Of a DNA stretch of 64,000 nucleotides, positions 1 to 64,000 are shown piece after piece. The notes beneath the pieces were generated by a model. It saw only the letters and a program-made list of their open reading frames with translations, had not been told where the DNA came from and did not search any database. The stretch is from positions 1-64,000 of the forward strand of contig JAFWNQ010000024.1 of assembly GCA_017510245.1 (NCBI GenBank), read 5' to 3'. How positions within the stretch are numbered: the stretch's first letter is position 1; each line of letters begins with the position of its first letter. Position numbers and translations under genes: made by a program. The stretch comes from Clostridia bacterium (GTDB taxonomy: Bacteria > Bacillota > Clostridia > TANB77 > CAG-508).

Positions 1-1
1 A

Positions 2-1453
2 GAAGTAACATATACAAGTAGTAATGAGAGAGTAGCAACAGTAGATAAGAACGGAAAGATAACAGCAAAAGGAAATGGAGCAGCAAACATAATAGCAAAA
101 ACAACAAATGGAAAAGAAGCAGTATGTAAAGTGGAAGTACAAACAGTAGCAACGAAGATAAATATGGACAAAAATGTAAGCATAGACCTAAGTAAAGAAA
201 AAGAGAAGAAAATAACAGTCGAAGTAGAACCAGATGAAGCTAAAAATAAATCAGTAATGATAAGAAGTAGCAATGAGGAAGTAGCAACAATAGATGCAAA
301 TGGAACAATAAAAGCTAAGAAAAATGGAGAGGCGATAATAACTGCGGAGATAGCAGGAACAAATATAAGGGAAACTTGTAAAGTGACTGTTACAACAAGT
401 CCAACAGGATTAAAACTAAGCCAAACAAACGTAAACTTAGATATGGGTGGAACAAAATCAACAAAAATAACAGCAGAAGTAGAGCCAAGTACAGCAAGTA
501 ATCAGAATATAAAATGGACTAATGGAAATAGCAATATAATATATATGAGTGCATCGGGAGAAACAGCAACTCTTACAGGATTAAAAAATGGAGAAGCAAC
601 GATAACAGCAACGATAGATGGAACTAATATAAGCAAACAATGTAAAATAAAAGTAACAACTAGTCCAGCAAGTATAAAATTAAATAAAACCAATGTTAGT
701 ATTGAATTGAGTGATAATAAAACAACACAACTAACAGCAACAGTATTACCAAGCTCGGCAGTTAATAAAACAGTATCATGGAGTAGCAGTAATACAGGTG
801 TAGCAACAGTAGATAAAAATGGTAAAGTTACAGCAAAAAAAGCTGGAGAAATAATCATAACAGCCAAAACTACTAACAACATAATAGCTACTTGCAAGGT
901 GGTGATAAAAGATGAGAAAATTACTGGTGGACAGGCAATAGCTGAAGCAGCAGTTAAATTAGCATGTACAGCATATCCTGAAAATTACATTTATGCAAAC
1001 GAGACACAAAGAATCTATAACAATAGAACAAAAGAATATGTTAATGCTAAGGAAAGATTATTAAATGTTAAGTATTATGCATCTTGTGATGTATCTACAT
1101 CAACTGCAGTTAGATATTCCACAGTGGATAAAAATTTTGAATGGGATACAGTTATAAAACAGTGGACATACTTAAAGAATTCAAAAAACTGGCAAGCAGT
1201 AGGTAATTTCAATGGTACATCTACATCTAATTTGAAACCAGGGGATGTACTAATAGGTCATCATATAATGATTTACACTGGAAATGAAATAGTTAGAAAA
1301 AGATTTCCAAATTCTCCAGCAAACATATATGAAGGATCTTTTGGATTGTTTTATCCAGCATTAACAAGGTCGACAAGACATATTGGAAGACCTGTATATA
1401 CAATATTTAGACATGTGAATTCAAATAAGAAACTATATGATAAGATTTTATAA
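2..1453 (+). CDS. Ig-like (BIG2) repeat surface protein with C-terminal NlpC/P60-like domain, 5' truncated by window
   Basis: The frame is open from base 2, so the true start lies upstream; 483 residues are visible. About four bacterial Ig-like group 2 units of roughly 85 residues can be seen, each with a 'V-A-T-V/I-D-x-N-G' strand followed by 'G-x-A-x-I-T-A' and a closing 'C-K-V' strand. The last ~170 residues are different. They contain a Cys in the context A-S-C-D-V-S-T (codon 1085-1087), then 'K-P-G-D-V-L-I-G-H-H-I-M-I-Y-T-G', which matches the Cys...Gly-Asp-...-His layout of NlpC/P60 peptidoglycan hydrolases. Inferred role: a cell-wall-associated hydrolase or adhesin held out on Ig-like stalks. 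The Ig part is secure. The catalytic assignment rests on motif spacing and is less certain. A hairpin terminator follows directly. Confidence 0.75.
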   Translation, partial: EVTYTSSNERVATVDKNGKITAKGNGAANIIAKTTNGKEAVCKVEVQTVATKINMDKNVSIDLSKEKEKKITVEVEPDEAKNKSVMIRSSNEEVATIDANGTIKAKKNGEAIITAEIAGTNIRETCKVTVTTSPTGLKLSQTNVNLDMGGTKSTKITAEVEPSTASNQNIKWTNGNSNIIYMSASGETATLTGLKNGEATITATIDGTNISKQCKIKVTTSPASIKLNKTNVSIELSDNKTTQLTATVLPSSAVNKTVSWSSSNTGVATVDKNGKVTAKKAGEIIITAKTTNNIIATCKVVIKDEKITGGQAIAEAAVKLACTAYPENYIYANETQRIYNNRTKEYVNAKERLLNVKYYASCDVSTSTAVRYSTVDKNFEWDTVIKQWTYLKNSKNWQAVGNFNGTSTSNLKPGDVLIGHHIMIYTGNEIVRKRFPNSPANIYEGSFGLFYPALTRSTRHIGRPVYTIFRHVNSNKKLYDKIL

Positions 1454-1467
1454 TAATAATAGAAAAC

Positions 1468-1511
1468 AAAGTGAACATCGCTAATATTTAAATTACGATG
1501 TTCACTTTTTG
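1468..1511 (+). terminator. Rho-independent terminator
   Basis: A 13-bp perfect stem (AAAGTGAACATCG pairing with CGATGTTCACTTT), a 15-nt loop and a T-run, 14 bases after the stop of the Ig-like gene. Confidence 0.85.
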
Positions 1512-1585
1512 AAATATATTATGATATATATATTAATTAATTAACATACTGAAATATAATATTTATAATTTTGTAATTTACCAGG

Positions 1586-1614
1586 TTGACAATAATAGAA
1601 AAAAATAGTATAAT
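1586..1614 (+). promoter_or_regulatory. SigA-type promoter for rpsA
   Basis: TTGACA (1586-1591), 17-bp spacer, TATAAT (1609-1614), both hexamers perfect consensus. It lies 33 bases upstream of the rpsA start. Confidence 0.9.
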
Positions 1615-1647
1615 TTATTAGTTAAATTTTGTAAAAAGAAGGTTTAT

Positions 1648-2733
1648 ATGGACGAAGATAATATGAGTTTTGAAGAATTATTAAATGATTCAATGAAAAA
1701 AACAAGCAAGAGAGAAAAAATTGTTAAAGGAAAGGTTATTTCAATTAGTTCGAATGGAGAGATATTTGTAGATATTAACTATAAAGCAGATGGAATAATA
1801 CCAAGAACAGAATATTCATTTGATATTGATGCTAAACCTGAGGATGAATTTAAACCAGGTGATGATATAACTTGCCAAGTTTTAAAATGGAATGATGGAG
1901 AAGGAAACGTTTTACTATCTTATAAGAGATTAAAACAAAAACTTAATAAAGAAGAATTTGAAGAAAAAGTAAAAAACAATGAAGTTTTTGAAGAAAAGGT
2001 ATTTGAAAGAAATGCTAATGGATTAATTGTTAATTATAAAGGAATTAGAATTTTTATTCCAAGTTCTTTATCTGCAAAACAAACTGATAGAGCAAAATTT
2101 AAGGTTATAGAATATGAACCTGAGAATCATAAAATAATTGGCTCATGCAAAGCTATTGTCGATGAAGAAAAGGCTGAAAAAGAAAAAGCGTTCTGGGATA
2201 ATGCTCAAGAAGGAAAAGAGTATTTAGGAACAGTCGTTAGCATTTGTTCATATGGAGCATTTATTGACTTAGGTGGTGTACAAGGGTTATTACATGTTTC
2301 TGAAATGTCTTGGGATAGAAATGTAAAGGCCAGTGATATCCTTAAAGAAGGACAAGAAGTTAAAGTTACAATTAAGAAACTAGACAAAGAAAACAAGAGA
2401 ATCCAGCTTTCTTATGAAGGAAAAGGTGAAGACCCATGGAACAAAATAGAATATAATATTGGTGATATAGTAAAAGTAAAAATCAAGAAGCTTACCAATT
2501 TTGGAGCATTTGCTGAACTAGAAAAAGGTATAGAAGGATTAATACATATATCACAAATAAGTGATGAAAAGATAGCTAAACCAGAAGAAAAACTTGAGGT
2601 TGATGAAGAAGTAAATGCAAAAATAATAGATATGGATAAAGAAAACAAAAAGATAGAGCTATCAATTAAGGAACTACTTGGAACAAGCAATGAATTTAGT
2701 AGCAAAGAAGAAAACGAATCAATAGAAGAATAA
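1648..2733 (+). CDS. rpsA: 30S ribosomal protein S1-like protein, four S1 domains
   Basis: This 361-residue protein binds mRNA through repeated S1 (OB-fold) domains. Domain 1 (about 22-95) has 'V-K-G-K-V-I-S-I' and 'D-G-I-I-P'. Domain 2 (about 105-165) is degenerate, as is common for the second domain in Firmicutes S1. Domain 3 (about 188-258) has 'Y-G-A-F-I-D-L-G-G-V-Q-G-L-L-H-V-S-E'. Domain 4 (about 270-345) has 'F-G-A-F-A-E-L-E-K-G-I-E-G-L-I-H-I-S'. The start is fixed by AAGAAGG six bases upstream and a consensus promoter. Four domains instead of the six of Proteobacteria is usual for Clostridia. The C-terminus is acidic. typA follows after a short gap containing a small hairpin. Confidence 0.93.
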   Translation: MDEDNMSFEELLNDSMKKTSKREKIVKGKVISISSNGEIFVDINYKADGIIPRTEYSFDIDAKPEDEFKPGDDITCQVLKWNDGEGNVLLSYKRLKQKLNKEEFEEKVKNNEVFEEKVFERNANGLIVNYKGIRIFIPSSLSAKQTDRAKFKVIEYEPENHKIIGSCKAIVDEEKAEKEKAFWDNAQEGKEYLGTVVSICSYGAFIDLGGVQGLLHVSEMSWDRNVKASDILKEGQEVKVTIKKLDKENKRIQLSYEGKGEDPWNKIEYNIGDIVKVKIKKLTNFGAFAELEKGIEGLIHISQISDEKIAKPEEKLEVDEEVNAKIIDMDKENKKIELSIKELLGTSNEFSSKEENESIEE

Positions 2734-2739
2734 TTATTA

Positions 2740-2760
2740 AGGGCGAGTACCTCTCGTCCT
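2740..2760 (+). other. Small hairpin between rpsA and typA
   Basis: AGGGCGAG (2740-2747) and CTCGTCCT (2753-2760) form an 8-bp stem with one G-U pair around a 5-nt loop. There is no T-run, so it is more likely an mRNA-processing or stability element than a terminator. Confidence 0.5.
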
Positions 2761-2795
2761 AATATTATGAATGTATAATGAAAGGATCAAATATA

Positions 2796-4619
2796 ATGTT
2801 TAATGATAAGATTAGAAATATAGCAATAATTGCACACGTTGACCATGGTAAAACAACATTAGTAGATGCATTACTTAGACAAAGCAATGTTTTTAGAGAG
2901 AATGAGCAAATTCAGGAAAGAGTGATGGACTCAAATGAACTTGAAAAAGAAAGAGGAATTACAATTCTTTCAAAGAATACAGCTGTTCTTTATAATGATA
3001 TAAAAATTAATATTGTTGATACACCAGGGCATGCTGATTTTGAAGGAGAAGTTGAACGTGTATTAAAAATGGTTGACGGAGTTCTACTTGTAGTTGATGC
3101 ATTTGATGGACCTATGCCACAAACAAGAGAGGTTCTTAAAAAATCATTAGCTCTTAATTTGCAGCCAATAGTTGTAATTAATAAAATAGACAGACCTGGA
3201 GCACAACCACTAGTAGCTGTTGATAAAGTATTGGAATTATTTATGGATTTAGATGCTACTGATGAGCAACTAGACTTTCCTGTAATATATGCATCTGCGA
3301 AAAATGGAATTGCTAAAATGAGCTTGGATGAAGAGAGTGATAATGTAAAATGTATTTTTGATACAATAATAGATCACATAAATCCTCCTGAAGTAGATGT
3401 AAATGCTCCAATGCAAATGCTAGTTTCTAATATATCATATGATGATTATCTTGGAAGACTTGCTGTTGGTAGAGTAGAAAGAGGAATTATTAAAGCTGGA
3501 GATACAGTTACAGTTTGCAAAGAAGACAAAAATGTACAAGGAAAAATTGCAAAATTATTTACTTATGAAGGATTAAAAAAGGTTGAAGCAGAAGAAATTG
3601 AAGCAGGTGATATTGTTGAGATTTCAGGAATAGCTGATATAAACATTGGTGAAACAATATGTGATGTTGACCATCCTGAAAAAATCCCTTTTGTTAATAT
3701 AGATGAGCCAACTGTTTCTATGACATTTAGTGTAAATGATGGACCAATGGCAGGAAAAGAGGGAAAATTTGTTACATCTAGACACATTAGAGATAGATTA
3801 ATGAAAGAATTGGAAAGAAATGTTTCACTTAGAGTGAAAGATACAGATAAAGCTGAGAGTTTTGAAGTTTGTGGAAGAGGAGAATTACATTTATCTATTC
3901 TTATAGAAACAATGAGAAGAGAAGGATTTGAACTTTTAGTTTCTAGACCAAAAGTTATTTTCAAAGAGATAGATGGACAAAAATGTGAACCAGTTGAAAC
4001 TTTAAGTGTAAATGTTCCAGACGACACAGTAGGAGCTGTAATACAAAAACTTGGAACTAGAAAAGGTGAAATGGTTAATATGGAACCAGCTGAACCAGGA
4101 CATACTAAGATAGAATTCACAATTCCTGCTAGAGGACTTATTGGATATAGAACTGAGTTTTTAACAGACACCAGAGGAGAAGGCTCGATGTCTAGTGTAT
4201 TTAAAGACTATGAACCATATAAAGGTGAAATTCAATCAAGAACTAGAGGTGTGTTAACAGCTTTTGAAGCAGGAAAATCAATTACATATGGATTGTATAA
4301 TGCACAATTAAGAGGAGAACTATTAATTGGGCCTGGAGTTGAAGTTTATGAAGGAATGATAGTTGGAATAAATTCAAGAAATGAAGATATACCAATTAAT
4401 GTTTGTAAAGAAAAACACTTAACTAATACCAGAGCATCAGGATCAGATGAAGCTTTAAGATTAGTGCCTCCATTAAAAATGTCATTAGAACAAGCTATAG
4501 AATTTATAGCAGATGATGAATTAGTTGAGATTACTCCTGAAAACATTAGACTAAGAAAGAAAATATTGGACACAAAAACAAGAGAAAGAGAATTTAGAAG
4601 AGCTCAAAAAGAAGATTAA
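2796..4619 (+). CDS. typA: Translational GTPase TypA/BipA
   Basis: A ribosome-associated GTPase of the EF-G/LepA class that acts in stress and cold adaptation and in 50S assembly. The G-domain motifs are complete: A-H-V-D-H-G-K-T-T (P-loop), E-R-G-I-T-I (switch I), D-T-P-G-H-A-D-F (switch II) and N-K-I-D. These are followed by the domain II barrel, two alpha-beta domains and the BipA-specific C-terminal domain (R-L-V-P-P). I place the start at 2796 because AAAGGA at 2781-2786 is 9 bases upstream; an in-frame ATG at 2778 has no usable Shine-Dalgarno. That gives 607 residues, normal for the family. Confidence 0.96.
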
Positions 4620-4629
4620 TATAAAAATA

Positions 4630-4662
4630 AAAAAGGACAGAGAAAAAACTGTTCTTTTTTGT
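4630..4662 (+). terminator. Rho-independent terminator after typA
   Basis: AAAAAGGACAG pairs with CTGTTCTTTTT (one G-U) around an A-rich loop and runs into T residues. Confidence 0.8.
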
Positions 4663-4702
4663 TTTTATATTGTATTTAGAATCAGTTTTTATTACATGAA
4701 TA

Positions 4703-4735
4703 TTATAAAAATGTTATAAAAATGAAATAAAACTT
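4703..4735 (+). promoter_or_regulatory. Phased 11-bp direct repeats (copy A)
   Basis: Two identical TTATAAAAATG units (4703-4713, 4714-4724) and a third, AAATAAAACTT (4725-4735), lie head to tail with an exact 11-bp period. The same arrangement occurs at 15872-15915 and 29090-29122, each time upstream of a surface-protein cluster. One-turn spacing of direct repeats is typical of sites for OmpR/PhoB-type winged-helix regulators, so I read it as an operator. The remaining 4736-4843 holds weak promoter-like hexamers (for example TTGCAA at 4786 and TAGAAT at 4810) and no gene. Confidence 0.6.
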
Positions 4736-4854
4736 GAAAAGACAAGATATATGGTGATGTATACAAAAACAAGTATTTTATATATTTGCAATTAAATGTT
4801 TTTATATAGTAGAATAATATAGGATACAAGTGGGAGAGGTGTTATGATACTTCA

Positions 4855-4986
4855 ATGAATAAGTATGTTTCATATAGAGTAATTAGGCGAGAAATATGTC
4901 CAATCATACAGTTAACATCAAAAGTAATTGTAATTAATGGAGATAGAAGTGTGAATTTACCTTATATATTAGGAGTTATGGAGTGA
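4855..4986 (+). CDS. Small ORF, 43 residues, unknown function
   Basis: ATG AAT AAG TAT ... ATG GAG TGA gives a 43-residue basic then hydrophobic peptide with no recognised domain. A strong Shine-Dalgarno (GGAGAGG, 4832-4839) is well placed for an upstream four-codon frame starting at 4844, ATG ATA CTT CAA TGA. The TGA of that frame overlaps this ATG in an ATGA arrangement typical of translational coupling. The stop lies three bases before the start of the HTH-repeat gene. It could be a real small protein or only a coupled leader. Confidence 0.4.
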   Translation: MNKYVSYRVIRREICPIIQLTSKVIVINGDRSVNLPYILGVME

Positions 4987-4989
4987 AAT

Positions 4990-7206
4990 ATGAATCAATA
5001 TGAGTATAATGGAGAACTAATGTCATTATATGCAATAGCACAGAAAGAAGGAATATCTCTTACATCATTGATAAGAGCTTTAGAAAAGGAATCGGATGAT
5101 ATTTATAAGGCAGTTGAAGCAGTGAAAGACAGACAAAGGTTAATAATAGAATATCAAGGAGAAATGCTAACAATTAATCAAATTGCGCAAAGAGAAGGAG
5201 TGAAACCTGCTACTCTTAGAAAAGTATATAATGAATTGGGAAATATAAATGCAGCAGTAGAGCAAGTAAAAGAATCGTTAAGAACTATTCGTGGTAGAAG
5301 AATATCAGTAGAGTATAGAGGAAAAAAGACTCCATTGTCTGTAGTGGCAAGAGAAGAAGGCATAAGATATGTAGCACTTAGAGATGCATATAAAGAGATA
5401 GGAGACTTATCTAAAGCTATAACGCTAGTAAAAGAAAGACAGCATAGGTTTAGAGGAGAATTTGAATATGATGGAGAAAGAATGACTTTATCAGCTATTG
5501 CCAAGAAAGAAGGAGTGACAAATCAAGCTTTAAGTTTAGCTTATGAAGAGACAAAAGATATAATAAAAGCTGTAGAACTTGCTAAATCACGAAAAAGAGG
5601 AAATGGACAAACTTATGAGTACGGCGGAAAACAAATGACAATTCGAGCAATAGCTATTCAAGAAGGAATATCTAGTAATGCACTTAGAAAAGCACTAAGT
5701 GAAGAAACTGACATAATCGAAGCAGTGGAAATAGCAAAGAAAAGGCAAAAAGCTAACGCAGAAAGAACAGTAATAGTAGAATATCATGGAAAAGCCATGT
5801 CTTTAACTGCTATAGCAAGAGAAGAAGGTATAAAACCTGCATCATTAAAAAAAGCTTTTGAAAAGTTAGGAGATATAGAAGAAGCAGTAAGGCAAGTGAG
5901 AGAATCTCAGAGCAGACATAGAGCCAAGAGAACAGCAATAGAATACCATGGAAGAATAATGACTTTAACTGCTATAGCAAGAGAAGAAGGCATAAGCGAA
6001 AGTGGGCTAAGATATCATTATCAAAGATGTGGAAACATTGAGAAAGCGGTTCTATTTACAGGAAGGCAAAAGCGTAAGAAAGAAATTGCCAGTTTACCAG
6101 TAAAATTGGACAATAATGAAATAGATTTATACTCGGCATCTATTATAATAGGAATAAAATACGACAAGTTGCTTAATATGCTTGCAGATGGATTAACAAT
6201 AGAAGAAATAATTTCAATGAAACCTAAAAAGAGTACAACACCGAGATATGGCAAAGGAGATAGTATAGTTCTAGAAAATGGACAATCACTTAAGGACTAC
6301 TGCATAGAAAATGGCTTAAACTATTCTTGTATTCATTATTCAATTTACACATATGGAAAAAGTGTTGATGAAGCAATTGAAAACTATAAAAAACATGGTC
6401 AAAGCATTCCAAAAACATGGATTTATGACAGATATGGGATATTACTAAGGCATCTAATGATAGAAGAACATCTCGATATAGATAGAATAGTCAATAATAT
6501 GAGAAGAGAAATAATATCCATAGATGAAGCTATTAAAAATCAAATCATTTATAGTAATGCTAAAAAGAGTAATTTAGATTTTGAATGGATGCAAGATTTA
6601 TACGAAATACTTAAAGATGAAGATGTGACTGATGAAGAATATAAAAAAAGAATTCAAGAATTCTATGTTGATGAAAAAGAAGAAGAATGTATAGCTAAAA
6701 GTTTTGATGATATAAAAAGGCTTGAAAGAAAACAAGATTTATTTGAGATTGCATATGCAATAAATGAAGGAATATTTACGCCAGAAGAAGAAGAAGAATT
6801 ACTAAGACAGTATTTTGTTACAACAGAAGAAGTGGAATTTATGTTTATAGATTTATTTAGTAGATTTGGAGATGGGGTACTAAGAGGCGAAAAACAAGAA
6901 GAACAACTGAGAATAAATGAAATAAATGATATAATTAGAGGATGGGCATCATTAAGTGAAGAAGAGAGAAATGACACAATAAGTCAGCACAACCTTTCAA
7001 GCGAAGAAATAGATAGAGTAGAAAAACTTTCGAGAAAGATAGAGAGATACAAAGACGTAGTAAAAGATGATAGAGAAAATGATGATGATGAAATACTAAG
7101 GATAATGAGAGCATCTGTAGGTAAAAATGTTGGAAACAATGAAAGCACACGAGCACAGATAAGTAAACCACATGATAGATTACCTAATAAAAATATAGAA
7201 AGCTAG
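4990..7206 (+). CDS. Protein of tandem ~50-residue helix-turn-helix-like (IENR1/NUMOD-like) repeats
   Basis: A 738-residue protein whose first ~360 residues are seven clear tandem units of 48-55 residues. The shared pattern is E-Y-x-G-x-x-M-x-L-x-A-I-A-x-x-E-G-I, then x-L-R/K-x-A-x-x-x-x-x-D-I-x-x-A-V-x-x-A/V-K-x-R-Q, joined by basic linkers. Two or three degenerate units follow to about residue 500, one with 'N-G-Q-S-L-K-D-Y-C-I-E-N-G-L'. This resembles the helix-turn-helix repeat of homing endonucleases (IENR1, NUMOD1), but no GIY-YIG or HNH nuclease motif is visible. The C-terminal third is acidic and helical. The start has GGAG six bases upstream. Inference: a modular DNA- or RNA-binding protein, perhaps the regulator or a partner of the surface-protein operon it heads. 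Function is not known. Confidence 0.7.
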   Translation: MNQYEYNGELMSLYAIAQKEGISLTSLIRALEKESDDIYKAVEAVKDRQRLIIEYQGEMLTINQIAQREGVKPATLRKVYNELGNINAAVEQVKESLRTIRGRRISVEYRGKKTPLSVVAREEGIRYVALRDAYKEIGDLSKAITLVKERQHRFRGEFEYDGERMTLSAIAKKEGVTNQALSLAYEETKDIIKAVELAKSRKRGNGQTYEYGGKQMTIRAIAIQEGISSNALRKALSEETDIIEAVEIAKKRQKANAERTVIVEYHGKAMSLTAIAREEGIKPASLKKAFEKLGDIEEAVRQVRESQSRHRAKRTAIEYHGRIMTLTAIAREEGISESGLRYHYQRCGNIEKAVLFTGRQKRKKEIASLPVKLDNNEIDLYSASIIIGIKYDKLLNMLADGLTIEEIISMKPKKSTTPRYGKGDSIVLENGQSLKDYCIENGLNYSCIHYSIYTYGKSVDEAIENYKKHGQSIPKTWIYDRYGILLRHLMIEEHLDIDRIVNNMRREIISIDEAIKNQIIYSNAKKSNLDFEWMQDLYEILKDEDVTDEEYKKRIQEFYVDEKEEECIAKSFDDIKRLERKQDLFEIAYAINEGIFTPEEEEELLRQYFVTTEEVEFMFIDLFSRFGDGVLRGEKQEEQLRINEINDIIRGWASLSEEERNDTISQHNLSSEEIDRVEKLSRKIERYKDVVKDDRENDDDEILRIMRASVGKNVGNNESTRAQISKPHDRLPNKNIES

Positions 7207-7216
7207 AGGTAAGTAT

Positions 7217-7720
7217 ATGCAAATGGAAGCTAAAGCATATTCTCAAGTAAGCTTTATTATAGGGAAAATGTCAGAAGAACTAAGGAAAAAAATACCGGAA
7301 TACATTATTCACAATATTGAAGATAAGAAAGATAAGAGTTATAAAATAGATGTAGATAAGGTGTCAAACCTTGAACTAATGGATGATACAAGGAAAATAC
7401 TATCAGTATTATATACTGACTATATTGCTCCTGTAGAAGAAAAAGCAATAATAAAGAATAAAGAAAGATTAATAAAGCTTAGAGAAGAAGAAGAGAAAAA
7501 GAGAGTTTATACATCAGATTTATTTTATGATAAAATGGAAGATCTGGATGATGATGAATTAGATGAAGAAACAGAAGGGAAAAATACTGAGGAAGACAAT
7601 AATAAAAAGAGTATTGTACAAAGTACACTGATTATAGCTCCAGCTGAAGAAAAGTGGTATCAAAAATTAGAAAAAATGCTTAGAAAATTCGGAAAACTCT
7701 TGTATGATTTATTTGGATAG
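7217..7720 (+). CDS. Acidic coiled protein of unknown function
   Basis: A 167-residue protein preceded by AGAGGT seven bases upstream. It follows the HTH-repeat gene by 10 bases and precedes the pilin-like gene, so the three are very likely co-transcribed. I recognise no family. Residues 1-75 look like a compact helical domain with 'G-K-M-S-E-E-L-R-K-K-I-P-E-Y-I'. Residues 80-105 are a charged coiled-coil stretch and 112-130 a run of Asp and Glu. The C-terminus has an amphipathic basic/hydrophobic helix (W-Y-Q-K-L-E-K-M-L-R-K-F-G-K-L-L-Y-D-L-F-G) that could touch the membrane. There is no signal peptide, so it is cytoplasmic as far as can be seen. Confidence 0.6.
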   Translation: MQMEAKAYSQVSFIIGKMSEELRKKIPEYIIHNIEDKKDKSYKIDVDKVSNLELMDDTRKILSVLYTDYIAPVEEKAIIKNKERLIKLREEEEKKRVYTSDLFYDKMEDLDDDELDEETEGKNTEEDNNKKSIVQSTLIIAPAEEKWYQKLEKMLRKFGKLLYDLFG

Positions 7721-7767
7721 AAAAGTAGAAACATTTATATATTTATAAAAAGGAGAAATAAAGAACA

Positions 7768-8868
7768 ATGGAAAACAAAAGAAATGAATTTTTATTAGAA
7801 AAAGGCATTACATTAGTTGCACTAGTAGTAACAATAATTGTATTACTAATATTGGCAGGAGTTACTCTAAATATAGCTTTAGGTCAGAATAGCCTATTAA
7901 CAAAGGCTAAAAAAGCTAACCAAATAAGCATTTATTCAAATGCAGTAGAACGAGTCGAATTGGCATTGATGTCTTTAAAGTCAGAAATACTAGCACAATT
8001 GGCAAGTAATTCTGAATTTGATTCAACAACTGCAGAAAATACAGAGTATTTAGGAAAGAACATTGTAGAAAAAGAAATTAATGATACTAATAATTGGATA
8101 GTAGACTACAGTAATCCAAGCAGAATATATATAACATATTATAATGATAAGTTAGAGGAAAAAGGAATAGACAATAATACTCCAAAACATGATAAAAAAA
8201 TAGACTTTATAATAGAACTTGACAAACAAGATGCAAATTTATTTGTAAATGAAGGACCTTTATCAACTGATTATCAAGAAGTTGAATATATAGAGAGTCA
8301 AGGAAATCAGTTTATTAATACAGAAGTTATTGGTAAAAATAGCTTAGAGATGCAGGCAAAAATTATGTACACATATATTACAAATGATGGAGGAATGTTG
8401 GGTGCGAGAAATGGTGATATACGTATTTACCCAATGCATGTTTTTCCTAGTAAATTCTGCATAGGATATGGAAGTTATTATTCTTCAGATTTATATGTAG
8501 AAACTAATATAATTTATAATATATATAGTTCTATTTATTCAAATGAGCAAGTTTTATCTGTTGATGGAAATACAATTATGACAAAGACTATAAGCAATGA
8601 ATATAATACTAATTTAAGTTTATATTTATATGCAATTAACAGTAACAATACTGCAAATTATTTCTCTAAATTTAGACTGTATAAGATGAAAATATATGAT
8701 AATAAAAAAATAGTAAGAAATTTTGTTCCATGCTATTGTACTACAGATGTAACAGATACAAGTGGAAAACTATGCCCTAGTGGAACTATAGGGTTATACG
8801 ATTTAGTAGAAAATAAGTTTTTTTCAAATCAAGGAACAGGAGAATTTCTAAAGGGAGAGAATATATAG
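7768..8868 (+). CDS. Pilin-like leader protein with LamG/concanavalin-like domain
   Basis: 366 residues. After a short charged N-terminus comes K-G-I-T-L-V-A-L-V-V-T-I-I-V-L-L, a type IV prepilin-like Gly followed by a long hydrophobic helix, but with Ala where pilins have Glu5. Residues about 28-170 include a helical stalk (S-L-L-T-K-A-K-K-A-N). From about residue 168 a beta-rich domain starts with 'Y-Q-E-V-E-Y-I-E-S-Q-G-N-Q-F-I-N-T', the entry motif of LamG/concanavalin A-like modules common in gut Firmicutes. Predicted to be membrane-anchored and facing outward, possibly processed by the prepilin peptidase at 59646. It has a strong AAGGAG site and is the last gene of the operon that starts near 4.8 kb. 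Confidence 0.7.
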   Translation: MENKRNEFLLEKGITLVALVVTIIVLLILAGVTLNIALGQNSLLTKAKKANQISIYSNAVERVELALMSLKSEILAQLASNSEFDSTTAENTEYLGKNIVEKEINDTNNWIVDYSNPSRIYITYYNDKLEEKGIDNNTPKHDKKIDFIIELDKQDANLFVNEGPLSTDYQEVEYIESQGNQFINTEVIGKNSLEMQAKIMYTYITNDGGMLGARNGDIRIYPMHVFPSKFCIGYGSYYSSDLYVETNIIYNIYSSIYSNEQVLSVDGNTIMTKTISNEYNTNLSLYLYAINSNNTANYFSKFRLYKMKIYDNKKIVRNFVPCYCTTDVTDTSGKLCPSGTIGLYDLVENKFFSNQGTGEFLKGENI

Positions 8869-8932
8869 ATTTTAAAGAATAAAAATATAAAAAAATAAGA
8901 TATAGAATAAAAGCAAGATGTCGACTATAAAG

Positions 8933-8961
8933 TTGAAAAATAATCTAAAATATACTATAAT
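8933..8961 (+). promoter_or_regulatory. SigA-type promoter for the O-methyltransferase gene
   Basis: TTGAAA (8933-8938), 17 bp, TATAAT (8956-8961), ending 31 bases before the start codon. Confidence 0.8.
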
Positions 8962-8992
8962 ATTTACATAATAATAGATAGGACTGTTTATA

Positions 8993-9574
8993 ATGAATAA
9001 ATTAGAAAAAATAAAAAAAGAAAATATAAAAGATCATATTCCAATTATAATGGATGATACACTTGAAAAAATATATGAAATAATAGGTAACAAAAAATTA
9101 GATAGAATTTTAGAAATTGGAACTGCACATGGGTATTCAGCTTTATGTTTTTCAAAAATGCTAAGCGAACAAGGCAAAATAGATACAATTGAACGTAGCC
9201 ATGATAATGTTGAAAAGGCAATAAAAAATGTTAAGACTATGAAACTAGATAAAAAGATTAATATCATAGAAGGAGATGCAGTAGATGTTTTACCAACAAT
9301 AAATAATAAATATGATTTGATATTTATTGATGCAGCGAAAGGAAAATATCCATTTTTCTTAGAACAATCACTTAGACTAATAAAAAAAGGTGGAATAATA
9401 TTTGCTGACAATATTCTATACAAAGGCTATGTAATGAGTGATTACAATAAACATAAACAAAGAACAGCTGTAACACATTTAAGAGAGTATATTAAGTTAG
9501 TGACTGAAAATCAAGAACTAGAAACCGAAATTTTAGACATAGGAGATGGATTAGCAGTTAGTAAAATGAAATAA
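8993..9574 (+). CDS. SAM-dependent O-methyltransferase (YrrM/TrmR-like)
   Basis: A 193-residue class I methyltransferase of the COG4122 O-methyltransferase type. Motif I is I-L-E-I-G-T-A-H-G-Y-S-A (about 38-49). An acidic residue follows the second strand (D-T-I-E-R), motif IV is Y-D-L-I-F-I-D-A-A-K-G-K, and the 'F-A-D-N-I-L-Y-K-G-Y-V' segment is typical of the subgroup. In Bacillus the closest characterised member, TrmR (YrrM), methylates 5-hydroxyuridine in tRNA; that substrate is an inference here. It is transcribed from its own promoter and sits in front of rpsO and pnp. Confidence 0.85.
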   Translation: MNKLEKIKKENIKDHIPIIMDDTLEKIYEIIGNKKLDRILEIGTAHGYSALCFSKMLSEQGKIDTIERSHDNVEKAIKNVKTMKLDKKINIIEGDAVDVLPTINNKYDLIFIDAAKGKYPFFLEQSLRLIKKGGIIFADNILYKGYVMSDYNKHKQRTAVTHLREYIKLVTENQELETEILDIGDGLAVSKMK

Positions 9575-9588
9575 ATAGAGGAAAACAC

Positions 9589-9617
9589 TTGTAATTTTAG
9601 TAATTTTATGGTATTAT
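9589..9617 (+). promoter_or_regulatory. Promoter for rpsO
   Basis: TTGTAA (9589-9594), 17 bp, TATTAT (9612-9617). A leader of about 75 bases follows before the start codon; it could hold an S15 autoregulatory fold, but I cannot assign one. Confidence 0.75.
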
Positions 9618-9701
9618 AGTAATGTTCTTTTACTTAGTTTTAGGATATCACACCACTAATACTCGGTTTAAGAATTAAAAAAATATAGGAGGTGTACTAT
9701 T

Positions 9702-9968
9702 ATGATGACAAAGGAGAAGAAAGCAGAAATCATTGAAAAGTATAGACTTGATGAAAAAGATACTGGATCACCAGAAGTTCAAATAGCTTTACTTACAGAA
9801 AGAATCAATGAATTAACAGAACATCTTAAAACTCACAAAAAAGATAATCATTCAAGAAGAGGATTATTAAAAATGGTTGGAAAGAGAAGAAATCTTTTAA
9901 ACTATTTAACTAAGAAAGATGTTCAAAGATACAGAGATATAGTTGCAAAACTTGGATTAAGAAAATAA
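9702..9968 (+). CDS. rpsO: 30S ribosomal protein S15
   Basis: 88 residues, the standard size. It matches the S15 signature throughout: [16 protein letters not shown] near the start, then '[14 protein letters not shown]' and 'L-N-Y-L'. S15 is a primary 16S rRNA binder in the central domain of the small subunit. Two adjacent ATG codons are possible; the first (9702) is seven bases from a perfect AGGAGGTG and is chosen. A terminator follows, and pnp comes next, the usual neighbour in many bacteria. Confidence 0.98.
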
Positions 9969-9971
9969 TAC

Positions 9972-10003
9972 AAAAAACATCAGCTTTTATGCTGGTGTTT
10001 TTC
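9972..10003 (+). terminator. Rho-independent terminator after rpsO
   Basis: AAAAAACATCAGC pairs with GCTGGTGTTTTT around TTTTAT; the T-run is part of the stem. Confidence 0.88.
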
Positions 10004-10015
10004 ATTATATAATTG

Positions 10016-10044
10016 TTGAAATAAATTTTTGTTTATGATAAAAT
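10016..10044 (+). promoter_or_regulatory. Promoter for pnp
   Basis: TTGAAA (10016-10021), 17 bp, TAAAAT (10039-10044). It gives a leader of about 105 bases. Confidence 0.75.
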
Positions 10045-10065
10045 ATAATAGTAAAATTTTGTGAG

Positions 10066-10142
10066 ATTGATTTGGAAAAAGTAGCTTGTATAAAATTTTA
10101 TTATAAGTAAGATTTTATAGAGGTTACCTTATCTAAATCAAT
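10066..10142 (+). promoter_or_regulatory. Two-stem structured leader of pnp mRNA
   Basis: ATTGATTTGG (10066-10075) pairs with CTAAATCAAT (10133-10142), and inside it TATAAAAT (10089-10096) pairs with ATTTTATA (10112-10119). The outer stem ends 8 bases before the GGAGGA ribosome site. PNPase mRNAs in other bacteria are autoregulated through a cleaved leader stem; a similar role here is inference. Confidence 0.5.
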
Positions 10143-10159
10143 TAAGTTAAGGAGGAATT

Positions 10160-12271
10160 ATGTTTAAAGTATTTGAAACTGAGTTAGCAGGAAAAAAGCT
10201 AACAATTGAAACAGGAAAGATGGCTAAACAGGCCAATGGAAGTGTTGTCGTTAGATATGGAGATACAACAGTTATGACAAACGTTGCTGCTTCTAAAGAA
10301 GCACAAGATGGAATTGATTTCTTCCCATTGTCTGTAAATTATGAAGAAAAATTATATGCTGTTGGAAGAATACCAGGTGGATTTACAAGAAGAGAAGGAA
10401 AGCCTGCAGATAAGGCAGTGCTAGTTTCTAGAGCAATTGATAGGCCAATTAGACCACTATTTCCACATGATTTTAGAAATGATGTTTGTGTAACATGTAC
10501 AGTTTTGTCAGTTGATCAAGACTATTCTCCAGAAGTATGTGCACAGATAGGAACATCTGCAGCTATTGCTATATCAGATATACCATGGAATGGACCTACA
10601 GCTGCTGTTCAAGTTGGATATATTAATGATGAAATAATTATTAATCCAAATGAAGAACAAAGCAATAATAGTAGATTACACTTAACAGTTGCAGGAACAG
10701 AAGAAAAGATAACTATGATTGAAGCAGGAGCAGACGAAATACCTAATAATACAATGTTAGAAGCTATAAAGAAAGCTCATGTTGAAATAAAGAAAATGTG
10801 TGCTTTTATAAAAGAAATTCAAAGTGAGATTGGAAAGGAGAAATTTGAGTATAAATCATTCTCAGTTGATCCTGAATTTTATAAAGCTGTATGTGAGAAA
10901 TATGAAACAGCAATGAATGATGCAGTTCAAAACACAGATAAAGAAATTAGAAATAATAATGTTGATAAAGTTGCAGAAGATATTAAAAACTTAGCAATAG
11001 AAATGTATGGAGAAGATGCAGAACAGGAAAGAGCATTTGATATTGCAACTGCAGTTCATGACCTTGAAAAATCTTGTGTTAGAAGAATGATATTAGAAGA
11101 ACATAAAAGACCTGATGGAAGAGCTATAGATGAAGTTAGACCACTATATGGTGAAGTAGGATTAATTCCAAGAGTTCATGGAAGTGGATTATTCTCTAGA
11201 GGACAAACTCAAGTATTAACAATTTGTACATTAGGAACTAAAAAGGATGAACAAGAACTTGATGGATTAGACAATGAAAAAACAAAAAGATATATGCATC
11301 AATACAATTTCCCAGCTTATAGCGTAGGAGAAGCTAGACCATCAAGAGGACCAGGAAGAAGAGAAATAGGACATGGAGCTTTGGCAGAAAGAGCATTAAT
11401 ACCAGTTATTCCTTCTGAGGAAGAATTTCCTTATACTATGAGACTCGTATCAGAAGTATTAGAATCTAATGGTTCTACATCACAAGCAAGTATTTGCGGA
11501 AGCACATTAGCACTTATGGATGCAGGTGTTCCAATAAAGAAACCAGTTGCTGGTATGACTGCAGGATTAGTTACAGATGAAAATGATCCAGATAAATATA
11601 TAGTATTAACAGATATACAAGACATTGAAGATTTCTTTGGTGATATGGACTTTAAAGTTGGTGGAACAAAAGATGGAATTACAGCTATTCAAGTAGATAT
11701 AAAAATTGATGGATTAACATATGACTTCATAGAACAAGCATTTGAAAGAACAGAAGCTGGACGTAATCAAATAATAGATGAAGTATTTATTCCAACAATT
11801 CCAGAGCCTAGAAAAGAATTATCTCCATATGCTCCAAAGATAGTTACAATGCAGATACCAGTTGACAAAATTAAAGACGTTATTGGTTCTGGTGGAAAGA
11901 CAATAAACAAAATAATCGAAAAAACTGGAGCAAAAATTGAAATTGAAGATGATGGTAGAGTATTTATTTATTCAGAGAACTCAGAAAGTGCAAATGAGAC
12001 AAAGAAGATGATAGAAGACATAACTAGAGAATTTGAAGTTGGTCAAATATATGATGGTGTTGTTTCTAGAATTGCAGCATTTGGAGCATTTGTTAATCTT
12101 GGAGGAGAAAATGAAGGTTTACTACACATATCAAAAATATCTAAAAAGAGAGTTGAAAAAGTAGAAGATGTACTTTCTGTTGGGGATGAAGTAAGAGTTA
12201 AAGTAACGAATGTAGATGAACAAGGAAGAATAGACTTGAATATGAAAGACTTAGAAAAAACTGAAGAGTAG
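10160..12271 (+). CDS. pnp: Polynucleotide phosphorylase
   Basis: 703 residues, a full-length 3'-5' phosphorolytic exoribonuclease of mRNA decay. Order: first RNase PH domain (about 10-140), helical linker, second RNase PH domain (about 310-540, with 'R-P-S-R-G-P-G-R-R-E-I-G-H-G' and 'G-S-T-S-Q-A-S-I-C-G-S'), KH domain (about 555-615, 'I-G-S-G-G-K-T-I-N-K-I') and S1 domain (about 620-690, 'F-G-A-F-V-N-L-G-G-E-N-E-G-L-L-H-I-S'). A GGAGGA site lies immediately upstream. It follows rpsO and has its own promoter and structured leader. Confidence 0.97.
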   Translation: MFKVFETELAGKKLTIETGKMAKQANGSVVVRYGDTTVMTNVAASKEAQDGIDFFPLSVNYEEKLYAVGRIPGGFTRREGKPADKAVLVSRAIDRPIRPLFPHDFRNDVCVTCTVLSVDQDYSPEVCAQIGTSAAIAISDIPWNGPTAAVQVGYINDEIIINPNEEQSNNSRLHLTVAGTEEKITMIEAGADEIPNNTMLEAIKKAHVEIKKMCAFIKEIQSEIGKEKFEYKSFSVDPEFYKAVCEKYETAMNDAVQNTDKEIRNNNVDKVAEDIKNLAIEMYGEDAEQERAFDIATAVHDLEKSCVRRMILEEHKRPDGRAIDEVRPLYGEVGLIPRVHGSGLFSRGQTQVLTICTLGTKKDEQELDGLDNEKTKRYMHQYNFPAYSVGEARPSRGPGRREIGHGALAERALIPVIPSEEEFPYTMRLVSEVLESNGSTSQASICGSTLALMDAGVPIKKPVAGMTAGLVTDENDPDKYIVLTDIQDIEDFFGDMDFKVGGTKDGITAIQVDIKIDGLTYDFIEQAFERTEAGRNQIIDEVFIPTIPEPRKELSPYAPKIVTMQIPVDKIKDVIGSGGKTINKIIEKTGAKIEIEDDGRVFIYSENSESANETKKMIEDITREFEVGQIYDGVVSRIAAFGAFVNLGGENEGLLHISKISKKRVEKVEDVLSVGDEVRVKVTNVDEQGRIDLNMKDLEKTEE

Positions 12272-12297
12272 TATACTATACTAAAAAGGAGTAATTT

Positions 12298-13533
12298 ATG
12301 CAGTTTATATATTTTTTACAACAAGCTATAATATGGTTAATAACTATATTTTACCTTTATCAGCTTGTTATAAGTATATTTTCATTTGTTAAACTTAAAG
12401 ACAAACCATTTGTTGTAAACAAAAAACACAAATTTATATTGATATTACCAGCTCATAATGAGGAAGCTGTAATTGCGAATTTGGTTAATAGTTTAAAAGA
12501 ACAAGATTATCCTAAGAAGCTTTATGACATTCAGGTAATTGCAGATAATTGTACTGATAATACAGAGAAAATTGCAAGAGATTTAGGTGTTAAAGTTTTT
12601 GTTAGAAATGAAGAAGATCCAGCAAAAAGAACAAAGGGATGTGCAATGCAAGTGCTTTTAAATACACTACTTAGTGATCCTAAAATGGATTATGATGCAT
12701 TCTGCGTATTTGATGCTGATAATATAGTTGACAAGAATTTTCTAAAAGTAATGAATAAACATTTATGTCAAGGAGAAGAAGTAGTTCAAGGATATAGAGA
12801 CATAAAAAATCCTGATGATAACTGGATTGCTTCTGGATATGCTATTTTCTACTGGATGATGAACAGAATATATCACTTAGCTAGATATAATGCAGGATTA
12901 TCTCCATTGATTAATGGCACGGGATTTATGGTAAAAATGTCTGCAATTAAAGATACAGGCTGGAATACAAATACACTAACTGAGGATATTGAGTTTTCTT
13001 TAAAGACAATAATTCAAGGTAAAAAACTAGGTTGGGCTGTAGATGCAGTATGCTATGACGAACAACCCGTTCAGTTTAAAGCATCTTGGTCTCAAAGATC
13101 TAGATGGACAATAGGTCATATTCAATGCTTAAGAGAGTATACTGGCGAATTAACTAAAGCAGCTAATGACAATAGAACTCTAATGAACTTTGACGGATTA
13201 TTATATATTTTAGGAAGTATACCAATGTTCATTTGCTCAATTGTGCTACTATTAATAAATGCTGTTGTCTACTTAACCAAAGGAATGACTACTACAGCAT
13301 TTGTTATAAATTTGCTTAGATTTGTTGTACCAACATTTATATTACCAATACTAGTTGCTTTGTTTATTATGGTTATTGATAAAAAACCTATTAAAAAAAT
13401 GTGGTTTGGATTATTAATGTACCCTGTATTTATGGCTTCTTGGCTATTAATCAATTTTAAATGCTTGTTTAAACAAGACACTAGATGGGAAAAGATTGAA
13501 CACAACAGAAATGTTGAAATAGATGATATATAA
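12298..13533 (+). CDS. Membrane glycosyltransferase family 2 (processive type)
   Basis: 411 residues with one N-terminal membrane helix (about 8-28) and three or four C-terminal ones (about 300-400) around a cytoplasmic GT-A domain. Catalytic features: P-A-H-N-E-E at the nucleotide site, F-D-A-D-N (DxD), T-E-D-I-E-F-S and Q-R-S-R-W (the QxxRW motif of processive enzymes such as IcaA, NdvC and hyaluronan synthases). It probably polymerises or transfers a sugar from UDP-sugar at the inner face of the membrane. Polymer and sugar are not determinable. AAGGAG is well placed. The next gene starts 11 bases later, so the two are probably co-transcribed. Confidence 0.85.
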   Translation: MQFIYFLQQAIIWLITIFYLYQLVISIFSFVKLKDKPFVVNKKHKFILILPAHNEEAVIANLVNSLKEQDYPKKLYDIQVIADNCTDNTEKIARDLGVKVFVRNEEDPAKRTKGCAMQVLLNTLLSDPKMDYDAFCVFDADNIVDKNFLKVMNKHLCQGEEVVQGYRDIKNPDDNWIASGYAIFYWMMNRIYHLARYNAGLSPLINGTGFMVKMSAIKDTGWNTNTLTEDIEFSLKTIIQGKKLGWAVDAVCYDEQPVQFKASWSQRSRWTIGHIQCLREYTGELTKAANDNRTLMNFDGLLYILGSIPMFICSIVLLLINAVVYLTKGMTTTAFVINLLRFVVPTFILPILVALFIMVIDKKPIKKMWFGLLMYPVFMASWLLINFKCLFKQDTRWEKIEHNRNVEIDDI

Positions 13534-13544
13534 AGAGGTAAAAT

Positions 13545-14393
13545 ATGTTTAGAGAGACAAAGGTTTATGCATTTGTTGGACCTTCAGGAACTGGAAAAAG
13601 CTATAGAGCTCAAATGGTAGCTAATAAATATAATATTAAATACATTATAGATGATGGTATTTTAATTAAAGATAGTGACATTGTTGCGGGAAGTTCGGCT
13701 AAAAAAGCATCTACAAAAATTGAGACAGTAAAAAAAGCTTTGTTTATTCATGAAGGTCAACGCAATGAAATGCGAAGAGCTATAAGAAGAATGCATCCAG
13801 AATCAATACTAATCTTAGGTACTTCAGATGATATGGTAAGAAAGATAGCACAAAATCTTAAACTACCAAAAATAACTAAAATTATTTATATTAAAGATGT
13901 TGCTACTGATGAGGAGATTGAAGATGCTAGAAGAAGTAGAATACAGGAAGGAAAACATGTTATTCCAGTTCCTACTTTTGAAATAAAAAAAGATTTTTCT
14001 GGTTATTTATTAGATCCTCTTCAAATATTTAAAACTGGAATTGATAAAACTCCTTATATATCAGAGAAATCAATTATTAGACCTACATTTAGTTATATAG
14101 GAAATTTCACAATTTCAGATGCAGTATTTAGAGAAATAATTGAATATTTGTCTACAAAAACAAATTCAGTAACTGAAGTATTAAGAGTTATGGTAAAAAA
14201 GACAGAAGCAGGACCATCAATTTATATTGAAGTCGAGATAAAGTTTGGGGTTGAAATTAATTCGGAATTGAGAAAGTTTAAGGAAAAATGTATTAAAGAA
14301 ATTGAAAGACAGACATCAATGAATGTTGTAAATATGAAAATAATAGCAAAAAAGATTAAATTACCTAACTCAATTAATTTAGATCTATATTAA
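13545..14393 (+). CDS. P-loop protein with C-terminal Asp23/Gls24-like domain
   Basis: 282 residues. The N-terminal half is a small NTPase-like fold with a Walker A motif, V-G-P-S-G-T-G-K-S-Y (residues 10-19). The C-terminal half (about 180-275) opens with 'I-R-P-T-F-S-Y-I-G-N-F-T-I-S-D' and shows the strand-helix pattern of the Asp23/Gls24 (DUF322) family seen in alkaline-shock proteins and in AmaP operons. No Walker B motif is obvious. It lies between a glycosyltransferase and the cmk-plsC gene. Envelope homeostasis is a reasonable guess from the Asp23 part; nothing shows the substrate of the P-loop part. Confidence 0.65.
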   Translation: MFRETKVYAFVGPSGTGKSYRAQMVANKYNIKYIIDDGILIKDSDIVAGSSAKKASTKIETVKKALFIHEGQRNEMRRAIRRMHPESILILGTSDDMVRKIAQNLKLPKITKIIYIKDVATDEEIEDARRSRIQEGKHVIPVPTFEIKKDFSGYLLDPLQIFKTGIDKTPYISEKSIIRPTFSYIGNFTISDAVFREIIEYLSTKTNSVTEVLRVMVKKTEAGPSIYIEVEIKFGVEINSELRKFKEKCIKEIERQTSMNVVNMKIIAKKIKLPNSINLDLY

Positions 14394-14414
14394 ATTTAGC
14401 AAATGGAAAATAGA

Positions 14415-14484
14415 AAATGGGGACGGTTCCAATTTCTGTTTCCAGAAGGGGAATAGGAGCGGATAATTGGAACCGTTCTCATTT
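14415..14484. repeat. GGGACG-type palindromic element 1
   Basis: AAATGGGGACGGTTCCAATT (14415-14434) faces AATTGGAACCGTTCTCATTT (14465-14484), 18 of 20 matching (the two others are G-T), with a 30-base centre. It belongs to the family also seen at 23210, 30709, 30791 and 46585. It sits just upstream of the cmk-plsC ribosome site, so it is in the mRNA leader if that gene is expressed from upstream. Confidence 0.8.
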
Positions 14485-14510
14485 CTCGTAATAAGAGGAG
14501 GAGCAATAAA

Positions 14511-15806
14511 ATGTCATTTATCGTAGCAATAGATGGACCAGCAGGTTCTGGAAAAGGTACAATAGCATCAAGAGTTGCAAAAAAATTTGACTTGTTTTAT
14601 TTAGATACAGGTGCAATGTATAGATGTGTTACATTAAAGTTAATTAAAGATAATATTGATTTTACTGATACTAAAAAAATAAAAAAAGCATTAGAAGATA
14701 TAAAAATAGACTTTAAAAAAGTGGATGGAGAAGAAAAAGTCTTTCTAGATGATGAAGATGTAACAAAAACAATAAGAGAAGAGAAAGTAGCTAAAAATGT
14801 TTCTCAAGTTTCTCATATTCCAGAAGTAAGAATAGCAATGGTTGATTTGCAAAGAAAAATATGTAGTAAAAGAGATTCTGTGCTAGAAGGTAGAGATATT
14901 GGAACTAACGTATTTCCTGATGCAAGTATAAAGATTTATCTAGACGCCTCTGTTGACGAAAGAGTTAGAAGAAGAGTTAAGCAGAATAAGAAAAATGGTA
15001 TTGAGATGTCTGAAGAAGACATTAGAGAAAATATTATTTTTAGAGATAAAAATGATAAAGAAAGCGAAATTGCACCACTTAAACAAGCTGATGATGCTAT
15101 CTATGTTGATACAACTAAATATCCAACTAGAATAAATGTTAATAGAGTTGCAAAACTAGTAAAAAAAGCGAGAAAAAAATATAATAGAATGCAAAATGCA
15201 TATATAATGACTGAGGAAACTACGATAAAAAAAGTTAAAAGAAAGATAGTAAAATGTTTTTTAGCAGGATTATATCATATAGCATTTAGAGTAAAAAGAA
15301 AAGGTGTAGAAAACATTAAATCGGACGAAGGAATTATTATTTGTGCAAATCATTTAAATTATCTAGATGCCGCTGGAATTGTATTATTAAACAAAAGACC
15401 TATAACTTTTGTAGCAAAAAATGATTTATATAGAATTAGAAGTCTTTCATGGCTAGCACATTTATTCAATATAATTCCTGTAAAAAGAAATTCAAGTGAT
15501 GTAGCATCACTAAAGTTATGCTTAAAGGCATTAAAAAACAAAGAAGCACTGGGAATATTTCCTGAAGGAACTAGAAATGGGATGAAGAAGAATGCAGAAG
15601 TAAAAAATGGAGCTGCATTTTTAGCATATAAATCAAAATCAAAAATTGTACCTGTTGGAGTTAAAGGAACTTTTAAACCATTTTCTAAGGTTATATTTAA
15701 TTATGGAGAACCAATCGATGTGAATAAATTTAAAAGCGACAATCCAGACTGGATGAACGATGCAACTAATTACATAATGGACAGAATTCGAGAACTATCA
15801 AAATAA
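14511..15806 (+). CDS. cmk: Fused cytidylate kinase and 1-acylglycerol-3-phosphate acyltransferase
   Basis: 431 residues in one uninterrupted frame. Residues 1-220 are CMP/dCMP kinase: P-loop D-G-P-A-G-S-G-K-G-T, 'Y-L-D-T-G-A-M-Y-R', and 'L-E-G-R-D-I-G-T-N-V-F-P' with the family's long insert. Residues about 230-431 are a PlsC-type acyltransferase with N-H-L-N-Y-L-D (H-x4-D) and F-P-E-G-T-R-N. The kinase phosphorylates CMP for nucleotide supply; the PlsC part makes phosphatidic acid, whose next step uses CTP. cmk and plsC are often adjacent in Clostridia, so the fusion joins two neighbours. AAGAGGAGG is well placed upstream. The PlsC domain has a basic amphipathic start (K-K-V-K-R-K-I-V-K) that could bind the membrane. 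Confidence 0.93.
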   Translation: MSFIVAIDGPAGSGKGTIASRVAKKFDLFYLDTGAMYRCVTLKLIKDNIDFTDTKKIKKALEDIKIDFKKVDGEEKVFLDDEDVTKTIREEKVAKNVSQVSHIPEVRIAMVDLQRKICSKRDSVLEGRDIGTNVFPDASIKIYLDASVDERVRRRVKQNKKNGIEMSEEDIRENIIFRDKNDKESEIAPLKQADDAIYVDTTKYPTRINVNRVAKLVKKARKKYNRMQNAYIMTEETTIKKVKRKIVKCFLAGLYHIAFRVKRKGVENIKSDEGIIICANHLNYLDAAGIVLLNKRPITFVAKNDLYRIRSLSWLAHLFNIIPVKRNSSDVASLKLCLKALKNKEALGIFPEGTRNGMKKNAEVKNGAAFLAYKSKSKIVPVGVKGTFKPFSKVIFNYGEPIDVNKFKSDNPDWMNDATNYIMDRIRELSK

Positions 15807-15810
15807 GAAT

Positions 15811-15858
15811 AAAAAGACTATAAACATAATAATGAATAATGTTATATAGTCTTTTTTT
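15811..15858 (+). terminator. Rho-independent terminator after cmk-plsC
   Basis: AAAAAGACTATA pairs with TATAGTCTTTTT around an inner stem (AACAT/ATGTT), followed by more T. Confidence 0.88.
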
Positions 15859-15871
15859 AGTGGAATTATAA

Positions 15872-15915
15872 TAATAAAAATGTAATAAAAATGTAATATA
15901 AATATAATAAAACTA
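15872..15915 (+). promoter_or_regulatory. Phased 11-bp direct repeats (copy B)
   Basis: Four units in exact 11-bp register: TAATAAAAATG (15872), TAATAAAAATG (15883), TAATATAAATA (15894) and TAATAAAACTA (15905). They end 51 bases upstream of the -35 of a good promoter. As in copies A and C, the last unit ends in TAAAACT. Interpreted as an operator for a regulator that binds one unit per helical turn. Confidence 0.65.
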
Positions 15916-15966
15916 TAACTATTATAGCTGTAAAAGTATTTGAATGTATGTAAGTGCTTTGGTGTG

Positions 15967-15994
15967 TTGACATATATTATTCTTTTTATATAAA
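15967..15994 (+). promoter_or_regulatory. Promoter for the second surface-protein cluster
   Basis: TTGACA (15967-15972), 16 bp, TATAAA (15989-15994). It is 61 bases upstream of the pilin-like start at 16056. Confidence 0.75.
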
Positions 15995-16055
15995 ATATTT
16001 ATGGAAAAATGTATTTAGAATATAAGAAAACAATTTTCAAAATGGAGGAAAACAT

Positions 16056-17366
16056 ATGAAAAATAATAAAGAGACAGGAATCACTTTAATAGCTTTGGTA
16101 GTAACAATAATAGTATTACTAGTGTTTGCTGGTGTGACAATTAATCTCGCATTAGGAAATCAAGGAATAATATCTAGAACTCAAGAAGCAGCTTCTAAAA
16201 GTAAAGAAGAAACAATAAAAGAAGAGGTATCTCTTGCATGGAACGGAGTACAAATAGATGGTATATCAAAAGGATGGGATATTAATCAAAAAGCTTCCAA
16301 ACTAGGAGAAGAGATATCTGCAGAAAGCGTATATGCTGAAGGAAATAATGTACGAGTAGTAAATTATAAAGGTTATGATGTAATTATAAATACAACGAAT
16401 GATGCAATAACATTAAGCGAAAGTGTAGTAATAAATTTTGAAACTATTATGGCAGAAGCAAAAGCAAATAGACAAGGATATGAAGCAATAGGAATTGGAA
16501 CAGATGGTGAATTGGTTGATATGAATTTGTGGTTTTATAATGCTGGGAGCTCTGCAAATACTTTAAATTTAGGAACTATAGGAAGAATTGGGAGTGATTC
16601 ATGGGGGGATGTTACTGGATATAGAGGTGACTTTGTAGATGGAAAAATAATTGGCTCGATTCCACAATATATTATGCCTGAAGGGGAAGAAATCTATTAT
16701 CCTGTTACTGAGTTAAGATCTACATTCAGTGGTTGTATACAATTAAAATTTGCACCTGAAATTCCAAGTACAATAACTAATATGGATAGAACATTTAATT
16801 ACTGCACAAATCTCATATCTCCTCCTAGTATACCAAATAGTGTAACAAATATGAGCAGTACATTTAATTACTGCACAAATCTCATATCTCCTCCTAGTAT
16901 ACCAAATAGTGTAACAAATATGAGCAGTACGTTTAATGGATGCAGTAGCTTAACAACAGCACCAATAATACCAAATAGTGTAACAAACATGGACTACACA
17001 TTTTATGAATGCAGTAGTTTAACAATAGCACCAGAAATACCAAATAGTGTAACAAATATGAATTGGACTTATAGAGATTGTATTAACTTGAGGAGCAGTG
17101 GAGAAATAAAAGCGAACGAAGCGGTACTTTATTATACTTTTAGCGGTTGCAATAATTTGAATTCAACACCAGTAATATCTGGCTCAGTAAAAAGTCTTTA
17201 TGGTGTATTTTCACAATGTGAAAATCTTACTAATGTAAGTAACTTTCCCGCTGGTGTAGAAGACTTGCAAATGACTTTTTATGAATGCTCAAATTTAGTA
17301 TCTATTCCCGACACAATACCAAACTCTGTAACAAAAATGTTTCGGAACGTTTTCTGGATGCAATAA
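16056..17366 (+). CDS. Pilin-like BspA-type repeat surface protein, frameshifted (5' part)
   Basis: The leader G-I-T-L-I-A-L-V-V-T-I-I-V-L-L is pilin-like without Glu5. A stalk region (about 30-150) is almost identical to that of the paralogue at 19027. From about residue 220 come 23-residue repeats of the form I-P-N-S-V-T-N-M-x-x-T-F-x-x-C-x-x-L-x-x-A-P-x (DUF285/BspA-like). The frame stops at 17366 after 436 residues, in the middle of a repeat. Dropping C17343 restores M-F-G-T-F-S-G-C-N-N-L-E-K-A-P and joins this frame to the one ending at 17610, giving a 517-residue protein with the same C-terminus as the paralogue. So this is a disrupted gene, a real variant or a base error. GGAGG precedes the start. 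Confidence 0.75.
   Translation: MKNNKETGITLIALVVTIIVLLVFAGVTINLALGNQGIISRTQEAASKSKEETIKEEVSLAWNGVQIDGISKGWDINQKASKLGEEISAESVYAEGNNVRVVNYKGYDVIINTTNDAITLSESVVINFETIMAEAKANRQGYEAIGIGTDGELVDMNLWFYNAGSSANTLNLGTIGRIGSDSWGDVTGYRGDFVDGKIIGSIPQYIMPEGEEIYYPVTELRSTFSGCIQLKFAPEIPSTITNMDRTFNYCTNLISPPSIPNSVTNMSSTFNYCTNLISPPSIPNSVTNMSSTFNGCSSLTTAPIIPNSVTNMDYTFYECSSLTIAPEIPNSVTNMNWTYRDCINLRSSGEIKANEAVLYYTFSGCNNLNSTPVISGSVKSLYGVFSQCENLTNVSNFPAGVEDLQMTFYECSNLVSIPDTIPNSVTKMFRNVFWMQ
16791..16928 (+). repeat. Perfect 69-bp tandem duplication inside the repeat domain
   Basis: Bases 16791-16859 and 16860-16928 are identical, each coding for one 23-residue repeat unit. Exact identity indicates a recent slippage or recombination event that changes the repeat number. 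Confidence 0.95.
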
Positions 17367-17610
17367 TTTGGAAAAGGCACCTATTATTCCTAATAGTGTT
17401 ACTGATATATCATATACGTTTAAAGATTGTTCCAAATTAACAGGAGATCTTATTATTAATATGAATAATTTAGAAAAGTGGGCAAAGTCTTTGAATGGAG
17501 CAGCAACGGTAGAAGGATGTGACTTAAAAATATCAGGTTCTGCCTCAAGCACTATCTTAACAAAGATTTTAAATACAAAATCAGCTAATTCACACATATC
17601 TTTAAAATAG
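17345..17610 (+). pseudogene. 3' part of the frameshifted BspA-type repeat gene
   Basis: In the +1-shifted frame the code continues with one complete repeat (A-P-I-I-P-N-S-V-T-D-I) and the tail 'S-G-D/T-G-D-L-I-I-N-...-G-C-D-L-K-I-S-G-S-A-S-S', ending 'S-H-I-S-L-K', which is the same end as the protein ending at 20640. It has no start codon with a ribosome site of its own, so it is the cut-off C-terminus of the gene starting at 16056. Confidence 0.8.
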
Positions 17611-17649
17611 ATAATAAAAGATATGAGGTGAATAAATGAAGGAATAAAA

Positions 17650-18969
17650 ATGAAAAAAATCACAAAAAAGTTTATTGAGTATATTGGTATTTTTATTACA
17701 GTATTTTCATTGTTGTTAATGATTTTATTAGCAACAATGAAAATACCAAGAACTGCAATTGAAGATAATCTAAAAAAATCAACAGAGTATTTTAAAAACA
17801 AAGAAATGGTAGAAATGCAAGTAATAAGAAGAGAATATACATATTTACATTTATATTCAGAATCTGTATTATTAAATATAATTAATTATATAGATACAAG
17901 TAATGTGTTAGAGTCAGCGATGCTAGACAGATATTATGAGTCAGAAGCTGTAGATACAAATAAAGACTATATTAATGCAGTTGAGGAGAATATAGAACCA
18001 AATACACAATACTTGCGTTATTGGCATGGAAGTATGGCTATTTTGAGACCATGCCTAATTCTATTTTCTATACAGGAGATTTTTAATATAAATTATATAA
18101 TCATTAATATATTATTCTTAGTTCTTCTTATTATTCTATTAAGAAAAAGCAAAAAACTAGCTTTAATATATGTGATTTCAATGATTATGGTAGCATTCCC
18201 GATAGTAGGAATAAGTCTGCTATATTCTTGGACTTTCTACATAATGATGATAACTTCAATAATTGCAATTTTCATTGAGAGAAAAGGAAATGAAGATTTA
18301 TACAAATTGTTTTTTATTACAGGAATCATAACTTGTTTTTTAGATTTCTTAACAACAGAAATTATAACGTTATATGTTCCAATACTGTTTGTAATGCTTT
18401 TAAGAAAAGAAAGAACACAAGAATTTGATTTTAAAGATAGTTTTAAGTTTGTATTGAAAGCAACTATAATATGGGGAATTGCTTATGCTTCAATGTTTTT
18501 AGCAAAATGGATTTTAGCTTCTATTGTTCTTAGAACCAATGCACTCCAATATGTATCTGATAACTTAAAATTAAGAATTAATGGAACAGAAGGTGTTATT
18601 ACTTTAAAAGAAATGTATTCAAAAGTTATACCACTTAATTTTTGGACATTATATCCAATATGTAACATAAAAGGAATTAAAAGACAACTAAAGATATTAA
18701 GTATAATAGTTTTAACTATAACAATACTAATTGATTGGAAAAAAATAAGGAAAAGTAAGTATGCACTTTTACTAATTGTCATTGCAATAGTTCCATATAT
18801 AAGATACATTATTTTGGCTAATCATTCATACAAACATTTTTTCTTTACATATAGAGAACAAATTATAAGTATAATAGCGCTTGGGATGATTATATGCGAA
18901 TATTTTAATACAAAGTTGTGGTGCAAAAAAATATCAATTAATCATTTGAAAAAGAAAAAAGAAAAATAA
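17650..18969 (+). CDS. Polytopic membrane protein, possible GT-C type glycosyltransferase
   Basis: 439 residues with a first membrane helix at about 10-30 and about nine more after residue 130. Between them is an outward loop of about 100 residues containing 'Y-W-H-G-S-M-A-I-L-R-P'. The long first extracytoplasmic loop with acidic residues and the many later helices resemble lipid-linked-sugar GT-C transferases, but I see no definite family signature. AAGGA is six bases upstream. It stands between the two paralogous BspA-type genes, so it may glycosylate or assemble surface material with them (inference). Confidence 0.6.
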   Translation: MKKITKKFIEYIGIFITVFSLLLMILLATMKIPRTAIEDNLKKSTEYFKNKEMVEMQVIRREYTYLHLYSESVLLNIINYIDTSNVLESAMLDRYYESEAVDTNKDYINAVEENIEPNTQYLRYWHGSMAILRPCLILFSIQEIFNINYIIINILFLVLLIILLRKSKKLALIYVISMIMVAFPIVGISLLYSWTFYIMMITSIIAIFIERKGNEDLYKLFFITGIITCFLDFLTTEIITLYVPILFVMLLRKERTQEFDFKDSFKFVLKATIIWGIAYASMFLAKWILASIVLRTNALQYVSDNLKLRINGTEGVITLKEMYSKVIPLNFWTLYPICNIKGIKRQLKILSIIVLTITILIDWKKIRKSKYALLLIVIAIVPYIRYIILANHSYKHFFFTYREQIISIIALGMIICEYFNTKLWCKKISINHLKKKKEK

Positions 18970-19026
18970 AAAACTTTACTTGGCAATACAAGTGATATAA
19001 AAATAATTAAAATGGAGGAGAAACAA

Positions 19027-20640
19027 ATGAAAAACAAAATGAAAGAAAGAGGAATCACATTAATAGCTTTGGTAGTAACAATAATAGTATTACTAGTGTT
19101 TGCTGGTGTGACAATTAATCTCGCATTAGGAAATCGAGGATTAATATCTAGAACTCAAGAAGTAGCTTCTAAAAGCAAAGAAGAAACAATAAAAGAAGAG
19201 GTATCACTTGCATGGAACGGAGTTCAAGTAGATGGTATATCAAAAGGATGGGATATTAATCAAAAGGCTTCAAAACTAGGAGAAGAGATATCTGCAGAAA
19301 GAGTATATGCAGAGGGAAATAATGTAAAAGTTGTAAACTATAAAGGATATGATGTAATTATAAATACAACGAATGATGTATTAACATTAAGTGAAAGTAT
19401 CTCACCGGAACTTAAAGCGAAAATGGCAGAAGCAAAAGCAAATAGACAAGGATATGAAGCAATAGGAATAGGAACAGATGGTGAACTAGTTGATATGAGC
19501 TTATGGGTATATCATGCATATAATTCATCAATTTCTTTAAGTGGTTTTTCAATTGGAAGCTGGCCAGAAGATGTTTCATCTGGATATATAGGGGAATTTA
19601 TCAATGGGGAAATAATAGGAACTGTACCACAATATATTATTCCAGAAGGAGAAACAGAATTTTATACTGTAACAGATTTATCATATGCATTTAGAAGTTG
19701 TGATGGGTTAGTAAAAGCACCAATAATACCTAATACAGTAACAAGAATGAATTATACATTTTATTGTTGCAATAATTTAGAAATGGCTCCTGAAATCCCT
19801 AATAGTGTAACCGAATTAAGATATACATTTTCAGGGTGTAGAAAATTAATGACTGCTAAATTACCTAATAATATAACAGAATTATATAGTACATTTTCAG
19901 GATGTGAGAGTATGGAAACTGCTCCTACAATTCCTAATAGTGTAATAAGTCTAAATCATACTTTTGTTTCTTGTTATAATTTAACAACAGTTACAATACC
20001 TGATAGTGTTATAAGTTTAGAGGGCACATTTAATGGATGTAAAAAACTAACAACAGTCACGATTCCAAACAGTGTAACAAACTTAAGGTATACATTTTGT
20101 AACTGTGAAAGTATGATTGTAGCTCCTGAGATCCCTAATAGTGTAATAGATTTGGCTGGAGCATTTGCATATTGTTATAATTTAACAACAGTTACAATAC
20201 CCGATAGTGTAACAAATTTGGGGGGATACTATGATGGAACATTTTCCTATTGTACAAGTCTAGTAATAGCTCCAGAGATTCCAGAAGGAGTTACAGATAT
20301 GCAAAATGCATTTTCTTATTGTACGAGTTTGATTAATGCTCCCAATATTCCAAATAGTGTAACAAATATGTACAAAACATTTAATGGATGCAGTAGCTTA
20401 ACAACAGCACCAATAATACCATCAAATGTAACAAGTTTATATTCAACATTTTCACATTGTAATAGTTTATCAGGAGATCTAATAATTAATGCTAATAATA
20501 TATCAGATTATGGATATTGCTTATATAAAGCAGCTACAAATAGTGGCTGTGACTTAAAAATATCTGGTTCTGCATCGAGTAGTATAAAGAATGCTATTCT
20601 TAATACAAAATCATCCAATTCACACATTTCTCTAAAATAA
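19027..20640 (+). CDS. Pilin-like BspA-type repeat surface protein (intact paralogue)
   Basis: 537 residues from ATG 19027; GGAGGAG at 19014-19020 sets this start instead of the in-frame ATG at 19012, which overlaps the ribosome site. The leader is G-I-T-L-I-A-L-V-V-T-I-I-V-L-L. Residues up to about 145 are nearly the same, also at DNA level, as in the protein starting at 16056; then the two diverge. From about 215 about a dozen 22-24-residue repeats of the DUF285/BspA-like leucine-rich type run to the C-terminus, which ends 'S-H-I-S-L-K'. Predicted to be anchored by the N-terminal helix and displayed outside. BspA-type repeats are linked to adhesion in other gut and oral bacteria. Confidence 0.78.
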   Translation: MKNKMKERGITLIALVVTIIVLLVFAGVTINLALGNRGLISRTQEVASKSKEETIKEEVSLAWNGVQVDGISKGWDINQKASKLGEEISAERVYAEGNNVKVVNYKGYDVIINTTNDVLTLSESISPELKAKMAEAKANRQGYEAIGIGTDGELVDMSLWVYHAYNSSISLSGFSIGSWPEDVSSGYIGEFINGEIIGTVPQYIIPEGETEFYTVTDLSYAFRSCDGLVKAPIIPNTVTRMNYTFYCCNNLEMAPEIPNSVTELRYTFSGCRKLMTAKLPNNITELYSTFSGCESMETAPTIPNSVISLNHTFVSCYNLTTVTIPDSVISLEGTFNGCKKLTTVTIPNSVTNLRYTFCNCESMIVAPEIPNSVIDLAGAFAYCYNLTTVTIPDSVTNLGGYYDGTFSYCTSLVIAPEIPEGVTDMQNAFSYCTSLINAPNIPNSVTNMYKTFNGCSSLTTAPIIPSNVTSLYSTFSHCNSLSGDLIINANNISDYGYCLYKAATNSGCDLKISGSASSSIKNAILNTKSSNSHISLK

Positions 20641-20661
20641 TAATATAAAAGGAAAAGAAAT

Positions 20662-21981
20662 ATGCAGAAAGAGAATAAAAAACAAAAACATAATAAAACC
20701 AAAATAATGAAGATTGTAAAAACAATAGTATTTGTTGCTATACTTTTATTATTGGTTGTAATTGTATTTGTGCCTTCTAAAAATAAAAATAGTATTTCGG
20801 ATAAAGAAAAAACTCATTCGGTTAGCATTAACCAAGAACAGCAAACTGAAAAAAATTCGATTCCAAAAATGTTTTTTACAGGTAACATTAATGAAATGCA
20901 AGAAAAATCTGATAAAAGACAAATACAAGTTAAATATGAAAGTGATAATCTAAAATTTGAAAGCTATGCTATATTAAAGGTACAGGGGTCATATACACTT
21001 AAGTTTGATAAGAAAAATTACAATATTACTTTTTATGAAGATGAAGAGTGTAACAAAAAGAAAAAATATGATATGAAATGGGGAGAATATAGTAAATATA
21101 CTTTAAAGGCTAATTGGACTGATCCACTACATTCAAGAAATATTGTAACAGCACAAATAGCAAGTGAGATTAATAAAAAATATGGAATACTAGCAGACTC
21201 CATTAATTATGGACTAACTGATGGATTTCCAATTGAAATATATATAAATAATGATTTTTTAGGATTGTATACATTAAATATTCATAAAGACTACTTGTTC
21301 AATTTAGACGATAAAGATGAGAATAATATTGCTATATTTGCAAATACTCCTGAACCTCAGGCTTTTGAAATTCTTGAAACAGAAGAATGGAATAATTATG
21401 AGTTAGAATTTGGCAAAAATAATGAAGAAACATTAGAAAAATTTAATAGACTAATTGACTTTATTAAAAACAGTAGTGATGAACAATTTATAAATGATTT
21501 TGATAATTATTTTAATAAAGATTCTGTCCTAAACTATTATTGCTTAATGAATTTTGCGCATTTAATAGATAATGTTACTAGAAATATTTTTTTAGTAACA
21601 TATGATGGAAAAGTATGGTACATGATACCATATGATTTTGATCAGTCATGGGGAAATGAATTTAGAGATTATTCGATAATTACAGATTATGAAAATAGAC
21701 ACACTTCATATTATATTCAAATAAGTCCTTTATGGAATAGATTCAAAAAACTATTAAAAAAAGAAATTGATTTAAGATATAAGGAACTAAGAAAAGATAT
21801 TTTAACAAAAGAAAATGTTATTAATAAAATGAACAGTTTTTATAGCTTAATACCCAATAATACACTTGAAAAGGAACAAAAAAAATGGAACAACAAGCCG
21901 GATTATGAAAGAACATATATAAATGAATACCTAGACAATGAATTAATATATCTTGATAGAATATATGGTTTAAGCAAGTAA
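20662..21981 (+). CDS. CotH-family protein kinase-like protein, membrane-anchored
   Basis: 439 residues with one N-terminal membrane helix (about 14-34). The rest matches the CotH fold (spore-coat protein kinase family): 'I-L-K-V-Q-G-S', 'L-K-A-N-W-T-D-P-L-H-S-R-N' with the conserved Asn...Arg-Asn, 'F-P-I-E-I-Y-I-N-N-D-F-L-G-L-Y' and the metal-site motif Y-D-F-D-Q-S-W-G. CotH of Bacillus phosphorylates coat proteins. In this position, next to two repeat surface proteins, the substrate may be a surface protein (inference). AAAGGA precedes the start. It is the last gene of the cluster and ends at a bidirectional hairpin. Confidence 0.85.
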   Translation: MQKENKKQKHNKTKIMKIVKTIVFVAILLLLVVIVFVPSKNKNSISDKEKTHSVSINQEQQTEKNSIPKMFFTGNINEMQEKSDKRQIQVKYESDNLKFESYAILKVQGSYTLKFDKKNYNITFYEDEECNKKKKYDMKWGEYSKYTLKANWTDPLHSRNIVTAQIASEINKKYGILADSINYGLTDGFPIEIYINNDFLGLYTLNIHKDYLFNLDDKDENNIAIFANTPEPQAFEILETEEWNNYELEFGKNNEETLEKFNRLIDFIKNSSDEQFINDFDNYFNKDSVLNYYCLMNFAHLIDNVTRNIFLVTYDGKVWYMIPYDFDQSWGNEFRDYSIITDYENRHTSYYIQISPLWNRFKKLLKKEIDLRYKELRKDILTKENVINKMNSFYSLIPNNTLEKEQKKWNNKPDYERTYINEYLDNELIYLDRIYGLSK

Positions 21982-22004
21982 AGAATGTAATGAAATGGAA
22001 AAAA

Positions 22005-22055
22005 GATAAACAACGCCTGATTTGGAGAAAATATACCAATTGGGTGTTGTTTATC
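22005..22055. terminator. Bidirectional terminator between cotH-like gene and truB
   Basis: GATAAACAACGCC (22005-22017) pairs with GGTGTTGTTTATC (22043-22055), with further pairing inside (ATTTGG/CCAAT). A-rich on one side and T-rich on the other, it serves both convergent genes. Confidence 0.75.
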
Positions 22056-22063
22056 TCTATAAA

Positions 22064-22900
22064 TTATATAAGTATAAATCTTTTAAAATAATTATTTTTT
22101 GAAATTCCAATTCCAATATAACTATTATTATGATATAAATTTATGAATCCAGTATAGTCATGAAATTCATTAGGAATAGGGATATGCATCCCATTTTCTA
22201 ATTCTTGATAATCTTCAATATTAATTTTAGGAATATCAGTAAAAATATTTTCTAACTCAATAAATTTATTAGAATCTTCAATAGAAAAACTGCCAACTCT
22301 AGTTCTTCTTAATGATTTCATATATCCGCAAGTACCGAGTTTGATAGCAATATCTTCACATAGAGTTCTAATATAAGTCCCTTTTGAACAAGTTACTTTA
22401 AATGTGATTTCATTTTCAGCTGTGTTACAGCTTATTAATTCAATCGAATGAATAAATACTGTTCTTGGATTCCTTTCAATTGTTTTACCTTTACGTGCAA
22501 GCTCATAAAGCTTTTTACCATTTACTTTAATTGCAGAATACATAGGAGGAATTTGAGTACTTTTGCCAAGAAAAAAATTGAGAGTATTTATTATTAATTG
22601 ATTATCATTTTCATAAATATTGTTATTAACAGACTTAGTATCAATAATATTTCCTTCAGAATCAGCGGTGTCAGTTTTAAACCCTAGTTTTAATGTTGAT
22701 ATATATTCTTTATCATGTTCCATTAAATAATTAGAAAGCTTTGTTGCACTTCCAATTAAAACTGGAAGTACACCAGTAGCTAGAGGATCTAAAGTTCCAA
22801 TATGACCAACTTTTTTAGTATTATATTTTTTACGAACATCTCTTATTATATCAAAAGATGTTTTATTAATAGGTTTATCTACAATTAATATACCATCCAT
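22064..22900 (-). CDS. truB: tRNA pseudouridine synthase B
   Basis: 278 residues. It makes pseudouridine 55 in the T-loop of tRNAs. 'V-D-K-P-I-N-K-T-S-F-D' opens the protein and the catalytic Asp sits in G-H-I-G-T-L-D-P-L-A-T-G (about 35-46). 'P-P-M-Y-S-A-I-K-V-N-G-K-K-L-Y-E-L-A-R-K-G' and 'C-S-K-G-T-Y-I-R-T-L' are further TruB motifs. A short PUA-like tail ends the protein. Unusually, it stands alone on the minus strand, away from rbfA, infB and ribF. The probable 6S RNA gene lies directly upstream on the same strand. Confidence 0.95.
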   Translation of the reverse strand: MDGILIVDKPINKTSFDIIRDVRKKYNTKKVGHIGTLDPLATGVLPVLIGSATKLSNYLMEHDKEYISTLKLGFKTDTADSEGNIIDTKSVNNNIYENDNQLIINTLNFFLGKSTQIPPMYSAIKVNGKKLYELARKGKTIERNPRTVFIHSIELISCNTAENEITFKVTCSKGTYIRTLCEDIAIKLGTCGYMKSLRRTRVGSFSIEDSNKFIELENIFTDIPKINIEDYQELENGMHIPIPNEFHDYTGFINLYHNNSYIGIGISKNNYFKRFILI

Positions 22901-22922
22901 AAAACGCCCCTTAAATGAACAT

Positions 22923-23117
22923 AAAAAATCCCGCCTTGACCGTACAATTGCATATTTTAAGAGCCTGTTTTCACAGGTGGGTGTCGTGTTGAATGCTTAT
23001 GGGTTTCTTATTTTATAACAAGCATACACGCCACATCCAAAGCCGGACTCCCTTTAATCTTAGTGTTGGATCTAAAATTACAATATTCACGTATCAGGCA
23101 GGATTATTTAATTTGTT
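22923..23117 (-). ncRNA. ssrS: Probable 6S RNA
   Basis: On the minus strand, a TTGATT (23147-23152), 17 bp, TATTCT (23124-23129) promoter drives a transcript of about 190 nt. Its ends pair (AATCCTGCCT with AGGCGGGATT) and finish in TTTTTT. The inside forms one long interrupted hairpin: GTG.CGTGT pairs with ACACG.CAC and ATGCTT with AAGCAT. The 3' part 'CGACACCCACCTGTG' resembles the conserved 3' side of 6S RNA, which binds the SigA-RNA polymerase holoenzyme. There is no coding frame. A covariance-model search would decide it. Confidence 0.65.
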
Positions 23118-23209
23118 GACTATAGAATATCATATAAATGAAAAAAAATCAATAAAAATACTTTAAAATATAAATTTAATATGTTACAATTATTTTAGTA
23201 TTAGCAAGT

Positions 23210-23271
23210 GTGCAATTAGGGACGCCCCTTTTCTGCACATTTGTGCAGAAAAGGGGCGTCCCTAATTGCAC
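23210..23271. repeat. GGGACG-type palindrome 2, perfect 29-bp arms
   Basis: Arms 23210-23238 and 23243-23271 are perfect inverted copies around a 4-base centre; each holds GTGCAATTAGGGACGCCCC. It ends five bases before the AAGGAGAG of the next gene, so transcription from upstream would place a very stable hairpin in front of that ribosome site. Confidence 0.95.
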
Positions 23272-23289
23272 AAAAGAAGGAGAGAGTTG

Positions 23290-24336
23290 ATGAAATTTAT
23301 TAAACAATCAACAGTTATTATTAATGGAAAGAAACCTCATAATATAAGAAGAAAGCTTTTTTTTGCTATTATTTTGACTACAATTGTAGCGATACTTCTT
23401 AGATATACTATAATGATTAAAATTTCTAATGATAAATTTGCAAAACAAGCTAGTGATTTTTATAGGCTAAATGCTCAAACAGTATTTAGTATTGATAAGA
23501 TTTATATGTATAGCAGTGCAAATGCAATTGAAAATAAAGAGACAAGACCTATTTGGAACTTAAATTTATATCAATATACTGATATTGCTATATATATTAA
23601 TAATAGATCAGAAGATAAACTAACCTATGAGAATTCTATTAAATCATTATATATAGATAATATAAAATTTACTGACGTAAAAAATGGCCAACAATCTGTG
23701 TATTTTAAAAACATAAATGATTTCGGTAAAAGCATTTTCACTAAGAGAATTGAAGAAAGCTCTACGCCGGCAGTTCAAGAGACTTTACAAGAACAAGCTT
23801 CTGAAGGATCAAGCGAAGAAACTGAAAACAACACTGAAGGGCAAGATGAGAATGAAGAGGAAGATGATGAAGAAAACACACAAGAACAAGTCCAAGAAGA
23901 GGATATTGTTACTCAACGCAAACAAATAATAGAGAATTTACAGAAAGAAAAAATTACAGATAAATTAGAGTTTTCAATCCTTAATGATGGTGATGTTGAT
24001 TATTCTAAGCCACAATTATATACAGATTGCTCTAATCCTATAACACTTGAGTATGTAAATAACAATATTAAAGAAAACCAGATAATATCAGATATAACTA
24101 ATGATATTATCTATGATGGTAATATTTTAAGAAGAAGTGGGGTTATACTTAGTGATATAGCTTGTACTATGTCATTTAATATTACTTTAACAAACTACTA
24201 CAATCAAAAATTTGTTGCAAATGTATACATAGATATACCTCTTGAAGATACCACAACAGGAGACAATATATACAAAGGAAAATTTGTAAAGGTGTTAGAA
24301 AACACAAACTTAATTAAATTCTTTAGAATGGAATAA
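23290..24336 (+). CDS. Membrane-anchored protein of unknown function upstream of prmC
   Basis: 348 residues from ATG 23290, chosen because AAGGAGAG ends six bases upstream (the frame extends 5' into the palindrome). One membrane helix lies at about 20-42, then an outward domain with 'T-R-P-I-W-N-L-N-L-Y-Q-Y-T-D-I-A-I-Y-I-N'. A very acidic low-complexity stretch (about 155-205) and a second beta-rich domain follow. I know no family name for it. It overlaps closely with prmC (two bases apart), so the two are co-transcribed. Confidence 0.6.
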   Translation: MKFIKQSTVIINGKKPHNIRRKLFFAIILTTIVAILLRYTIMIKISNDKFAKQASDFYRLNAQTVFSIDKIYMYSSANAIENKETRPIWNLNLYQYTDIAIYINNRSEDKLTYENSIKSLYIDNIKFTDVKNGQQSVYFKNINDFGKSIFTKRIEESSTPAVQETLQEQASEGSSEETENNTEGQDENEEEDDEENTQEQVQEEDIVTQRKQIIENLQKEKITDKLEFSILNDGDVDYSKPQLYTDCSNPITLEYVNNNIKENQIISDITNDIIYDGNILRRSGVILSDIACTMSFNITLTNYYNQKFVANVYIDIPLEDTTTGDNIYKGKFVKVLENTNLIKFFRME

Positions 24337-24338
24337 TT

Positions 24339-25172
24339 ATGAATGTTAATAAAGCAATGCAAATTGCATTAAAAAAAGTTAATGATAATGTGACTTTTCG
24401 AACAATTGATGCAAAAGTATTGATTTGCTATGTATTAGGCATTTCAATATCAGAATTTGCTCTTAGTAGAAGATATCTTAATTTGACAGAAGAGCAGGAA
24501 GAAGAGTACTTTGAGTATATTAATCAGATAAATAATGGAAAACCATTACAATATATAACTCATGAAAGTTTTTTTATGAATACTAAGCTTTATGTTGATG
24601 AAAACGTTTTAATTCCACAACCTGATACTGAAATATTGGTTGAGAAGGCAATAGATATTATAAATAATAAGAATAAGAAAAACATCAAAGTATTAGATTT
24701 ATGTACAGGAAGTGGTGCTATTGCCATTTCATTAAAGCAAGAATTAAAAGACAGAGTAGAAGTATTTGCTTCTGATATTAGTGAAGCTGCTCTTGATGTG
24801 GCAAAAAGAAACGTAAGCAATATACTCGGTGAAAAGGATAGTATAAAATTCATAAAATCTAACATGTTTGAAAGAATTAACGAAAAATTTGACATAATAG
24901 TATCGAATCCACCATATATCGAATCTGAAGAAATTGAAAATCTACCAATAGATGTACAGAGTGAGCCTCATATAGCATTAGATGGAGGTAAAGACGGACT
25001 GAAATTTTATAGAATTATTAAAGAGAGCATATCTGAACACTTACTACCTGAAGGATATTTACTTATGGAAATCGGGTATAACCAAAAAGATAAAATGCTT
25101 AAGTTGTTTCCTGGTTCAGAATGCATAAAAGATTATTCAGATAATGATAGACTAATAGTATATAAAAAATAA
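24339..25172 (+). CDS. prmC: Peptide chain release factor N5-glutamine methyltransferase
   Basis: 277 residues. It methylates the Gln of the GGQ motif in RF1 and RF2. The N-terminal helical substrate-binding domain (1-85) ends in 'G-K-P-L-Q-Y-I-T'. Motif I is L-D-L-C-T-G-S-G-A-I-A-I, and the catalytic N-P-P-Y is at about 190. Only weak Shine-Dalgarno sequence precedes ATG 24339, two bases after the previous stop, which points to translational coupling. prfA, its usual neighbour, is not in the window. Confidence 0.95.
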   Translation: MNVNKAMQIALKKVNDNVTFRTIDAKVLICYVLGISISEFALSRRYLNLTEEQEEEYFEYINQINNGKPLQYITHESFFMNTKLYVDENVLIPQPDTEILVEKAIDIINNKNKKNIKVLDLCTGSGAIAISLKQELKDRVEVFASDISEAALDVAKRNVSNILGEKDSIKFIKSNMFERINEKFDIIVSNPPYIESEEIENLPIDVQSEPHIALDGGKDGLKFYRIIKESISEHLLPEGYLLMEIGYNQKDKMLKLFPGSECIKDYSDNDRLIVYKK

Positions 25173-25192
25173 TAAAGGAATGAGTAAATAAT

Positions 25193-26029
25193 ATGGCATC
25201 ATTTTCTTCACAAGTAAAAAAAGAATTAAGTGAAATTAACAACCTTTCTAATAAAGAATTAGTAAAAGCAGAATTAATGGGATATATAACTACGAATTCT
25301 TCAAAGAAGTTTTCGACTAGTAGTCAATACAATATAAATAGATATAGTAAGTTATTGAACAACATAGGAGAAAACGATTTTTCTATATCTATAAAAGGAA
25401 ATAATTATGAAATAAAAACAAAGAATAACATTGAGATTTCTCAAGAAATTAAGAATGACGAGCAAAAAAAAGCACTAATTAGAGGTGCTTTTTTAGGAGC
25501 TGGAACAATCACAAATCCAGAAAGTGTTTATCATTTAGAAATTGCATTTGAAAAAGAAGAATATGCTAATTTAATAAAAAATATTTTAGAAGAAATGGAG
25601 ATTTCATCTAAAATTATAAAGAGAGACAATAAGAATTTATTATATATAGAAGATGGTGATAATATTTCTAAATTTTTAGCTTTTATTGGTGCAAATAAAA
25701 GTGTGTTGAAATTTGAAGATACAAGAGTAATGAAAGATGTAAGAAATAATATTAACAGATTAGTTAATTGTGAAACAGCTAATTTAAATAAAACAATAAA
25801 TTCTGCTGTGAAGCAAATAGATAAAATAAAACTAATAAAATCAAAAAAGAGATTTAAGGAATTGTCAGAAAAAGAACAGCAATTAGCAGAACTAAGACTT
25901 AAGAATCCTCATGCATCTCTTGTTTCATTGGGAAGCATGTTAACTCCACCATTAAGTAAGTCTGGAGTTAACCATAGAATGAATAGTATAATGAAATTTG
26001 CAGATAAACTAACCAGGGGAGATGAATAA
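25193..26029 (+). CDS. whiA: DNA-binding regulator WhiA
   Basis: 278 residues. The N-terminus 'F-S-S-Q-V-K-K-E-L-S' is the usual WhiA opening, followed by a LAGLIDADG-like domain ('L-I-R-G-A-F-L-G-A-G-T-I') without nuclease residues. The C-terminal helix-turn-helix reads 'R-L-K-N-P-H-A-S-L-V-S-L-G'. WhiA affects sporulation in actinomycetes and cell division or chromosome segregation in Bacillus. The usual rapZ (yvcJ) and yvcK partners are missing here; instead it sits between prmC and hemW. Confidence 0.95.
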   Translation: MASFSSQVKKELSEINNLSNKELVKAELMGYITTNSSKKFSTSSQYNINRYSKLLNNIGENDFSISIKGNNYEIKTKNNIEISQEIKNDEQKKALIRGAFLGAGTITNPESVYHLEIAFEKEEYANLIKNILEEMEISSKIIKRDNKNLLYIEDGDNISKFLAFIGANKSVLKFEDTRVMKDVRNNINRLVNCETANLNKTINSAVKQIDKIKLIKSKKRFKELSEKEQQLAELRLKNPHASLVSLGSMLTPPLSKSGVNHRMNSIMKFADKLTRGDE

Positions 26030-26030
26030 T

Positions 26031-27164
26031 ATGAAAGAAATTGGAGTTTATATTCATATCCCTTTTTGTAAAAGTAAATGTTATTATTGTGACTTTAATT
26101 CTTTCTCAAATAAGGAAAATAGTATTAATGATTATATAGAATGTTTAAAAAAAGAAATAATAAATAAATCTAGTTTCGAATATCTGATAAAAACAATTTA
26201 TATAGGAGGGGGAACACCTTCATATATTGATTGTAAGTATATAGAAGAAATTCTTGGCATACTTCGAAATCATTATAATATATCAGAAGATGTAGAAATT
26301 ACAATTGAAGTTAATCCTGGAACAGCAAACAAAGATAAATTAGAAAAGTATTATGCAATAGGCATAAATAGATTAAGTATAGGATTGCAAACTTCAAATA
26401 ATCAAATTTTAAAATCTATAGGAAGAATTCATAGTTTTGAACAGTATAAACAAACAATAGATTTAGCGAAGCAAGCAGGATTTAGTAATATTAATTCAGA
26501 TATAATAATTGGACTTCCATCTCAAACTATATATGATATAGAAGATACAATTAATAGCTTAATAGATATGGGCTTACAACATATTTCTGTTTACTCTTTA
26601 ATTATTGAAGAAGGAACTGTACTTGAAAACAAAATTAAGAATAAAGAATTAAAATTACCTGATGAAGAAATTGAAAGATACATGTACTGGTTTGCTAAAA
26701 GAAAACTTGAAAAAAATGGTTTTAAACATTATGAAATATCAAATTTTGCTAAACCAGGATTTGTTTCAAAACATAATTTAGACTGTTGGAATCAAAAAGA
26801 ATATATAGGTTTTGGTGTTTCTGCATCATCTTATGAGAATAAAACTAGGTTTTCTAATATAGGCAATCTAGATGAATATATTAAGAATATAAATACTAAC
26901 AGCTTTGAGAAGAATTATATTATTGAAGAGAAACAGACTTTGGAAGCAGAACAAAATGAATTTATGATTTTAGGACTTAGAAAGATAAGTGGAATAAGAA
27001 TAAATGATTTTAGAAAAAAATTCGGAAGAAGTCCACTAATTGTTTATGAAAAACAAATAAAAGAATTAATAGCACAAGAATTAATAGCCTTAGATGTTGA
27101 TAGTATTAAATTAACAAAAAAAGGATTAGACTTTGCTAACTTAGTTTGGGAGGAATTTATATAA
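26031..27164 (+). CDS. hemW: Radical SAM heme chaperone HemW-like protein
   Basis: 377 residues from ATG 26031, set by GGGGAG nine bases upstream; the in-frame ATG at 26022 lies against that site. The radical SAM cluster motif is C-K-S-K-C-Y-Y-C-D-F with the fourth Cys position typical of HemN/HemW (CxxxCxxC). 'G-G-G-T-P-S' and 'L-S-I-G-L-Q-T' are family motifs. The C-terminal HemN domain (from about 290) is present. It is often annotated as oxygen-independent coproporphyrinogen III oxidase, but short forms like this act as heme chaperones. It follows whiA by one base. Confidence 0.92.
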   Translation: MKEIGVYIHIPFCKSKCYYCDFNSFSNKENSINDYIECLKKEIINKSSFEYLIKTIYIGGGTPSYIDCKYIEEILGILRNHYNISEDVEITIEVNPGTANKDKLEKYYAIGINRLSIGLQTSNNQILKSIGRIHSFEQYKQTIDLAKQAGFSNINSDIIIGLPSQTIYDIEDTINSLIDMGLQHISVYSLIIEEGTVLENKIKNKELKLPDEEIERYMYWFAKRKLEKNGFKHYEISNFAKPGFVSKHNLDCWNQKEYIGFGVSASSYENKTRFSNIGNLDEYIKNINTNSFEKNYIIEEKQTLEAEQNEFMILGLRKISGIRINDFRKKFGRSPLIVYEKQIKELIAQELIALDVDSIKLTKKGLDFANLVWEEFI

Positions 27165-27239
27165 TTTAAAAAGTACTTGACTAAAAAGTAAAAATAATAG
27201 TATTATTATGATGTGATTACAAATGAAAGGATGTTAATT

Positions 27240-28220
27240 ATGAATGAAGAAGAATTAAATAATGTAACAAATCAAAATGTAAACAATGTACCAGTGAATG
27301 AAGCAACACCACAGCAAAATTCAAGTATGAATTCAAACGTAAATGGAATGCCAGGAAACGTAGCACCACAACAAAATTCAAGTATAAATTCAAACGTAAA
27401 TGGAATGCCAGGAAACGTAGCACCACAACAAAATTCAAGTATAAATTCAAACGTTAATGGAATGCCAGGAAATATAGCACCACAACAGAATCTAAATATG
27501 AATACAAATGGAAATAATGTACAGCAAAACACAACAAACACCCAACAAAATCAAAATACAAATTATAGCAATATGGATACTAATGATAAAAATACAGTAT
27601 TCGGTACAACTCAAGATGGGAAGACAATTGACTCAGCAAGAAAAATAAAAGGAGAGCTTATAGGGGGATACATTTTATTTGGTATACCAGTAGAAATTAT
27701 TCTATATATCATAAATAGAGTGCTTATTAATACAAATATTGCTACAAATGTTTCTTTTGATTCTTTAGTTGCTTTGGCTCATAAAGCATTTGTAATAAGT
27801 ATACCACTAGCTATATTATCAATAGTTTTTAACTTACTTATTGTATTCCTTAGTTCAAAAACAACATTTTCAAAAAGAAAAATCAGAAGAATTGATATTG
27901 AAAATGTTATGAAAACTGTTACAATAGTATTTGTTATATGTGGATGCATATCAATATTTGGTAATGTTAAAAACTATAACAATATATCAAAGGCTGTAGA
28001 CACATTGAATAATTATTTTAAGATTATGGATAGCTATGGAAGCTCATTAAGTACTGAACTAAGTTCTTCAAACGAATATCAAAATGGAGCAGTAAAACTT
28101 AAGAAAATAAAAAGTGATTTTGGAATAAGAACAGGCATATTGGTTGTATCTAATTTAGCTGTAATTGGTTTAAGCATTGTTTTACAAAAGAGGTTGTTAG
28201 AACAAAATGCAGAAGAATAG
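27240..28220 (+). CDS. Membrane protein with Asn/Gln-rich 19-residue repeats
   Basis: 326 residues from ATG 27240 (GAAAGGA eight bases upstream). The first ~115 residues are low complexity, rich in Asn, Gln and Pro, with three copies of a 19-residue unit (S-N-V-N-G-M-P-G-N-V-A-P-Q-Q-N-S-S). The rest has about four membrane helices (about 148-168, 185-212, 230-250, 300-318) around a short outward loop. I do not recognise a family. The extended N-terminus may be cytoplasmic, since there is no signal peptide. TTGACT (27177), 18 bp, TATTAT (27201) is a likely promoter. The gene ends a plus-strand run before the tRNA genes. Confidence 0.6.
   Translation: MNEEELNNVTNQNVNNVPVNEATPQQNSSMNSNVNGMPGNVAPQQNSSINSNVNGMPGNVAPQQNSSINSNVNGMPGNIAPQQNLNMNTNGNNVQQNTTNTQQNQNTNYSNMDTNDKNTVFGTTQDGKTIDSARKIKGELIGGYILFGIPVEIILYIINRVLINTNIATNVSFDSLVALAHKAFVISIPLAILSIVFNLLIVFLSSKTTFSKRKIRRIDIENVMKTVTIVFVICGCISIFGNVKNYNNISKAVDTLNNYFKIMDSYGSSLSTELSSSNEYQNGAVKLKKIKSDFGIRTGILVVSNLAVIGLSIVLQKRLLEQNAEE
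27307..27490 (+). repeat. 57-bp tandem coding repeats, three copies
   Basis: Three near-identical 57-bp units begin at about 27307, 27364 and 27421 and differ by only a few bases. They lie inside the membrane protein gene and keep its frame. Confidence 0.9.
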
Positions 28221-28288
28221 AATTAGGCATTAGTTGGATACTGAATTATGAATTGATAGAATAAAAATCAAAAAATAAAGAAAAAGGC

Positions 28289-28317
28289 TTGACAGATATT
28301 TTAAAATATTATACAAT
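28289..28317 (+). promoter_or_regulatory. Promoter of the tRNA pair
   Basis: TTGACA (28289-28294), 17 bp, TACAAT (28312-28317), ending 19 bases before the first tRNA. Confidence 0.88.
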
Positions 28318-28336
28318 AAATATTGTTCAAGCAAAT

Positions 28337-28413
28337 GCGCCTTTAGCTCAGTTGGTCAGAGCATCCGGCTCATAACCGGCAGGTCCAAGGTTCGAATCCT
28401 TGAAGGCGCACCA
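28337..28413 (+). tRNA. tRNA with CAT anticodon (Met or Ile2)
   Basis: 77 nt including an encoded CCA. The acceptor arms GCGCCTT/AAGGCGC pair fully, and the D arm, the T arm (CAAGG TTCGAAT CCTTG) and the loop CTCATAA are intact. The CAT anticodon can be elongator Met or, with lysidine, Ile2. The loop CTCATAA and the C4-G69, C5-G68 pairs lean towards Ile2. Base pair 27-43 is a T-C mismatch. It is not an initiator tRNA: its first base pair (G1-C72) is formed. Confidence 0.95.
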
Positions 28414-28438
28414 TTTTTTATAAGATGGGAACATATGT

Positions 28439-28524
28439 GGGTAGGTGGCCGAGTGGCTAAAGGCGGCAGACTGTAAATCTGTTCTCGAAAGGGTACGATG
28501 GTTCGAATCCATCCCTGCCCACCA
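28439..28524 (+). tRNA. tRNA-Tyr (GTA)
   Basis: 86 nt, a class II tRNA with a long variable arm. GGGTAGG pairs with CCTGCCC, the anticodon loop is CTGTAAA (GTA), the T arm is GATGG TTCGAAT CCATC, and CCA is encoded. It is co-transcribed with the tRNA in front. Confidence 0.97.
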
Positions 28525-28560
28525 AAATAAAATACAAGTTGTACTTGTATTTTATTTTTA
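28524..28560 (+). terminator. Terminator of the tRNA operon
   Basis: AAAATAAAATACAAGT pairs perfectly with ACTTGTATTTTATTTT around TGT. Confidence 0.88.
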
Positions 28561-28691
28561 TAATTAATAGCGAACAAAAATTCGTAAAAGGAAACTTTTT
28601 ATAATTTTAACACTATTAAAGAAAAAGGCAATATTTGTGAAAACTCAACAATGAGATAAATAAAAAAGAATAGTATAGAAGGGGGCATTTT

Positions 28692-28940
28692 ATGAGAGAG
28701 AAGAACAATGAAATTATTTATTTGGAAAAGACTGTAAAGCTAATTGATATTGCAAAACGTATTGATGAGGATTAGAAGGGGATGATGATAAAGAAATGAA
28801 GGGAGCAAATTTTATATAAAAATGGAAAACAAACTATAGACAATAATACTTTAGCCGTTTTAACTTTATTAATAGCAGAATCAAATCCAAAAGAAAAAGA
28901 AGTTATTATAGACTTCGTAATGAATTTTTTAAACGAATAA
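28692..28940 (+). pseudogene. Decayed 83-codon frame with two in-frame stops
   Basis: After a good GGGGG-type ribosome site, ATG 28692 opens a 27-codon frame (M-R-E-K-N-N-E-I-I-Y) stopped by TAG 28773-28775. The same frame has TGA at 28797-28799 and then runs on for 46 codons with protein-like content (L-Y-K-N-G-K-Q-T, then L-L-I-A-E-S-N-P-K-E-K-E-V-I-I-D-F) to TAA 28940. It is best read as a remnant of a small gene, although the first 27 codons alone could be expressed. The rest of 28560-28690 shows nothing recognisable. Confidence 0.4.
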
Positions 28941-28984
28941 ATAATAATAATATGAACTAATTTATTAAAAAAATAGATTAACGT

Positions 28985-29012
28985 AGGGGCGACCAGTGGT
29001 CGCCTTTCTTTT
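28985..29012 (+). terminator. Hairpin terminator GGGCGACC/GGTCGCC
   Basis: GGGGCGACC and GGTCGCCTT flank a 3-base loop and are followed by TCTTTT. It stands after the decayed frame and before the repeat operator of the third surface-protein gene. Confidence 0.75.
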
Positions 29013-29089
29013 AATAATAAGTTATTATTAACTGCCGAGGAGAATAGTGTGATACTTTAATTGCTAAAAATATTTTAAAGATATAGATG

Positions 29090-29122
29090 TAATAAAAATG
29101 TTACATAAATGTAATAAAACTT
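29090..29122 (+). promoter_or_regulatory. Phased 11-bp direct repeats (copy C)
   Basis: TAATAAAAATG (29090), TTACATAAATG (29101) and TAATAAAACTT (29112) in exact 11-bp register. It matches copy A at about 31 of 36 positions, including the following G. Confidence 0.65.
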
Positions 29123-29149
29123 GGAAACCTTAGGTGGAGTAATTATATA
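29121..29149 (+). promoter_or_regulatory. Promoter adjoining copy C of the 11-bp repeats
   Basis: TTGGAA (29121-29126), 17 bp, TATATA (29144-29149). The -35 touches the last 11-bp unit, the position expected for an activator that contacts RNA polymerase. Confidence 0.55.
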
Positions 29150-29229
29150 TATATATCGCTAGTATTAGAGTATTGAAAACAAATATAATAAATGATAAAT
29201 ATATTATTAATATAATGGGAGGAAAGAAA

Positions 29230-30693
29230 ATGATAAACAAAAGAGAAGTAAGAATTAAAGAAAAAGGAATTACTTTGATTGCATTAATAGTAACAATCAT
29301 TGTGTTACTAATAGTAGCTGGAATTTCACTAAAAATGGCACTAGGAAATGATGGATTAATAAGCAAAACAAGAAGTGCAAAGAAAATGAGTGAAATTGCA
29401 GACACAATAGAAGATATTAACTTGATATTATATCAATGGCAACTCGTAAAAAACAGAAACAACAAAACATTCGATGAGTATTTAGACGAAAAGGTAGAAT
29501 CAGGAAATCTAGACGATTGGTATTCTAAAAATAGTGAATTATATACTTTAGTAAAAAACGAGTATGAGCAAGACGTTAATGAAAGAGGTAATCTAATTGG
29601 AGAGATAAGACTGGCTAAAAGTTTTAAAGAATATGATTATAAGATTACTTTTAATGCAAATGGTGGTAATTATAAATCAAACAAAAACATAAATACTTTA
29701 ATATATAATAATTACAGTGTAAACAAAAAAAGAGACGTAGTAAAACATCTATATACAAGGACTTTTAATGAAGATGGAGAACAAATAGATACAACAAGTT
29801 CACCTGAAACTGCAATAGAAACAAAAACTGCAAAAATTGATGGAGCCTCTAAACTGAAAATTAATATAAAACATGGAATTGTAGGAACGTTAGGAGCGAT
29901 TAAGTCGGTTCCACAACAGGAGCCATACCTTTGGGAATGTTCCTCTAGTGCACCAGGAACAGAAGAATTTGAAATTGAAGGAGATACAGTTAATTTATTC
30001 TTTGGAGGAGGCCTAGGAGGACTATACAATTATTATGGATACTATGCAACTATAATAGGATATGATTCTGACGGTAATGTTATTCAAGAGGAATTAGAAG
30101 AAAAAGAAAACAAGCTTTTAATAGATAGAGGAAATTATACATTACCAGTAAGATTTGAATCGGCATTTAGAGGATGGTATAGTGATGCAGAGTGTACAGA
30201 TGGAAATGAAGTATTATTCGACAATAATGGAATAATACAAAATCCAACTTCTAAAGATTTGACTGTATATGCTAAATGGGCAACAGAAACCATTTTTAAG
30301 AATTTTAATGGTGAAATAAGAACGGTTACAGGAGTGGCAGGTCCATCAGATTATGATCCAATACCTGCAAAATATTTAAAAAAATCATCAACACCTCCGG
30401 ATTTTGACAACAGTAGTATAATTAGTGAAATTCAAACACAAGATTCAGCATATCCAATTTATTTATGGTATATACAATCTAGTAAAACTTTATATTGGTA
30501 CTGTGAAGTTAGTACAAAAATGCGAGGAGATTATGACTTGTTTTATTTGTGGAAGGACATGGTACTAGTTGATTTTAGAGGCATAGATATGTCAGGAGTA
30601 ACGAGTTTTTCAAGAGATACAGGTTTTTGGTCGGGACATCCTTATGTACTAGACTCACAAATTATTTTTGATGAATCATACCCAGGACAATAG
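29230..30693 (+). CDS. Pilin-like leader protein with InlB-type beta repeat
   Basis: 487 residues from ATG 29230, set by GGGAGGA six bases upstream. The leader K-G-I-T-L-I-A-L-I-V-T-I-I-V-L-L has the prepilin-like Gly, again with Ala in place of Glu5, followed by a helical stalk. The middle is beta-rich with 'Y-K-I-T-F-N-A-N-G-G' and 'F-R-G-W-Y-S-D-A-E-C', the ends of Listeria-Bacteroides (InlB B-type) repeats. The last ~60 residues contain 'L-V-D-F-R-G-I-D-M-S-G-V-T-S-F-S', like the start of BspA/DUF285 repeats, but the protein ends soon after, next to palindromic repeats. The C-terminus may have been shortened. Predicted to be a surface-displayed, membrane-anchored protein. Confidence 0.7.
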   Translation: MINKREVRIKEKGITLIALIVTIIVLLIVAGISLKMALGNDGLISKTRSAKKMSEIADTIEDINLILYQWQLVKNRNNKTFDEYLDEKVESGNLDDWYSKNSELYTLVKNEYEQDVNERGNLIGEIRLAKSFKEYDYKITFNANGGNYKSNKNINTLIYNNYSVNKKRDVVKHLYTRTFNEDGEQIDTTSSPETAIETKTAKIDGASKLKINIKHGIVGTLGAIKSVPQQEPYLWECSSSAPGTEEFEIEGDTVNLFFGGGLGGLYNYYGYYATIIGYDSDGNVIQEELEEKENKLLIDRGNYTLPVRFESAFRGWYSDAECTDGNEVLFDNNGIIQNPTSKDLTVYAKWATETIFKNFNGEIRTVTGVAGPSDYDPIPAKYLKKSSTPPDFDNSSIISEIQTQDSAYPIYLWYIQSSKTLYWYCEVSTKMRGDYDLFYLWKDMVLVDFRGIDMSGVTSFSRDTGFWSGHPYVLDSQIIFDESYPGQ

Positions 30694-30708
30694 AATTTAG
30701 AGAAATCT

Positions 30709-30762
30709 CAAGGACGTATCATTCAAACACTTGAAAAAAGATGTTTGAATGATACGTCCTTG
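30709..30762. repeat. GGGACG-type palindrome 3 (GGACGTATC variant)
   Basis: Arms 30709-30729 and 30742-30762 are perfect 21-bp inverted copies (CAAGGACGTATCATTCAAACA) around 12 bases. It starts 15 bases after the stop of the pilin-like gene and might also act as its terminator. Confidence 0.9.
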
Positions 30763-30784
30763 AAATCTAATGTTAGACCTGGTT

Positions 30785-30836
30785 AGACTTGGGGACGTCC
30801 ATTAAAAGTCTAGCCTTAGGAACGTCCATTAATAGA
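30785..30836. repeat. Two direct GGACGTCCATTAA-type repeat remnants
   Basis: GGGGACGTCCATTAA (30791) and AGGAACGTCCATTAA (30819) lie as direct copies, the first flanked by AGACTT/AAGTCT. It looks like a rearranged member of the palindrome family. The rest of the 30837-30988 stretch contains no gene that I can support. Confidence 0.7.
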
Positions 30837-30988
30837 TTGAAAAAATTCTAAATTAAGAATATTAAGAAATAGTTACCAATGGATGCCAAGGTGTGCTGAG
30901 AGTTTTAACAATGCGATAATTACCTAAACAAATGTTATGCACAGGTTATAGTTTGAGAATAAAAATATTGTCTCTTTTAATAATATAG

Positions 30989-31017
30989 TTGAATTAAATT
31001 GTTCATTGTGATATATA
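30989..31017 (+). promoter_or_regulatory. Promoter of the flavin reductase gene
   Basis: TTGAAT (30989-30994), 17 bp, TATATA (31012-31017); TATAAT is also present two bases further on. Confidence 0.6.
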
Positions 31018-31040
31018 ATATAAAGAAATGGAGGTTTATT

Positions 31041-31595
31041 ATGAAAAAAGAATTAAAGGGGATAGCTGGTATCTTTCCTATGCCAGTATTAATGATAGCT
31101 ACATATAATGAAGATGGAAGCGTAGATGTAATGAATGCAGCTTGGGGAATGGCTCAAAGTATGTCACAGCTTAAATTAAACTTAACTGAGTCACATAAAA
31201 CTGTAAAAAACATTAAAAGAACTGGATGTTGTACGGTTTCACTTGCAACAAAAGATTATGTTGCAGAATCTGATTATTTAGGTATTGAATCAGCAAATAC
31301 AGTTACAAATAAATTTGAAAAATCAGGATTACATTGTGTAAAATCTGAAAATGTGGATGCTCCAGTTATAGAAGAATATCCAATATGTATGGAGTGCAAA
31401 CTGGTTGATTTTGAAAATGATGGAACTTTGCTTGATGTAGTAAATGTTTTAGCAGAAGAAAAATACGTAAATGAAGATGGAAGTATAAAGCTAGATGAAG
31501 TAGGTGTAATATCATATGATCCATATGGACATGGATATTATGAAGTAGGAAGTAAAATAGGTCAAGCGTTTAGTGAGGGAAAGAAATTAATATAA
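31041..31595 (+). CDS. Flavin reductase-like (flavoredoxin-type) FMN-binding protein
   Basis: 184 residues from ATG 31041, set by GGAGG six bases upstream. It has the split-barrel fold of flavin reductases and flavoredoxins: 'P-M-P-V-L-M-I-A-T-Y-N-E-D-G' at the start, 'N-A-A-W-G-M-A' in the FMN-binding loop, 'S-H-K-T-V-K-N-I-K-R-T-G' and 'V-G-V-I-S-Y-D-P-Y-G-H-G-Y-Y-E-V-G'. Cytoplasmic, probably an electron carrier or NAD(P)H:FMN reductase in an anaerobe. The start of the phosphate transporter gene is 24 bases downstream. Confidence 0.88.
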   Translation: MKKELKGIAGIFPMPVLMIATYNEDGSVDVMNAAWGMAQSMSQLKLNLTESHKTVKNIKRTGCCTVSLATKDYVAESDYLGIESANTVTNKFEKSGLHCVKSENVDAPVIEEYPICMECKLVDFENDGTLLDVVNVLAEEKYVNEDGSIKLDEVGVISYDPYGHGYYEVGSKIGQAFSEGKKLI

Positions 31596-31618
31596 AAGCA
31601 AAAGAGGGATAATGTATT

Positions 31619-32674
31619 ATGGAATTAAGTTTTACTAATTATATTGAACAATTAATAAACAAACCGGCATTGCTTGTTATTTCAATTTTGATAATGGGTG
31701 TTATATTGGTCAATGGATGGACAGATGCTCCTAATGCTATTGCAACTTGTGTATCTACCAGAACAATAAGACCTAAAAATGCAATAATAATGGCTGCAGT
31801 TTTTAATTTTCTAGGTGTACTTGTAATGACTATTCTAAGTTCAACTGTTGCTCAAACCTTGTACAATATAGCTAATTTTGGAGATAACTCTAAAAATGCT
31901 CTAATTGCTTTATGTGCAGGAATGGTTGCAATTGTTTCTTGGGCAGTAATTGCTTGGCTATTTGGAATTCCAACAAGTGAAAGTCATGCATTAATTGCTG
32001 GAGTATCAGGTGCAGCAATTGCAATACAACATGGAATATCAGGTATAAGCATGGATGAATGGAAAAAAGTATTATATGGACTAATTATGTCAGCAGTTTT
32101 AGGCTTTGCTTTTGGATATTTTATTACAAAAATAATTGAAAAGATTTGTAAGAACTTTGATAGAAGAAAAACAATTCCTTTTTTTAAAAAACTTCAAATC
32201 TTTAGTGGTGCTTCAATGGCATTTATGCATGGTGCACAAGATGGACAAAAGTTTATTGGAATATTTTTACTTGGAATTTCTTTAGCAAATGGTATTACTG
32301 GAGCAGAAGTATTTGAAATTCCAATATGGCTAATGATTTTGTGTTCAGTAATAATGACACTTGGAACATCAATTGGTGGATATAAGATAATAAAAACAGT
32401 TGGATTAAAAATGGTTAAACTTGAGGCTTATCAAGGAGCTTCAGCTGACATATCAAGTTCGATATGCCTATTAGTTTCAACTCTTTTTGGTATTCCAGTA
32501 AGTACAACACAGGTTAAAACAACAGCAATAATGGGAGTTGGAGCTTCGAGAAACCTATCAAAGGTTAATTGGGGAATAGTAAAGAACATGGTTTTGGCAT
32601 GGATTATAACTTTTCCGGCATGTGGACTATTAGGATATTTAACAACATTTATTTTTATGAGAATATTTGTATAG
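31619..32674 (+). CDS. pit: PiT-family inorganic phosphate transporter
   Basis: 351 residues with about ten membrane helices. The two inverted PiT signatures are present: 'G-W-T-D-A-P-N-A-I-A-T' near residue 32 and 'F-M-H-G-A-Q-D-G-Q-K' near residue 203. It takes up phosphate with a cation. The next gene, a PhoU-like DUF47 protein, is its usual accessory partner and starts 13 bases later. The GWTDAPNA form instead of GANDxxNA is common in Clostridia. Confidence 0.93.
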   Translation: MELSFTNYIEQLINKPALLVISILIMGVILVNGWTDAPNAIATCVSTRTIRPKNAIIMAAVFNFLGVLVMTILSSTVAQTLYNIANFGDNSKNALIALCAGMVAIVSWAVIAWLFGIPTSESHALIAGVSGAAIAIQHGISGISMDEWKKVLYGLIMSAVLGFAFGYFITKIIEKICKNFDRRKTIPFFKKLQIFSGASMAFMHGAQDGQKFIGIFLLGISLANGITGAEVFEIPIWLMILCSVIMTLGTSIGGYKIIKTVGLKMVKLEAYQGASADISSSICLLVSTLFGIPVSTTQVKTTAIMGVGASRNLSKVNWGIVKNMVLAWIITFPACGLLGYLTTFIFMRIFV

Positions 32675-32687
32675 TGAGGAGCGAGTG

Positions 32688-33308
32688 ATGAAAAAAGATG
32701 AATTAGATTATTTTGAAAGATTTAATAAAGATGCAGAAATAGCATTTCAAATGTCAACAATATTGAAAGATTATATATATAGTTTTGATTATAATCAATC
32801 AGAAACAGTAGAAAAGAAAGTTCATAGATTAGAAGTTGATGCCGATAAAAATATGCATAGTATATTAAAATACTTAGTTAAAGATTTCTTACCACCAATT
32901 GAAAGAGAAGACATAGTACTCCTTTCAAACAAACTAGATGATGTAGTGGATAATATTGATGAAATCGTTACTAATCTAGATATATTAGATGTTCAAATTG
33001 TAAGAGAAGATTTTAAAGAATTCATAAAGCTAGTATACAAGATGTGTGAAAAACAAAAAGAGATGATTTTTAAATTTAAGTATTTGAAAAAATATGATCA
33101 AATACATGAAATAGTCATAGAGCTAAATAGACTTGAGGGTGATGGTGACAAACTATATGAAAAAGCTATTATGAATTTATTTATCACAGAACATAATCCT
33201 GTTGAGATAATAAAATGGCAAAAAATCTATGAGAGTGTAGAAAACTTTTATGATTCTTGTGAAAGTGTTGCAAATACAGTTGGAGAAATAATATTGAAGA
33301 ATATGTAA
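32688..33308 (+). CDS. DUF47/PhoU-like Pit accessory protein
   Basis: 206 residues from ATG 32688 (GAGGAG six bases upstream). All-helical, with two PhoU-like three-helix bundles and the acidic metal-binding patterns 'H-R-L-E-V-D-A-D-K' and 'K-L-D-D-V-V-D-N-I-D-E'. DUF47 proteins are encoded beside PiT transporters and are thought to adjust their activity. A weak A-rich/T-rich hairpin (33317-33334) follows. Confidence 0.92.
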   Translation: MKKDELDYFERFNKDAEIAFQMSTILKDYIYSFDYNQSETVEKKVHRLEVDADKNMHSILKYLVKDFLPPIEREDIVLLSNKLDDVVDNIDEIVTNLDILDVQIVREDFKEFIKLVYKMCEKQKEMIFKFKYLKKYDQIHEIVIELNRLEGDGDKLYEKAIMNLFITEHNPVEIIKWQKIYESVENFYDSCESVANTVGEIILKNM

Positions 33309-33316
33309 AATGAAAA

Positions 33317-33334
33317 GGAAAAAAGATTTTTTCC
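33317..33334 (+). terminator. Weak hairpin after the pit operon
   Basis: GGAAAAAA pairs with TTTTTTCC around GA. A short, A/T-rich stem, so termination may be partial. Confidence 0.4.
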
Positions 33335-33335
33335 A

Positions 33336-33364
33336 TTGACATTTTATAAATTTCCCTTTAAAAT
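33336..33364 (+). promoter_or_regulatory. Promoter for the acyltransferase-like gene
   Basis: TTGACA (33336-33341), 17 bp, TAAAAT (33359-33364). Confidence 0.85.
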
Positions 33365-33399
33365 ATAGATGTAAAAAATATTTTAAAGGGGATTTTCAT

Positions 33400-34257
33400 A
33401 TGTTTGGACATCGTTCTGATGGAGTTGAACTAAAACACATTTCTCCAGAGTTTAAGTTAATACCAAATTTAATGAGTGAAAGAGATGATGCACAAGTATT
33501 CTTTAATCAAGATATTATAGTTACTCCAATTGATGAATATATTAGTAAGAAAGCTATGGAAGGAGAAAAATTTACATACATGGATGTAATGTTTGCATCT
33601 ATGCTTAGAATAATTGCTCAAAGACCTAAGCTTAATAGATTTGCTATTAATGGTAGAATTTACTCAAGAAAGAATATTACAATTTCTATTACAATAAAAA
33701 AATCTATGACTGATAGTGCTGATGAAAGTAATCTAAAAATACCATTTAATGGTACAGAAACAATTTATGAAGTACGTGATAAATTGGAAAGCTTGGTAAA
33801 AGAGAATAAAGCAACTGGTGAAGACGTTAATAACACAGATAAAACAGCAAGACTACTAACAAGAATTCCAACATCCCTAATAAAGTTTGTAGTATGGCTT
33901 ATAAAAAAATTAGATAAACATGGACATCTACCTAAATCACTAATTAGAGTTAGCCCTTTTCATACAAGTGCATATATTACAAATGTTGGTTCTTTAGGAA
34001 TAAATTCGATATACCATCATTTATACAATTTTGGAACAACTAGTATGTTCTTAGCTATGGGAAAAAAGAAAAAATCGTATGTGTATGTTGATGATGAAAT
34101 TAAGGAAGAAAAGTGCATCAACATTGCTTTTGTAGGTGATGAAAGAATATGCGATGGTTATTATTATGCAAATTCTTTTAGAAAAATGTGTAAATATTTA
34201 GCAAAGCCTGAACTTCTTGAAGAGCCAGGAGTATTGCTTTCAGATGATGAAATATAG
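33400..34257 (+). CDS. 2-oxoacid dehydrogenase/CAT-like acyltransferase fold protein without the catalytic His
   Basis: 285 residues. The C-terminal block 'V-G-D-E-R-I-C-D-G-Y-Y-Y-A' aligns with the D-H-R-x-x-D-G motif of dihydrolipoyl acyltransferases (E2) and chloramphenicol acetyltransferases, and 'Y-M-D-V-M-F-A-S-M-L-R' and 'I-T-N-V-G-S-L-G-I' are further fold landmarks. The catalytic His is Glu here, while the Asp-Gly remains. There is no lipoyl domain and no E1 or E3 gene nearby. It may be a non-acyltransferring paralogue or bind another substrate. AAAGGGG precedes the start. Confidence 0.65.
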   Translation: MFGHRSDGVELKHISPEFKLIPNLMSERDDAQVFFNQDIIVTPIDEYISKKAMEGEKFTYMDVMFASMLRIIAQRPKLNRFAINGRIYSRKNITISITIKKSMTDSADESNLKIPFNGTETIYEVRDKLESLVKENKATGEDVNNTDKTARLLTRIPTSLIKFVVWLIKKLDKHGHLPKSLIRVSPFHTSAYITNVGSLGINSIYHHLYNFGTTSMFLAMGKKKKSYVYVDDEIKEEKCINIAFVGDERICDGYYYANSFRKMCKYLAKPELLEEPGVLLSDDEI

Positions 34258-34274
34258 AATTATATAGAAAGGAG

Positions 34275-34298
34275 TGTACAGATATAAAATATCGTACA
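34275..34298 (+). promoter_or_regulatory. Hairpin between Shine-Dalgarno and start codon of the CNNM gene
   Basis: AAAGGAG ends at 34274 but the ATG is at 34306. TGTAC(A)GATAT pairs with ATATCGTACA (34275-34298, 10 bp, one bulge). If it folds, only seven bases separate the ribosome site from the ATG. An in-frame TAA at 34285 excludes a closer start. Confidence 0.6.
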
Positions 34299-34305
34299 AA
34301 ATAAA

Positions 34306-35601
34306 ATGCAGATTTTAGTTATTGTTTTATTAATACTTTTAAATGGATTTTTTGCAGCATCAGAGATTGCTTTTATATCATTAAATGATGCCAAAATTGA
34401 TGTTCTCTCCAAAGATGGAGATAAAAAGGCAAATAAAATTAAGGATATGCTAGTAAATCCTAGTAAATTTCTAGCTACAATTCAAATAGGAATAACATTT
34501 GCGGGATTTTTATCAAGTGCTTTTGCATCTGAGACTTTTGCAAGTGAACTAGCTCCAATTTTAAATAATTGGGTTCCATCGATTAGTTTAGCAACATGGA
34601 ATAACATAGCTATAATTGTTATTACAATAATACTATCATATTTTACACTTATTTTTGGTGAGCTTGTACCAAAAAGAATAGCAATGAAATATGGTGAAAA
34701 AATAGCTTTTTCGACTATAGGAATTATTAGATTTATTTCAATTGTAACTGCACCATTTGTTAAATTCTTAACCTTTTCAACTAATGTTGTATCTAGAATT
34801 TTTGGTGTTTCTGAAACAGACGAAGAAACTGTTACTGAAGAAGAAATTAGAATGATGGTTGACGTTGGAGAAGAAAAAGGCACAATTGATGTTGAAGAAA
34901 AGAACATGATAAATAATGTTTTTGAATTTAATGACAAAGTTGTTTCAGAAATTATGGTACCAAGAACTGAGATATATGCTCTTGATGGTGATATGACTTT
35001 ATCTGAAGTATTAGAAGAAATAGCAGAACATATTACATACAGTAGAATTCCAATTTATGATGAAACAATAGACAACATTATTGGTATTGCATATATCAAA
35101 GACATAATGTTATCAACTAAAAATAAAAATACAAAGATTAAGAATCTAGTTAAGGATGCTTATTTAGTACCAGAAACTAAACTTGTAAATGAACTGTTTA
35201 AGGAACTTAGAAAGAACACAAAACAGATGGCAATTGTTATAGATGAATATGGTGGTACATCAGGAATTGTTACTATGGAAGATATAGTAGAAGAAATAGT
35301 AGGCGAAATATATGATGAGTATGATGAGGTTGAAAAGTACTCTGAAAAAATAGATGACAATACATATATTCTAAGTGGTAGTTTAGCTATGTATGAGGTT
35401 GAAGATATTTTAGATATTGAATTTGAAGAAGATGGAGATTACTATACTCTTTCTGGATACCTTGTAGAGAAGCTTGGAAGAGTACCAACTAAAAATGATG
35501 AGAAAGACATTATTGAAACTGATAAAGTAACTTTTGAAATAATGAAAGTTAAAGATATGCATATTTTGAAAGTTAAAGCATGTAAAATAAATAGTATATA
35601 A
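34306..35601 (+). CDS. CNNM/CorC (hemolysin C-like) membrane protein with DUF21 and CBS pair
   Basis: 431 residues. The DUF21 membrane domain with four helices (1-160, 'L-N-G-F-F-A-A-S-E-I-A-F') is followed by 'E-E-E-I-R-M-M-V-D-V-G' and two CBS domains (about 205-335, 'M-V-P-R-T-E-I' and 'I-V-I-D-E-Y-G-G-T-S-G-I-V-T'). A CorC_HlyC domain ends the protein. The family exports Mg2+ or other divalent cations; the old name hemolysin is misleading. The ribosome site is unusually far from the ATG, with a hairpin between them. Confidence 0.9.
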   Translation: MQILVIVLLILLNGFFAASEIAFISLNDAKIDVLSKDGDKKANKIKDMLVNPSKFLATIQIGITFAGFLSSAFASETFASELAPILNNWVPSISLATWNNIAIIVITIILSYFTLIFGELVPKRIAMKYGEKIAFSTIGIIRFISIVTAPFVKFLTFSTNVVSRIFGVSETDEETVTEEEIRMMVDVGEEKGTIDVEEKNMINNVFEFNDKVVSEIMVPRTEIYALDGDMTLSEVLEEIAEHITYSRIPIYDETIDNIIGIAYIKDIMLSTKNKNTKIKNLVKDAYLVPETKLVNELFKELRKNTKQMAIVIDEYGGTSGIVTMEDIVEEIVGEIYDEYDEVEKYSEKIDDNTYILSGSLAMYEVEDILDIEFEEDGDYYTLSGYLVEKLGRVPTKNDEKDIIETDKVTFEIMKVKDMHILKVKACKINSI

Positions 35602-35626
35602 CATAAAGGTGACCGAATTTTAAGCT

Positions 35627-35668
35627 AAATAGTAAAAAATAACGGTTGCCTTTACTATTTTTTTTTAA
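35627..35668 (+). terminator. Terminator after the CNNM gene
   Basis: AAATAGTAAA (35627-35636) pairs with TTTACTATTT (35651-35660), then T. A second stem, AAGGTGACCG with CGGTTGCCTT, is interleaved with it, so two folds compete. Confidence 0.75.
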
Positions 35669-35691
35669 TAATTACGTAAATGACTAGTAAT

Positions 35692-35720
35692 TTAACTAAA
35701 AATATGTTATAATATATAAT
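35692..35720 (+). promoter_or_regulatory. Promoter of small G+C-rich cassette 1
   Basis: TTAACT (35692-35697), 17 bp, TATAAT (35715-35720), within ATGTTATAATATATAATG, a block nearly the same as that of cassette 3 (46680-46697). Confidence 0.6.
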
Positions 35721-35752
35721 GATATACGCATTATGCTATATTGTTTCTCATC

Positions 35753-35834
35753 TACATTGCAAACAGACTACTGAAAGGAGCTAAACACAATATGCAATGT
35801 GGATTAGAATAATCCGTATCCGAATGGATAGGAG
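35753..35834 (+). promoter_or_regulatory. Structured leader with a six-codon ORF in cassette 1
   Basis: AAAGGAG (35775-35780) precedes ATG CAA TGT GGA TTA GAA TAA (from 35792). ACATTGCA and TGCAATGT flank that ribosome site, and GGATTA/TAATCC and TATCC/GGATA hairpins follow before the AGGAGGG of the main ORF. It looks like an attenuator or upstream-ORF control. Confidence 0.4.
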
Positions 35835-35839
35835 GGCAC

Positions 35840-36106
35840 ATGGCTATCAAGCCTATCATAGGAGACTTGGAGCTCCTAAACCTCGCTTTTAGCGAGTTCG
35901 TTTCTGTCAATCATCGAAGTGACTACATGAGTACAAGGCAGTGCCAGTTTATGATGGACACTGTAGGGGATATCCCGACTCTTGTTCTAAGTGGAGTCAA
36001 CGAGATGAAGACGGGATTTGACGAGCTGGATTCGTTCTGGTACGATGGAGACTTTCTCATCTATAAGGACAATCCAGACCTAGTGATTCTGGTGGTCTTC
36101 GACTAG
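35840..36106 (+). CDS. Orphan small protein, cassette 1 (88 residues)
   Basis: ATG 35840 follows AGGAGGG by four or five bases. The 88-residue product is acidic, with a C-terminal run 'F-L-I-Y-K-D-N-P-D-L-V-I-L-V-V-F-D', and has no membrane helix or known domain. Many codons end in G or C (GAC, CTC, TTC, CAG), unlike the A/T-ending codons of the genes on both sides. It has its own promoter, leader and strong terminator. Function unknown; looks like recently acquired DNA. Confidence 0.6.
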   Translation: MAIKPIIGDLELLNLAFSEFVSVNHRSDYMSTRQCQFMMDTVGDIPTLVLSGVNEMKTGFDELDSFWYDGDFLIYKDNPDLVILVVFD

Positions 36107-36149
36107 ACAGTATTCGGAGCTACTAGTACACTGCAAGATTTTATTGCTT

Positions 36150-36181
36150 CCGCCAGGCTTTGGCCTGGCGGGGGCTTTTTT
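36150..36181 (+). terminator. Terminator of cassette 1
   Basis: CCGCCAGGC pairs perfectly with GCCTGGCGG around TTTG, followed by GGGC and TTTTTT. Confidence 0.9.
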
Positions 36182-36265
36182 ACTTTATAATTTAATATGC
36201 TTAAAAAGTACAAGGAAAAATCTCTATAAATGGTTAAAATAATACTATAAAAAATCAATAAAATA

Positions 36266-36294
36266 TTGTTACAATATAAAAACTATGATATAAT
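36266..36294 (+). promoter_or_regulatory. Promoter for ftsY
   Basis: TTGTTA (36266-36271), 17 bp, TATAAT (36289-36294). Confidence 0.75.
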
Positions 36295-36325
36295 AACAAA
36301 GAAATTATGAAAGGGTTTATTAACT

Positions 36326-37207
36326 ATGGGTTTTTTTGATAAACTAAAAAGAGGACTTGAAAAATCAAAAATATCATTTGGATTTAATAAAGTTGATGAA
36401 GAGTTACTTGAAACTCTAGAAGAAGAATTAATAATGTCTGATGTTGGATTTGAAACATCAGAAGAAATAATTAATGATTTAAGAAATAAAATAAAAAAAG
36501 AAAAAATTACCGATACAGAAGAAGTTAAAATGGAATTAAAAAGTAAGCTAAATAATGTATTTGAAGGAATAGACTCGTCTTTAGATATTTATAATAGTCC
36601 AGCAGTTATTTTAATGGTTGGTGTAAATGGAGCAGGAAAGACAACTTCTATTGGAAAAATTGCTAGTAAACTAAAATTAGAAGGAAAAAAAGTATTAATT
36701 GCTGCAGGAGACACCTTTAGAGCTGCAGCAGTTGAACAATTAGAAGAATGGGCTAATAGAGCTGGTTGTGAGATTATTAAAGGTAATGAAGGTGCAGATC
36801 CTGCCTCAGTAATTTTCGATGCATGTCGCAAAGCTAAAAACGAGGAGTATGATGTTTTAATCTGTGATACGGCAGGTAGATTGCAGAATAAATCAAATCT
36901 AATGGATGAGCTAAAAAAGATAAAAAAAGTAATAGACAGAGAATTGCCAGATAGTTCAAAAGAAACAATACTAGTATTAGATGGTTCAATTGGTCAAAAT
37001 GCAATTTCACAAGTTGAATCATTTAAAGAATGCACAGGACTTACTGGTCTAATTGTGACTAAATTAGACGGAACAGCCAAAGGAGGAATAGTTATTAGAC
37101 TTGTAAGTGAAAATAGAATTCCAATTAAATTTATTGGAGTTGGTGAAAAAATAGACGACATGGAAGTCTTTAATAGTTTAGAATTTGTTGATGCAATTGT
37201 ATCTTAA
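36326..37207 (+). CDS. ftsY: Signal recognition particle receptor FtsY
   Basis: 293 residues, an NG-domain GTPase that receives SRP-ribosome complexes at the membrane. The N domain is 1-85. G-domain motifs are G-V-N-G-A-G-K-T-T-S-I-G-K, D-T-F-R-A-A-A, D-T-A-G-R-L and T-K-L-D-G-T-A-K-G-G. The acidic A domain is missing, as usual for Gram-positive FtsY, and the N-terminus 'F-F-D-K-L-K-R-G-L' is an amphipathic membrane-binding helix. The stop overlaps the in-frame 5' end of the next gene, so the two are coupled. Confidence 0.96.
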   Translation: MGFFDKLKRGLEKSKISFGFNKVDEELLETLEEELIMSDVGFETSEEIINDLRNKIKKEKITDTEEVKMELKSKLNNVFEGIDSSLDIYNSPAVILMVGVNGAGKTTSIGKIASKLKLEGKKVLIAAGDTFRAAAVEQLEEWANRAGCEIIKGNEGADPASVIFDACRKAKNEEYDVLICDTAGRLQNKSNLMDELKKIKKVIDRELPDSSKETILVLDGSIGQNAISQVESFKECTGLTGLIVTKLDGTAKGGIVIRLVSENRIPIKFIGVGEKIDDMEVFNSLEFVDAIVS

Positions 37208-37224
37208 TGAAAAGGAGTTTTATA

Positions 37225-40053
37225 ATGGAAAAAAGTAAAAACAGTAAAAAAACTAGCCAAAAAGTTAAAAATAAAACTAATACTAATAATAGAAGCATAG
37301 TTGTCATAATAGTTTCAATAATAGTTTGCGCAATAGTATACATAATAGTTAGAGGCAATTATTTAGAGATGAAAGAAATTGGAGAAGAGTATATACCAGT
37401 TTTTTGGCAAAATACAATTTATATTGGAATTACTTTTATAGCTAACTATTTATTCTTATTTTTATCATTTTACTTAACTAATAAAACAATAAAAAAGGGA
37501 CTACAAGTTTTCTTTGATGATGAGAAAAAAGAAATGCCAAAATTCCCTAATAAATCAATTTCTTTTATAGTAGCTTTAATAGGTAGCGCGGTTAGTACAA
37601 AAGTATTATTGAATAAAATAATACTAGGACTTAGTAGTTCAAAATTTGGAATAAATGATCCTGTATTTAATCTAGATATAAGTTTTATGGTATTGAAAAA
37701 GCCAATGATACAATTTTTACTAGTATATCTATTAATAGTTGTAGTTGCAACACTTGCTTACTCTATATTATTTTCTATAATAGTGTTAAACAAAACATTT
37801 GATGGGGTATCAAGAGAGTCAATTACAAAAGTAAATTTAGTAGAAAAAATTGGATCTAGAGTTAAATTAATAGCAGTACTAGTTGCTCTAATTATTGTTT
37901 TCTTTATGGCAACAAATATTGGTAACGAAAAATTTATGGGAATTGAGCTAAGTGATGGGACTTCATATTCAATGTATGGAGCTGGAAAAGCTGATGCGAC
38001 AGTAAAACTAGTTGGATATTTTGTGTTAGCCTTTTTAGCGATGTATTCAATTCTAGATGCTTATAAAAATCTTAAAAACAAAAACGTCAGAAGAGTAGTA
38101 GGAGATGTGCTTGTTGTTCCTGTATATTTAATTGCATTAGCCATTGTACTTGCATTATATCAGTTAATCTTTATTGGAACTGAAACACTAGCATCGAATG
38201 AAAGGTATATCCAAAGCAATATTGAATATACAAAGCAAGCATACGGATTAAATCAGTCATATCAAACAATCAATTATAGTGGAACTATAGAAGAAAGTGA
38301 AATAAATAATAATAATGATATATTAAGTAACATTGATATAGTAACTAAGTCAAACGTTTTACAGGATTTTCAAACATCTAATACATCTAAAGGCTATTAT
38401 AACTATAGGAAAACTCAAATTGAAGAATATAATATAAATGGTGTAAAATCCTTAGTGTATATTACTCCAAGAGAAATATCTAACACCAATACAACATACT
38501 ATAATAAAACATTCCAATATACTCATGGATATGGATCTATTGTAACTTTAGCAGGTAGAACTGATGAAAACGGATATTTAGATATAATAGAAAATGAATT
38601 AGGAAATCTATCAGATGCTCCAATTCCAATTAAACAGCCTAGAATTTACTATGGCCTTGAAACAAATAATACTGCGGTAATTAACAATGGACAGAATGAG
38701 ATCGATTATGTATATGAAGATACAAATAAAGAAGAGAATAATAGATATGATGGCTCAGCTGGATTAAAATTAGGATTTGTAGATAGACTAATATTGGGAA
38801 TTAAAGAAGGAGATTTTCAATTAGCATTCTCAAAATCTATTAATAGCCAAAGTAAGATTCTAGCAAATAGAAATGTTATAGAAAGAGCAAAATTGTTAAT
38901 GCCATATCTTAAGTATGACAATAATCCTTATATGGTAATAGATGATTCTGGAAATCAATATTGGGTTATAGATGCTTATACAACATCAAATTACTATCCA
39001 TTTTCACAAAAAACGAATCTAACAGATTTGCAAGAGATAAACTATATAAGAAATTCTGCAAAGGTAATAATTAATGCATATGATGGTACTACAAAACTAT
39101 ATATAATAGATAGAAATGATCCAATAATTATGGCTTATAATGGTATATATCCTGAATTGTTTGCTAAAGCAGATGATGAAATACCAGAAGATATAAGTAA
39201 GCATTTTGTGTATCCAGAAACTCTTTACAATCTTCAGTCAAAAATGGTTGAAGAATACCATGACATAAAACCTGAAGTATTATATAGGGGAAATGATATT
39301 TGGGAAATAACAAGACTAAGTTCTAATAAAACAGATACTATAAAACCATATTATACAATGGTTAAAAATTCTAAAGGTGAAGCTTCTCTAGGACTTGTAA
39401 TCCCTTACACCGCTTATGGTAAGCAAAACTTAGTGGCATATATGATTGGAACAGTTGAAGATGGTAAATATGTTCTTAGAACATTTATGTTCTCATCTGA
39501 AAGCAATGTTTTAGGACCAATTCAAATACAAACCCAAATTGATCAAGATGAAAACATTGCTGCAGAAATTGCTAGTTTAAATACAACAGGCACGAGAATT
39601 ACAAAAAAACTAATTGCCGTTCCGGTTAATGATACAATACTATATGTTGAAACAATTTATCAACAATTAATAAATGAAACAACTCAAAAGCCTAATCTAA
39701 AGAGAGTAGTCGTAGCGTCTGGAAATAAAATAGCTATAGGAACTAACATAAGCGAAGCATTAAAGAATTTACTTTCGCAGTATGCTGTAGATATTGAAGT
39801 TGGAAATACAGATAATATGCAAGATCTAGCTAAATTAATTATTAGAGCTAATGAGAATTTGAAAAACTCAAGTAAGAGCTTAGACTGGAAATTATATGGC
39901 GAGGATATGCAAGTACTAACAGGTTTAATTGATCAGCTACAAAAAGTTGTTGAAGAACAAGAAAGAATTGAAAAAGAACAGAATTTATTAGACGAAAATA
40001 TGATTGATACAAATGAAACAGTAAATGATGTTAAAGTAAATGAAACTAATTAA
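37225..40053 (+). CDS. UPF0182 family membrane protein
   Basis: 942 residues from ATG 37225 (AAAGGAG seven bases upstream). About seven membrane helices occupy residues 20-330; the large remainder is outside the cell. The conserved C-terminal region is recognisable: 'I-K-P-Y-Y-T-M', 'G-L-V-I-P-Y-T-A-Y-G-K-Q-N-L-V-A-Y-M', 'L-G-P-I-Q-I-Q-T-Q-I-D-Q-D', 'L-I-A-V-P-V-N-D-T-I-L-Y-V-E' and 'L-K-R-V-V-V-A-S-G-N-K-I-A'. The family (COG1615) is widespread in Firmicutes, Actinobacteria and cyanobacteria and has no agreed function. It is co-transcribed with ftsY and pgsA, both membrane-biogenesis genes. Confidence 0.93.
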   Translation: MEKSKNSKKTSQKVKNKTNTNNRSIVVIIVSIIVCAIVYIIVRGNYLEMKEIGEEYIPVFWQNTIYIGITFIANYLFLFLSFYLTNKTIKKGLQVFFDDEKKEMPKFPNKSISFIVALIGSAVSTKVLLNKIILGLSSSKFGINDPVFNLDISFMVLKKPMIQFLLVYLLIVVVATLAYSILFSIIVLNKTFDGVSRESITKVNLVEKIGSRVKLIAVLVALIIVFFMATNIGNEKFMGIELSDGTSYSMYGAGKADATVKLVGYFVLAFLAMYSILDAYKNLKNKNVRRVVGDVLVVPVYLIALAIVLALYQLIFIGTETLASNERYIQSNIEYTKQAYGLNQSYQTINYSGTIEESEINNNNDILSNIDIVTKSNVLQDFQTSNTSKGYYNYRKTQIEEYNINGVKSLVYITPREISNTNTTYYNKTFQYTHGYGSIVTLAGRTDENGYLDIIENELGNLSDAPIPIKQPRIYYGLETNNTAVINNGQNEIDYVYEDTNKEENNRYDGSAGLKLGFVDRLILGIKEGDFQLAFSKSINSQSKILANRNVIERAKLLMPYLKYDNNPYMVIDDSGNQYWVIDAYTTSNYYPFSQKTNLTDLQEINYIRNSAKVIINAYDGTTKLYIIDRNDPIIMAYNGIYPELFAKADDEIPEDISKHFVYPETLYNLQSKMVEEYHDIKPEVLYRGNDIWEITRLSSNKTDTIKPYYTMVKNSKGEASLGLVIPYTAYGKQNLVAYMIGTVEDGKYVLRTFMFSSESNVLGPIQIQTQIDQDENIAAEIASLNTTGTRITKKLIAVPVNDTILYVETIYQQLINETTQKPNLKRVVVASGNKIAIGTNISEALKNLLSQYAVDIEVGNTDNMQDLAKLIIRANENLKNSSKSLDWKLYGEDMQVLTGLIDQLQKVVEEQERIEKEQNLLDENMIDTNETVNDVKVNETN

Positions 40054-40068
40054 TGAAAGGATAAAAAT

Positions 40069-40665
40069 ATGAATACACCAAATAAATTAACAGTTTTAAG
40101 AATGATACTAGTACCAATAATGTTAGTAATTTCTTATATTAATATTCCAGGTAATATATATGGAATACCAATTGGACTTTTAATAATGGATGTCATATTT
40201 ATTATTGGTTCAATAACAGACAAAATAGATGGATATTTAGCAAGAAAGAATAATCAGGTTACTAATTTTGGAAAGTTCTTAGATCCAATAGCTGATAAGA
40301 TACTTGTTGTTTCTGCTTTAATAATACTAATTGGATTAGGAAAACTTCCAACATGGATTCCTATAATTATCATTATCAGAGAATTTGCAGTATCAGGATA
40401 TAGATTAATAGCTGTTGAATCTAATGGTGAAGTAATAGCTGCTAATAAATGGGGAAAGATTAAAACAGTTACTCAAATGTTTGCTATTATAATTGCATTT
40501 ATTGACGTAAATGAATTTGGTGCAATATTTACAAAACAATTAGATACCATACCATTTATCATCAACTTACTAACAACATCTTTAATGATAATATGTACTA
40601 TTTCAACTATTTTCTCAGGTTACGAATACATGAAAGATGGAAAAGACTTATTGAAAGATATGTAA
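40069..40665 (+). CDS. pgsA: CDP-diacylglycerol-glycerol-3-phosphate 3-phosphatidyltransferase
   Basis: 198 residues with about five membrane helices. The CDP-alcohol phosphotransferase motif D-G-x2-A-R-x8-G-x3-D-x3-D is complete as D-G-Y-L-A-R ... G-K-F-L-D-P-I-A-D. It makes phosphatidylglycerophosphate, the committed step of phosphatidylglycerol synthesis. GAAAGGA lies upstream, 15 bases after the UPF0182 gene. Confidence 0.95.
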   Translation: MNTPNKLTVLRMILVPIMLVISYINIPGNIYGIPIGLLIMDVIFIIGSITDKIDGYLARKNNQVTNFGKFLDPIADKILVVSALIILIGLGKLPTWIPIIIIIREFAVSGYRLIAVESNGEVIAANKWGKIKTVTQMFAIIIAFIDVNEFGAIFTKQLDTIPFIINLLTTSLMIICTISTIFSGYEYMKDGKDLLKDM

Positions 40666-40678
40666 TAAATATTTCTAC

Positions 40679-40720
40679 TAATTGAGGCTGTTGAAGATTA
40701 TAGTTTTCACAGCCTCAATT
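40679..40720. terminator. Hairpin after pgsA
   Basis: AATTGAGGCTGT (40679-40690) pairs perfectly with ACAGCCTCAATT (40709-40720). No T-run follows, so termination is likely but not certain. Confidence 0.5.
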
Positions 40721-40728
40721 AAGTAGAG

Positions 40729-40852
40729 GTTTGGAAAAGAATTGCGTTTTTGCGTTGTTAAACTTCAATGTTAATATAATCAACGTACACTACGTACTTC
40801 TCATAAATTAACATATTGTTTGCCTAGCCAAAATCACAATTCTTTTCCAAAC
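40729..40852. repeat. 124-bp element with perfect 16-bp terminal inverted repeats
   Basis: GTTTGGAAAAGAATTG (40729-40744) and CAATTCTTTTCCAAAC (40837-40852) bound a non-coding interior that holds a further inverted pair (AATGTTAAT / ATTAACAT) and a palindromic ACGTAC region. It resembles a MITE. It lies in the leader of ligA. Confidence 0.65.
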
Positions 40853-40878
40853 TAGTTTGTGCCTATAGAAAGGAATAA

Positions 40879-42855
<1,977 letters not shown>

Positions 42856-42871
42856 AAAGGTTATTAGGTTT

Positions 42872-43111
42872 ATGGATAAAACATATACTTTTACACAGTT
42901 TTCAGAGGATTTAGATAATGGATATAAGGTATTATATGATTATGTAAGAAATAGATATGTTGTTTATAAAGTAAACGATAATTGCTATATGTGTGAACTA
43001 GTAGAACAGAAAAGCAGAAATCCTGTTCCTGCTAAGTCTATGGTAACACTAAAGGCTATTAAGCAAATGTTTCCTTATATGAAGGATATTGAATATAAAC
43101 AAGAAGTGTAA
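42872..43111 (+). CDS. Small protein of unknown function downstream of ligA
   Basis: 79 residues. The start is preceded by AAAGGTTATTAGG, a weak site. It has strand-rich, basic sequence with 'N-R-Y-V-V-Y-K-V-N-D-N-C-Y-M-C' and 'S-M-V-T-L-K-A-I-K-Q-M-F'. Cytoplasmic, no membrane helix. I do not recognise a family. It is probably co-transcribed with ligA and the DUF4116 gene. Confidence 0.55.
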   Translation: MDKTYTFTQFSEDLDNGYKVLYDYVRNRYVVYKVNDNCYMCELVEQKSRNPVPAKSMVTLKAIKQMFPYMKDIEYKQEV

Positions 43112-43131
43112 GATTAAAAGGATTGAAGAAA

Positions 43132-43512
43132 ATGGAAAAAGAGTACGAGATAGAAGATGTAGAGAAAAATACTAATAATAGAGAATATATGGTTGAAGCT
43201 TTAAAAAATGGTGCTTCTTGGGTGTTAGCATATGCAAGTGATAGATTACACTCTGATAGGGACTTGATGCTTGAAGCGGTAAGAAAAGATGGACAACTTT
43301 TATATTATGCTAGCCAAGAACTTCGTGATGATGAAGAAATAGTTTATACGGCAGTAAAGAATAAGTGGAGAATAATAAAATATGCCAGTAAAAGACTAAG
43401 GGGAAATAAGAAAATAGCAATAGCAGCATTAAAACAAGATAAAGAGGCTATTATATATTTGACAGATGAAATAAAGTTTGAACCAGAAATTAAAGAATTA
43501 ATTAATACCTAA
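43132..43512 (+). CDS. DUF4116 repeat protein
   Basis: 126 residues from ATG 43132 (AAAAGGA nine bases upstream). Two to three helical repeats of about 48 residues show the DUF4116 pattern: 'L-M-L-E-A-V-R-K-D-G-Q-L-L-Y-Y-A-S-Q-E-L-R-D' and 'I-V-Y-T-A-V-K-N-K-W-R-I-I-K-Y-A-S'. The family is common in Clostridia and mycoplasmas and in phage-like regions. Its function is unknown. Confidence 0.75.
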   Translation: MEKEYEIEDVEKNTNNREYMVEALKNGASWVLAYASDRLHSDRDLMLEAVRKDGQLLYYASQELRDDEEIVYTAVKNKWRIIKYASKRLRGNKKIAIAALKQDKEAIIYLTDEIKFEPEIKELINT

Positions 43513-43576
43513 ACTAATTCAGCATAATAGTATTATTAACAAATTATAAAAATGGTTTTTTATTCCATATTTGCTA

Positions 43577-43604
43577 TTGACTTTTTACTAAAATGTGGTA
43601 TAAT
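43577..43604 (+). promoter_or_regulatory. Extended -10 promoter of cassette 2
   Basis: TTGACT (43577-43582), 16 bp, TATAAT (43599-43604) with TG one base upstream (TGGTATAAT), the same as in cassette 4. Confidence 0.8.
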
Positions 43605-43651
43605 TAAATTATGGTAGGAAGGGCTTATGCCCATATTAGAAAGGGGCTTTT

Positions 43652-43816
43652 ATGACGAAGAGCTCAGAGCTGGTGTTTGATACAATGGCAGATGCGCTTA
43701 AAGCAATCTCTGAGATTGCTGAAGAATTTGATTCTAAAGAGGTGATGTTCTACACCCGAGTGCGGTGCGATGGCAAAATAATTCTTGAGGTTTTCAAGAA
43801 GATGGCCGTCGACTAA
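43652..43816 (+). CDS. Orphan small protein, cassette 2 (54 residues)
   Basis: ATG 43652 follows AAAGGGG. The product (M-T-K-S-S-E-L-V-F-D ... M-A-V-D) is acidic, helix then strands, with no known domain. I count 72 G+C in 165 bases (44%) and G or C in 29 of 55 third positions, far above the A/T-ending habit of the neighbours. It has its own promoter and a 17-bp terminator stem. Its length kept it out of most gene calls. Function unknown. Confidence 0.6.
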   Translation: MTKSSELVFDTMADALKAISEIAEEFDSKEVMFYTRVRCDGKIILEVFKKMAVD

Positions 43817-43839
43817 CCTCTTAGGTTACACCAGCAACC

Positions 43840-43883
43840 AACAACACCCCACGTATGCTACAATAGATACGTGGGGTGTTGTT
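43840..43883. terminator. Bidirectional terminator, 17-bp perfect stem
   Basis: AACAACACCCCACGTAT (43840-43856) pairs perfectly with its copy at 43867-43883. It ends cassette 2 and also the convergent rqcH gene. Confidence 0.92.
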
Positions 43884-43900
43884 GACTTTATTTTGATAAA

Positions 43901-45628
43901 TTATACATTTTTAACAAATAAATTTTCGGGATCGACATATACAGTTTTATTATTTGTATATATTACATATCCAGGAACAGAACCATTAGGTTTTTTTACA
44001 TGTTTAACTAAAGTATAATCTACAGGCACATGTGAAGAAAATTTTGCTTTGCTGTAATATGCTGATAATTTAGCACACTTTTTAATTGTAGTAAGTTTAG
44101 GCATTTCACCATTACACCTCAAAATTAAATGACTTCCATGAATATCTTTAGTATGAAACCAATAATCATTATCATTTGCAACTTTAGTTGTAAGATAATC
44201 ATTTTGCTTGTTATTTTTACCTATAAAAACATCAAAGTCATCAATTTTAAGTTTCATATAGTTGTTTAAAGTATTATCATCTTTTCTAATCTTTTTTACT
44301 TTATTTTTTTTCTTAAATTTAATATCGTTAAATAGTATGTTTTGAGAAATACTTGAATAAATAGCATCAACATCATCAATTGTATTACATGAATCAAGTT
44401 GAGAAACAAGTAATCCTAAATAATCTAATTCTATCTGAGTTTCTTTCTTTTGGATCTCAGAAATTCTTAATGTGTTTTTCATTTTATTATATTTCTTAAA
44501 ATACTTTTCTGCATTTTGAGATATAGTTAGACTATTATCAATATTTATTTTTATTAGTTCATTATTATCATAGTAGTTTTCTACTTCGACAAAATCAGTA
44601 TATACATGGTTAAATCTATATATATTTGCAATTAGTAATTCACCATAAAGCTTAAACTTGTCCATATTAGAACAAGAATCGATTTTAGTATTGATATTAT
44701 TAAGCTTATTGGTTAGTTTGTCTAATGTGCCACTAAGTACTTTCAACAAATTATTTCTATACATTACAAAAAACTCATTTTCAGTTTTATCATAGTAAAA
44801 ATCATCTAACTGGTTATTGATTTCAAAACTATCTTTTGAATAATTACTATCATAAAAAATAGAATAATTGTTTTTAAAACTACCAAAATATATTTTTGAT
44901 GAATTAGTTAATAGATAATTAATATAGTTAAATATATCATTTACACTATTATGACCTACTGTATTAGATAAATGTAATTTTTCTAAGCTAGACTGTATAA
45001 ACATTTTACTAATTCCAGTAAACAAGTTAGGAATAGCATTATCTAAAGTTTTGTATTCTGAAGAATTAATAATACTCTCAAATTGTTCTAACGATAATAA
45101 AGTAATCTCACTTTTTTTATCACTTGGAACTTTATAAATTCTTGCAGGCATGATACTTCTTGAGGTAGTTACATCACAAGTCAAATCACTTTCAGAATCA
45201 AACTTCTTTAAAGCATCAATAATAGTGTTGTTTTCATTAACTAGAATTACATTGCTATATTTACCCATAAGTTCTATAATTAATGTCCTTTTTACTCTAT
45301 CATTCATTTCATTTAAACATTCAAAATCGATATAGCAAATTCTTTCTAATCCTTTAACATATATATTTGATACTTTAGCTCCTGCTAGATATTTTCTAAG
45401 AAGCATACAAAAATTTGGAGCTTTATAGGGATTAGACTTGGGATGTGTTGAAATATGAATTCTGTAGTTATTTGCTGTGGTATCTATATTTAGCATATAT
45501 GTTTTTTTTGAGTAAACAGAAATAGTAATATTATTTTTATCTGGTTGATATATTTGATTAACCTTTCCATTAATTAAAACTTGAAGTTCATCTACTATAC
45601 TATGTAAAGTTATTCCATCAAAAGCCAT
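43901..45628 (-). CDS. rqcH: Rqc2/RqcH ribosome quality control factor (NFACT family)
   Basis: 575 residues. RqcH binds stalled 50S-peptidyl-tRNA complexes and directs addition of Ala tails. The NFACT-N domain opens with 'M-A-F-D-G-I-T-L-H-S-I-V-D-E-L'; helix-hairpin and coiled-coil parts follow (about 290-420). The NFACT-R domain is near the end with 'D-Y-W-F-H-T-K-D-I-H-G-S-H-L-I-L-R'. Older annotation calls it fibronectin-binding protein A. AGGAGG lies seven bases upstream, and a consensus-type promoter stands divergent from sigH. Confidence 0.95.
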   Translation of the reverse strand: MAFDGITLHSIVDELQVLINGKVNQIYQPDKNNITISVYSKKTYMLNIDTTANNYRIHISTHPKSNPYKAPNFCMLLRKYLAGAKVSNIYVKGLERICYIDFECLNEMNDRVKRTLIIELMGKYSNVILVNENNTIIDALKKFDSESDLTCDVTTSRSIMPARIYKVPSDKKSEITLLSLEQFESIINSSEYKTLDNAIPNLFTGISKMFIQSSLEKLHLSNTVGHNSVNDIFNYINYLLTNSSKIYFGSFKNNYSIFYDSNYSKDSFEINNQLDDFYYDKTENEFFVMYRNNLLKVLSGTLDKLTNKLNNINTKIDSCSNMDKFKLYGELLIANIYRFNHVYTDFVEVENYYDNNELIKINIDNSLTISQNAEKYFKKYNKMKNTLRISEIQKKETQIELDYLGLLVSQLDSCNTIDDVDAIYSSISQNILFNDIKFKKKNKVKKIRKDDNTLNNYMKLKIDDFDVFIGKNNKQNDYLTTKVANDNDYWFHTKDIHGSHLILRCNGEMPKLTTIKKCAKLSAYYSKAKFSSHVPVDYTLVKHVKKPNGSVPGYVIYTNNKTVYVDPENLFVKNV

Positions 45629-45653
45629 TTAAAACCTCCTTTAAAGTGTAATT

Positions 45654-45682
45654 ATTATATTACAAAAATTAACATAAATCAA
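45654..45682 (-). promoter_or_regulatory. Promoter for rqcH
   Basis: On the minus strand TTGATT (45677-45682), 17 bp, TATAAT (45654-45659). Confidence 0.8.
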
Positions 45683-45740
45683 TCTTTTGGATAAATATAG
45701 AAATGAACCATAAATCTTTTTATAAAATTAAATTAATCTA

Positions 45741-45769
45741 TTGACATTAAAGATTTTTATAAATATAAT
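45741..45769 (+). promoter_or_regulatory. SigA-type promoter for sigH
   Basis: TTGACA (45741-45746), 17 bp, TATAAT (45764-45769), both perfect. Confidence 0.9.
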
Positions 45770-45802
45770 AATTACGAAAACTATAGAGGAGCGCATAATT
45801 TG

Positions 45803-46456
45803 ATGACAAGCAAAGATGTATTCTTTTCAACTGGAATTGAATATGAAGAAATGACAGATGATTCACTTATAAATTTAATAAAAAAAGAAGATAAAACTGC
45901 ACTAAACTTCCTTATTAACAGGTATAAGGACACTGTTGAAATAAAGGTATGCAAGTATTTTATTAATGGCGCAGAAAAAGAAGACTTAGTTCAAGAAGGT
46001 TTGATTGGATTATTTAAAGCAATTAAGAACTATGATTGTGAAAAGCAAAATTCTTTTAAATCTTTTGCAAATCTTTGTATCGAAAGACAAATTATTACAG
46101 CAGTCAAAGGCTCTAGAAGACAAAAACACTTACCGCTAAATTCATATGTTTCACTTAACAATTCCAATATGGAAAATGAAAATGGAGAAATGGAAAGTCA
46201 ACTAATAGATGTTCTTAATTCTAGAGTAATTGAGGATCCACTTGACACTATCATGAAATATGAATATTATAGAGAAGTGGAGAAAAAAATAGATAAAACA
46301 TTATGTGATTTTGAAAAACAAGTTTTAAATAGTTATGTGCAGGGAAAAAGTTATAATGAAATAGCAGAAAGTCTTAATATGCCAGTTAAATCTATAGACA
46401 ATGCTATTCAAAGAATCAGGAGAAAAACAAGTAAAAATATAGAAAATCTAACATAA
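45803..46456 (+). CDS. sigH: RNA polymerase sigma-H (sporulation/stationary phase) factor
   Basis: 217 residues. Region 2 has 'E-D-L-V-Q-E-G-L-I-G-L-F-K-A-I-K-N-Y-D' and 'F-K-S-F-A-N-L-C-I-E-R-Q-I'; region 4 has 'S-Y-N-E-I-A-E-S-L-N-M-P-V-K-S-I-D-N-A-I'. Spacing and the R-R-Q-K-H stretch match SigH (Spo0H), which directs early sporulation and competence genes. AGAGGAG allows ATG 45803 or TTG 45800 (one extra residue). The true SigA promoter shows it is transcribed by the housekeeping polymerase. No secE, nusG or rpmG follows, as is seen in Bacillus. Confidence 0.93.
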   Translation: MTSKDVFFSTGIEYEEMTDDSLINLIKKEDKTALNFLINRYKDTVEIKVCKYFINGAEKEDLVQEGLIGLFKAIKNYDCEKQNSFKSFANLCIERQIITAVKGSRRQKHLPLNSYVSLNNSNMENENGEMESQLIDVLNSRVIEDPLDTIMKYEYYREVEKKIDKTLCDFEKQVLNSYVQGKSYNEIAESLNMPVKSIDNAIQRIRRKTSKNIENLT

Positions 46457-46484
46457 ATGTGTAGTTAAAGAATCTACACATTTA
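46456..46484 (+). terminator. Hairpin after sigH
   Basis: AATGTGTAG pairs with CTACACATT around nine bases; the following bases are TTATG, so the T-run is short. Confidence 0.65.
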
Positions 46485-46496
46485 TGAATAATATAT

Positions 46497-46572
46497 GCCT
46501 ATATAGCTCAGTTGGTAGAGTGCAGCCTTGGTAAGGCTGAGGTCACCGGTTCAATCCCGGTTATAGGCTCCA
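46497..46572 (+). tRNA. tRNA-Thr (GGT)
   Basis: 76 nt with encoded CCA. GCCTATA pairs with TATAGGC, the anticodon arm is CAGCC TTGGTAA GGCTG, and the T arm is CCGGT TCAATC ACCGG-like (CCGG/CCGG). The anticodon GGT gives Thr. It has no obvious promoter of its own and may be read through from sigH. Confidence 0.96.
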
Positions 46573-46584
46573 AACTTTATCAAA

Positions 46585-46656
46585 CTTGGGGACGTTCATC
46601 AAAAGTTCAAAAAGAAAGAAGAAGACATGGACTTTTGAAGGACGTCCCTAAGTCTT
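46585..46656. repeat. GGGACG-type palindrome 4
   Basis: ACTTGGGGACGTTCATCAAAAGTTC-like left arm and GGACTTTTGAAGGACGTCCC-like right arm match at 21 of 25 positions, with a centre of about 20 bases. It lies between tRNA-Thr and cassette 3. Confidence 0.8.
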
Positions 46657-46660
46657 GAGG

Positions 46661-46689
46661 TTGCAATGTTATGTAAATTATGTTATAAT
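46661..46689 (+). promoter_or_regulatory. Promoter of cassette 3
   Basis: TTGCAA (46661-46666), 17 bp, TATAAT (46684-46689), inside ATGTTATAATATATTATG. Confidence 0.8.
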
Positions 46690-46767
46690 ATATTATGTAT
46701 TATCAATATTCGATTCTGATAAGTCCATACACAATTAAATATGGCACAGAGTTAGGAGAGTGATTTT

Positions 46768-47058
46768 ATGTCTTATGACAAGAGCCAAAACTACGTTGAT
46801 AGGCAACGAGGGGTGTTTCGGGTTCGAGGTGTCTGCTTCGAATGTAGCGCATGCGACTCAAAGATTGCGAGAGTCCTTGCTGAGGCTTCTTTTCTTAGCG
46901 AACCTGGACTGATGACTCGTGAGGCACTGTGCTTGTATATTGATGGCAATGTTGCTCTTTTAGAGCGCATGATCTTTATGCCGATTGGTTCAACAATCAA
47001 GCACAATGGGATTACCATTACACGCCTTAGCCATAGTCTCTACAACGGCAAGTCATAG
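46768..47058 (+). CDS. Orphan small protein, cassette 3 (96 residues)
   Basis: AGGAGAG lies eight bases upstream of ATG 46768. The product is 96 residues, basic at first, with three Cys in 'G-V-C-F-E-C-S-A-C' that could bind a metal or form disulfides, then helices (R-V-L-A-E-A-S-F-L) and a C-terminal 'G-S-T-I-K-H-N-G-I-T-I-T-R-L'. I recognise no family. Codons such as CGC, GAG and CTG and a G+C content visibly near one half set it apart from the neighbours. Confidence 0.6.
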   Translation: MSYDKSQNYVDRQRGVFRVRGVCFECSACDSKIARVLAEASFLSEPGLMTREALCLYIDGNVALLERMIFMPIGSTIKHNGITITRLSHSLYNGKS

Positions 47059-47076
47059 GGAAGTGTCTCCAAAATC

Positions 47077-47118
47077 CTTCCTTTTGGGAAGGTGCCACCC
47101 AACACGGGTGGTTTTTAT
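47077..47118 (+). terminator. Double-hairpin terminator of cassette 3
   Basis: CCTTCC/GGAAGG (47077-47092) and CCACCC/GGGTGG (47095-47111), the second followed by TTTTTATTTT. Confidence 0.88.
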
Positions 47119-47238
47119 TTTGAAAAATTACTGTTTTTATTTTTATAAAATAAAAACTTATGCAAAAAAACTTTCCAAAATAAGAGTTTTGTGATAGATT
47201 TATTATATAAGAATTAATACAAGATTAATGGAGAAAAA

Positions 47239-47580
47239 ATGATATTAAGTTTTGCTGTATCTCTTATACTGACTTTAGTAATTGAGGGAATTATAACTTT
47301 AATTGCCAAAGAAAAAATAAAGACTGTAACTATTATAAATTGCATAACAAATCCAATAGTTGTAGGAATAATGAATTATTGCTACTATACTTTTGGTAAA
47401 GCATTAATAAGTTATATGCTTCTTTATTTTCTTGAAATAGTTGTTATATTTGTTGAAGGATTTTTCTTTGAAAAATGTATTAAAGACTTGAAACATAATC
47501 CTTACAAATTTTCATTATTATTAAATGGTACATCTTTTTTTATAGGGGAAATAATTAATTATATATTAAGTATTATCTAG
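47239..47580 (+). CDS. Four-helix membrane protein of unknown function
   Basis: 113 residues; GGAG six bases upstream. Nearly all hydrophobic, with about four membrane helices (2-20, 31-50, 55-75, 92-112) and conserved-looking polar residues (E-G-I-I near 16, N-P near 41, E near 67 and 75). The pattern 'C-I-T-N-P' in a membrane helix is seen in small uncharacterised Clostridial proteins. The next gene overlaps its end by the ribosome site, so they form a pair. Confidence 0.65.
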   Translation: MILSFAVSLILTLVIEGIITLIAKEKIKTVTIINCITNPIVVGIMNYCYYTFGKALISYMLLYFLEIVVIFVEGFFFEKCIKDLKHNPYKFSLLLNGTSFFIGEIINYILSII

Positions 47581-47592
47581 GAGGTAATGTAT

Positions 47593-48015
47593 ATGAAAAC
47601 AGTTAGTAGAATTATTATTTTTATTGTTTTGGTTTTATTAGTATGGGGAAGTATCTTTATAAAAAGTTATGGAGACTTAATTATGACGCCTCCAGAAATT
47701 GCTATGAATGAAATAATAGTAAATAAGAAGAAAAATGAGATAAACACATACGATGATGATGAAATAAAAAATGATACAGATGATTATAATAATAGAACAG
47801 ATATATATAATACAATTGAAAAAACAGATAATACCATTATTTTAAATGAAACAGTAAGTGAAAGTAATTCATCAATTGAAAAAATAGACAATAGAATGGA
47901 AAATGTTACAACAAATGTTTCGTGGTTAAGAACTCTTATCATGGCTCTAACAATCATTGCAGTTATTGCACTATTTACACTTTCGTTTTTATTCTTTTTA
48001 AAGAAGAAAAAATAG
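47593..48015 (+). CDS. Small protein with N- and C-terminal membrane helices
   Basis: 140 residues from ATG 47593, eight bases after AGGAGG; an in-frame ATG at 47587 is too close to that site. A membrane helix at about 5-25 and another at about 115-135 flank a polar, Asp/Asn-rich middle (about 40-110) that would face outside. The C-terminus is K-K-K-K. I recognise no family. It is paired with the membrane protein in front. Confidence 0.6.
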   Translation: MKTVSRIIIFIVLVLLVWGSIFIKSYGDLIMTPPEIAMNEIIVNKKKNEINTYDDDEIKNDTDDYNNRTDIYNTIEKTDNTIILNETVSESNSSIEKIDNRMENVTTNVSWLRTLIMALTIIAVIALFTLSFLFFLKKKK

Positions 48016-48017
48016 AT

Positions 48018-48046
48018 TTGCATGTCTTACTAAATTATGGTATAAT
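48018..48046 (+). promoter_or_regulatory. Extended -10 promoter of cassette 4
   Basis: TTGCAT (48018-48023), 17 bp, TATAAT (48041-48046) preceded by TGG, as in cassette 2. It starts two bases after the stop of the preceding gene. Confidence 0.75.
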
Positions 48047-48089
48047 GATTTAGATGGGTTAATGTCCAATTTCGGGAGAAGGGAAAAAT

Positions 48090-48290
48090 ATGACCTCTAC
48101 AACTAATTTGTTTGTGAAGAAAGACAGCTCAGAAGGGTATACAGGTGAGGAGGCTTTGGAGAAAGCAGAGGTTATTGCTAACGCTTATAAATCTCAATCA
48201 GCTCGTTCACCCTGGGACTTCCCAGAGATTATTCCAGACCCAAGAGGGTGTCTGGGATATGCTGTCAAGATTCGTATGAGGAGGCGCTAA
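48090..48290 (+). CDS. Orphan small protein, cassette 4 (66 residues)
   Basis: GGGAGAAGGG precedes ATG 48090. The 66-residue product has a helical 'G-E-E-A-L-E-K-A-E-V-I-A-N-A-Y-K' segment, a proline-rich part 'S-P-W-D-F-P-E-I-I-P-D-P-R-G' and a basic end R-M-R-R-R. No known family. Codon choice is G+C-rich (CGC, GAG, GTC). Own promoter and terminator. Confidence 0.6.
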   Translation: MTSTTNLFVKKDSSEGYTGEEALEKAEVIANAYKSQSARSPWDFPEIIPDPRGCLGYAVKIRMRRR

Positions 48291-48294
48291 CCCC

Positions 48295-48326
48295 GTGCTC
48301 CCAGACACGATGTGTCTGGGAGCATA
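48295..48326 (+). terminator. Terminator of cassette 4
   Basis: GTGCTCCCAGACAC pairs with GTGTCTGGGAGCAT around GAT, one mismatch at most. Confidence 0.85.
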
Positions 48327-48448
48327 TGTTTTATTCAAAGTACCGTAAAAGTTAAGAGTCACTATTATAGACCTTTTAGTGCTTCTATTAAGAGACTAAA
48401 TGGTCCGCATTTGTATGTAAATTTTTTGTAAAATAAGACTAATATTTA

Positions 48449-48477
48449 TTGAAAATGCAAAGCTGGTATGATATGAT
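48449..48477 (+). promoter_or_regulatory. Promoter of the ABC exporter operon
   Basis: TTGAAA (48449-48454), 17 bp, TATGAT (48472-48477). Confidence 0.7.
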
Positions 48478-48504
48478 ATATAATGCTGTAGAAAGGAAAA
48501 AAAT

Positions 48505-50238
48505 ATGATAAAGAAATTAGCAAAATCAATTAGAGAGTATAAAAAAGAAACAATATTAACACCTTTATCAGTTGCTGTAGAGGTTGTTTTGGAGGTTATA
48601 GTACCATATTTGATGGCTGAATTAATAGACAAAGGTGTATATGAAGGATCAATGGATAATATTGTAAAAATTGGAATTGAACTTATTGTATTTACAGTAT
48701 TATCTCTTATTTTTGGTGCGTTATCTGGATTGTTTGCTGCTAAGGCATCAAGTGGATTTGCAAAAAATTTGAGAAAAGATTTATATTATAAAGTTCAAAC
48801 ATTTTCTTTCGCAAATATTGATAAATTTAGTACATCAAGTATTGTAACAAGACTAACAACTGATGTTACAAATGTACAAAATGCTTTTCAAATGATTATT
48901 AGAATTGCAATAAGAGCTCCATTAATGCTTATTTTTTCTTTAGTGATGGCGTTAAAAATTAATATAAAAATGTCTTTAATATTTTTGATACTAATACCAA
49001 TAGTAGGAGCAATTTTATTTATATTATCAAGAATAGCTATGCCTATTTTTGAAAAAGTATTTAAAAAATATGACAATTTAAACAATGTAGTAGAAGAAAA
49101 TACTTCAGGTATAAGAGTTGTAAAATCTTTTGTTCTAGAAGAAGAAGAAAAAGAAAAATTTGCTGAAGCTTCACAAGAAATATTTGAATTATTTACAAAA
49201 GGAGATAAAATTGTTGCTCTTAACTCTCCAATAATGCAATTTGCAATGTATAGTGGAATGTTACTAATCTCTTGGATTGGAGCTAGATTAATTATCACTT
49301 CCAATATGACAGAACTTACAACAGGTGAGCTAACAAGTCTAATTACTTATGCAATTCAGATTTTATTCTCAGTTATGATGCTAACAATGATATCTGTTAT
49401 GCTTACAATTTCTATGTCTTCTGCTAAGAGAATTGTTGAAGTATTAGATGAAGAACCATCAATTAAGAACTGCAACAACCCTGTAAAAAAAGTAAAAGAT
49501 GGATCAATTGAGTACAAAAATGTAGCTTTTAGTTATATTGGAAAAAAGAATAAAGAAGTATTAAAAAATATTAATTTTACTATAAATTCTGGAGAAACAG
49601 TTGGTATAATTGGAGGTACAGGTGTTGGAAAATCCTCACTAGTTAATTTGATCCCAAGATTATATGATGTTACTGAGGGAGAACTTTTGGTTGGTGGTGT
49701 AAATGTAAAAAAATATGATATTGAGCAATTAAGAGAAGCAGTTTCATGTGTTTTACAAAAAAATGTGTTATTTTCAGGAACCATAAAAGAAAATTTAAGA
49801 TGGGGAAATGAGGATGCTACAGATGAAGAACTTGTAGAAGCCTGTAAATTAGCACAAGCAGATGGATTCATAAGTGAATTCCCTGATAAATATGATACTT
49901 ATATTGAGCAAGGCGGTACTAATGTTTCAGGAGGACAAAAACAAAGAATTTGTATTGCTAGAGCTTTACTGAAAAAACCTAAAATATTAATTTTAGATGA
50001 TTCAACTTCAGCTGTTGATACAAAAACTGACAAGCTTATTAGAGATGCTTTTAATAAAAAGATTCCAGATACGACAAAAATAATTATTGCTCAAAGGATT
50101 TCATCAGTAGAAGAATGCGATAAAATCATTGTTATGAAGCAGGGAAAAATCGATGCAATAGGAAATCATAATGAACTTATGAAATCAAATGAAATATATA
50201 AAGAGGTATATGAATCACAAACTCAACAAAGTGAATAA
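48505..50238 (+). CDS. ABC exporter half-transporter, degenerate-site subunit
   Basis: 577 residues: six membrane helices (1-310) and a nucleotide-binding domain. Walker A is G-G-T-G-V-G-K-S-S and the signature V-S-G-G-Q-K-Q-R. Walker B ends in L-D-D, with Asp in place of the catalytic Glu, and the switch His is Gln (I-A-Q-R-I-S). Such changes mark the non-catalytic half of heterodimeric exporters (TM287/288, BmrCD, LmrCD types). AAAGGA precedes the start. The partner follows 21 bases later. Confidence 0.92.
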   Translation: MIKKLAKSIREYKKETILTPLSVAVEVVLEVIVPYLMAELIDKGVYEGSMDNIVKIGIELIVFTVLSLIFGALSGLFAAKASSGFAKNLRKDLYYKVQTFSFANIDKFSTSSIVTRLTTDVTNVQNAFQMIIRIAIRAPLMLIFSLVMALKINIKMSLIFLILIPIVGAILFILSRIAMPIFEKVFKKYDNLNNVVEENTSGIRVVKSFVLEEEEKEKFAEASQEIFELFTKGDKIVALNSPIMQFAMYSGMLLISWIGARLIITSNMTELTTGELTSLITYAIQILFSVMMLTMISVMLTISMSSAKRIVEVLDEEPSIKNCNNPVKKVKDGSIEYKNVAFSYIGKKNKEVLKNINFTINSGETVGIIGGTGVGKSSLVNLIPRLYDVTEGELLVGGVNVKKYDIEQLREAVSCVLQKNVLFSGTIKENLRWGNEDATDEELVEACKLAQADGFISEFPDKYDTYIEQGGTNVSGGQKQRICIARALLKKPKILILDDSTSAVDTKTDKLIRDAFNKKIPDTTKIIIAQRISSVEECDKIIVMKQGKIDAIGNHNELMKSNEIYKEVYESQTQQSE

Positions 50239-50259
50239 GATTTGGAAAGGATTATTTAG

Positions 50260-52155
50260 ATGGACAATAAAAAAACAATGCAAGATAAAAGACCTAAAAT
50301 AAGTGGTAATACAGTAAAAAGACTTTTAAAAATAATTGTTAGTAATTATAAAAAGTTTTTAATAGTTGTTTTTATTTGTATTGTAATTAGTTCTATAGTT
50401 TCAGTTTCTGCACCACTATTTTCAGAAAGACTAATTGATGATTATATAGTTCCGCTATTAAGAGAAGAAAATCCACAGTTTAATGGATTAAATAAGTTAA
50501 TACTAATAATGGCAGGTGTTTTTGCTATGGGTGTTTTTGCATCATTTGTTTATAGTCGATTAATGGTTACAATATCTGAAGGTACAATAAAGAGAATTAG
50601 AGATGATATGTTTAATAAAATGCAAAAGTTACCAATAAGATATTTTGATACACATACACATGGTGACATAATGAGTCATTATACGAATGATATTGATACT
50701 TTAGCTAGGATGATATCTGATAGCTTACCACAACTTATTTCATCAATTCTATCTTTAATTGCAGTTTTAATATCTATGTTTGTTCAAAGTTGGCAATTAA
50801 CATTATTTGTTTTGGCTTTTGTACTTATAATGCTTAGAACTACAAAGTCAATAACAAAGAGAAGTGGAAGCTACTTTGTAGGACAACAAGCAACTTTAGG
50901 TAAAGTTAATGGCTATATAGAGGAAATGATTAATGGACAAAAAGTTGTTAAAGTATTTAATTATGAAGATAGAGCAAAGAGAAACTTTGATAGAATAAAT
51001 GACGAACTATTTGATAATATGGTAAATGCTAATAGATTTTCTAATATTCTTATGCCTATTTTAAATAACTTAGGCAACTTAGAATATGTTTTAGTTGCAA
51101 TTTTGGGAGCATATTTAGCTATTTCTGGTAAAGTACAAGGTTTAACAATTGGTGTTATAGCTTCATTTCTAGCTTTAACTAGAAGTTTTAACCAGCCAAT
51201 CAAAAATGTTTCAAGTCAAGTTAATATGATAATTATGGCAATGGCAGGTGCAACTAGGATATTTGAATTAGTGGATGAAGAGCCAGAAGTTGATGATGGT
51301 TATGTTACACTTGTAAATGCAAACATTGATAAAGATGGAAATATAATTGAATCAGAAAAATATACAGGGCATTGGGCATGGAAATATAAACATCAAGATG
51401 GTACATTAGAGTATATTGAACTAAAAGGATACATAGAAATGGAGAATGTTAATTTTGGATATGAGGATGATAAGGAAATTCTCCATGATATAACTCTATA
51501 TGCTAAGCCAGGACAAAAAATTGCTTTTGTTGGCGCAACTGGAGCAGGAAAAACAACAATTACTAATCTTATCAATAGATTTTATGATATTAAAGATGGA
51601 AAGATTAGGTATGATGGAATTAATGTAAATAAGATAAAAAAAGATGATCTTAGAAGATCTCTAGGATTAGTTCTGCAAGATACTAATCTATTTACAGGAA
51701 CCATTAAGGAAAATATCAAGTATGGAAAGCTTGATGCTACTGATGAAGAGGTAATAGAGGCAGCTAAGATAGCTAATGCTCATGATTTTATTTCGATGCT
51801 TCCAAAAGGATATGATACAATGCTTACTGGTAATGGTAGTCAACTTTCACAAGGCCAGAGGCAGTTATTATCAATTGCAAGATGTGCTGTAAATAATCCA
51901 CCTGTAATGATTCTGGATGAAGCAACCTCTAGTATTGATACAAGAACAGAAAAACTTGTACAAGATGGCATGGATAAGCTTATGCAGGGAAGAACAGTAT
52001 TTGTTATAGCTCATAGATTATCTACTGTACGTAATTCTAAAGCTATTATGGTTCTTGAAAACGGTAGAATAATTGAGAGAGGAACACATGAACAATTGCT
52101 AGAAGAAAAAGGTCAGTATTATCAATTATATACTGGAGCATTTGAGCTAGAATAG
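50260..52155 (+). CDS. ABC exporter half-transporter, canonical subunit
   Basis: 631 residues: six membrane helices (about 30-330) and a nucleotide-binding domain with a short insert before it (about 365-385, W-A-W-K-Y-K-H). Walker A is G-A-T-G-A-G-K-T-T, the signature L-S-Q-G-Q-R-Q, Walker B M-I-L-D-E-A-T-S with the catalytic Glu, and switch A-H-R-L-S. With the previous gene it makes a heterodimer with one good and one weak ATP site. The substrate (drug, lipid or peptide) cannot be told from the sequence. GAAAGGA precedes the start. Confidence 0.93.
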   Translation: MDNKKTMQDKRPKISGNTVKRLLKIIVSNYKKFLIVVFICIVISSIVSVSAPLFSERLIDDYIVPLLREENPQFNGLNKLILIMAGVFAMGVFASFVYSRLMVTISEGTIKRIRDDMFNKMQKLPIRYFDTHTHGDIMSHYTNDIDTLARMISDSLPQLISSILSLIAVLISMFVQSWQLTLFVLAFVLIMLRTTKSITKRSGSYFVGQQATLGKVNGYIEEMINGQKVVKVFNYEDRAKRNFDRINDELFDNMVNANRFSNILMPILNNLGNLEYVLVAILGAYLAISGKVQGLTIGVIASFLALTRSFNQPIKNVSSQVNMIIMAMAGATRIFELVDEEPEVDDGYVTLVNANIDKDGNIIESEKYTGHWAWKYKHQDGTLEYIELKGYIEMENVNFGYEDDKEILHDITLYAKPGQKIAFVGATGAGKTTITNLINRFYDIKDGKIRYDGINVNKIKKDDLRRSLGLVLQDTNLFTGTIKENIKYGKLDATDEEVIEAAKIANAHDFISMLPKGYDTMLTGNGSQLSQGQRQLLSIARCAVNNPPVMILDEATSSIDTRTEKLVQDGMDKLMQGRTVFVIAHRLSTVRNSKAIMVLENGRIIERGTHEQLLEEKGQYYQLYTGAFELE

Positions 52156-52175
52156 TATATTATTAGGAGGATTTT

Positions 52176-52778
52176 ATGAAGCATTTTATATTTGATATGG
52201 GAGGAGTATTAGTTAAGCCAATTCCACATGAATTAGTAGAAAATGAAATATCATATGTCAAATGTGATACTCCAGAGTTTAAAAAGTATTTTTGGGATAC
52301 TTTTTATGAATTTGAAAAAGGAACAATTGACACAAATAGATTTGTTGAAATATTCAAAAACAATTTTAATAAAAAAGGATTAACTACAGTAGAATATGAA
52401 AATAATTATTATGAAATTGGAAAAAAGTATGGTGGAGTATTTGAAAATGCCTATGAAGTTTTAAAAAATCTTAAAGAAAATGGATGTAAAGTATACTTAT
52501 TATCAAATTTGCATGAAGTAAGTTTTAAAGATTTCTCTAGTATTTTTGATGTTAGTATATTTGATAAGTTATTTTTATCTTATAAAATTGGATTGATTAA
52601 ACCTGATAATAATATATATAAATATGTTATTAATGAAATAAATGATGATCCAAGAGAAATGTGCTTTTTTGATGATAAAATAGAAAATGTAGAAGCTGCA
52701 ATAAGCAATGGAATGAATTCGTTTCAAACGACAGGAGATATTCTTGAAAAAAATGTAAAAAAAGCTTTTGAATTATAA
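52176..52778 (+). CDS. HAD-superfamily hydrolase (YihX-like)
   Basis: 200 residues. Motif I is F-D-M-G-G-V-L-V, where the Asp after two residues is Gly as in the YihX/GPPase-like subgroup. Motif II is L-L-S-N-L-H, and 'K-P-D-N-N-I-Y' and 'C-F-F-D-D-K-I-E-N' are motifs III and IV. The helical cap domain is at about 20-90. Likely a small-molecule phosphatase; the substrate is unknown. AGGAGG lies close upstream, and the gene is in line with the ABC exporter and the RluA-type gene. Confidence 0.88.
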   Translation: MKHFIFDMGGVLVKPIPHELVENEISYVKCDTPEFKKYFWDTFYEFEKGTIDTNRFVEIFKNNFNKKGLTTVEYENNYYEIGKKYGGVFENAYEVLKNLKENGCKVYLLSNLHEVSFKDFSSIFDVSIFDKLFLSYKIGLIKPDNNIYKYVINEINDDPREMCFFDDKIENVEAAISNGMNSFQTTGDILEKNVKKAFEL

Positions 52779-52792
52779 TAAAGGATGATAGA

Positions 52793-53668
52793 ATGCAAAG
52801 ATTAAAGGTTGAACAGCGATACGATGGGAAAAAGTTAATTACTTATTTAACATCTGTATATCCAGAATTGAATATTAATACACTTAGAAAAACTCTTAGA
52901 CTGAAAGACATAAAAATTAACGGAAATAGGGTAAAATCTGATGTAACTATATACTATGGAGACGAAATAGAAGTATATATTAAAGATGAACTTATTTTAG
53001 GAAAAACGGTAAGAGAAATTTCAATTGTATTTGAAGATGAAAGCATCATTTTGTTTGACAAACCGACAAATATAGAAGTGACTGAATTGAAAGATAAATT
53101 TAAGAATAAATATGAATATTTAGAACCTTGTCATAGAATAGACAGAAATACAGTAGGACTAGTTTTATTTGCAAAAAACGAAGAATGCCTTAAGTACATA
53201 TTAAGTCTATTCAAAGATGGAAAAATTGAAAAACATTATATAGCCTGTTGTTATGGTGTAGCAAAAAACGAAGATACACTTGAAGCATATCTGTTTAAGG
53301 ATAGAAAAAAATCACTAGTATATATTTCAAATATTCAAAAGAAAGGTTATTCAAAAATTGTTACTTCTTATAAATTAATAGACTTGGACAAAAAAAATAA
53401 AATATCAATCATAGATGTAAATTTACATACTGGTCGTACTCATCAGATTAGAGCACATTTGGCTCATGTGGGTCTTCCTATCATAGGAGATGGCAAATAT
53501 GGTTCATACGAAGTTAATCATAGATTTAAGAAAAAAACTCAAGCACTATGTAGTTATAGCTTAACCTTTCACGAAATAGAAGATGAAAGATTTAAATATC
53601 TAAACAATAAAACAATTAAACTAAATAGAAAACCTTTTAATGAGATTATATATGACATAAGAAAATAG
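52793..53668 (+). CDS. RluA-family pseudouridine synthase with S4 domain
   Basis: 291 residues. The N-terminal S4 domain (about 12-70, 'T-L-R-K-T-L-R-L-K-D-I-K-I-N-G-N-R-V') is followed by the catalytic domain with Asp in C-H-R-I-D-R-N-T-V-G-L-V-L (about 118) and 'G-R-T-H-Q-I-R-A-H-L-A-H-V-G-L-P-I-I-G-D'. It modifies uridines of 23S rRNA or tRNA; the exact position is not predictable. A segment between S4 and catalytic motif is shorter than in RluD. Confidence 0.92.
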   Translation: MQRLKVEQRYDGKKLITYLTSVYPELNINTLRKTLRLKDIKINGNRVKSDVTIYYGDEIEVYIKDELILGKTVREISIVFEDESIILFDKPTNIEVTELKDKFKNKYEYLEPCHRIDRNTVGLVLFAKNEECLKYILSLFKDGKIEKHYIACCYGVAKNEDTLEAYLFKDRKKSLVYISNIQKKGYSKIVTSYKLIDLDKKNKISIIDVNLHTGRTHQIRAHLAHVGLPIIGDGKYGSYEVNHRFKKKTQALCSYSLTFHEIEDERFKYLNNKTIKLNRKPFNEIIYDIRK

Positions 53669-53743
53669 TATGATTCCATATTTCTGTGGAATGTTGATGT
53701 TACAAAGTTCAAAACTTTAATGTAATAATATAAGGAGAAAAAA

Positions 53744-54553
53744 ATGTCTAGTTTTGTTATAAAAATAATTGCAATAATAACTATGACAATTGATCATATT
53801 AATTATTTATTAAATAAAAAATTCATTTTAAATGCTATTGGAAGAATGGCATTTCCTTTATTCTGTTATCAGATTGTTGTAGGATATGATAAAACGAAAA
53901 GCCTTTGCAAATATATTATTAGAATGATTATTTTTGCGATTATTTCTCAGTTCCCATATTATATGTTTGCTAAAATGGCAGGTAATGATATTGAACTTAA
54001 TGTTATATATACTCTAACCTTAGGATTAATTACAATGTTTGTATATGACTTGAAAGTAGTTAATAAAAACAACAAACTTGTAATTGTTGATAAAGAAGAT
54101 AAAACGATTTTTAGCAAAGATATTAAGTATGATAAGCGTCTACATGTTTTTATAAGTATTATTAAAATTGTTTTATTGGTTTTGATAATGCTGATTAGTG
54201 AGGTTTGCAAGACAGAATATGGGGCATGGGGAATTGCATTAATGCTATTTATTCATGCATGTTATCCATTTAAAAATAGTATTAATCTATTAGGAAAAAA
54301 TATAAAAACTAAAAAAATTATTAATAATATTTTGTTTATAATTGGAATGTTATTAATGTGTATAGCATTATACTATAAATATGTTGGTGTTTTTAAAACA
54401 ATGTATGTTATCATTTATATATTAATAACATTTATTCCTGCATTCATTATGCTATTGCATAATGGAAAGAAAGGACCAGGTCTAAAGTATTTTTTTTACA
54501 TTTATTATCCATTACAATTTCTTATAATTGTATTAATTAGTTACTTAAAATAA
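53744..54553 (+). CDS. TraX-family membrane protein
   Basis: 269 residues, about eight membrane helices. The TraX pattern is clear: 'K-I-I-A-I-I-T-M-T-I-D-H-I', 'I-G-R-M-A-F-P-L-F-C-Y-Q', 'R-M-I-I-F-A-I-I-S-Q-F-P-Y' and 'G-P-G-L-K-Y-F-F-Y-I-Y-Y-P'. TraX of F plasmid N-acetylates pilin; in Firmicutes the role is not known, but an acyl- or acetyltransferase of surface material is likely. AAGGAG precedes the start. It is a possible modifier of the pilin-like proteins here (speculative). Confidence 0.88.
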   Translation: MSSFVIKIIAIITMTIDHINYLLNKKFILNAIGRMAFPLFCYQIVVGYDKTKSLCKYIIRMIIFAIISQFPYYMFAKMAGNDIELNVIYTLTLGLITMFVYDLKVVNKNNKLVIVDKEDKTIFSKDIKYDKRLHVFISIIKIVLLVLIMLISEVCKTEYGAWGIALMLFIHACYPFKNSINLLGKNIKTKKIINNILFIIGMLLMCIALYYKYVGVFKTMYVIIYILITFIPAFIMLLHNGKKGPGLKYFFYIYYPLQFLIIVLISYLK

Positions 54554-54581
54554 TATGAAAGAATTGAAAAGTAAATATCTG

Positions 54582-54768
54582 AAATCTATCACAGGTATAT
54601 AAAGTTTGTTCTTGCTGGTCGCGGGCACGAATGCAATTTGCTTAATAACAATTTTGGTGCCCGTCGCAAGCTCCGACCTAAATTGTTATCTTAACAGCAA
54701 ATTCATTCTAACTTTAATCCGCTCCCATATGCTGCGTGAACTGCACTTTATATACCTGTGATAAATTT
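54582..54768. repeat. 187-bp element with 24-bp terminal inverted repeats
   Basis: Ends 54582-54605 and 54745-54768 are inverted copies (23 of 24; TATCACAGGTATATAAAGT is perfect). The interior holds two interleaved inverted pairs: CTTGC...CGGGCAC (54612-54629) with GTGCCCGTCGCAAG (54657-54670), and AATTTGCT...AACAATTTTGG with CCTAAATTGTT...AGCAAATT. No ORF. It could be a MITE or a structured RNA. The intergenic stretch 54554-54800 contains nothing else. Confidence 0.65.
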
Positions 54769-54800
54769 TAAATAGCTATTTTCAAAGAAAATTGATTCTA

Positions 54801-55715
54801 TTAATTTCTGTTTAGCGCATTTATACCAGAAGATATTATTTCTTTCATATTATCAACTAAAGTATCTATTTCTTTTGGCATAACTGCTAAGTTAAAATGT
54901 GCAGGCTCTAAAACTACTTCAATTAGTTTTTGCTTATCTGAATGAGAGGAGTTTTTTATAAAACTGAATTCTTCAAATTGTTGTGTTAAGATATCTAACG
55001 TATCAGCAACAATTGTGGCAGCACTTACAACAGTGGGAACACCAATAGCTATTACTGGTATTCCTAATGTTTCAAAACTTATTTCGTCTCTTTTATTACC
55101 AACACCTGCTCCAGGAACAATTCCTGTATTGCAAATCTGAATTGTTTTTAATAGTCTAGAGATATTGTTTGATGCTAATGCATCAATAACTACTAAAGCT
55201 TCAGGTTTTGTATAATTTACAATTCCTTTTAAAATCTCTTGTGTTTCAATTCCAGTTGTTCCAAGAACTCCGGGAAAGATTGCACTAATTTCTTTTGAAT
55301 TACTAGGTAATAATTCTGGATGATATTTCATTATATGCCTAGTAATTTCTAAATTCTTGATTACTTTTGGACCAATTGAATCAGCTGTTGTGTCTTCATT
55401 ACCTAAACCAACAATAAGGAGTGACTGGAAGTTATTAATAATAGGTGAAAGCTCTTGAACAAATACTTCAGTTATTTCTTCAAGTTCGTCATTACTAATA
55501 ATGTCTATATTTTCAATATTTATAGTTTTATAAATACCAATCTTTTTGTCAATTTTTTTACTTCCAATTTCATTAATAACATTTACAGTACAAACGTTAA
55601 CATTATTTGAATATTGCTTAGTGCTTGTTGTTATACCATCAATATCTTGTTTATGAATTTCTTCTTTAAGAAGAATAGTTCTTTCATCAGCTAAGTCAGT
55701 TCTAAAACTCAACAT
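54801..55715 (-). CDS. gpr: Germination protease GPR
   Basis: 304 residues from ATG 55715, set by AAGGAG five bases upstream. The N-terminal 'F-R-T-D-L-A-D-E' is the usual propeptide start and 'G-L-G-N-E-D-T-T-A-D-S-I-G-P' is the family hallmark with Asp residues of the active site. GPR breaks down small acid-soluble proteins on spore germination, so its presence implies that the cell forms spores or recently did. Single gene on the minus strand. Confidence 0.95.
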   Translation of the reverse strand: MLSFRTDLADERTILLKEEIHKQDIDGITTSTKQYSNNVNVCTVNVINEIGSKKIDKKIGIYKTINIENIDIISNDELEEITEVFVQELSPIINNFQSLLIVGLGNEDTTADSIGPKVIKNLEITRHIMKYHPELLPSNSKEISAIFPGVLGTTGIETQEILKGIVNYTKPEALVVIDALASNNISRLLKTIQICNTGIVPGAGVGNKRDEISFETLGIPVIAIGVPTVVSAATIVADTLDILTQQFEEFSFIKNSSHSDKQKLIEVVLEPAHFNLAVMPKEIDTLVDNMKEIISSGINALNRN

Positions 55716-55859
55716 AAACTCTCCTTTTTCATAAAACATTTTTCTAAGTTATTTATTATTAAAGTGTAACAGTTATTATAAATAAAAAGTAATATTTTAT
55801 GCTAAATTATTGTAAATAAATAAAAAAAGTTATATAATATATAATTAGGGAGAAAGAAA

Positions 55860-56153
55860 GTGAATCAAGAATTTATTAATGAAATTTTAAGTACTGGTAA
55901 TTTAATAAAGTATTTTATTGTAATAAATGTTGTTTTATTTTTACTAATGGGCTATGATAAACATGAAGCAAAAATTCAACAATGGAGAGTTAGTGAAAAA
56001 GCTTTGTTTTTGTTTGCTTTAGCTGGTGGTAGTATAGGTGGAATTGCTGGAATGTACTTATTTCATCACAAAACAAAAAAATGGTATTTCAAATTTGGAT
56101 TTCCATTAATTCTTATAAGTCAATTAATTCTATTATTAATATATATATTCTAA
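55860..56153 (+). CDS. DUF1294 membrane protein
   Basis: 97 residues with a GTG start and GGGAG upstream. Membrane helices at about 15-34, 48-68 and 75-95. The DUF1294 motif 'Y-D-K-H-E-A-K-I-Q-Q-W-R-V-S-E' and 'G-G-S-I-G-G-I-A-G-M-Y-L-F-H-H-K-T' is clear. Function unknown; widespread. It sits 16 bases before the sortase gene. Confidence 0.9.
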   Translation: MNQEFINEILSTGNLIKYFIVINVVLFLLMGYDKHEAKIQQWRVSEKALFLFALAGGSIGGIAGMYLFHHKTKKWYFKFGFPLILISQLILLLIYIF

Positions 56154-56169
56154 CGAAGGAAAGGTTTTT

Positions 56170-56874
56170 ATGGTTGAGAAAAAATTTAACAAAGTTTTAA
56201 CTGCTATTTTAATTATTATCTTAGTATCAATTTTTGTGATTCTTGGTTTTTTGGCATATAATATGTTTCTAAGATTTCACATTAATTCAGATGCCAATAA
56301 AGCAATTGATGAATTTGACAATAAAATAGAAGAACTAGGTGTTGATGAAGATAATACCGAGCTTGTAGAAAGTGAAGGCTCTGAAGGAGAGTCTGGAGAA
56401 GATTCTGAATCAGGAGGCTCAGGTAATTCTGGAGGAAGAGGCTCAAGTAGAAGAGGAACAAGATATTCAAGCTATAGCTATAAAGGCTTTAATGTTATAG
56501 GCAAAATAGAAATACCTAAAACAAAAATAAAATATCCTGTTTTTGATGTTGCTACAATTAGTTCAATGCAAGTTTCGGTTGGTATGGTATATGGACCGGG
56601 ACTTAATGAAATTGGAAATACTGTAATTATGGGACACAATTATAGAAATGGCACATTTTTCTCAAATAACAATAGAATTGCTAATGGAGATTATATCTAT
56701 ATAACAGATGCTTATGGATGGAGATTGCGTTATAGAGTTTACAACACATATATAACTAATTCATCTGATTTTGACTATGCGACACGTGATACTAATGGAA
56801 AGAGAGAAATATCATTAGCTTCATGTACTAATGATTCAAAATCAAGAATTATCATTTGGGCAAGAGAAAAATAA
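56170..56874 (+). CDS. Sortase
   Basis: 234 residues. An N-terminal membrane anchor (about 10-32), a Ser/Gly-rich linker (about 70-105) and a sortase barrel with catalytic His in M-G-H-N-Y, Cys in L-A-S-C-T and Arg in R-I-I-I-W-A-R. It would join surface proteins to peptidoglycan or to each other. No LPxTG-like sorting signal is visible in the surface proteins of this window, so its substrates lie elsewhere. I cannot settle the class; D or B/E type fits best. AAGGAAAGG precedes the start. Confidence 0.88.
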   Translation: MVEKKFNKVLTAILIIILVSIFVILGFLAYNMFLRFHINSDANKAIDEFDNKIEELGVDEDNTELVESEGSEGESGEDSESGGSGNSGGRGSSRRGTRYSSYSYKGFNVIGKIEIPKTKIKYPVFDVATISSMQVSVGMVYGPGLNEIGNTVIMGHNYRNGTFFSNNNRIANGDYIYITDAYGWRLRYRVYNTYITNSSDFDYATRDTNGKREISLASCTNDSKSRIIIWAREK

Positions 56875-56934
56875 ATCATATTTAGTAAAGTATTATATTT
56901 TACCGCATATAATAAATTGATAGGAGGATTTATT

Positions 56935-58788
56935 ATGTGCGGTATTGTTGGTTTTACAGATTTTAATTCTGTGATGAGAGATGAAGAATCAAAAGAGATA
57001 TTATATAGTATGAATAAGAAACTCACTAGAAGAGGACCTGATGAAGGAGGATACTATACTAGTAAAAAAATATTTCTTGGGCATAAAAGACTGATTGTTA
57101 TTGATCCTATAGGTGGAAAACAACCTATGATTTATAAGTATGAAGGAAACACATATGCAATTACATATAATGGCCAAATATACAATAGCAATGAAATAAG
57201 AAAAAGTCTAATAGATAAAGGTTTTAAGTTTGAAGGATACAGTGACACAGAAGTATTGATAAAAGCATTTGTTTGCTATGGATATAGAGTAGTTAATCAT
57301 TTAAATGGAATATTCGCTTTTGCCATATGGAATGAAAAGAAGGAAGAACTTTTTCTTGCAAGAGACCATTTTGGGGTAAAGCCTTTATTTTATAGTATGA
57401 AAAATAATGAAATGGTATTTGCTTCTGAAATAAAAGCTTTATTTGAATTTCCAAGTATTTATCCATGTGTTGACGAAACAGGAATTTCGGAATTGTTTGG
57501 AATAGGACCATGTCATTCACCTGGAATAACAGCTTTTAAAGATATATATGAATTGAAACCTGCTAGTTATATTATTTTTAATAAAAACTATTGCATAAAA
57601 GATAAATATTGGAGATTTGAAAGCAAAGAACATAAAGATGATTTTGTTGAAACATGTAATAAAGTTGAAAACATATTAACAGATTCTATAAAAAGACAAT
57701 TAATTTCTGATGTACCATTATGTACTTTCTTATCTGGCGGATTAGACTCAAGTTTAATTACAATGTATGCATCAAAGTTCATGGAAAAAGAAGGAAAAGA
57801 TAAGCTAAAAACCTTTTCAGTTGATTATGTAGATAATGATAAGAATTTTAAAGAAAATGAGTTTCAACCAAATAGTGATAAGGATTTTATAAATTTAATA
57901 AGCAATAAGCTTAATACTAATCATAGAGTAATTACTTTAGATACTCCTGAATTAGCTGAATTCTTAAATGAAGCAATGATTGCAAGAGACGTTCCTGGAA
58001 TGGCCGATATTGATTCTTCTCTATTACTATTTTGCAAACACGTAAAAAAAGAAGCTACTGTTGCTTTAACTGGAGAATGTGCTGATGAGATTTTTGGTGG
58101 ATATCCATGGTTTTTTAGAAATGATGCATTAAATAGTAATACTTTTCCTTGGTCAATAAATATTGAGGACAGACAAAATCTATTAAGTCAAAGAATAAAA
58201 AATAAGATCAATCTTAAAGACTATATTAATAATAAGTATAATGAGAGTTTAGCTGAAATAGAATTCAACGAATTTGACACTAAAGAAAATATAGAAAAAA
58301 GAAAAATATCATATTTAACTCAGAATTGGTTTATGCAAACATTACTTGATAGGTCAGACAGAATGGCTATGTATAGTGGTATGGAACTGAGAGTTCCTTT
58401 CTGTGATTATAGATTGGCAGAGTATTTATGGAATATTCCATGGGAGATGAAAGCATATAAAGGAAGAGAAAAAGGACTTCTAAGACACATAATGAAAGGA
58501 AAATTACCGGATGAAATTGTAGAAAGAAAGAAGAGCCCTTATCCAAAAACTTGGAATCCAAGTTATTTAAAGAAGGTAAAAGAAATGCTCGCAGAAATAA
58601 TGAAAGATGAAGATGCACCAATTAAGATTTTATTAGATGAAAAAGTAATATGGAATTTAATAGATTCTGAAGGGAATAATTATAAAAGACCATGGTTTGG
58701 ACAATTGATGACAGGTCCACAGCTAATGGCTTATCTGTGTCAAGTAAATATGTGGCTAGAAACATATAAGCCTAAAATTGATATTTAA
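56935..58788 (+). CDS. asnB: Asparagine synthetase (glutamine-hydrolysing)
   Basis: 617 residues from ATG 56935, so that Cys is residue 2, the glutaminase nucleophile (M-C-G-I-V-G-F); AGGAGG lies upstream. The amidotransferase class II domain has 'R-R-G-P-D-E-G-G' and 'Y-N-G-Q-I-Y-N'. The synthetase domain from about 230 has the PP-loop S-G-G-L-D-S-S and 'G-E-C-A-D-E-I-F-G-G-Y'. It makes Asn from Asp with Gln and ATP. Monocistronic in appearance. No T-box is visible in the short leader. Confidence 0.96.
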   Translation: MCGIVGFTDFNSVMRDEESKEILYSMNKKLTRRGPDEGGYYTSKKIFLGHKRLIVIDPIGGKQPMIYKYEGNTYAITYNGQIYNSNEIRKSLIDKGFKFEGYSDTEVLIKAFVCYGYRVVNHLNGIFAFAIWNEKKEELFLARDHFGVKPLFYSMKNNEMVFASEIKALFEFPSIYPCVDETGISELFGIGPCHSPGITAFKDIYELKPASYIIFNKNYCIKDKYWRFESKEHKDDFVETCNKVENILTDSIKRQLISDVPLCTFLSGGLDSSLITMYASKFMEKEGKDKLKTFSVDYVDNDKNFKENEFQPNSDKDFINLISNKLNTNHRVITLDTPELAEFLNEAMIARDVPGMADIDSSLLLFCKHVKKEATVALTGECADEIFGGYPWFFRNDALNSNTFPWSINIEDRQNLLSQRIKNKINLKDYINNKYNESLAEIEFNEFDTKENIEKRKISYLTQNWFMQTLLDRSDRMAMYSGMELRVPFCDYRLAEYLWNIPWEMKAYKGREKGLLRHIMKGKLPDEIVERKKSPYPKTWNPSYLKKVKEMLAEIMKDEDAPIKILLDEKVIWNLIDSEGNNYKRPWFGQLMTGPQLMAYLCQVNMWLETYKPKIDI

Positions 58789-58856
58789 ATTAATAAGATT
58801 TTTACAATTAATATATAATAGAAATGAGATTTATGTTTATATATCTAAAAAAGAAA

Positions 58857-58876
58857 GGCGGGGGAGTTCCCCCGCC
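58857..58876 (-). terminator. Terminator of minus-strand cassette 5
   Basis: GGCGGGGG pairs with CCCCCGCC around four bases; on the minus strand TTTCTTTTTT follows. It may also stop asnB transcripts. Confidence 0.85.
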
Positions 58877-58898
58877 TAGGCTATTAGCCTGCAGAAGG

Positions 58899-58994
58899 TC
58901 ACCTGTAAAAAATGTGGAATGCAAAACCGATAATGATGAGAATCGCAACCAACAGTTTTACCTTGATGATGGTGACTTCTTGTGATGAACGCAT
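58899..58994 (-). CDS. 31-residue single-helix membrane peptide, cassette 5
   Basis: On the minus strand ATG 58994 follows AAGGGGGGT by six bases. The peptide M-R-S-S-Q-E-V-T-I-I-K has a charged start and one membrane helix (V-K-L-L-V-A-I-L-I-I-I-G-F-A-F) with a short basic end. TTGCCA, 17 bp, TATAAT and a strong terminator complete the unit. Toxin-like or membrane-regulatory small peptides look like this, but nothing shows an antitoxin. Confidence 0.6.
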   Translation of the reverse strand: MRSSQEVTIIKVKLLVAILIIIGFAFHIFYR

Positions 58995-59034
58995 TTGTTC
59001 ACCCCCCTTAAATCAAAACCTAATAGTTATTATT

Positions 59035-59063
59035 ATTATATCATATATCATTAAAACTGGCAA
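59035..59063 (-). promoter_or_regulatory. Promoter of minus-strand cassette 5
   Basis: Minus strand TTGCCA (59058-59063), 17 bp, TATAAT (59035-59040). Confidence 0.8.
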
Positions 59064-59144
59064 ATTTAATAATTATTTAAAAGGGGGTAGCAAAATAAAT
59101 TAATATATGATAGAATAAGTAAAAACTATGTGAGGAGTATACTT

Positions 59145-59630
59145 ATGTTGAAGCCTGATGCTTGCTTTAATAAGATTACGGATATAGAAGTCAGTTTTCT
59201 TAAAGAAAATAGTATTAAAGGACTGATTCTAGACTTAGATAATACATTGATTGACCTTGAACACAATTTTATTGAAGGAATAAAAGATTGGATAGATAAT
59301 ATTAAAGATAATAACATTAAAATATGTATAGCAACTAATAGTATTTCTAAAAATAAAATAGCTTATCTTGCAGAACAGTTAGATGTTCCATATGTTTATG
59401 TTTCGTTAAAGCCTTTAAAGTTTGGATTAAAAAAAGCAATAAAAATATTAGAACTTAAAAACAATGAAATTGCTGAAATTGGAGATCAATTATTTACTGA
59501 CGTTTGGGTGTCAAATAGAATGCATATATACTCTATTTTGACTAAACCAGTATCAAAGGATAGATTTAAAATTGATAAATTGAAAAGAAAAATAGAAAAA
59601 TGGTATTTAACAAAAGATAATAATAATTAA
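59145..59630 (+). CDS. yqeG: YqeG-family HAD IIIA phosphatase
   Basis: 161 residues from ATG 59145 (GAGGAG about eight bases upstream). Motif I is L-D-L-D-N-T-L, motif II A-T-N-S, and 'K-P-L-K-F-G-L-K-K-A' and 'I-G-D-Q-L-F-T-D-V' follow. No cap domain. Related to the phosphatidylglycerophosphate phosphatase of mitochondria and plants (PTPMT/GEP4-like), so it may act after pgsA; that is inference. Next gene 16 bases downstream. Confidence 0.92.
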   Translation: MLKPDACFNKITDIEVSFLKENSIKGLILDLDNTLIDLEHNFIEGIKDWIDNIKDNNIKICIATNSISKNKIAYLAEQLDVPYVYVSLKPLKFGLKKAIKILELKNNEIAEIGDQLFTDVWVSNRMHIYSILTKPVSKDRFKIDKLKRKIEKWYLTKDNNN

Positions 59631-59645
59631 TAGGGGGATTTTCTT

Positions 59646-60377
59646 ATGTACATAAATGATATGCATATTTTAAGATATTTTTTTATTGGTCTAATTGGAT
59701 TGTTTATTGGACAGTTTTTAGATTGGGCAAATTCTAGACTTGAGAATCATGAAAAAGTTATTTGCAAAGAATTTTTTGTTGAGTATCTACCACATATAAA
59801 GATTAATCCAAAATTAATATACCCAGTAGCAATTATATATGTTTGTTTATTATATAAATTTGGAATGACTTTGCAACTATTAGAGTATTTAATTTTAACA
59901 CCAATGTTTATATCAGTATTTGTTATTGATTATAGAAAACAAATAATTCCTAATAGATTATCACTTACAATATTTGAAGTATCATTAGTTTTTACATTTA
60001 TTTTTGGCTTAACCAATTTTAGTTTATTTATAGACAAGATATATGGCTTGCTTTTTGGCGGAGGAGTATTCTTAATTATAACTTTAGTAGGTGGTCTGAT
60101 TGCAGGTAAAGATGCAATGGGGTATGGAGACGTAAAATTAATGACTGGATTAGGACTAGCATTTGGATTAATTAACACTATTATGCTTTCAGTATTGTCA
60201 TTTTTACTTGGAGCAATCATTAGTATAGCATTACTACTATCTAAGAAAAAGAAAGGCAGTGAATATATACCATTTGGACCATTTATTATTATTTCCGCAA
60301 TAGTGATTATCTTCGTACCACAAGAAATAATGATGATGACTTTACTAAAAATATTTACCTTAGGGATGTATAAATAG
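59646..60377 (+). CDS. Prepilin peptidase (A24 aspartic protease)
   Basis: 243 residues, about seven membrane helices. The two catalytic Asp are in V-I-D-Y-R-K-Q-I-I-P-N-R (about 95) and G-Y-G-D-V-K-L-M (about 160). The N-terminal cytoplasmic loop lacks the paired Cys of PilD methylating enzymes. The family cleaves prepilin leaders after Gly. The four pilin-like proteins in this window carry such a leader, so it is a good candidate for their processing. No pilus ATPase or platform gene is in view. AGGGGG precedes the start. Confidence 0.9.
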   Translation: MYINDMHILRYFFIGLIGLFIGQFLDWANSRLENHEKVICKEFFVEYLPHIKINPKLIYPVAIIYVCLLYKFGMTLQLLEYLILTPMFISVFVIDYRKQIIPNRLSLTIFEVSLVFTFIFGLTNFSLFIDKIYGLLFGGGVFLIITLVGGLIAGKDAMGYGDVKLMTGLGLAFGLINTIMLSVLSFLLGAIISIALLLSKKKKGSEYIPFGPFIIISAIVIIFVPQEIMMMTLLKIFTLGMYK

Positions 60378-60418
60378 TTTTAAGTTTTAATTTTTATTAC
60401 GAAAGGTAAAATAATAAA

Positions 60419-61480
60419 ATGAATGTAAGAATCAAGAAATTTAGAGAAGAATTATCAAATGAAAAGTTGGATGGTTTTATTGTCTATAACCCTGTTAACA
60501 TACGATATCTTACTGGACTTGAAGCAGAAGGAATATTGATTTTAAGTAAATATGATAATATATATATTACAGACTCTAGATATATAGAAGAAGTTAGAAA
60601 TAAAATTACAATTGAAGATGAAATAATTGTACAAGACATAAAACAAGTTACAGATGAAGATTTAATTAATCTTCTATATGATTGTGAAAGGATTGGCTTT
60701 GAAGAAAAATATATAACTTATTCTAACTATCGAAATATGATTATGAAGTTTAGAATAAAAGAGGCTATAGAGGGCAATGATATATTAGATAAATTGAGAG
60801 AAGTCAAGAATAAAAAAGAAGTAGAATATATTGAAACCGCATGCAATATTACAGATAGTTGTTTCCTATATTTACAGGATTTTATAAAAGTAGGAATGAC
60901 AGAAAAGGAAATTGCTTTTGAAATACAAAAATTCTTTATAGAAAACAATGCAGATGGAGTAGCATTTGATTCTATAGTTGCTAGTGGAGCTAATACTTCT
61001 ATGCCTCATGCTGTACCTACAGATAAAGAGATTGAATACGGAGATCCAATATTAATTGATTTTGGAGCTAAATACAAAGGATATTGTGCTGACATGACAA
61101 GAATGCTGTTTGTTGGTGAGATTAAAGATAAATACAAAGAAATATATAATATAGTTTTAGAGGCTCATGACAAAGCACTTGAAAAGATGAAAAATGGAGC
61201 TGACACGAAAGCAATTTCAAACTATGTGATTAATGAGTTTAAAATGTATAGTTATGAACTTATACATGCTCTTGGACATGGAGTCGGATTAGATGTTCAT
61301 GAAAAACCATTTTTTAGTCCTAAAAACTCATATATATTAAAAAACAATATGGTTGTCACTGATGAGCCAGGAATTTACATACCAGGCGAATTTGGAGTTA
61401 GGATTGAAGATACAATTCTAATAAATAATTCTCAGCCTGAATTGTTGACAAAATCTAATAAGAATATTATGATTATTTAA
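60419..61480 (+). CDS. Xaa-Pro aminopeptidase (M24 family)
   Basis: 353 residues. Creatinase-like N domain (1-130) and pita-bread catalytic domain with metal ligands in D-F-G-A-K-Y-K-G-Y-C-A-D-M-T (two Asp), G-H-G-V-G-L-D-V-H-E (His), D-E-P-G-I-Y and R-I-E-D. It removes N-terminal residues before Pro or splits X-Pro dipeptides. GAAAGG precedes the start. In many Clostridia it is followed by efp, but here a terminator and an MreB-family gene follow. Confidence 0.94.
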   Translation: MNVRIKKFREELSNEKLDGFIVYNPVNIRYLTGLEAEGILILSKYDNIYITDSRYIEEVRNKITIEDEIIVQDIKQVTDEDLINLLYDCERIGFEEKYITYSNYRNMIMKFRIKEAIEGNDILDKLREVKNKKEVEYIETACNITDSCFLYLQDFIKVGMTEKEIAFEIQKFFIENNADGVAFDSIVASGANTSMPHAVPTDKEIEYGDPILIDFGAKYKGYCADMTRMLFVGEIKDKYKEIYNIVLEAHDKALEKMKNGADTKAISNYVINEFKMYSYELIHALGHGVGLDVHEKPFFSPKNSYILKNNMVVTDEPGIYIPGEFGVRIEDTILINNSQPELLTKSNKNIMII

Positions 61481-61481
61481 C

Positions 61482-61511
61482 TCAGAGGGTTTTACTCTCT
61501 GAATTTTTTAT
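61482..61511 (+). terminator. Terminator after the M24 peptidase gene
   Basis: TCAGAG pairs with CTCTGA around nine bases, followed by ATTTTTT. Confidence 0.8.
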
Positions 61512-61530
61512 GAATAATGTTCAATAATAA

Positions 61531-61559
61531 TTGATATTTTGACTGATTTGTTGTATAAT
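61531..61559 (+). promoter_or_regulatory. Promoter for the MreB-family gene
   Basis: TTGATA (61531-61536), 17 bp, TATAAT (61554-61559). Confidence 0.8.
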
Positions 61560-61630
61560 AAGTAGTATATGTGATGGTTTATAGATAGCCAAAAAAATCT
61601 AAATAATTAAATAAGGAATTTGATGCAATA

Positions 61631-62635
61631 ATGAGTGAAGATATAGCAATCGATTTAGGAACAGCTAACGTTATTATTTACATTAAAGGTAAAGGAATTG
61701 TATTAAGAGAACCTTCAATGGTAGCTGTTAACAAAGACACAAAAGAAGTTATTGCTATTGGAAATGAAGCTAGTAAAATGCTAGGAAGAACTCCAAACAA
61801 TATTGAAGTTATTAAACCACTAAAAGATGGTGTTATATCAAATTTTACTTTAACAGGGAAAATGCTTAGACATTACATAAATAAAGCATGTAAGAGTAAG
61901 TTTTTTCCTCCTAGAATTATGATTTGTGTTCCATCACAAATCACTGAAGTAGAAAAAAGAGCAGTAATTGATGTTGCAATGCAATCTGGTGCCAAAAGAG
62001 TATATTTGATTGAAGAACCTGTTGCGGCTGCTATTGGAGCAGGTATTGATATTGCAAAACCATCAGGAAATCTAGTCATAGATATAGGAGGTGGCACAAC
62101 TGATATTGCTGTTATTTCTATGGGTAGCTCGGTAATGAGTACATCAGTTAAAGTAGCTGGAAATAGATTTGACCAGACATTAATTAGACTATTAAAAAGA
62201 AGATATAGAACCCTAATTGGAGAAAGAACTGCAGAACAAATAAAAATGAGTGTTGGCTGTGTTTATCCAAGAGTAGAAAATATTGGAATGAAAGTTAGGG
62301 GAAGAAGTCTTACAACTGGACTTCCAGTAGAAATTGAAGTGGGCTCTAAGGATGTAATGCAGGCATTACTAAATGATAGCTTAAAAATAGTAGATGCAGT
62401 TAAAAATACAATAGAAAAGACACCACCAGAGCTTGTTGAAGATATTAGTAATAATGGAATTTATATGACTGGTGGAGGCAGCTTACTTTATGGAATGGAT
62501 AAGCTAATAGAAAAAAGCACAGGAATAAGTGTAATAGTGCCAGATGATGCAATTTCTTGTGTTGCAATTGGTACAGGAAAAGCACTAAATAATTTAGATT
62601 TACTAGATGCAAAATCTCGAAATGGTAAAGGATAG
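61631..62635 (+). CDS. mreB: MreB/Mbl-family rod-shape actin homologue
   Basis: 334 residues. Actin-fold ATPase with phosphate loops 'I-D-L-G-T-A-N' (5-11) and 'I-D-I-G-G-G-T-T-D-I-A' (about 155), and adenosine motif 'M-T-G-G-G-S-L'. It organises side-wall peptidoglycan synthesis with MreC, RodA and PBP2. mreC and mreD do not follow, which favours an Mbl or MreBH-type paralogue. AAGGA is about 13 bases before ATG 61631, a rather long spacing. The next gene starts three bases after the stop. Confidence 0.94.
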   Translation: MSEDIAIDLGTANVIIYIKGKGIVLREPSMVAVNKDTKEVIAIGNEASKMLGRTPNNIEVIKPLKDGVISNFTLTGKMLRHYINKACKSKFFPPRIMICVPSQITEVEKRAVIDVAMQSGAKRVYLIEEPVAAAIGAGIDIAKPSGNLVIDIGGGTTDIAVISMGSSVMSTSVKVAGNRFDQTLIRLLKRRYRTLIGERTAEQIKMSVGCVYPRVENIGMKVRGRSLTTGLPVEIEVGSKDVMQALLNDSLKIVDAVKNTIEKTPPELVEDISNNGIYMTGGGSLLYGMDKLIEKSTGISVIVPDDAISCVAIGTGKALNNLDLLDAKSRNGKG

Positions 62636-62638
62636 ATT

Positions 62639-63205
62639 ATGAATAAAACTAAAAGAAAAATATTTGAAACTTCAATGAAATTATTTGCAGAGAAGGGATA
62701 TGACGGAACTAGTATTGAAGAAATAACATCTGTTGTAGGTGTTGCTAAAGGAACGTTATATTATCATTTTTCAAGCAAAGAAGAAATTTTTAATTTTCTA
62801 GTTGAAGAAGGAATGAATTTATTAAAAAATAGTATTAAGATAAAAACAAATAAACAAGAAAAGTATATAGATAAATTAAGAGCTGTTTTATTGATACAAA
62901 TAAAAATAGTAGCTAAGTATGAAAACTTTATATCTATTGTTCTTAGTGAGCTATGGGGAAATAGTAGTAGAAGCATTACATGTAGAAACTACTTAAATGA
63001 ATACTTAGAAATTATAAAAGAAATATTACATAAAGGAATTAAGAATAAAGAAATAAGAATTATTGATAAAAATATTGTAGCTGACGAAATTTTTGGTATG
63101 GTTTGCACATCTTTATACTACGCAAAGAATAATGAGCTAGTTATAGAAAAGCTTTTTAAAGAACAAGATAACACATTAGTTAGAGGTTTAAGATACTCAG
63201 AATAA
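62639..63205 (+). CDS. TetR/AcrR-family transcriptional regulator
   Basis: 188 residues. The N-terminal helix-turn-helix has the family pattern 'A-E-K-G-Y-D-G-T-S-I-E-E-I' and 'V-A-K-G-T-L-Y-Y-H-F-S-S-K-E-E-I-F' (about 20-52); the rest is an all-helical ligand-binding domain. Starts three bases after the MreB-family gene without its own clear ribosome site, so translation is coupled. The following acyl-CoA synthetase gene suggests a lipid- or acyl-CoA-sensing role like FadR/FabT-type TetR members; inference. Confidence 0.92.
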   Translation: MNKTKRKIFETSMKLFAEKGYDGTSIEEITSVVGVAKGTLYYHFSSKEEIFNFLVEEGMNLLKNSIKIKTNKQEKYIDKLRAVLLIQIKIVAKYENFISIVLSELWGNSSRSITCRNYLNEYLEIIKEILHKGIKNKEIRIIDKNIVADEIFGMVCTSLYYAKNNELVIEKLFKEQDNTLVRGLRYSE

Positions 63206-63231
63206 ATGTAAGATTATAAGGAGTAGTATTT

Positions 63232-64000
63232 ATGAATATTAATCTAAAAAAATTGAAATTGAATTTTGGAAAAATCAATATGAAGTCTGCAGAAGAATTT
63301 GACAAAATGAATATTGATTATGATAATTTAAAAAGAGAGGGCATGAAAAAGAAAAAAGGTCCATATCCACATACAGACTATAAAACAGTTAAAGAGTTTT
63401 TCTATCGTTCAGCTGAATTATATGGGGATAAAGCTTGTATTTTAGAAAAACCAAATCATAAAGAAGAGTATAAGACAGTAACATACAGTGAGTTTAAAGA
63501 AGATGTTAATGCGCTAGGCACTGGATTAATAAAAGTGTTAAATCAAAGAAATAAAAGAGTTGTTATAGTAGGAGAAACACAATATGGGTGGTATGTTTCA
63601 TATATGGCAATGCTTTGTGGAGTAGGAATTGCTGTTCCAATTGATAGGGAACTTCCATATAATGAGCTTGAAAACTTAGTAAAAAGATCTAAAGCAACAG
63701 CAATTATTTATTCTCCAAAAAAAGCTGATGATATAAAGAAAATAAGAGATAAAGTAAAAGAAGTAGAATACTTTATAGAAATGAAATCAGATAAACCATT
63801 AGACGGAAAAGATATCGGACTAAATAGTTTAATTGAAACAGGAAGAAATATTATAAAATCTGGTGATGACGAGTTTGAAAACATTCCAATTGATCCAGAA
63901 GAGTTTAAATTATTAATATTTACATCAGGAACTACTTCAGATGCTAAAGGTGTTATGATATGTAACAGAAATTTAGCAGAGAATATTAATGCAATAACTG
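63232..64000 (+). CDS. Long-chain acyl-CoA synthetase-like AMP-binding enzyme, 3' truncated by window
   Basis: ATG 63232 follows AAGGAG by eight bases and the frame runs off the end (256 residues seen). An adenylate-forming N-terminal domain begins about residue 45 ('Y-P-H-T-D-Y-K-T-V-K-E-F-F'), and the AMP-binding P-loop L-L-I-F-T-S-G-T-T-S-D-A-K-G-V lies at about 228-242. It would activate a fatty acid to acyl-AMP and acyl-CoA. TetR regulator directly upstream. Confidence 0.88.
   Translation, partial: MNINLKKLKLNFGKINMKSAEEFDKMNIDYDNLKREGMKKKKGPYPHTDYKTVKEFFYRSAELYGDKACILEKPNHKEEYKTVTYSEFKEDVNALGTGLIKVLNQRNKRVVIVGETQYGWYVSYMAMLCGVGIAVPIDRELPYNELENLVKRSKATAIIYSPKKADDIKKIRDKVKEVEYFIEMKSDKPLDGKDIGLNSLIETGRNIIKSGDDEFENIPIDPEEFKLLIFTSGTTSDAKGVMICNRNLAENINAIT

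Follow-up and report, generated by a model that had tools for sequence, protein, structure and literature searches.

What are the direct repeats that precede the pilin-like surface-protein clusters of this Clostridia genome? In our best reading of the sequence, some surface clusters have been drafted into the envelope and division regulon of WalR (YycF/VicR). The repeats are probably arrays of WalR half-sites, TGTWAH every 11 bp, which phosphorylated WalR (WalR~P) would bind with activation as the result, tying the pilin-like clusters to wall and division activity; here we infer binding by WalR, activation as its sign and the existence of walR in this strain. The pointers to this general regulator, common in Gram-positive bacteria, where it governs cell wall and division, come from the motif, from the recognition helix and from ftsA, sepF and walR as conserved targets. 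The arrays are not a switch reserved for surface proteins, because they also precede many other envelope and division genes.

In the window, by which we mean the whole stretch of 64,000 nucleotides analysed, the first-pass annotation had described 11-bp-phased direct repeats at three sites. Reading of the sequence confirms them, with the units in exact 11-bp register at all three:

4703-4735: set A, units TTATAAAAATG TTATAAAAATG AAATAAAACTT, each one base away from TAATAAAAATG
15872-15915: set B, units TAATAAAAATG TAATAAAAATG TAATATAAATA TAATAAAACTA
29090-29122: set C, units TAATAAAAATG TTACATAAATG TAATAAAACTT

Sets A and C are identical at 31 of 36 positions, as had been stated, and a shift of 11 gives the strongest self-match in the whole window, the best 22-base comparisons reaching 20/22 in B and 19/22 in A, against at most 18 at the remaining shifts between 5 and 25. 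A shifted register is more telling: it reads TGTAAT AAAAA TGTAAT AAAAA TGTAAT and thus TGTWAH-N5-TGTWAH, the consensus box of B. subtilis WalR/YycF as quoted in PMC9210968, where the WalR regulon of C. difficile was studied. In this register the arrays are as follows:

4690..4739 (+): array A, half-sites TATTAC, TATTAT, TGTTAT and TGAAAT at 4690, 4701, 4712 and 4723 in 11-bp steps, upstream of the gene at 4990 and its cluster
15870..15919 (+): array B, half-sites AATAAT, TGTAAT, TGTAAT, TATAAT and TATAAC at 15870, 15881, 15892, 15903 and 15914 in 11-bp steps
29088..29115 (+): array C, half-sites TGTAAT, TGTTAC and TGTAAT at 29088, 29099 and 29110, a perfect three-half-site WalR-type array

Exact boxes stand at 15881 in array B and at 29088 and 29099 in array C; the boxes of array A at 4701 and 4712 carry one mismatch each. 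The earlier proposal that such repeats, one turn apart and next to promoters, are of the OmpR/PhoB type holds, the motif being the WalR/YycF box.

The genes behind the three arrays are these:

4990..7206 (+): first gene behind array A, encoding a 738-aa protein with helix-turn-helix-like repeats in tandem
7768..8868 (+): pilin-like gene of cluster A, downstream of the genes at 4990 and 7217
16056..17366 (+): behind array B, a pilin-like protein that carries BspA-type LRRs
19012..20640 (+): pilin-like paralogue of cluster B, without an array of its own
29230..30693 (+): pilin-like gene behind array C, its start at 29230 taken from the gene caller

The protein that heads cluster A, of which MTLTAIAREEGI is an example repeat, has weak, overlapping HTH matches as its only ones in Pfam. 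In 16056-21981 a membrane protein lies between the two pilin-like paralogues, of which the first has the BspA LRRs; the gene after them resembles CotH by eye. Further along the window (31619-33308) a PiT-type phosphate transporter gene is followed by a DUF47/PhoU-like gene; the array scan of this genome placed no array immediately in front of the transporter gene (31619). At E<=1e-15 the family defined by the pilin-like N-terminus is greatly expanded, with 25 copies in this genome and 65, 51 and 33 in the relatives G004, G005 and G007, and has no match in G010 and G013. In another relative, G001, a pilin-like N-terminus (L355, C1:72925-73104, minus strand) lies within a 24,406-aa open frame, which occupies about 73 kb of an 81-kb contig and is possibly a giant surface protein.

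Two promoters are predicted beside the arrays from consensus matches only:

15967..15994 (+): TTGACA-16-TATAAA, a predicted promoter with array B 47 bp upstream
29121..29149 (+): weak predicted promoter TTGGAA-17-TATATA, its -35 lying one more 11-bp step along from array C

In array A the next 11-bp step (4734) is TTGAAA, a possible -35, which is uncertain because promoter prediction and our own scan find a better-scoring promoter-like pair at 4786-4815. With this weak TTGAAA or TTGGAA at the next step in A and C, the unit bound last would there be in contact with the polymerase. At the ftsA and sepF promoters the arrays stop shortly upstream of a consensus TTGAC(A/T) -35. The ftsA arrays of relatives (L262, L293, L276) and the sepF arrays (L294, L299 and our own L033) are reversed with respect to the gene, unlike the pilin arrays of the window, which run forward; among orthologues the orientation seems to be kept. 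WalR sites of S. aureus that lie upstream of the -35 are activating whatever their orientation (PMC10746227). For the arrays described here, WalK would phosphorylate WalR, and WalR~P dimers would occupy adjacent half-sites head to tail on the same face of the helix, filling three to five sites; just upstream of the -35, WalR~P would recruit RNA polymerase and activate transcription, and expression of the pilin-like clusters would thereby be coupled to cell-wall and division activity.

How far do the arrays extend beyond the window? Three-unit TGTWAH arrays were counted in 506 kb of the genome (about 40%; 75.9 kb intergenic by our own gene calls) at periods 8 to 16, with periods 8-10 and 12-16 as controls. 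With at most one mismatch, intergenic DNA holds 16 arrays at period 11 and 0-3 at each of the eight other periods; with at most two mismatches the counts are 44 against 4-17. Within genes the same 506 kb has no excess at period 11, with 1 and 13 arrays at the two stringencies. Twelve of the 16 intergenic arrays read toward the next gene, and longer ones exist, with runs of six near-consensus half-sites (C12:40702-40762) and of five (C25:82316-82365). When refined freely, the matrix drifted to a near-palindromic TRTWAY, which scores the opposite strand too, and a fixed consensus was therefore added as a second scorer. The following genes stand behind arrays in this genome:

C12:72448 and C9:80403: two further pilin-like genes
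L033: sepF
L035: SAF-domain, CpaB-like gene
C25:82414: GH25-like protein with a sub-threshold GH25 match
C25:90960: ChW-repeat surface protein
C12:106239-108665: U32 peptidase

Small secreted proteins behind arrays have the look of TasA/camelysin by eye and no Pfam match. N-terminal membrane or signal segments are not significantly enriched behind arrays (p=0.55).

Thirty genomes of the same order were scanned, summing both strands and taking the reversed pattern as control. The genus gives 275 array matches against 125 in the control and families f3-f5 give 183 against 59. Target genes, read from 40 loci behind arrays and annotated with Pfam, include ftsA (families f1 and f5), sepF (f1), mreB, SAF-domain genes and a G5/SLT lytic-transglycosylase gene, as well as dnaN, whose array directly follows the stop codon of a dnaA-like gene. 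Just upstream of walR itself, G026 and G030 each have an array. A related gene of unknown family has an array in both G010 (L285) and our own genome (C24:65405-66295), where a further pilin-like gene follows it directly.

These counts bear on several other explanations. That the repeats arose by chance in an A/T-rich genome is suggested by a window of 71% A+T in which single half-sites are common, but this has next to no probability given an excess confined to period 11 and to intergenic DNA and the retention of arrays at the promoters of ftsA and sepF orthologues; chance is refuted for the whole set, and a single weak array, A above all, could be partly chance. Bent or A-rich DNA might boost the promoters without a specific regulator, as phased A-tracts or UP elements do: the spacers of the window arrays are A5 and recur at roughly one turn of the helix, and A-rich runs about one turn apart upstream of a -35 are common to both. 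We consider this very unlikely, however, as the conserved element here is the hexamer, namely its T-G-T--A, and not the A-run, while the 5 bp between hexamers are poor in information and in many cases T-rich or of mixed composition (for example GCTAG/AGAAA at C25:82338); orthologous promoters likewise keep the hexamers while their spacers vary. The first-pass annotation had proposed a dedicated surface-protein regulon, possibly phase- or signal-controlled, with arrays only before accessory surface-protein clusters. All three clusters of the window do have one, and an array precedes 3 of 12 pilin-like promoters against 10 of 204 others (p=0.027), two of these three being the discovery cases. 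Yet only 4 of the 27 pilin-like genes parsed from 30 own loci carry an array at a score of at least 12, with one at each control period, and 2 of 25 do so in relatives, so that an array is no mark of a pilin. Most arrays serve other genes, at many other promoters here and before division and envelope genes in relatives, and G010 and G013 have arrays without any pilin-like match. A dedicated pilin regulon can therefore be given very little credence, and nothing points to phase variation. The motif is not confined to pilin-like or surface genes.

There remains the identity of the regulator. Direct repeats of 11 bp are sites for many regulators of the OmpR/PhoB family, and this MAG encodes only two such proteins, at C8:32860-33537 (RR1, with its kinase) and at C20:21203-21859, either of which might bind the arrays. 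We judge this unlikely. By score neither of the two is WalR: RR1 reaches 196 bits with the YycF model, and its DNA-binding domain matches B. subtilis YycF (2d1v) at 1.1e-16, far from WalR. RR1 is moreover an unlikely reader because relatives without a close RR1 (G010, G013, G020, G022 and G024) keep the array excess, 90 against 30 when summed; its low YycF score, its distant DNA-binding domain and the lack of a close RR1 in these array-bearing relatives likewise speak against RR1 as a WalR candidate. The target set, too, fits WalR. With the pho boxes of PhoB/PhoP, in which three or more units adjoining the -35 are usual, the arrays share the 11-bp direct-repeat geometry and the regulator family, but the half-site differs, none of the targets seen is a phosphate gene, and the two OmpR-family regulators of this MAG yield no PhoB equivalog (RR1 scores 209 bits against a cut-off of 296). 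A search with the YycF model, in contrast, gives a match in 30 of 31 genomes, which are all 30 relatives, at 296-351 bits in 29 of them; in these 29 the WalR orthologue is clear. In the five relatives examined, YycF is the best NCBIfam model for the response regulator at 306-337 bits, the next best scoring 245-261. The DNA-binding domain of WalR from G022 finds B. subtilis YycF (2d1v) as its best PDB match (1.7e-34), and the recognition helices are nearly identical, RSVDVTIRRIREKIED in G022 and RTVDVTVRRLREKIED in 2d1v.

Several observations nevertheless count against WalR. The YycF model finds no walR in this MAG, which is 82% complete; ftsA and a conserved gene of the walR neighbourhood are absent by search as well, as expected from an incomplete assembly, which fits a gap without proving it, and the missing walR and ftsA probably reflect such a gap. 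Most relatives' WalR, at 296-337 bits, fall below the curated YycF cut-off of 340 bits. In family f2 (G019, G023 and G027) WalR lies above that cut-off but arrays are not in excess (10 against 12 in the control); here the site or the regulon may have changed. Array A fits the box only with mismatches, and exact two-half-site boxes, by plain count, are only modestly above control.

The arrays resemble the WalR boxes of B. subtilis, S. aureus and C. difficile in the half-site, the 11-bp step and the promoter-proximal position; ftsA, sepF, hydrolase-like and envelope genes and walR itself are among the targets, and the relatives have a WalR orthologue. They are unlike the two-half-site consensus box in having three to six half-sites in a row, and unlike the known regulon in that pilin-like clusters and TasA/camelysin-looking genes are among the targets and WalR is missing from the MAG. 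Searching the literature for WalR together with type IV pili returned nothing specific. In motif, spacing, targets and the regulator of relatives the arrays match the WalR/YycF regulon already known from Bacilli; array length and pilin-like clusters as targets are what differs here. WalR-type arrays offer a way of listing the envelope and division regulon of uncultured Clostridia. More tentatively, and with some doubt on our part, long cooperative WalR arrays in these uncultured gut Clostridia might bring selected members of a pilin-like/BspA family that has expanded hugely under the regulator of growth and division, coupling surface display to wall synthesis, with a threshold perhaps tuned by how many half-sites there are. 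Our findings suggest that the expression of some pilin-like surface clusters goes along with growth and is not run by a private switch.
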